Shown here piece after piece: positions 1-21,674 of a DNA stretch of 21,674 nucleotides. The position numbers and the translations under genes are program-made. The notes under the pieces are model-generated. The model was not told the origin of the DNA and searched no databases. It saw nothing but the letters and a program-made list of their open reading frames with translations. The stretch comes from a virus. How positions within the stretch are numbered: the stretch's first letter is position 1; every line of letters starts with the position of its first letter. Location: positions 1 through 21,674 of IMG/VR virus record IMGVR_UViG_3300037264_004562; one strand, 5' to 3'.

Positions 1-16
1 CGCTCTGGGCCGAGAA

Positions 17-484
17 CTACATGGGGACGTTCGACTCCTCGAGGCCGCGGACGACCTCGGGGATGCGAGCGCCAATGAAGCGCTTGCCGGTCTTGCGGTC
101 GGTGGCCGGGAACAGGCGCACGGTGTAGGTGCGGCCACGGAAGGTGACCGGCCTATCGACGTAGCCGTTGGCGTCGCCGAAGAGCGGGAAGCTCATGTCG
201 CCGACTTTGACCCAGCGCGGGCCGCTGACGTCGAACACCGTGATGTCGTAGGCCTTGGTGCGGGTGCTGCTCTTGCCCGAGAGCTTGAGGCGGAAGCAGT
301 CCTCGAGGAGGACTTCGCCGCTCCAGAGGACGACGACCGGGATGCCGTCGGGGATCTGGCCCTCGGACTTCGCGAGGGCCGCGATGTCCTTCTTGGTGGT
401 GGCGTCCGGGCGGATGCCGTCGCGCCACATGCCGCCGTGGCCGGGGATGGGTGTGGACTTGCGAACTACGGAAGTGCCAGTCAT
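17..484 (-). CDS. hypothetical protein, 155 aa
   Basis: I do not recognise this protein. The start is well supported: on the minus strand an AGGAG lies about six bases before the ATG. The product is small and soluble-looking, with no signal peptide or membrane segment. Its N-terminal third is basic and polar. The middle (about residues 46-95) alternates hydrophobic and polar residues (PVVVLWSG, AYDITVFDV), which suggests beta-strands, and the C-terminal part contains TFRGRTYTVRLFPAT. There are no cysteine clusters or obvious catalytic motifs. It reads leftward, away from the packaging and head genes, and is the second gene after the divergent control region (the 55-residue gene comes first). 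By position it may belong to a separate leftward transcription unit rather than the virion module, but that is inference. Codon use is high-GC like its neighbours. Confidence 0.75.
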   Translation of the reverse strand: MTGTSVVRKSTPIPGHGGMWRDGIRPDATTKKDIAALAKSEGQIPDGIPVVVLWSGEVLLEDCFRLKLSGKSSTRTKAYDITVFDVSGPRWVKVGDMSFPLFGDANGYVDRPVTFRGRTYTVRLFPATDRKTGKRFIGARIPEVVRGLEESNVPM

Positions 485-589
485 GTCGATCTCCTGAAAA
501 ACGCGTAGAACTGCGGGAACAACGAGTGCGAAGACGGCGCGCGAGTAAGGCGAGCGTGACCCCTCGCCCCCTCGCGGCCGGGTGCAACG

Positions 590-613
590 CGCGAAGGCCC
601 GAAGGCCCTCGCG
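590..613 (-). terminator. C(UUCG)G hairpin between the two leftward genes
   Basis: Read on the minus strand, a ten-base arm CGCGAGGGCC is followed by TTCG and then GGCCTTCGCG. This gives a 10-bp stem with one mismatch, closed by the very stable C(UUCG)G tetraloop. It starts ten bases after the stop of the 55-residue gene. No T-run follows, so it is not a full intrinsic terminator. It may be a weak terminator, a pause site or a 3'-end stabiliser between the two genes. Confidence 0.35.
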
Positions 614-623
614 ATGGTGCTAC

Positions 624-791
624 CTACTTCTTGGCGCCGAAGATCGCGTGGCGCAGGAAGCCGAGGATGTACGCGCCGCCGCACTTGACCGCGATGACGG
701 TCTGCTCCGTGGCGACGCGCGCCGCGGTGTTGACCTTCGTGCCGTGCTGCGCCGATGCAAGCTTCATGGTCTCAACGTGAGTCTGGTTCAT
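624..791 (-). CDS. hypothetical small protein, 55 aa
   Basis: I do not recognise this protein. The chosen ATG is preceded by TAGGAG about eight bases upstream on the minus strand. A longer in-frame start exists further upstream but lacks such a site. The N-terminal half is polar, and the segment from about residue 31 (TVIAVKCGGAYILGFLRHAIFG) is hydrophobic enough to be one membrane-associated or amphipathic helix. The protein ends in a basic AKK tail. A short phage protein with one hydrophobic segment could be a small membrane effector or a holin-like protein, but nothing beyond the hydrophobic stretch supports that. It is the first leftward gene from the divergent control region and is followed by a UUCG hairpin and the 155-residue gene. 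Confidence 0.6.
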   Translation of the reverse strand: MNQTHVETMKLASAQHGTKVNTAARVATEQTVIAVKCGGAYILGFLRHAIFGAKK

Positions 792-1026
792 GGTGTGAAC
801 TCCTATCATGGTTGGACATCGAGAACTGCGTGATGCGTGGCGCAGGGACGGGGCGCGAGGCGGCTTCATCGCCGAGCGCTGGGAGACTTCGCGAGTACGC
901 GGCGGTGTGCGCTGTAAGCATGCTTTCTCCGCGCGAGAATCCGAATCCGAAGTGGGGCCGGTAGCTTCGGGACGACGCGGAGAGGACCACTGAGGGTGTC
1001 ATAGTGCGAAAATTTTTGCGAGAATT

Positions 1027-1054
1027 TTGAAAAGTCAACTTGCTCTGGGATAGT
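1027..1054 (+). promoter_or_regulatory. candidate sigma70 promoter toward terS
   Basis: TTGAAA (1027-1032) and GATAGT (1049-1054) are separated by 16 bases, inside the only AT-rich part of the divergent region. The -10 matches the consensus at four of six positions. It overlaps the left arm of the ATAGTGC dyad, so a protein bound there would block it. No experiment or second copy supports it. Confidence 0.3.
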
Positions 1055-1071
1055 GCCAACTGCTGCACTAT
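1050..1071. promoter_or_regulatory. dyad operator candidate ATAGTGC-N8-GCACTAT
   Basis: Perfect 7-bp arms are separated by eight bases, giving a 22-bp dyad of the size usually bound by dimeric helix-turn-helix regulators. A third arm, CATAGTGC, lies at 1000-1007 and matches the extended right arm GCACTATG (1065-1072) as an inverted repeat. The dyad overlaps a candidate -10. No regulator gene lies in the window, so the binding protein is unknown. Confidence 0.4.
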
Positions 1072-1101
1072 GCATCTCGTCCGGGCCTTTGATTTTCCAG
1101 G

Positions 1102-1107
1102 TACAAT
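1102..1107 (+). promoter_or_regulatory. TACAAT box 7 bases before terS ATG
   Basis: TACAAT lies seven bases before the terS start. A transcript starting about seven bases after it would begin at or next to the ATG, leaving almost no leader. A GAGGTGA sequence occupies the gap, but it abuts the ATG more closely than is normal for a Shine-Dalgarno site. The same arrangement occurs before the portal gene and the 33-residue gene. Confidence 0.4.
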
Positions 1108-1114
1108 GAGGTGA

Positions 1115-1600
1115 ATGGACAACGATCTAGTCAAGAGGCGCCGCAAGGAACTCAACGCGCGCCAGGCCGCCTACGTTGCGAATCGCGAGAGAGGGGCCAC
1201 AAGGCAGCAGTCAGCCATCCTAGCGGGGTACGCGGACGTGGACAAAGCCGGCGAGCAGGTCGAGGAGGCAGAAGTGGTGCAGGAGGCGCTCCAGGAGGCA
1301 CGCACGGAGCTGGCCAAGGCCACCGGGATTACGAAAGAGCAGATCCTGGAGGGCCTGAAGGAGGCTGCCGACATGGCCAAGCTCCTCGCCGACCCCCAGG
1401 CGATGGTCCGGGCATGGTCCGAGATCGGGAAAATGCTCGGACACTACGCTCCGGAGGTCAAAAAGCACCTCCACGGGGTCGATCCGAAGACCGCGGAGGC
1501 CCTGAAGGCCCTTTCTGACGCGGAATTGTACAAAATCTCGCGCGGAAGGGTCGTAGAAGGCGAGTTTGTGCTTATAGACACCAAAAAAGAGGCGGAATAG
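1115..1600 (+). CDS. terS: terminase small subunit (TerS)
   Basis: TerS binds the packaging start site on concatemeric phage DNA, delivers it to the large subunit and stimulates it. The N-terminus (about residues 13-55, LNARQAAYVANRERGATRQQSAILAGYADVDKAG in short pieces) has the layout of a TerS helix-turn-helix: LxxxQxxYV, then an A/S-rich helix ending in AGY. The middle (from GITKEQILEGL at about 71-81 to IGKMLGHYAPE) matches the oligomerisation helices of the same family. At 161 residues the length is normal. The stop overlaps the GTG of terL by one base (TAGTG), so the two are translationally coupled. The extreme C-terminus is acidic and lysine-rich. Packaging sites are often inside or close to terS, and the repeated TATAGACAC at its 3' end is a candidate. 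Confidence 0.85.
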   Translation: MDNDLVKRRRKELNARQAAYVANRERGATRQQSAILAGYADVDKAGEQVEEAEVVQEALQEARTELAKATGITKEQILEGLKEAADMAKLLADPQAMVRAWSEIGKMLGHYAPEVKKHLHGVDPKTAEALKALSDAELYKISRGRVVEGEFVLIDTKKEAE

Positions 1601-1613
1601 TGTCTATAGACAC
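1573..1613. repeat. TATAGACAC direct repeat with perfect 14-bp palindrome at terS/terL junction
   Basis: TATAGACAC occurs at 1573-1581 and again at 1605-1613. The second copy is the right half of the perfect palindrome GTGTCTATAGACAC (1600-1613), which includes the terL start codon. A dyad overlapping the start codon could be a protein-binding site (packaging recognition or autoregulation), or an RNA hairpin that limits terL translation. The GTGTC/GACAC core recurs many times in the island after terL. Confidence 0.5.
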
Positions 1614-3441
1614 GCAACTGGAGCAGTGGGAGAAGAAGTGCGACGTCTGCAACGAGGTCAAGCACTCCAACCTGTTCTACAGGCGCCACCCGACGTGCAA
1701 ATCGTGCCTCCGGGTGCAGTCTCACGTGACCCGGAACGCCACCACCCTCGAGGAGAAGGTCGAGGATCACCGGGTGAAGCGGGAGGTCCTGCGGCTGGAG
1801 CGCAAGGAGCTCAAGGCGATCGCCCGGAAGCGGGTGCACGACCGCACGTACCGCCGGAAGGTGCGCGCACGGGAGGCGCTGGAGCCCAAGATCGAGGAGC
1901 ACGCGATTGAGGTCGACGCGGCGACCAAGGAGCTGGCCAGGCGCGAGCTTTCACGGCGCCGGCTGATCGAGTTCGTGCAGGAGTTCCACCCGCGGTACAA
2001 GGCGGGGTGGGTCCACCGGGACATCTGCACCCGCCTGGAGAAGTTCCTGGCCGACGTGGCGGCCGGAAGGTCTCCCCGGCTCATGATCCTGATGCCACCG
2101 CGGCACGGGAAGACCCAGCTGGCCACGAAGACCTTCCCGGCGTTCGCGCTGGGGCACTACAACCACTTCGAGATCATCGCCTGCTCGTACAACATCTCGC
2201 TCGCCCTGGAGTTCTCGCGCGAGACCCGGAATATTGTGCGTTCAAAACCGTACACGACGCTTTTCCCGGGAGCCATCATCGACCCGGAGATCCAGTCGGC
2301 CGAGGCGTGGAAGCTGGTGTCACCGACCGGCGTCGGAGCCGGCGGATATGTCGCGGCTGGCATAGGAGGCCCGATCACGGGCAAGGGCGCGCACATCCTG
2401 GTGATCGACGACCCCATCAAGAACGCGGAGGAGGCCGAGAGCCTCGAGCAGCGCCAGAAGATCTGGAACTGGTACACGTCGACGGCCTACACCCGGCTCG
2501 CGCCGGGAGGCGGCGTGCTGGTCATCCAGACATGCTGGCACGACGACGACCTGGCGGGCCGGATCCAGCAGGCCATGAAGGACGACCCAGACGCGGACCA
2601 GTTCGAGATCGTGAAGTACCCGGCGATCGCCGTGGAGGACGAGCAGTACCGGGTGGCGGGAGAGGCCCTACACGCGGCGCGATACGACGCGGAGGCGCTG
2701 GCCAGGATCAAGCGCACGATCGGCCTGCGGTACTGGGCCGCGCTGTACCAGCAGGACCCGGTGCCGGACGAGGGCGCCTTCTTCACGAAGGAGATGATCG
2801 TCACCCGGACGGAGCACGTGGACACCAAGTTCACCCACATCTACCAGGCCTGGGACTTCGCGATCAGCGAGAAGCGGCAGAACGACTGGAACGTGGGTGT
2901 CACGATCGCTTTGGATTACAATGACGTCGCGCACATCATAGAGATGGTGCGGTTCAAGACCAACGACTCCGCCAAGATCGTCGAGGAGATGCTGGACATG
3001 TGGGAGCGCCACAAGGGACGGGGCCTCAACGGCAGCGGCGTGATTGCCCTGGGGGCGGAGGACGGCCAGATCTGGCGGACGATGTCCGCCCTGCTGAAGA
3101 AGCGGATGCGCGAGCGCCGGATGTACCCGACGTTCGAGGTCCAGAAGCCCCTGACCGACAAGTCGGTCCGGGCGGGGCCCCTCCAGGGCCGGATGCAGAA
3201 CGGGAAGGTGACCTTCCCGCGGGCGTCGCCCTGGCTGGAGGCTGCCACCAAGGAGCTCCTGCGGTTCCCGTCCGGGATCCACGACGACATAGTCGACGCG
3301 CTGGCCTGGGCCGTTACCCTGGTCGTGAGCCGCGCGCCGCCGCAGCCGCCGGTCTACCGGGGGGCAAAGCGGGAGAAAACGGTCGAGGAGAAGGTCCGGA
3401 GGCTGGCTCGGGGGCCCTCCGGAGGGTCAATGGCGGCCTGA
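1600..3441 (+). CDS. terL: terminase large subunit (TerL) with N-terminal zinc ribbon
   Basis: TerL is the packaging motor ATPase and nuclease. Walker A is MPPRHGKT (about residues 165-172), Walker B is HILVIDDP (about 265-272), and the coupling-type motif VIQTCWHDDD follows (308-317). The RNase H-fold nuclease acidic residues are visible as YQAWDF (D419), GAED (E487/D488) and HDDIVDALAWA (D562, D563, D566). The start is GTG at 1600, with AGAGG seven bases upstream and a one-base overlap with terS. The protein is 613 residues because about 120 residues precede the motor core: a CxxC-x15-CxxC motif (C14, C17, C33, C36) and then a very charged, probably coiled helical stretch (about 50-120). 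This zinc ribbon resembles those found before endonuclease VII-like phage nucleases and is unusual on a terminase. The motor call is firm; the role of the extension is unknown. Confidence 0.95.
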   Translation: MSIDTQLEQWEKKCDVCNEVKHSNLFYRRHPTCKSCLRVQSHVTRNATTLEEKVEDHRVKREVLRLERKELKAIARKRVHDRTYRRKVRAREALEPKIEEHAIEVDAATKELARRELSRRRLIEFVQEFHPRYKAGWVHRDICTRLEKFLADVAAGRSPRLMILMPPRHGKTQLATKTFPAFALGHYNHFEIIACSYNISLALEFSRETRNIVRSKPYTTLFPGAIIDPEIQSAEAWKLVSPTGVGAGGYVAAGIGGPITGKGAHILVIDDPIKNAEEAESLEQRQKIWNWYTSTAYTRLAPGGGVLVIQTCWHDDDLAGRIQQAMKDDPDADQFEIVKYPAIAVEDEQYRVAGEALHAARYDAEALARIKRTIGLRYWAALYQQDPVPDEGAFFTKEMIVTRTEHVDTKFTHIYQAWDFAISEKRQNDWNVGVTIALDYNDVAHIIEMVRFKTNDSAKIVEEMLDMWERHKGRGLNGSGVIALGAEDGQIWRTMSALLKKRMRERRMYPTFEVQKPLTDKSVRAGPLQGRMQNGKVTFPRASPWLEAATKELLRFPSGIHDDIVDALAWAVTLVVSRAPPQPPVYRGAKREKTVEEKVRRLARGPSGGSMAA

Positions 3442-3451
3442 TTCGGACAAA

Positions 3452-3467
3452 GTTAGTGTCCACTAAC
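3452..3467. repeat. inverted repeat GTTAGTG-TC-CACTAAC
   Basis: Perfect 7-bp arms around a two-base centre lie eleven bases after the terL stop. As RNA it could form a 6-bp stem with a GTCC loop. No T-run follows on either strand, so it is not an intrinsic terminator. It shares the GTGTC core with the other motifs of the island and is more likely a binding site. Confidence 0.4.
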
Positions 3468-3585
3468 CTAAAAATGCGGCCAAATCTCGTGACCTTTTTA
3501 AAACTCGTGTCCCCCTGTATTGATAGAAATCAAGTACTTGGGCGAAAAGTCACGGACACGAGATTTTCTACCTTTTATATATATA

Positions 3586-3614
3586 TTCTTCTTCTTCTTC
3601 TTCTTCTTCTTCTT
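3586..3614. repeat. (TTC)9 microsatellite
   Basis: Nine perfect TTC units plus TT follow directly on a TA dinucleotide tract and precede an A-rich run. The result is a pyrimidine tract switching to a purine tract on one strand. It is non-coding and lies about 110 bases before the next start. Such tracts change length by slippage and bend or melt easily. Confidence 0.9.
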
Positions 3615-3682
3615 AAAAAGTAAAAAAAACTCGTGACCTCGTGTCTTTTTCGGTTTTATCCCGCCGGATCAACCACATGAGT

Positions 3683-3713
3683 GGACACGAGTTGGACACG
3701 AATAGGACACGAG
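3683..3713 (+). repeat. three tandem 11-bp iterons GGACACGA(G/A)
   Basis: GGACACGA(G/A) starts at 3683, 3694 and 3705, an exact 11-bp period, so all copies face the same side of the helix. A related GGTCACGAG begins at 3713. The last copies overlap the GAGG (3711-3714) that would serve as the ribosome site for the ATG at 3724, so a bound protein could affect that gene directly. Inverted copies (CTCGTGTC) lie upstream at 3504 and 3638. Confidence 0.75.
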
Positions 3714-3723
3714 GTCACGAGTT

Positions 3724-5772
3724 ATGCTGAGAAGGAGCATCCAGGCAGGCGGAGAGAAGTGGGCGAAGTACGCCGGGCGCAAGCTCGCTGCGCTGACGAA
3801 GCTCAGGGTGCACCTCAACCTGCCGCGGATGCACCGGACCTTCTTCCCCGAGAGCGGGGTCACGGTCTGGGTCCAGTCGTCCCGGTTCGGGGACTGGATG
3901 AAGATCACCGCGGGCGAGTACGAGGCGACCTGGGGATACAGAGAGGTCTCTGGTCACACGGGCTCGTCTTCGTTTGCAGACGAGTTTCGTCAAGGGCTCG
4001 GTCCCTCCTCTGACTTCCTGATTGGCGACACCACTACGACCCTTGGAGAGTCCGAGGTCGAGCCCGCGGAGTATTCGAAGAACGGCAAGGCCGCCCTTTC
4101 CATCCCCGCCGCTGCGTACGCCGCCGAGGACGCGTTTCCCGTCGGCACCGTCCCCGAGGACATCACCCTCAGGCACCGCCCCGGGAACGAGTCAGTCGTC
4201 TTCGCGCACATGATGCCCGCGGCGGTGCCCGCCTACTCCTTCTTTCGGCGAAGGCACGGCAACCTGTCGAAGAAGGGAGACTACGCGGCCCTCATCTGGT
4301 CTCCGGGGGAGTTCGACAGCTCGCTGACTAGGATCGCCAACGGCGCGAAGTGGCTTCCGCCGGTTCCGCCAAGCGAGACCGGGGCCTGGGAGTCGTTCGA
4401 CATTCCGTTCCCGACGTCCTACTTCGACGCCCTCGGGGTCTCCGTGACTGACCTCGGCGGCGGGAACTACCAGACGACAATCCAGCACGGATTCAAGCCG
4501 CGGAGCTTCGACTTGGGCAGCGACCCGCCCGGGGCCGAGGTAAGCGTCAACTGGATCTTGGTGCCGTCGTATGTCGTCCGAGACGTCGAGTGGCGGCAGA
4601 CGATGAATCCGTACAACAGCAAGAAGCTGCTCATAGAGGTGATAGCCTCGATCGAGGGCATTTCCACCTCGGAGATTCACCCGCCGTTCGAGGAGTCGTT
4701 CCAGCACTACATGTTCGGGGACGAGCGGTGGGTTCGGTACGTGGGAGAGTTTGACCTGGTCACGCGCCTGTGGACCACGCTCTCCGAGACGTTCGAGACC
4801 GACACGTACGAGGACGCCGCCGACTTGGTGGACCTAGGGCCGCCGACCTTCGCCTTTCAGTACCAGACTTTCTACAGCGGCGGGGATGTTCCTCAGTTCG
4901 ACACGCTGATCCCCGCCTTTCGGCTGAACGGCGCCTTCGCCGACGTCCACTTCGACAACCGCGCCACGCCGACGCGTCTCTCGGCGGTCGACGTGACGCT
5001 CGACGGCGTGCTCTGGTTCTCCAACATCAGCGTCGACAGCGCCGCTGGCGGCCCCACCAACGCGCTGGATCCCCGGGGAGTGACGGTCAGGCACCTGGGC
5101 ACGGAGGACCGCGGCGCCATCACCGCGTCGTTCGCCGGCGACGGGCGCGAGGGCACCTTCTGGAAGCACACCGACGGAGAGTGGACGACGACGGCGGTGG
5201 AGGCGGCCAACCTGTGGTCGAAGAACGCCGAGTGGATGGCGCGCGGCACGGACAACCGCCTGCTGTACAAGAACGGCACGCAGGTGTTCGACGGCGCTGC
5301 GGACCTGATGAAGGTGTGGAACGCCTCCTACGACAAGGACGGCGAGTTCTACGGGGAGCACAAGAGCCCGACCGCCGTTCCCGAGTCCTACACCGTGTGG
5401 ACAGGCATCGTGGACTTGCCCGGTCCCGGATCCATTCCCTGCAACGCGGGCGTGGGGCGGGGGATCTACACGCAGCCCGACGAGACGGATTCGGGCGGGA
5501 CGAAGGTCGGCACGTGGTTTCTCGCCGGCGGCGTCCTGTCCTTCACGGCGATTGCCAGCTATCCGCCCGGCACGGTTCTCGTGATCACCGGAGGCTCGTT
5601 CGTGCTGGCCGAGCCCAGCATCACGGAGAACTTCGTGTTCAGGGTCAAGGAGGTTGAGTCCGTGTTTTCCATCGAGACCACCAGGCTAATACCGTCTGGC
5701 TTCAACGACCTCGTGACTGGGTACACCCGCGACAACGAGATACATCCGCTAAGTGTGGTCGCGGCCAAGTAA
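3724..5772 (+). CDS. orphan 682-aa protein between terL and portal, probably virion-associated
   Basis: I do not recognise this protein. The start is the first in-frame ATG after a TAG, with GAGG nine bases upstream. The first 35 residues are basic (LRR, KKYAGRK-like spacing, KLR), and the rest is rich in Trp, Tyr, Phe, Ser, Thr and Gly with short alternating hydrophobic stretches, so mostly beta-structure is likely. There is no signal peptide, membrane helix, cysteine cluster or nucleotide-binding motif. Position between the terminase and the portal suggests a head- or tail-associated structural protein, but portal genes normally follow terL directly, so the placement is unusual. Expression may be controlled by the repeat island that overlaps its ribosome site. 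The stop is followed immediately by the TATAAT box of the portal gene. Wobble bases look slightly less GC-biased than in the portal. Confidence 0.85.
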   Translation: MLRRSIQAGGEKWAKYAGRKLAALTKLRVHLNLPRMHRTFFPESGVTVWVQSSRFGDWMKITAGEYEATWGYREVSGHTGSSSFADEFRQGLGPSSDFLIGDTTTTLGESEVEPAEYSKNGKAALSIPAAAYAAEDAFPVGTVPEDITLRHRPGNESVVFAHMMPAAVPAYSFFRRRHGNLSKKGDYAALIWSPGEFDSSLTRIANGAKWLPPVPPSETGAWESFDIPFPTSYFDALGVSVTDLGGGNYQTTIQHGFKPRSFDLGSDPPGAEVSVNWILVPSYVVRDVEWRQTMNPYNSKKLLIEVIASIEGISTSEIHPPFEESFQHYMFGDERWVRYVGEFDLVTRLWTTLSETFETDTYEDAADLVDLGPPTFAFQYQTFYSGGDVPQFDTLIPAFRLNGAFADVHFDNRATPTRLSAVDVTLDGVLWFSNISVDSAAGGPTNALDPRGVTVRHLGTEDRGAITASFAGDGREGTFWKHTDGEWTTTAVEAANLWSKNAEWMARGTDNRLLYKNGTQVFDGAADLMKVWNASYDKDGEFYGEHKSPTAVPESYTVWTGIVDLPGPGSIPCNAGVGRGIYTQPDETDSGGTKVGTWFLAGGVLSFTAIASYPPGTVLVITGGSFVLAEPSITENFVFRVKEVESVFSIETTRLIPSGFNDLVTGYTRDNEIHPLSVVAAK

Positions 5773-5774
5773 GG

Positions 5775-5780
5775 TATAAT
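5775..5780 (+). promoter_or_regulatory. TATAAT box 6 bases before the portal ATG
   Basis: This is a perfect -10 hexamer, six bases from the portal start, overlapping the end of the preceding gene. No recognisable -35 lies 16-18 bases upstream, and no normal Shine-Dalgarno lies in the gap (GGAAAA). This suggests a -10-only promoter giving a leaderless portal mRNA, on top of read-through from upstream. Confidence 0.5.
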
Positions 5781-5786
5781 GGAAAA

Positions 5787-7919
5787 ATGCCGCAAAACCA
5801 CCAACTAGCCCGGGAGCAGTGGCTGCGCTACGTCTACGCCCGCGATACCGGGCACCTGGACTACGTCAAGAAGGCGGTCCGGTGCGAGGACTTCGTTGAG
5901 GGCGGCGACAAGCAGTGGGACCCGAGAGACAAGGCCGAGCTCGACGCGGCCCGAAGGCCCGCGCTCACCCTGAACAAGACCCTTCTGACCCTGAACTCGA
6001 TCTGCGGAGAGCAGATAGACACGCGCACCGAGACGGTGTTCCGGCCGCGCTACAACGCGCCGCCCGACGCGGCCGAGATCCACACCAAGGTCTACAAGTT
6101 CATCGGCGACCAGAACCAGCTGAACTGGGTCCGGTCCGCCGTCTTCGCCGACGGCGCCGTCACGTCCCGCGGGTACTTCGACGTCCGGCTGGACTTCTCG
6201 AAGAACCTGGCCGGGGACGTCGCGATCACGCAGCTGAACGGGCGGAACGTCCTTCCGGACCCCGACGCCGCGGCCTACGACCCCGACAAGTGGAACGACG
6301 TCATCGTCACGTCCTGGTTCACCGGCGACGACATCCAGCTCCTGTACAACAAGGCCGACGCGGACGCCCTGCGCCGGCGCGTGGACTCGGCGTGGGCCTT
6401 CGGCTACGACTCGATCGACATGGGCAACGACCGCTTCGGCGGCAGCATCGCCGCCCAGGCCGTCGTGACGGAGGAGATGAAGCCGATGCTCCGGAACATC
6501 CGGGTGCTGGAGCGCCAGCACCGGGTGCTGACGAAGCGGAGGGTCTTCGTCGACGTCCGGCTCGGCATGAAGCGCCCGATCCCCGACGAGTGGACCCGCG
6601 ACCAGGTCGCGCAGTTCCTGTCGGAGAACGGGCAGCTGGTCGTGTCGGAGGAGCTGGTCAAGCGCATCCGGTGGACCGTCACGGCCGACGACTTCGTCCT
6701 GCTGGACGAGTGGAGCCCGTACAAGCACTTCACCATCGTGCCCTACTTCCCGGTGTTCCGGTACGGCCGCACGATCGGCCTGATCGAGCACGTGCTGGGC
6801 CCGCAGGAGTACCTCAACAAGGTCTCCAGCCAGGAGCTCCACGTGGTCAACACCATGGCGAACTCCGGCTGGAAGGTGAGGTCGAACGCGATCCTCAACA
6901 TGACCCTGGAGGAGCTCGAGGAGCTCGGCGCCAAGACGGGCCTGGTCCTGGAGATCGCGGGAGATCCCGACAAGGACGTGGTCAAGATCGCGCCGAACCC
7001 GGTCCCGCAGGGCCTCGACCGCATCTCGTTCAAGGCCGAGCAGCTGATCAAGTCGATCTCCGGCCGCGGCGACAGCGTCATGGGCCTGGACCGGGCCGAC
7101 GTGTCCGGCAAGGCCATCGGCGAGAAGAAGGAGTCGGCCGACGTCCCGCTCCGCCCGGCGCTGGACAACCTGGAGCGCTCGGACTTCATCCTGGCGCGGA
7201 GCATCATCGACATCGTCCAGCAGTACTACACCGACCCCCGGATCCTGAACATCACGAAGGACGATCTGACCGGCGAGATGGAGACGGTCTCCGTCAACCA
7301 GCCGCAGCCCGGCTCCGGCGAGGTCATGCACGACCTGTCGCTGGGCGAGTTCGACATCGTCATCACCAGCCAGTCCGCCAAGCGGACCCTGGAGGAGTCG
7401 CAGTTCCAGCAGGGCATCGCGATGCGCGAGCTCGGCATCCAGATCCCCGACAAGTACCTCATCAAGAACTCCAACCTCCTGGACAAGGCGAACATCGTCA
7501 AGGACATGGAGCAGGCGGCCAACTCCCCCGAGGCGCAGCTGGAGAAGAAGAACGTGGCCCTGGCCCAGTCCCTGGAGGTCGCGAACCTCAAGGGCGACGC
7601 GGTCGAGAAGGAGTCGAAGGCCACGCTCAACAAGGCCAAGACGGCCGAGACCCTCGCCAAGGCCCAGGCCGAGTCCGGCGGGCAGGACGGCGAGATGATC
7701 CTGGCGAAGCAGAAGCACGACCAGGAGATGCAGCAGAGCCGGGAGCTCCACGACCAGAAGATGCAGCAGATGCGCGAGGAGGCGGCCGCGAAGGCGGAGG
7801 AGCGGCAGATGATGGCGCGCGTGAAGGAGATGGAGGCGAAGGCCAAGGCGGTCATCGCGGTGAAGCAGGCCGCGAAGCCGGCGCCGGCGAAAGGTGGTAA
7901 CATGGCGGCACAACCTTAG
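5787..7919 (+). CDS. portal protein, P22-like
   Basis: The portal forms the dodecameric ring at one head vertex through which DNA enters and leaves, and it nucleates capsid assembly. The N-terminus (REQWLRYVYARDTGHLDY, then a DKQWDP loop and RPALTLNKTLLTLNSICGEQ at about 51-70) follows the P22-like portal layout, as do the segments YGRTIGLIEHVLGPQEYLNK and the crown region with SGKAIGEKK. The last 140 residues or so are Lys/Glu/Gln/Ala-rich continuous helix (coiled coil), which matches the helical barrel of P22-type portals that protrudes into the head. Length 710 is in the usual range for this type. The start has a TATAAT box but no good Shine-Dalgarno. The scaffold gene begins 13 bases after the stop. 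Confidence 0.9.
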   Translation: MPQNHQLAREQWLRYVYARDTGHLDYVKKAVRCEDFVEGGDKQWDPRDKAELDAARRPALTLNKTLLTLNSICGEQIDTRTETVFRPRYNAPPDAAEIHTKVYKFIGDQNQLNWVRSAVFADGAVTSRGYFDVRLDFSKNLAGDVAITQLNGRNVLPDPDAAAYDPDKWNDVIVTSWFTGDDIQLLYNKADADALRRRVDSAWAFGYDSIDMGNDRFGGSIAAQAVVTEEMKPMLRNIRVLERQHRVLTKRRVFVDVRLGMKRPIPDEWTRDQVAQFLSENGQLVVSEELVKRIRWTVTADDFVLLDEWSPYKHFTIVPYFPVFRYGRTIGLIEHVLGPQEYLNKVSSQELHVVNTMANSGWKVRSNAILNMTLEELEELGAKTGLVLEIAGDPDKDVVKIAPNPVPQGLDRISFKAEQLIKSISGRGDSVMGLDRADVSGKAIGEKKESADVPLRPALDNLERSDFILARSIIDIVQQYYTDPRILNITKDDLTGEMETVSVNQPQPGSGEVMHDLSLGEFDIVITSQSAKRTLEESQFQQGIAMRELGIQIPDKYLIKNSNLLDKANIVKDMEQAANSPEAQLEKKNVALAQSLEVANLKGDAVEKESKATLNKAKTAETLAKAQAESGGQDGEMILAKQKHDQEMQQSRELHDQKMQQMREEAAAKAEERQMMARVKEMEAKAKAVIAVKQAAKPAPAKGGNMAAQP

Positions 7920-7932
7920 GAAAGGGCAGCGC

Positions 7933-8856
7933 ATGAGCGAAGAAGATAACGTGGACCGCGGCGACGCGCACGAGAGCAAGCTGGACGACGACCTGACGGC
8001 GGAGGAGCGCACGGCAGCCGACGAGGCTGTAGCGAAGGCCAAGGCCGACGAGGAAGTCGCGGCGAAGGCCAAGGCCGAGGAAGAGGTCAAGATCCCGAAG
8101 GCGCGCTTCGACGAGGCGGTGTCCAAGGCCCGCAAGGGCGAGGAGGCCGCGAAGGCCGAGACGGCCGCCCTGAAGGCGAAGCTGGACGCCCAGGAGAAGA
8201 AGGCGGCGGAGGACCCGGACAAGGCCGAGAAGGAGCTCGACGCGATCGACGAGCAGATCGACCAGGCGCTGGCCGACGGCAACAAGGAGAAGGTGACGCA
8301 GCTGCGCAGGCAGGCGCGCGCCAAGATGCAGGATATCGCGCAGGGCAACGCGAACAAGGCCGCGGCGTACGCGACCGCGGTCGCGGTGGAGCGCGTGCAG
8401 TACGACGCGGCGGTGTCGTCGTTCGAGGCCAAGCACCCGGCCATGAACCCCGACCACGACGACTTCGACGAGGCCCTGACCGGCGAGCTGATCGAGCTCA
8501 AGGGGGCCTACGAGGCGGCTGGCCTCGGCAGCACCGAGGCCCTGAAGAAGGCGGTGAAGTTCGTCTTCAAGGAGGCGCCGAAGGAGGCGAAGAAAGAGGA
8601 CGAGGCGGACCCCGAGAAGGCCGAGGCCGCGAAGAAGGAGGCGGCCGAGAAGGCGGCGAAGATGAAGGAGGACGCCATCCGGCGCGGGATCGAGGCGAAG
8701 GGCAAGCAGCCCGCGGCCGACGCCGACAAGGTTGGCAAGGCGAGCGACAAGCGCGGCGCGGGCGACAAGACCCTTGACGCCACGAAGATGAGCGACAGGG
8801 ACTTCGCCAAGCTGGGCGACGAAGAGAAGGCGAGGCTGCGCGGCGACATGCTGTAA
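7933..8856 (+). CDS. probable capsid scaffolding protein
   Basis: Scaffolds line the inside of the procapsid and leave or are degraded during maturation. The 307-residue product is almost entirely Lys/Glu/Ala/Asp, with long predicted helices and nearly no aromatic residues. It is acidic at the start and strongly charged throughout, as expected for an extended coiled-coil scaffold. I chose ATG 7933 because AGGAAAGGG lies just upstream. An in-frame GTG at 7894 would add 13 residues but overlaps the portal gene. It lies between portal and major capsid, the normal scaffold position. There is no protease motif. The identification rests on position and composition, because scaffold sequences diverge quickly. 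Confidence 0.75.
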   Translation: MSEEDNVDRGDAHESKLDDDLTAEERTAADEAVAKAKADEEVAAKAKAEEEVKIPKARFDEAVSKARKGEEAAKAETAALKAKLDAQEKKAAEDPDKAEKELDAIDEQIDQALADGNKEKVTQLRRQARAKMQDIAQGNANKAAAYATAVAVERVQYDAAVSSFEAKHPAMNPDHDDFDEALTGELIELKGAYEAAGLGSTEALKKAVKFVFKEAPKEAKKEDEADPEKAEAAKKEAAEKAAKMKEDAIRRGIEAKGKQPAADADKVGKASDKRGAGDKTLDATKMSDRDFAKLGDEEKARLRGDML

Positions 8857-8866
8857 AGGAGGAGCT

Positions 8867-9148
8867 ATGGGCATGAGGGCGCTGTTTCGTACGGCGGGCG
8901 TTACCAGCGAACAGGTGGTCTTCGCGCGGCGCTGCCGCGTGTTCGGCATCAACCCGGAGCTGACTACGACCGGGACAATCACCCTTCGCGACTCGGCGAC
9001 TGCCGGCGGCGCGAACGTGATCCACGTGTGCGCCATCGGCCTGACCCAGGTGGGCAAGTCCCTGGAGGGCGCGGTGTTCTACAACGGCCTGACGGTCCAG
9101 CTGTCCGTCGGAACGGACCTGACGGGCGTCACGTACGAGGCCTTCTGA
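8867..9148 (+). CDS. small virion-like protein, 93 aa, paralogue of the next gene
   Basis: A strong AAAGGAGG precedes the ATG, ten bases after the scaffold stop. No known family is recognised with confidence. The core (about residues 28-93) reads as beta-strands: INPELTTTGTITLRDS, then GLTQVGKSL and GLTVQLSVGTDLTGVTYEAF. The same pattern, in the same order, forms the two ends of the 210-residue protein encoded next (VVPEQTMAGTLQIRSA and GLAQDGKSF, GITVVLSNGADRVGVVFKEV). The two are therefore duplicated genes. Head-module position suggests a decoration, head-completion or minor head protein; this is inference. A second in-frame ATG at 8873 is possible but less well spaced. Confidence 0.8.
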   Translation: MGMRALFRTAGVTSEQVVFARRCRVFGINPELTTTGTITLRDSATAGGANVIHVCAIGLTQVGKSLEGAVFYNGLTVQLSVGTDLTGVTYEAF

Positions 9149-9149
9149 C

Positions 9150-9782
9150 ATGGCCGAGAAATTCATTGCCCGCACCCCGGCCGCCACGACCGAGTTCACC
9201 GTCACGGCGGTTCGCGCCGCGCTGGTGGCAGTGGTGCCTGAGCAGACTATGGCCGGGACACTGCAGATACGCAGCGCCCCCGCGGCCGAAATCGTGGGTG
9301 TGCCGGCGTCGGTAGTCGGCACCCCGTCCGACACCGGCGGCTCTCTCACGAACGCCCACGGCGCGTACTTCGCCAAGATCGTGGCGGTGGACCGCCACGG
9401 CGAGTTCTCCGCCGGGTCAACCGAGCAGAGCGACACCATCACCTCCGGCACGACCGGCAGCATCGCCTACACGTGGGCGGCCGGCACCGGCGCCGCGCCG
9501 GCGTCGTACCGGGTGTACTTCGGCGACACCACCAACACGTATAACAGGTACTTCGAGACCACGGCCCTGGCTCTGACGGTCACCGCCAACGCCGGCGGCG
9601 TGGCGTTCGGCCCTGGCAACACACCCGCGTCGACCACCGGTAACGCGAACCTCGTGGCCGCGACCGCGGCCGGGCTGGCCCAGGACGGAAAGTCGTTCGA
9701 CTCCCCGGTGCTGCCCCGCGGGATCACGGTCGTCCTGTCCAACGGCGCCGATCGCGTCGGCGTGGTCTTCAAGGAGGTGTGA
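9150..9782 (+). CDS. virion-like protein, 210 aa, split paralogue with inserted FN3-like domain
   Basis: GAGG lies nine bases before the ATG, and only one base separates it from the previous stop. Residues about 24-48 and 168-210 match the N- and C-halves of the preceding 93-residue protein (shared GLxQxGKS and GxTVxLSxGxDxxGV). Between them sit about 120 extra residues. Part of these (about 71-146: AYFAKIVAVDRHGEFSAGS, ASYRVYFGDTTN, FETTALALTVT) reads like a fibronectin type III or related Ig-like sandwich. Ig/FN3 insertions are common on phage virion proteins and often bind the cell surface weakly. The likely role is a surface-exposed head or neck component. The duplication is clear from the sequence; the function is inferred. 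Confidence 0.8.
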   Translation: MAEKFIARTPAATTEFTVTAVRAALVAVVPEQTMAGTLQIRSAPAAEIVGVPASVVGTPSDTGGSLTNAHGAYFAKIVAVDRHGEFSAGSTEQSDTITSGTTGSIAYTWAAGTGAAPASYRVYFGDTTNTYNRYFETTALALTVTANAGGVAFGPGNTPASTTGNANLVAATAAGLAQDGKSFDSPVLPRGITVVLSNGADRVGVVFKEV

Positions 9783-9892
9783 TGCCCAAGGGAAACCCGG
9801 CAGGGTACCTACCGAACGTGAAGAAGAAGCGGGCCGGCCTGCGCGGCGCCCCGGTGGCTCCGGCTGCGCGCTACCGCGCGCTGAAGAAGTGA
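9782..9892 (+). CDS. 36-aa basic peptide
   Basis: The ATG overlaps the previous TGA by one base (TGATG), and AAGGAGG sits a few bases before it, the best ribosome site in this part of the window, which argues that this short frame is translated. The product has ten Lys/Arg in 36 residues, with Pro/Ala/Gly and no acidic residue, so it is probably unstructured and nucleic-acid or capsid-interior binding. Its stop overlaps the GTG of the next gene (GTGA), so it may also serve to couple translation of the exported protein. No family is recognised. Confidence 0.65.
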   Translation: MPKGNPAGYLPNVKKKRAGLRGAPVAPAARYRALKK

Positions 9893-10203
9893 AAGCATAC
9901 CGTGTGGTCACATTCTTCCTTCTGCTGGCGGTCTTCACGGTCGTAGCAGAAGCGGCGCTGATCTACCGCAGCGGGACGAGCTTCGCCCGTCTGCACGACA
10001 AGCCGTGCGCCATCGACGAGGTGCTGAAGATACTCCCGGAGAACCTCCGGTCCAGCTTCCTCATGGGCGACGCCTGGTACGGCGGCAAGGCGTACGCCAT
10101 GTGCTGGACGCTGATGCCCGACGGGAACGTCCTGATGCTCTACCCGGACGGCGAGATGGGACTGCTCCCGGCGAGCTCGTTCAAGCGGGCGACCGACGCC
10201 TGA
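9889..10203 (+). CDS. small exported or membrane-anchored protein, 104 aa
   Basis: The start is GTG, overlapping the previous stop. The N-terminus is a clear signal peptide or anchor: MKAYR, a hydrophobic run FFLLLAVFTVV, then AEA at about 20-22, a plausible signal peptidase site. The remaining 80 residues contain two cysteines (about 40 and 64), which could form a disulfide outside the cytoplasm, and a Tyr/Gly/Trp-rich middle (DAWYGGKAYAMCWTL). I do not recognise the family. An exported protein among head genes is unusual. Superinfection exclusion, envelope interaction or lysis support are possible roles, none with direct evidence. The major-capsid promoter begins two bases after its stop. 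Confidence 0.75.
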   Translation: MKAYRVVTFFLLLAVFTVVAEAALIYRSGTSFARLHDKPCAIDEVLKILPENLRSSFLMGDAWYGGKAYAMCWTLMPDGNVLMLYPDGEMGLLPASSFKRATDA

Positions 10204-10204
10204 T

Positions 10205-10233
10205 TTGACGCCCCCGTGAAATCGTGTTATGCT
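10205..10233 (+). promoter_or_regulatory. sigma70-type promoter for the major capsid gene
   Basis: TTGACG (10205-10210) and TATGCT (10228-10233) are exactly 17 bases apart, starting just after the previous stop. This is the best full -35/-10 pair seen in the window. Transcription would start near 10240 and give a leader of about 115 bases before the capsid ATG. It fits the need for capsid protein in large excess. Confidence 0.65.
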
Positions 10234-10239
10234 TTTTCG

Positions 10240-10353
10240 TAGTTTCGCGTCCTGGCTGCGACAACGCCAGGGGCCCCGGCTCCTAAAGCCGCATCCGCAG
10301 CCTCGGCGACATGAGGGAAGGTAGTAGCTTTCTCATCGAACGAGAGGTGGACC
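10240..10353 (+). other. structured 5' leader of the major capsid mRNA
   Basis: Two hairpins can be drawn: CCTGGC/GCCAGG (10251-10256 with 10266-10271) and CGGCT/AGCCG (10277-10281 with 10287-10291, five-base loop). Near the start codon, TTTCTC can pair with GAGAGG of the ribosome site across a seven-base loop, with two G-U pairs. The leader may stabilise the mRNA or tune capsid translation. It does not fold as a tRNA and no known riboswitch is recognised. Confidence 0.4.
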
Positions 10354-11472
10354 ATGACCGCAACGAACTTTACCCTGCTGACAACCGAGCAGAAGACCGT
10401 CTGGTCGCGCGACCTGTGGAAGTACGCGCGAAACATGGCGTTCGTCAGCAAGCACACGGGCGATGGCCCGAACGCGATGATCCAGCACATCAAGGAGCTC
10501 ACCAAGACTGAGAAAGGTGCGCGCGCCGTGATGACCCTCGTGCCCGACCTGGAAGGCGACGGCGTAGCCGGCGACCGCCAGTTGGATGGCAACGAGGAGG
10601 CCATGAAGGCCTACGACAAGGTCATCCGCATCGACCAGCTCCGGAATGCGAACATCTCGGAAGGCCGCATGGCCGACCAGAAGACGATCGTCAAGTTCCG
10701 CGAGACCTCGCGGGACGTGCTGGCCTACTGGCTGGCTGACCGCATCGACCAGATGGCGTTCCTGACGCTGTCCGGCGTGTCGTACACGCTCAAGAACAAC
10801 GGCGCGACCAGGACCGGTTCGGACCTGATCAACCTGGAGTTCGCGGCGGACGTCGCGGCCCCGACCTCGGCGCGCAAGCTCCGCTGGAACGGTACCGACG
10901 GCTCGTTCACCGTCAACGGCGCGACCTCCGCGGTCACCGCGGCCGACACTCCCTCCTGGGAGATGATCGTCAAGCTGAAGGCCTACGCGAAGGAAGAGTA
11001 CATTCGCGGCCTGAGGGGCGACGGCGGCAGCGAGAAGTTCAAGCTGTTCCTGACCCCGACTGCGATGTCGAAGCTGAAGCTCGACCCGCAGTACCTCGCG
11101 GCCCTGCAGTACGCGAAGAAGCGCGGCGGGGACAACGAGCTCTTCACCGGTGACGTCGTAGACGTCGACGGCGTGGAGATCCACGAGTTCCGGCACGTGT
11201 TCAACACCAGCGGTCTGGCTTCCGGCTCCAAGTGGGGCTCGGGCGGCCTGGTCGAGGGCTGCCAGGCGCTGTTCTGCGGCGCACAGGCAATGGGCATGGC
11301 TGACCTCGGCATGCCGGAATGGATCGAGGACGACAAGGACTACAAGAACAAGCAGGCCATCGCGGTCGGCAAGATCCTCGGCTTCCTGAAGCCGTCGTAC
11401 ATCACCCAGTACGGCCAGGGCGCGGCGACGTCGCAAGACTTCGGCGTGATCTCGGTCTACCTGGCACAGTAA
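10354..11472 (+). CDS. major capsid protein, N4 gp56 family
   Basis: This is the main shell protein with an HK97-type fold. Features matching the N4 gp56-like family include the N-terminus (LLTTEQKTVWSRDLWKYARN, then FVSKHTGDGPNAMIQ), the conserved block KGARAVMTLVPDLEGDGVAGDRQLDGNEEAMKAYDKVIRIDQLRNA split over about residues 51-95, and the following DVLAYWLADRIDQMAFLTLSG. The C-terminal half carries the expected VDVDGVEIHEFRHV strand and GAQAMGMADLG segment. Length 372 fits the family. GAGAGGTGG is an excellent ribosome site. It has its own promoter and leader and is followed by two small decoration-like genes and a terminator, forming a separate high-level expression unit. Confidence 0.92.
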   Translation: MTATNFTLLTTEQKTVWSRDLWKYARNMAFVSKHTGDGPNAMIQHIKELTKTEKGARAVMTLVPDLEGDGVAGDRQLDGNEEAMKAYDKVIRIDQLRNANISEGRMADQKTIVKFRETSRDVLAYWLADRIDQMAFLTLSGVSYTLKNNGATRTGSDLINLEFAADVAAPTSARKLRWNGTDGSFTVNGATSAVTAADTPSWEMIVKLKAYAKEEYIRGLRGDGGSEKFKLFLTPTAMSKLKLDPQYLAALQYAKKRGGDNELFTGDVVDVDGVEIHEFRHVFNTSGLASGSKWGSGGLVEGCQALFCGAQAMGMADLGMPEWIEDDKDYKNKQAIAVGKILGFLKPSYITQYGQGAATSQDFGVISVYLAQ

Positions 11473-11484
11473 GGAGGCACGACC

Positions 11485-11928
11485 ATGGCCACACTGAAAA
11501 AAACCCGCTCCGCGCAGTACGCGCTCTCGGCGACCTTCGAGTTCAACATCGCGACTGCCGACAACATGCTCGACATCGCGGGCGTGTCCAAGGCCTTCTC
11601 GGTCACCGCCCCGGTGTACGACATCATCCCGCTGCCCTACGGGTCGGTGGTTACCGGTGGCGACATGATCGTGAAGACGATCTCGAACGACACTGGCACC
11701 GCCACGGCGGCGATCGGCGACTCGGCCTCGGCCGCGCGCTACATGGCCGCGACGGACATCAAGACGGCGGCCCGCACGGCGTTTGTCCCGACCGGCTACG
11801 CCGGCCTGGGCGAGGCGCTCCGGCTGACCCTGGCGAACCAGAACGGCAACGCGACGGCCGGCCGGGTGAAGTTCCGGGTCGACTTCTACGTCGACAACCG
11901 CCAGAACGAGAATCTGAAGACGACCTAA
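11485..11928 (+). CDS. probable capsid-associated or decoration protein, 147 aa
   Basis: AAGGAGG precedes the ATG, twelve bases after the capsid stop. The protein is Ala/Thr/Ser-rich with many short beta-type stretches (AYDIIPLPYGSVVTGGDMIV-like spacing; EALRLTLANQNGNATAGRVKFRVDFYVDN near the C-terminus). It has no cysteine, signal peptide or membrane segment. Small beta-rich proteins right after the major capsid gene in many phages bind the outside of the capsid and stabilise it. I cannot match a named family, so the call rests on position and composition. It shares the capsid promoter and terminator, so it should be made in large amounts. Confidence 0.8.
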   Translation: MATLKKTRSAQYALSATFEFNIATADNMLDIAGVSKAFSVTAPVYDIIPLPYGSVVTGGDMIVKTISNDTGTATAAIGDSASAARYMAATDIKTAARTAFVPTGYAGLGEALRLTLANQNGNATAGRVKFRVDFYVDNRQNENLKTT

Positions 11929-11943
11929 AGGTCGGGAGGCAAC

Positions 11944-12477
11944 ATGACAGCTTTCACCCGTACCAAGGTCGGCCCGCCGTCCAGCGGGCGGTATCTGGTC
12001 GGCGACGCCATCACCGACAGCGCCGGCACCAAGTGGCGCTGCGCGGTTGGCGGAATGGCCGGCCCGTACACGTCGAACGCCACCGCGAAGTTTGTTGCCG
12101 ACGGCTCAAGCCCGAAGCACCAGGCGGCGCCGGCGGCCAAGACTGTCAGCGCGACCCTCACCGCAGCGGAAGTCGTGGGTGGCCTGATCACGGTCAACCA
12201 AGGCGCCAGCGGCGCGAGCGCGCTGCAGATGCCGATCAACACGGCGCTGGACGCCGCCCTGCCCAGCATGCAGGTGGACGACAGCTTCGACTTCTCGTTG
12301 GTCAACATCTCGACGGTCGCGGCCGAGGATGCCTCGATCACCGTGAACACCGGCGTGACCGTGGTCGGCAACATGACGGTGGCGTCCAACGCCGCGGTCG
12401 GAGACCAGGCCACGGGCATCTTCCGGGTCCGCAAGACGGCCGCCAGCACGTACGTGGTCTACCGCGTCGCGAGCTAG
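11944..12477 (+). CDS. probable head decoration or fibre-like virion protein, 177 aa
   Basis: GGGAGG lies just before the ATG. The first 45 residues form a small beta/Gly segment with a single Trp-Arg-Cys. From about residue 64 the pattern SATLTAAEVVGGLITVNQG, LPSMQVDDSFDFSLVNIST, TVVGNMTVASNAAVGDQATGIFRVRKT, TYVVYRV resembles a virion domain I know from phage structural proteins (LTAAxxxGGxIxV, then GDSFDFxIxN, then a C-terminal FRVR...YxVYR). I would place it on the capsid surface. It is the last gene before the intrinsic terminator, so it belongs to the capsid transcript. Confidence 0.8.
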   Translation: MTAFTRTKVGPPSSGRYLVGDAITDSAGTKWRCAVGGMAGPYTSNATAKFVADGSSPKHQAAPAAKTVSATLTAAEVVGGLITVNQGASGASALQMPINTALDAALPSMQVDDSFDFSLVNISTVAAEDASITVNTGVTVVGNMTVASNAAVGDQATGIFRVRKTAASTYVVYRVAS

Positions 12478-12504
12478 CCGCCTTCGCAGAACCTGTAGTA
12501 GAAT

Positions 12505-12532
12505 GGGCCCTCGAGTAGGGCCCTTTCTTTTT
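12505..12532 (+). terminator. intrinsic terminator after the capsid unit
   Basis: GGGCCCT (12505-12511) pairs with AGGGCCC (12517-12523) around CGAGT, giving a 7-bp GC-rich stem with a 5-base loop, followed directly by TTTCTTTTT. It lies 28 bases after the last capsid-unit stop. It separates the high-level capsid transcript from the neck genes; some read-through is expected because no strong promoter follows. Confidence 0.85.
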
Positions 12533-12546
12533 GCGAAGGAATAGTC

Positions 12547-12981
12547 ATGGCGACAGCCGCACAGCAGTACCTCTTCGTTTCCAACCGCAACATCGTCCTC
12601 GGCTCGATCATGGGGCACTCCATCGAGTTCCGCAAGGGCGTGCCGACGCATGTCCCGCGCTCCATGCACTCGGAGGTCCTCGAGAAGGGGATCATCCGCT
12701 GCGACGCCAAGGGCGCGCCCCTCGACGAGGAGGCCACGGCGGCGACCCTGCCGGAGCCGAAGGCGGCGAACGAGGCCCCCGAGGAGGCGTCCGACCGCGC
12801 CGACGCGATCCTGGCGGTGATCAAGAGGGTCGTCGAGCGCAACAACTCGAAGGACTTCTCAGCCGGCGGCGTGCCGCTGGCGGCAGTCGTGACGGCCCAG
12901 CTGGGCTGGCGCGTGGACCAGACCGAGATCCGGCCGATCTGGAACAAGTACAAGCCCGAGATGCTGGCCAAAGGTAAGTAG
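12547..12981 (+). CDS. hypothetical head/neck-region protein, 144 aa
   Basis: AAGGA lies seven bases before the ATG, right after the terminator. The N-terminal 50 residues (QQYLFVSNRNIVLGSIMGHSIEFRKG in short form) look like a small beta-fold. A Glu/Ala-rich linker follows (about 60-80), then a helical C-terminal domain with RADAILAVIKRVVERNN, DFSAGGVPLAAVVTAQLGW and IRPIWNKYKPEM. I recall this two-part layout from unnamed proteins encoded next to phage head-completion genes, where it may help assembly or connect head and tail. No catalytic motif is seen. It precedes the adaptor-like gene by two bases. Confidence 0.8.
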   Translation: MATAAQQYLFVSNRNIVLGSIMGHSIEFRKGVPTHVPRSMHSEVLEKGIIRCDAKGAPLDEEATAATLPEPKAANEAPEEASDRADAILAVIKRVVERNNSKDFSAGGVPLAAVVTAQLGWRVDQTEIRPIWNKYKPEMLAKGK

Positions 12982-12983
12982 CC

Positions 12984-13694
12984 ATGGAACTGCAGGAGCT
13001 CATCGCCGAGTTCCGGTCGCAGGTGAGCGACGAGGCCCCTCCGTACCTGTGGTCTGACCCGGAGGTGCTGAACTACATCATCGACGCCCAGGACATGTTC
13101 ACCCGGCTCACCGGGGGCATCCACGAGGCCGGCGCCGCCGGCTTCGGCTCGGGCACGCCGGGCCTGGACTTGTGCACTCTAACGCTCACCGCGTCGCAGC
13201 CGTGGTCGGTGCACAGCCCGCACATCCTGCGCATCCGGTCTGGCCGTCTCATGACGGCCAAGCGGGACGTGAAGTTCATCAGCGAGTCCGGCCTGAGCAT
13301 CGCCGGCACGGAGTCGTACGGGCAGCACATCCCGTACACGTTCGACGACACGGACATCGGCACGGTGGAGGTCGGGGTCCTCGGCGTGCAGAAGAACTAC
13401 GTGCGCTGGTTCCGCGTCCCGAGCGCGAACGACACGTGCCGGCTGCACATCATGCGCCTGCCGTACCCGCGAATCACGACCCAGGACAACGACCTGGAGA
13501 TCGACGTGCAGCACCACAGGCACCTTATCCCCTGGATGAAGCACCTGGCGTACTCGAAGCAGGACGCCGAGGCCCGCGACGACAAGCAGGCCGCGGAGAG
13601 CAAGCAGGCCTTCGAGATGTACTGCAACCAGGCCTCGAGGGAGATGGAGCGGCAGCGGTACAAGCCCCGCGTCGTGCAATACGGAGGTCTCTGA
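12984..13694 (+). CDS. probable head-tail adaptor/neck protein, 236 aa
   Basis: The likely role is to join the portal ring to the tail. The N-terminal helices MELQELIAEFRSQVSDEAPPYLWSDPEVLNYIIDAQDMF (in short pieces, about 1-39) have the pattern of phage adaptor/connector proteins: LxxxFRxxxxD, then LWSDxEVxxYIxxAQ. A central beta-rich part follows (about 60-165), and the C-terminal third is helical and charged, with DxDQHHRHLIPWMKHLAYSKQDAEA-like order and a tail rich in Lys/Glu/Arg. The first ATG lies two bases after the previous stop, and the stop overlaps the next start by one base. The family call rests on the N-terminal pattern and the gene order. Confidence 0.75.
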   Translation: MELQELIAEFRSQVSDEAPPYLWSDPEVLNYIIDAQDMFTRLTGGIHEAGAAGFGSGTPGLDLCTLTLTASQPWSVHSPHILRIRSGRLMTAKRDVKFISESGLSIAGTESYGQHIPYTFDDTDIGTVEVGVLGVQKNYVRWFRVPSANDTCRLHIMRLPYPRITTQDNDLEIDVQHHRHLIPWMKHLAYSKQDAEARDDKQAAESKQAFEMYCNQASREMERQRYKPRVVQYGGL

Positions 13695-13978
13695 TGACGA
13701 CCGGGTCCCTGATCAAGCAGCCAGCCGAGAACCGGCTGTACTCGATGGACTTCTCGGGGCTCCTCGCCGTGGGCGAGGTCCTGGCAGGCGTGACGAGCGT
13801 CACGGCTCTTCCGGCGGACATAACGCTGTCGGGCGCGCCGTCGTACAGCGGCGTGTACGCGATGCAGCGCATCCTCGGCGGCACGGCGAACACGCGGTAC
13901 AAGCTGACGTTCGTGGTGACCACGAGCGCGGGTAACACGCTGGAGGGCGAGGGCTACCTGCAGGTGAAAGACATCTGA
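13694..13978 (+). CDS. small Ig-like tail/fibre-adaptor type protein, 94 aa
   Basis: The product begins with RLYSMDFSGLLAVGEVLAG and ends with TANTRYKLTFVVTTSAGNTLEGEGYLQVKDI in parts. This is the layout of short beta-sandwich phage proteins of the form 'xYxxDFSxxLxxGexlxg ... YxlxxxvtTsaGxxxexxxxLxV', found at the tail or as a fibre-to-tail adaptor. Start and stop both overlap neighbouring genes by one base (GGAGG lies seven bases before the ATG), so it is translated together with the neck gene. It has no cysteines or signal peptide. Precise role: probably a connector between tail and receptor-binding proteins. Confidence 0.7.
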   Translation: MTTGSLIKQPAENRLYSMDFSGLLAVGEVLAGVTSVTALPADITLSGAPSYSGVYAMQRILGGTANTRYKLTFVVTTSAGNTLEGEGYLQVKDI

Positions 13979-14544
13979 TGAAGTTGCTGAACGTGGGGGG
14001 CGGCCCGATAAGGGACCTGCCCGCGCACTACAAGGGGTGGACCCAGGACCTACTGGACATCGACGAGAACGTGAAGCCGGACATCCTGCACGACGCGAGG
14101 AAAATGGGGTCGCTGCCGCCCGGCGGGTACGACGCCGTCTTCTGCTCGCACAACCTGGAGCACTTCCACAAGCACGAGGTGGACGGCGTGCTGCGCGGCT
14201 TCGGGCACGTGCTGAAGAAGGGCGGGTTCGCCGAGATCATCGTGCCGGACATGCAGCGGCTCTTCGAGATGGTGGTGGACCGGGACATCGACGACGTGTG
14301 GTACATGGCGGGGCCGAACCCGATCACGTTCCACGACGTCATCTACGGCTGGGGCCTCTACATCTCCCGCGACAACCAGCACTACTGCCACAAGACGGGC
14401 TTCTCCGAGAAGTCGCTGGCCAAGGCGCTGACCAAGGCGGGCTTCGCCAAGGTGTTCACGGCGCGCGACGGCATGGGCAACCTTCAGGCGTTCGCCTTCG
14501 TGGGCAGCCCGACGAAAGCGCAGCGCAGGTCACTGGGGCTCTGA
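13978..14544 (+). CDS. SAM-dependent methyltransferase, class I, 188 aa
   Basis: The protein would transfer a methyl group from S-adenosylmethionine; the acceptor is unknown. Motif I is LLNVGGGP (residues 3-10), the acidic end of the second strand is LLDID (25-29), the post-motif is YDAVFCSHNLEHF (51-63), and the strand before the active site is VLKKGGFAEIIVPD (78-91). These define a small Rossmann-type methyltransferase resembling those that act on sugars or small molecules. There is no DNA-methyltransferase motif such as DPPY. The start overlaps the preceding stop by one base, so it is part of the tail operon. The nearby glycosyltransferase and second methyltransferase suggest a joint glycan-modifying job. 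Confidence 0.8.
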   Translation: MKLLNVGGGPIRDLPAHYKGWTQDLLDIDENVKPDILHDARKMGSLPPGGYDAVFCSHNLEHFHKHEVDGVLRGFGHVLKKGGFAEIIVPDMQRLFEMVVDRDIDDVWYMAGPNPITFHDVIYGWGLYISRDNQHYCHKTGFSEKSLAKALTKAGFAKVFTARDGMGNLQAFAFVGSPTKAQRRSLGL

Positions 14545-14545
14545 C

Positions 14546-15559
14546 ATGGGCTTCGCGGTCTCCCACGTAAAGAACATCACCGTCGCCGACTGGGCTGGCG
14601 TGGTCACGGTCGCCAACTCGACCGGCGGCACGACCACCGCCAACGGGTCGGACCTCGCGCGCCCGTCGGACTGGAACTCGGTGCACAAGTTCGGGGTGGA
14701 GAGCGGGTTCTGGGAGCCGGACATGCCGAACCACTCGAACTCGTCCCTGTCGACGTTCGGGATCGGCACGTGGTACCTGCAGCCGCTGCACCTGCCGCAC
14801 GGGCTGGACAGCGGCCAGCTGAACGTAATCATGGCCGACGCGGCGGGGTTCCTGCAGGGCACGCCGTTCTCGTACAACACCTCCGGGTCGGTCTCGCGCT
14901 ACCAGACCATGGAGCACATGCTGGCGCTGTACAAGCGCGGCTCGGGCGCCAGCAGCACGCGCCTGGAGACTGTCTGGAGCTCGAACTTCTCGATCCTCGC
15001 CACGTGGGAGAGGCGCGTAAGCGGCGGCAGCACGGTGACGGTGTCGAACTACCTGACGCTGTCCTACCCGTCCCAGTGGGACGCGTCCGGCGGCGTGACG
15101 TACGGCTCCATCACGACCTCGGGCACGCGCTCGACCAGCACGACTACCTCTGGCACGTTCAACTCGACGTTCGCCGACACGCTGATCACGGGCGCGATCG
15201 CGCGCGTCTCCGGCAGCAAGTTCATGCCGTTCGGCTTCAACATCTCGATCGAGCCGGACCAGTACTGGCTCGCGCGCTGCATGACTAGCACCTCGAGCTC
15301 CACCGGCACGAACTACTCCGCCGGCACGATGTTCCAGAGCGCGCAGTCTCGCATGCACCTGCTGGAGGCGCCGCTGGCGGCGTACAAGCTGTTCGGGCAG
15401 TCCGTGTCCAACTCGTCGTCCGACGTGCAGCGCTGGCACGGCTTCGTCAACACGACCTCGTCCCGGCCGTTCAGCACGCTCGGGACGTCCGACATGAGGC
15501 CCGTTACCACCACAGGGAGGGGACGCTTGTACCTCAACTACCAGAAGACCACCTACTGA
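14546..15559 (+). CDS. Ser/Thr-rich virion protein, 337 aa
   Basis: I do not recognise a named family. The first 50 residues, with VADWAGVVTVANSTGGTTT and ARPSDWNSVHKF in succession, match an opening often seen in phage tail and fibre proteins (…PSDWNxxH). The rest is extremely rich in Ser, Thr and Gly, with regular aromatic residues and many short beta-strand stretches, including a poly-Ser/Thr segment (about residues 190-207). It has one Cys, no signal peptide and no membrane helix. It is flanked by a methyltransferase and a glycosyltransferase. As a Ser/Thr-rich surface protein it would be a natural acceptor for glycosylation, which is speculation. GGGG precedes the ATG. Confidence 0.8.
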   Translation: MGFAVSHVKNITVADWAGVVTVANSTGGTTTANGSDLARPSDWNSVHKFGVESGFWEPDMPNHSNSSLSTFGIGTWYLQPLHLPHGLDSGQLNVIMADAAGFLQGTPFSYNTSGSVSRYQTMEHMLALYKRGSGASSTRLETVWSSNFSILATWERRVSGGSTVTVSNYLTLSYPSQWDASGGVTYGSITTSGTRSTSTTTSGTFNSTFADTLITGAIARVSGSKFMPFGFNISIEPDQYWLARCMTSTSSSTGTNYSAGTMFQSAQSRMHLLEAPLAAYKLFGQSVSNSSSDVQRWHGFVNTTSSRPFSTLGTSDMRPVTTTGRGRLYLNYQKTTY

Positions 15560-16281
15560 TGAAGCCACAGCTGCTGCTGCAGGTCATGTCCACGGAGGGC
15601 GCGCACAACGCCGCGCCCGAGAGGACGCACACCAGGCTGAAGAAGTCCGCCGCGTGGAAGCGGCAGCGCATCATCCGGCTGAAGCCCGCCGACGCGCTGA
15701 TCCCCACGAAGGTCGCCGAGACCCACGAGTCCCTGATCTACCCGCCGAACAACGGCGTCGCGCGCCTGCTCGCCGTGGGCGTGGAGGTCGGCAAGGCGTA
15801 CTCGCAGGCCATAGAGAACGTGCTGGCGCACCCGGAGCTATCCACCTGGGAGTACATCCTGACGCTGGAGGCCGACAACATGCCGCCGCCGGAGGGCGTC
15901 CTCCGCCTGGTCGCGCGCATGGAGGCCAACCCGCGCCTGTCCTGCGTCGGCGGGCTGTACTACACCAAGGGGTACGACGGCGTGCCGCAGATTTGGGGAG
16001 ACCCGAAGGACCCCGTGCTAAACTTCCGCCCGCAGATGCCGGACTTCGGCGGCGGGCTGGTAGAGTGCTGCGGAACGGGCATGGGCTTCAACCTGTGGCG
16101 CCTGGAGATGTTCAAGGACAAGCGCCTTCGCAGGCCCTGGTTCATCACCCAGACCGAGGGCGGCGTGAGCACGCAGGACCTGTACTTCTGGACGGATGCC
16201 CGCAAGTACGGGTACCGCTGCGCCGTGGACTGCGGCGTCAAGGTGGGCCACTACGACGTGTCCGCGGATATGGCGTGGTAG
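15559..16281 (+). CDS. glycosyltransferase, GT-A fold, family 2-like, 240 aa
   Basis: It would transfer a sugar from a nucleotide sugar. The metal/nucleotide motif is seen as ILTLEADN (residues 100-107, EAD in place of the usual DxD). Later GT2-like landmarks are CVGGLYY (129-135), ECCGTGMGFNLWR (169-181) and STQDLYFWTDARKYGYRCAVDCGVKVGHYD (204-233, in parts), where the acidic residue before the aromatic pair and the C-terminal His are typical. Length 240 is short but normal for stand-alone phage enzymes. The start overlaps the previous stop (TGATG). It lies in the tail module with two methyltransferase-like genes. Possible substrates are a virion protein or host surface sugars. Confidence 0.78.
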   Translation: MKPQLLLQVMSTEGAHNAAPERTHTRLKKSAAWKRQRIIRLKPADALIPTKVAETHESLIYPPNNGVARLLAVGVEVGKAYSQAIENVLAHPELSTWEYILTLEADNMPPPEGVLRLVARMEANPRLSCVGGLYYTKGYDGVPQIWGDPKDPVLNFRPQMPDFGGGLVECCGTGMGFNLWRLEMFKDKRLRRPWFITQTEGGVSTQDLYFWTDARKYGYRCAVDCGVKVGHYDVSADMAW

Positions 16282-16284
16282 AAT
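16279..16284 (+). promoter_or_regulatory. TGG-TAGAAT extended -10 candidate before the HNH gene
   Basis: TGGTAGAATG at the end of the glycosyltransferase gene matches an extended -10 (TGn plus five of six). There is no clear -35. Transcription would begin near 16291, about 22 bases before the ATG of the nuclease gene. A private promoter would fit an inserted, independently expressed gene. Confidence 0.35.
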
Positions 16285-16312
16285 GATAGTGACCAACTCT
16301 ATCGGGGATGCC

Positions 16313-16744
16313 ATGAACAAGTCCGCTAGGTATCGGGCCAAGGACGTCATGGGGTACAGGGCCAGGAAGGCCGCGTACGCGCGCACGCCGGAGCAGCGCG
16401 CAGAGCGCACCGCTTACATGCGCGTCTGGCGAGAGAACAACCGGGATCGCCACAACGAACTGGCCCGCGAGTCCCATCAGCGTAACAAGCACGTGGAGAA
16501 GCAGCGCAATGCCCACTACGTCAGGTCGTACGGCATCACATACGCAGACAAGCTGGCGATGATCGCGGCGCAGGGCGGCAAGTGCGGAATCTGCGCGCAG
16601 CCGTTGATCAAGCCGCGTCACACCCACGTGGACCACGACCACGCCACGGGTAAGGTGCGTGGTATTCTGTGTCGCGGCTGTAACACGAAGCTAGGGTGGT
16701 ACGAGCAAAACAGCGACAAGATAGTAAAGTACCTGGAGAAATAA
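16313..16744 (+). CDS. endonuclease VII-like HNH (beta-beta-alpha metal) nuclease, 143 aa
   Basis: The C-terminal half holds CGICAQPL (Cys91, Cys94), HVDHDHATGKVRGILC (His/Asp 105-110, Cys120) and RGCN (Cys123). Two zinc-binding CxxC pairs bracket a DHDH catalytic strand, the hallmark of the recombination endonuclease VII group, which cuts branched or double-stranded DNA. The N-terminal 70 residues are basic and helical (many Arg/Lys/Asn/Tyr), typical of DNA-binding extensions on free-standing phage homing-type nucleases. I chose ATG 16313, close behind GGGG; an in-frame ATG at 16283 adds ten residues but lies on the promoter box. The stop overlaps the next start (TAATG). Slightly lower GC than neighbours. 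It probably inserted between the two enzyme genes. Confidence 0.85.
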   Translation: MNKSARYRAKDVMGYRARKAAYARTPEQRAERTAYMRVWRENNRDRHNELARESHQRNKHVEKQRNAHYVRSYGITYADKLAMIAAQGGKCGICAQPLIKPRHTHVDHDHATGKVRGILCRGCNTKLGWYEQNSDKIVKYLEK

Positions 16745-17343
16745 TGGCCAAGAAGCGGAAGATGAAGTTCACGGAGCACGTCAAGAAGGACGTCGCGGAC
16801 CTGCTGCGCCTGGACCTCGGGTCCGGCAAGGGCGGGAAGGGAGTGGGCGACGCCACCGGCGAGTGGAAGAAGGGCACGTTCAAGCGCGTGGACAAGGTCC
16901 CGCACGAGAGCGTAGACGTCGTGGCGGACCTGACCGAGCGCTGGCCGTGGGAGGACGGCACGGTCGGCGCCGTGAACTGCGACTACCTGCTGCACCTGCT
17001 CGCGCCGGCCGAGCGGGTCCACTTTATGAACGAGCTGTACCGCGTGCTGCAGCCCGACGCCAGCGTGGTGGTCGTCGTCCCGCACTGGTGCACGTCCAAG
17101 GCCTACCTGCAGACAGGGCACACGCCGGTGACCGAGGCCTGGTTCTTCCAGCTCAACAAGGAGTGGCGGGACGCGCAGAACTACGTCGACCAGACCGGGT
17201 TCACGTGCGACTTCGACCAGCCGGGTATAGGCTACGGCCTGCACCCGACGATCGCCGCGCGCAACTCGGAGTACCAGCAGCATGCGGTGTCCTTCTGGAA
17301 GGAAGCCGCGCAGGACCTCGCCGTCACCCTGCACAAGCGATGA
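16744..17343 (+). CDS. methyltransferase-like protein, class I, 199 aa
   Basis: Residues 22-31 (RLDLGSGKGG) form motif I of a SAM-dependent Rossmann methyltransferase. SVDVVADLTERWPWEDGTVGAVNCDYLLHLL (56-86, in parts) is the usual second-strand acid and post-I region, RVLQPDASVVVVVPH (100-114) is the strand before the active site, and TGFTCDFDQPGIGYGL is the last part. The fold resembles the upstream methyltransferase, but the sequences are clearly different outside motif I, so this is not a recent duplication. The first ten residues are very basic. GGAG precedes the ATG, which overlaps the nuclease stop. The likely acceptor is a sugar, lipid or protein rather than DNA, because no DNA-type catalytic motif is visible. 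Confidence 0.72.
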   Translation: MAKKRKMKFTEHVKKDVADLLRLDLGSGKGGKGVGDATGEWKKGTFKRVDKVPHESVDVVADLTERWPWEDGTVGAVNCDYLLHLLAPAERVHFMNELYRVLQPDASVVVVVPHWCTSKAYLQTGHTPVTEAWFFQLNKEWRDAQNYVDQTGFTCDFDQPGIGYGLHPTIAARNSEYQQHAVSFWKEAAQDLAVTLHKR

Positions 17344-17349
17344 CGAGCC

Positions 17350-18486
17350 ATGACCGCTGCGTTCCAGGGCGACGCGTTCCAGCCCGATGCGTTCCAGATC
17401 GGACGCGCAGCGTCGGGCGGGACGGTCTTCAACCAGGCCGTCTCCGGGACGCTGGCGTTCGTCGGGGCCCTCACTAAGTTCACCAGCCACGTCCTGACCG
17501 CCACCCTGACCTTCGTCGGGGCCCTGACCAAGTTCACTAGACGGGGCGTGTCAGCCACGCTGAACTTCTCTGCCGCCTTCGTCAAGCGCACCAACCGCGC
17601 CCTTGCGGGCGTGCTGTCCTTCTCCGGGCTGCAGACCGCCGTCAAGTTCTCGGTGCTCGCCCTCGCGGCGACCCTGTCGTTCGCCGGGGCCCAGGCTAAA
17701 CTGGCTAATAAGGCTATAACTGCCGCCCTGACGTTCGTCGGGCAGGTGTCCAAGCAAGTGTCCAGGCCCCTGGCCGCGACGCTAAATTTCGTAGGAAATA
17801 CAGCGAAGCGCACGCTCCGGGCACTGTCCGGCGTACTGTCCTTCGTGGGCGCCCTGATAGGACAGAAGTTCTCCCTGAAGGCCCTGACGGCCACCCTGTC
17901 CTTCGTCGGGGCCATGGCCACCGCCTCGGTGTTCGGCCGGGCCCTGACGGCCACGCTGAACTTCTCCGGGGCCTTCGTGAAGCGGGCCGGGAAGAGCCTG
18001 CTGGCGACCCTGTCCTTCGTGGCCCAGGACGCGCTCAGGACGTCGCGGGCGCTTCAGGCTACCCTGGCCTTCACCGGCGGGCTGGCGAAGCGCCTGGCCC
18101 GGTTCCTGACGGCCACGCTGGCCTTCTCGGGGGCCTTCTCCCGGATCATCATCTACGGCAAGGCGATGGCCGCCACGCTGGCCTTCTCGGGCGCCCTCGC
18201 GGCCGCGGCGATCTTCGGCCAGGTCATGACGGCGGCCCTCAGCTTCTCAGGGTCGGTCGCCAAGCGGACGAACCGCGCCCTCGGCGCGACCCTGGGCCTG
18301 ATCGGGTTCTTCGTCCTCGGCCTGGGGCGGAAGTTCGTCACGACCTCCCGCTTGTGGCACCTCGCGATGCGCGTGGCCCTGTGGGCCGTCGCAGGCACGG
18401 GTGCCTCCTGGAGCATCCAGCCGGACGCCACCCGCGGCGACTCGTGGAAGGCGCAGAAGGGACCGCCCGCCGCGCCCGTGCTATAA
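17350..18486 (+). CDS. 16-repeat protein (LxATLxFxGA repeats), probable tail component
   Basis: The N-terminus carries AFQGDAFQPDAFQ, a short motif I know from phage tail-module proteins. From about residue 29 to 328 there are sixteen repeats of the form LxATLxFxGAxxKRxxR. The TLxF cores start at 34, 52, 70, 88, 108, 126, 144, 162, 182, 202, 220, 238, 256, 276, 296 and 314: every step is 18 or 20 residues, never odd. The longer steps have an extra aromatic (VKFS, QKFS, SVFG, IIYG, AIFG). An even period with alternating small and hydrophobic residues suggests a beta-solenoid or stacked strands; amphipathic membrane-like structure cannot be excluded. The last 50 residues are Trp/Arg-rich and non-repetitive. 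The function is unknown. Confidence 0.85.
   Translation: MTAAFQGDAFQPDAFQIGRAASGGTVFNQAVSGTLAFVGALTKFTSHVLTATLTFVGALTKFTRRGVSATLNFSAAFVKRTNRALAGVLSFSGLQTAVKFSVLALAATLSFAGAQAKLANKAITAALTFVGQVSKQVSRPLAATLNFVGNTAKRTLRALSGVLSFVGALIGQKFSLKALTATLSFVGAMATASVFGRALTATLNFSGAFVKRAGKSLLATLSFVAQDALRTSRALQATLAFTGGLAKRLARFLTATLAFSGAFSRIIIYGKAMAATLAFSGALAAAAIFGQVMTAALSFSGSVAKRTNRALGATLGLIGFFVLGLGRKFVTTSRLWHLAMRVALWAVAGTGASWSIQPDATRGDSWKAQKGPPAAPVL
17434..18333 (+). repeat. coding tandem repeat, 16 units of 54 or 60 bases
   Basis: DNA counterpart of the protein repeat. Units share blocks such as CTGACGGCCAC and CTGNCCTTCNCNGGGGCC but are not identical, so the array is old or under selection against exact copies. 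Unit lengths are 54 or 60 bases, which keep the reading frame. Confidence 0.85.
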
Positions 18487-18487
18487 T
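18482..18487 (+). promoter_or_regulatory. TGC-TATAAT extended -10 six bases before an ATG
   Basis: TGCTATAATG is a near-ideal extended -10 box overlapping the stop of the repeat-protein gene. The expected transcription start coincides with the A of the ATG at 18494, so a leaderless message is possible. No -35 is recognised. It may also serve the virion gene at 18597, which has its own ribosome site. Confidence 0.5.
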
Positions 18488-18493
18488 GCCCTG

Positions 18494-18595
18494 ATGGACG
18501 CGAGCGCTGGTTTCGAGGGCAAGCTGTCCGTGCGCGTGAGGCGCGCTCGGCCGTCGCTGTGGCGGCGCTTTCTGGACCTCTTGAGGGGTATCTGA
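18494..18595 (+). CDS. 33-aa cationic amphipathic peptide (putative)
   Basis: No Shine-Dalgarno is present, but a TATAAT box lies six bases before the ATG. The product is short: residues 1-10 are neutral, and residues 11-33 (LSVRVRRARPSLWRRFLDLLRGI in two parts) have seven Arg with Leu/Val/Trp/Phe, giving an amphipathic cationic helix after a Pro. Such a peptide could act on a membrane or bind nucleic acid. The alternative is that it is not translated and the promoter only serves the next gene, which begins one base after its stop. Codon composition is like the neighbours. The evidence is thin. Confidence 0.4.
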   Translation: MDASAGFEGKLSVRVRRARPSLWRRFLDLLRGI

Positions 18596-18596
18596 C

Positions 18597-19397
18597 ATGT
18601 ACAACCGATTTGAAGGTCGCCTTCCCGAGCACGCCGCCCTGCACTCGCGCGGACTGAAGTTCGGCACCAACCTGCACGCGACGCTGTTCCACCGCGGCAA
18701 GTACGAGGGCCACGTCGACCTGGGCTCCGGCCTGGTCACGAACATCGGCGTGCTCGCCCTGTGCGGCGACTCGCAGTGGCCGCAGACGTCCGTCGTCACC
18801 AACCTGTTCAAGCTCCTTCGCTACCACGCGTCCGGCATCGGCGCGACCGCTGCGGCGTTCACGGACTTCCAGCTCCAGACGGACTCGACGGTCGGCGGGC
18901 AGACCCCGGTCGCCGGCACCCAGGTGTTCACGCACGACCAGACCAGCACGGTCCAGAAGTGGGTGAGCGTGGCGACCATCGCCTACACCGGCACCGAGGC
19001 GGTGACCGAGTGGGGCCTGTTCAACGACACCACGCTCTCGCGCACGACCGGATCGCCCTCCACGGCGATGACCGCCAACACCTTCACCACCACCGGCACG
19101 CCCCTCACGGCCTCGGCCGCCGGCGTGCGGGGCGAGTCGCAGAACGTCGTCAAGTTCACGACCACGGCGCGCCACGGGCTCATCACCTCGAATACCACCA
19201 GCGTGGGCACGCTGTCGTTCTCGGCGACCTCCGGCTGGATGGTGAACACGACCGGCGTCATCGGCTCCACCCCGGGCAACGAGGCGTACACGCTGCGCCC
19301 CGTCATGTGGGACCACAAGGTGTTCAGCGCGATCAACGTCGTAAACGGCGACTCGATCCAGTTCACCTACACGCTGACCATCAGCTCCGGCGGGTAG
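18597..19397 (+). CDS. virion protein of the tail module, 266 aa
   Basis: GAGGGG precedes the ATG by about nine bases. After a polar N-terminus (MYNRFEGRLPEHAALHSRG, about 1-19) comes a beta-rich protein with Thr/Ser/Gly excess. A middle block VSVATIAYTGTEAVTEWGLFNDTTLSRTTGSP in parts (about 120-155) has the wording 'A-ITEWGLFNDT-LS' that I associate with phage tail-associated structural proteins whose genes lie just before fibre genes. The C-terminus returns to strands (AINVVNGDSIQFTYTLTIS). It has no enzyme motif, signal peptide or membrane segment. It probably belongs to the tail tip or baseplate-like structure, next to the fibre encoded downstream. Confidence 0.8.
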   Translation: MYNRFEGRLPEHAALHSRGLKFGTNLHATLFHRGKYEGHVDLGSGLVTNIGVLALCGDSQWPQTSVVTNLFKLLRYHASGIGATAAAFTDFQLQTDSTVGGQTPVAGTQVFTHDQTSTVQKWVSVATIAYTGTEAVTEWGLFNDTTLSRTTGSPSTAMTANTFTTTGTPLTASAAGVRGESQNVVKFTTTARHGLITSNTTSVGTLSFSATSGWMVNTTGVIGSTPGNEAYTLRPVMWDHKVFSAINVVNGDSIQFTYTLTISSGG

Positions 19398-19404
19398 CCG
19401 TGCC

Positions 19405-19422
19405 GGCGCGTTGCGCCGCGCC
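19405..19422 (+). other. GC-rich hairpin between the virion gene and the fibre gene
   Basis: GGCGCG and CGCGCC form a 6-bp stem around TTGCGC in the 52-base gap before the fibre start. No T-run follows, so it is not a terminator. It may protect the end of an mRNA or mark a processing site between the two genes. Confidence 0.3.
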
Positions 19423-19449
19423 ACGCCGCTGGGCCGCACGAGGTGACCC

Positions 19450-21674
19450 ATGGCCCGAGTGACAGGCGACCGGGTCTGGGAGACCAGCACCACCACCGGT
19501 ACCGGCACCTTCGTCCTTGACGGGGCGAAGACCGGCTACCGCGCGTTCTCCGCCGTCGCGGCGAACAACGACACCGTCCTCTACTACATCGTCAACGGCA
19601 CGACCGGCGAGTTCGAGTCGGGCGTCGGCACGTGGACGACGGGCAACAACCTCGCCCGGACCACCGTCATCGAGAGCTCGAACGGCGGCGCGCTCGTCAG
19701 CTTCTCCGCCGGGACCAAGGAGGTCTTCCACGACGTCGTCGCCAGGCGCGCGGTGATCTGGGAGGACCTGCTCGGCAACGGCGCCAGGACGATCCAGTGG
19801 GCGCTCACGAGTGCCAGCATCTCCGGCATGTCCATAACCGAGTCCGCGGCTTCCACCGGCGGCTCCGGCGCGCAGTACCTCGTGGACGTCCAGACGCTCG
19901 CGGCTAGCACGGCGGAGGTCTTCCGCGTGCGCGCCCGCGCGAGCATCGACAACATCCTCGTCAGCAGGACGGGCGCCGTCACGATCCAGGGTACGGGAGG
20001 CGCCGCCGGCGGAGGCACGGTCGGCAGCGCCATCGCCATAACCGCCGGGCAGGGAAACACCACGTCCGCTGGCGGCACGGTCACGATCACCGGCGGCGCG
20101 GGCGGCTCCACCTCCGGAAACGGCGGCGCGGTCACCGTGCAGGCGGGCACGGCCGCCACCTCCGGCGACGGCGCGGCGGTAAACGTCCTCGCCTCCGCTG
20201 GCATCGGTACCAACAAAGACGGCGGGGCGATACAGATCAGGGCTGGCGACAGCACGGGCGCGGGCGCCGCGGGCATCCTGGAGCTCATCGGCTCGACCGG
20301 AGGTACCACCGCCACCGGCGGCGCGGTCACGATGTCGGGCGGCCAGGGCGGGACGACCTCTGGCACAGGCGGAGGAGTGACTATCACGGGCGGCGCGGGT
20401 AGCGCCACCACCGGCAACGGAGGCGCGGCTACGCTGCGCGGCGGGGCGGCCACCGACGGCAACGGCGGGGCAGTTACGATCACCGGGCGCAACGCGACGG
20501 GCACTTCGCGCACAGGCGGCGCTGTCACGATCACAGCGGGGGATTCGACCACCGCTGTTACGGGTGGCGGAATCACCGTCACCGCCGGACAGGGCGGCGC
20601 CACCGGCGTTGGCGGAGGCGTCACGATCACCGGCGGCGCAGGCGGCTCTACTTCCGGCGCGGGCGGCGCGCTCACGATTCAGGGTGGCCTACCAGTTGAC
20701 GGAGCCGGCGGCGCAATCAGCATTCTTGGACGAGAAGGTGTCGGCACGAACAGCGACGGTGGAGCGGTTACGATCACCGCTGGCACAGCCACGGGTTCTG
20801 GGATTGTTGGTGACGTTACGATCACTGCTGGCGGCAGTGGAACTGGCACGGGAGGAGCCGCTTTTCTCATAGGCGGACTATCCGGCTCCGGTAGTGCGAA
20901 CGGCGGTGATGCTCGTGTCCAAGGTGGAAACGCGCAAACGACAGGTGCAGGTGGCCGCGCGTATCTTCGTGGCGGACAGGCGGGCGTTACTAGCGGCACC
21001 GGCGGCGCAGTTTTTGTCGAGGGGGGCAACGGCAGCCCGACCGCTGGCAACGGTGGCGCAGTCACTGTGCAGGGCGGAAACCCCTCAGACGGTAATGGCG
21101 GCGCAGTCAACATCTTGGGGTTTCAGGGCGTTGGTACGAACCGTGCAGGTGGTGCCGTCACAATTACCGCGGGGAACTCCACTAGCGCGATCGCAGGCGG
21201 GGCAATCAACGTTACTGCTGGCGCTGGCGGCGGTACTGGAGCTGGCGGGGCTGGTGGAGACGTTACCCTAAGTGCTGGTAACGGTGGTGGTACCGGCGCA
21301 TCTGGTGGTGAGATGATAGTTGTCGGAGGCGTGGGAAGTGGAACAGGGGTTGGAGGGCCTCTTTCCATAGCAGCTGGTCAGGGCGGTGCTACTGCTGCTG
21401 GTGGAATTTTACTTATTCAAGGCGGCGCAGGCGGTGGAACATCTGGAGATGGTGGCGCTGCAACACTACAGGCTGGAACATCTACCTCCGGCACTGGCGG
21501 CTTGACAACAGTTCAGGGAGGTCAGGCCTTCGCTGGTGATGGTGGTGGGGTCACTATCACTGGGCGCAATGGAGTCGGCACCAACACGGGCGGCGGCACC
21601 GTCTCGATAACCTCTGGCAGCTCCACGGGGGTGATTCAGGGCGCGACGATCACCATAACCGCTGGCGCAGGCGG
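19450..21674 (+). CDS. tail fibre protein with long glycine-rich repeat (3' end cut by window)
   Basis: GAGGTG lies six bases before the ATG, and the frame stays open for 741 codons to the window end, so the gene is incomplete. The first 100 residues (RVTGDRVWETSTTTGTGT, TGYRAFSAVAANNDTVLYYIV, LARTTVIESSNGGALVSFSAGTKEVF in succession) are the common N-terminal module of phage tail fibres that attaches to the tail. After a linker of about 80 residues, a glycine/alanine/threonine-rich array begins near residue 181: about thirty units of 14-20 residues, mostly GGAVTITxGxxGxTxGx. Units with G-x-G-T-N/S recur every 5-9 units (codons at 20206, 20500, 20743, 21133 and 21577). A beta-solenoid or glycine-rich fibre shaft is likely. 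The receptor-binding tip would lie beyond the window. The codon usage shift is described under findings. Confidence 0.88.
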   Translation, partial: MARVTGDRVWETSTTTGTGTFVLDGAKTGYRAFSAVAANNDTVLYYIVNGTTGEFESGVGTWTTGNNLARTTVIESSNGGALVSFSAGTKEVFHDVVARRAVIWEDLLGNGARTIQWALTSASISGMSITESAASTGGSGAQYLVDVQTLAASTAEVFRVRARASIDNILVSRTGAVTIQGTGGAAGGGTVGSAIAITAGQGNTTSAGGTVTITGGAGGSTSGNGGAVTVQAGTAATSGDGAAVNVLASAGIGTNKDGGAIQIRAGDSTGAGAAGILELIGSTGGTTATGGAVTMSGGQGGTTSGTGGGVTITGGAGSATTGNGGAATLRGGAATDGNGGAVTITGRNATGTSRTGGAVTITAGDSTTAVTGGGITVTAGQGGATGVGGGVTITGGAGGSTSGAGGALTIQGGLPVDGAGGAISILGREGVGTNSDGGAVTITAGTATGSGIVGDVTITAGGSGTGTGGAAFLIGGLSGSGSANGGDARVQGGNAQTTGAGGRAYLRGGQAGVTSGTGGAVFVEGGNGSPTAGNGGAVTVQGGNPSDGNGGAVNILGFQGVGTNRAGGAVTITAGNSTSAIAGGAINVTAGAGGGTGAGGAGGDVTLSAGNGGGTGASGGEMIVVGGVGSGTGVGGPLSIAAGQGGATAAGGILLIQGGAGGGTSGDGGAATLQAGTSTSGTGGLTTVQGGQAFAGDGGGVTITGRNGVGTNTGGGTVSITSGSSTGVIQGATITITAGAG
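19991..21674 (+). repeat. glycine-rich coding repeat array of the fibre
   Basis: Units of about 45-54 bases encode variants of GGAVTITxG. The amino-acid pattern is strongly kept while the DNA changes: GGC/GCG/ACG/ATC-type codons dominate to about 20690, then GGT/GCA/ACT/GTT-type codons to about 21550, then GC-rich codons again. The array continues out of the window. Confidence 0.85.

Follow-up and report, generated by a model that had tools for sequence, protein, structure and literature searches.

The window analysed here, the whole 21,674-base IMG/VR virus record IMGVR_UViG_3300037264_004562, carries late genes of a P22-like podovirus whose nearest named relatives at the DNA level are the Pseudomonas phages phiR18 and KPP25. 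On the plus strand, the genes for the terminase small subunit (terS, 1115..1600; PHROG 51, E 1.4e-6) and large subunit (terL, 1600..3441; PHROG 38, E 6e-115) are followed by an AT-rich intergenic island (3442..3723), which we propose to be a replication origin, and then directly by an ORFan of 682 aa, P0001 (3724..5772), and the gene for a P22-like portal protein (5787..7919; PF16510, E 4e-82); the major head protein is encoded at 10354-11472. P0001 has no Pfam or PHROG matches, a search of viral or phage collections with it as the sole query turned up no relatives, and its AlphaFold model has a mean pLDDT of 27. The end of the portal gene and the next gene (7500-8900) show a strong positive AT skew (0.4-0.64).

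The island fills the space between its flanking genes exactly, from the terL stop at 3441 to the next ATG at 3724. Its GC content is 0.41 versus about 0.66 in the surroundings, and the minimum over all 282-bp windows of the sequence is reached by the one starting at 3447 (0.404; away from this area, the lowest value is 0.543), in agreement with an earlier note that described an AT-rich island among high-GC genes. All sequence elements listed in that note are present, i.e. seven GTGTC/GACAC motifs (3456, 3507, 3555, 3641, 3684, 3695 and 3706), four GTGAC/GTCAC motifs (3489, 3549, 3633 and 3714), a TA tract ((TA)5, 3576-3585), (TTC)9 (3586-3612) and an A-run (A8, 3622-3629). A better description of the repeated unit is [CT]TCGTG[AT]C, which has nine sites on both strands, three to the left and six to the right of an AT-rich core (3563..3629, 81% AT) that comprises the three tracts and is the proposed melting region. 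The left cluster consists of CTCGTGAC (3486..3493, plus strand) and CTCGTGTC (3504..3511, plus; 3555..3562, minus, with an extra GTCACG adjoining at 3549), while the right cluster consists of CTCGTGAC (3630..3637) and CTCGTGTC (3638..3645) on the plus strand followed on the minus strand by CTCGTGTC (3684..3691), TTCGTGTC (3695..3702) and CTCGTGTC (3706..3713) in 11-bp steps, and by CTCGTGAC (3714..3721). At the left edge, the palindrome TTAGTGTCCACTAA (3453..3466), read directly, is possibly a degenerate site.

Exact CTCGTGWC occurs eight times within the 282-base island versus two times elsewhere in the window (21.4 kb). When the island was dinucleotide-shuffled 5000 times, the copies averaged 0.02 and never exceeded 1, and the island's best two-way 8-mer count was reached by none of 1000 shuffles. 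Taken over the window, the 5-mer GTGTC by itself shows no enrichment (46 copies against 66 expected); the earlier note is corrected in that it is the longer unit that is enriched. There are no DnaA boxes (TTATNCACA) in 3442-3723, and Rfam and tRNA searches returned nothing. Because it mostly reflects motifs present both ways, a single-strand DNA fold with a z of -5.8 was rejected as evidence for structure. Stoperators of the mycobacteriophage L5 type were likewise rejected, as the sites are not scattered and eight of the ten exact ones lie in one 282-bp stretch.

A portal search combined with a TerL alignment search identified syntenic records that keep the place of the island and change its motif. 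The order terS-terL-island-ORFan-portal is shared by L053 and L255, and by L052 from terL onward (this locus starts near terL), at TerL identities to the window of 57%, 53% and 62%, respectively. The GC content of the three islands is 0.33-0.37, and each has its own two-way motif around an AT-rich core (GTTACGAG in L052, AAGTGTAGT in L053 and TGTTACGATC in L255) in numbers that none of 1000 shuffles matched; CTCGTGAC of the window differs by one base from CTCGTAAC of L052. Judged by these gene orders, placement within the packaging cluster is a feature that the window's clade conserves and no one-off. Conservation in relatives, one of the checks proposed in the earlier note, was thus borne out, and the location between terL and a structural gene, which that note called unusual, recurs in this clade. 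All four phages encode a P0001-type ORFan of about 620-720 aa, devoid of Pfam or PHROG matches, in the interval from island to portal (homologues at L052 2375-4234, L053 3987-5948 and L255 8316-10472). A search of viral contigs for the window's motif by GGACACGAG pairs gave 41 stretches and no leads, since conservation of the motif does not extend from one phage to another.

Other relatives carry such islands elsewhere. In L079, a smaller island with GTTACGAA stands right after terL without the ORFan. In phiR18, the gap between terL and portal is 13 bp with neither island nor ORFan, and islands with GTTACGAA and variants are found at 36.7-37.2 kb and 5.1-5.5 kb. When 350-bp windows were scanned for two-way 7-mers, about half of the longer relatives proved to have low-GC islands, whose motifs differ from one another; a complete relative with an island between terL and portal was not found in the collections searched. 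Very dense two-way islands were also seen in genome loci of Parendozoicomonas haliclonae (L353 4250-4900, CCTCTAC x13) and Motiliproteus coralliicola (L361 5500-6100, TGACACA x9); both loci have a terminase of the window's family, and their fetched flanks yielded no DUF5906 primase.

In relatives, the islands are tied to a gene for a primase-helicase with a DUF5906 domain (PF19263), the helicase domain also found in the primase-polymerase of the Nitratiruptor phage NrS-1. Besides phiR18 gp32 itself, homologues of this protein in seven relative records carry the domain. The window's terminase family occurs together with a DUF5906 primase-helicase in phiR18 and in eight of 18 records, several of the others being short fragments, and a primase-helicase is encoded within the fetched flank upstream of terL in 12 of 24 TerL-family loci from bacterial genomes (prophage or genome). 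The DUF5906 gene is absent from the window and from L052, L053 and L255, all of which are fragments. From its frequency at the TerL-family loci, we suggest that the window's phage probably encodes such an enzyme beyond the end of the record; given that the fragment is without the initiator gene, the tie of DUF5906 to the window's own island is one of kinship.

The island lies directly upstream of the DUF5906 gene in L056 and L062 and adjoins the primase-helicase gene in L175, L178, L180 and L241. When 80 loci were fetched by alignment of DUF5906 proteins, 16 of 27 low-GC two-way islands were located at -600..+100 of the gene start versus 4.5% expected (p 3e-15), a p value that, like the others from this set, is somewhat too small because near-duplicate loci such as L232/L233 are included. 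In a shuffle test of the 600 bp upstream of the gene, 17 of 79 loci passed at p 0.005 or less and an island was undetected in 57 of 79. Among the controls, the lowest-GC window elsewhere in each locus, five of 79 passed, and all five turned out to be those loci's islands, 2.4-5 kb off; hence AT-rich intergenic DNA as such does not yield the pattern. Several named phages with distant DUF5906 enzymes have no island near the gene. Motif similarity did not significantly track any part of the primase-helicase, and a motif-protein covariation in 60-residue windows was discarded, as the p values among the 37 windows were no better than a nominal 0.01-0.05. On the contig of L062 (L137 17550-18050), a small XRE-like gene was seen by eye to begin within the island, and its first codons contain copies of the motif.

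NrS-1 provides an outside anchor, as its terminase has no similarity to those of the window's group while its primase is homologous to the DUF5906 primases of the window's relatives. In the 37-kb genome of NrS-1, all 11 copies of AGTGTAAC are confined to 17.06-17.38 kb, in the interval that separates the DUF5906 primase gene from terS, with five copies on one strand and six on the opposite one; the same octamer is also used by L178, L241 and L250. Passages of one NrS-1 study show primer-free initiation of DNA synthesis by the enzyme at the recognition sequence TTTGGTTA (PMC8718748), of which we found one exact copy in the genome, inside the island and overlapping a repeat. Passages of another report two copies of the recognition sequence, both mid-genome and suggested as a possible origin, and an assay oligonucleotide that contains TTTGACCA (PMC7102993). 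This count is at odds with ours: there is the single exact TTTGGTTA, and of TTTGACCA we found four copies, of which one lies in the island, two are no more than about 200 bp away from it and the fourth is 3 kb off. These passages of PMC8718748 and PMC7102993 do not mention the repeat island. NrS-1 thus resembles the window in having a short two-way motif in an AT-rich island beside the terminase genes, and differs in its motif (AGTGTAACC versus CTCGTGWC) and in the position of the island, which in NrS-1 is between primase and terS and in the window between terL and the ORFan. The NrS-1 start sequence TTTGGTTA is absent from the window's island. The annotated hypothetical protein NRS1_29 (L331 17055-17456) nearly coincides with the AGTGTAAC island and probably does not represent a real gene. 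In Stenotrophomonas phage S1, CCGCACA occurs 11 times on both strands between primase and terS (L332 2351-2900), in a region that underlies the annotated gp2 (2454-2804) and is not AT-rich.

Altogether, the two motif clusters around an AT-rich core, the conserved layout with a changing motif, the position of relatives' islands beside the primase-helicase gene, and the coincidence of island and start sequence in NrS-1 favor a model, to which we assign a probability of roughly 0.73, whereby the phage replicates from the island, as its sole origin or as one of several, and the initiator is most likely the DUF5906 enzyme. In this model, the window's phage would encode a primase-polymerase fused to an SF3 helicase (DUF5906), most likely in the missing part of the genome. 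The eight-base sites would be iterons, and the initiator would recognize CTCGTGWC and bind both iteron sets, melt the AT-rich core between them, and allow the helicase to load as a ring, whereupon replication would start at the island with DNA synthesis primed from or near the iterons. Of the two readings offered in the earlier note, origin or multi-operator control region, the comparative evidence thus supports the former and makes the latter less likely. GC skew, which that note proposed to compute, gave no support for the island as an origin over the window; it is uninformative here because the window is a fragment and because skew in phiR18 follows gene direction. The skew maximum of phiR18, at 39.6 kb, is where gene direction changes and therefore does not decide on the 37-kb island.

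The proposed origin can be compared with several known systems. In the origin of phage lambda, the iterons are located inside the O gene on one side of an AT-rich stretch; the window's iterons similarly adjoin an AT-rich stretch but occupy an intergenic region, where they lie on both strands and flank the stretch on either side. In satellite phage P4, the alpha protein is a primase-helicase initiator, and the cis sites ori and crr contain repeats in both orientations (see also PMC6092414). With its two same-motif islands about half a genome apart (L166 5100-5500 and L049 150-650), phiR18 may resemble P4, which has crr as a second cis site beside ori, or else a genome with two origins; in the window's fragment, one island only is seen. 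The closest parallel in layout may be the origins of PICIs, in which two iteron sets surround an AT-rich region and which are replicated by the element's own primase-helicase (PMC6092414). Both these and SaPI origins (as cited in PMC7581432) have short iterons in two sets around an AT-rich region, a motif that varies among elements, and a helicase as initiator that is often fused to a primase. The window's island has the short iteron in two sets, 3 + 6, and the AT-rich region between them; however, PICI/SaPI origins adjoin the rep gene while the island lies between terL and portal of a P22-like podovirus, with terL and the ORFan as its neighbors. As it does not adjoin an initiator gene, we suggest that it may work like a PICI/SaPI origin and do not class it as one. 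Finally, AAGTG iterons are required by the related helicase Cch2 of SCCmec, which contacts its putative origin through the C-terminal domain (PMC7581432). In the SCCmec system, too, a D5/SF3-type helicase acts on short intergenic iterons, and AAAGTG motifs are found in the related phage islands of L053, L178, L232 and NrS-1; by contrast, the Cch2 site has three iterons only, and AAGTG is absent from the window's motif.

Alternatively, the island could be a packaging site (pac or cos-like), at which the motifs bind TerS and mark the site of the TerL cut. Its position directly after terL, the location of islands within about 4 kb of terS in many relatives and just upstream of terS in NrS-1, S1 and RHph_I65, and the prediction that Kochitakasuviruses are headful packagers (PMC13119210) are all in line with this idea. 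Nevertheless, we consider it unlikely, since it is the primase rather than the terminase that motif and island go with: relatives' islands are tight to the primase-helicase gene rather than to terS, and NrS-1 has AGTGTAAC in common with L178, L241 and L250 even though its terminase is unrelated and only its primase is homologous. Moreover, phiR18 has two islands 31 kb apart where a single packaging site would be expected, and a packaging site gives the AT-rich core no role. Even less probable is a cluster of operators through which a phage regulator would control the downstream genes, from the ORFan and portal onward, or the divergent promoters of relatives. Islands of relatives do lie between divergent operons, the XRE-like gene of L062 starts within one, and a gene start marks the right edge of the window's island; yet that island stands within one co-directional run of late genes, a promoter scan found no sigma-70-like promoter in it, its sites surround the AT core and not a promoter, and a regulator family was not recognized among the shared neighbors analysed. 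Either a packaging site or an operator cluster could coexist with an origin.

Least probable, and in our view very improbable, is a non-replicative element, either a partition or recombination site or the relic of a mobile element whose insertion placed island and P0001 together between terL and portal. The 13-bp gap in phiR18 makes the two look as if they were inserted together. Against this, similar islands exist elsewhere without the ORFan, in L079 even beside terL, mobile-element ends were not recognized, and the motif is renewed in each lineage, unlike a relic.

More broadly, we tentatively suggest, at somewhat less than even odds, that the island represents a class of origin that is widespread in tailed phages and served by primase-polymerase/SF3-helicase enzymes, in which the iteron is rewritten among close relatives while layout and place stay fixed, and that one clade has had its origin relocated from the early region to the packaging operon, where it now separates terL from portal. 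In phages with DUF5906 primase-polymerases, for which NrS-1 is the studied model, the replication start site has so far only been suggested. With the islands, NrS-1, the Pseudomonas Kochitakasuviruses and many uncultured phages each have a concrete origin that can be put to the test, and the fast change of the iteron at a fixed place offers a natural data set on how initiator and origin change together. If the model is correct, an origin within the packaging operon would raise the question of how the start of replication and the packaging of DNA avoid interfering with each other.
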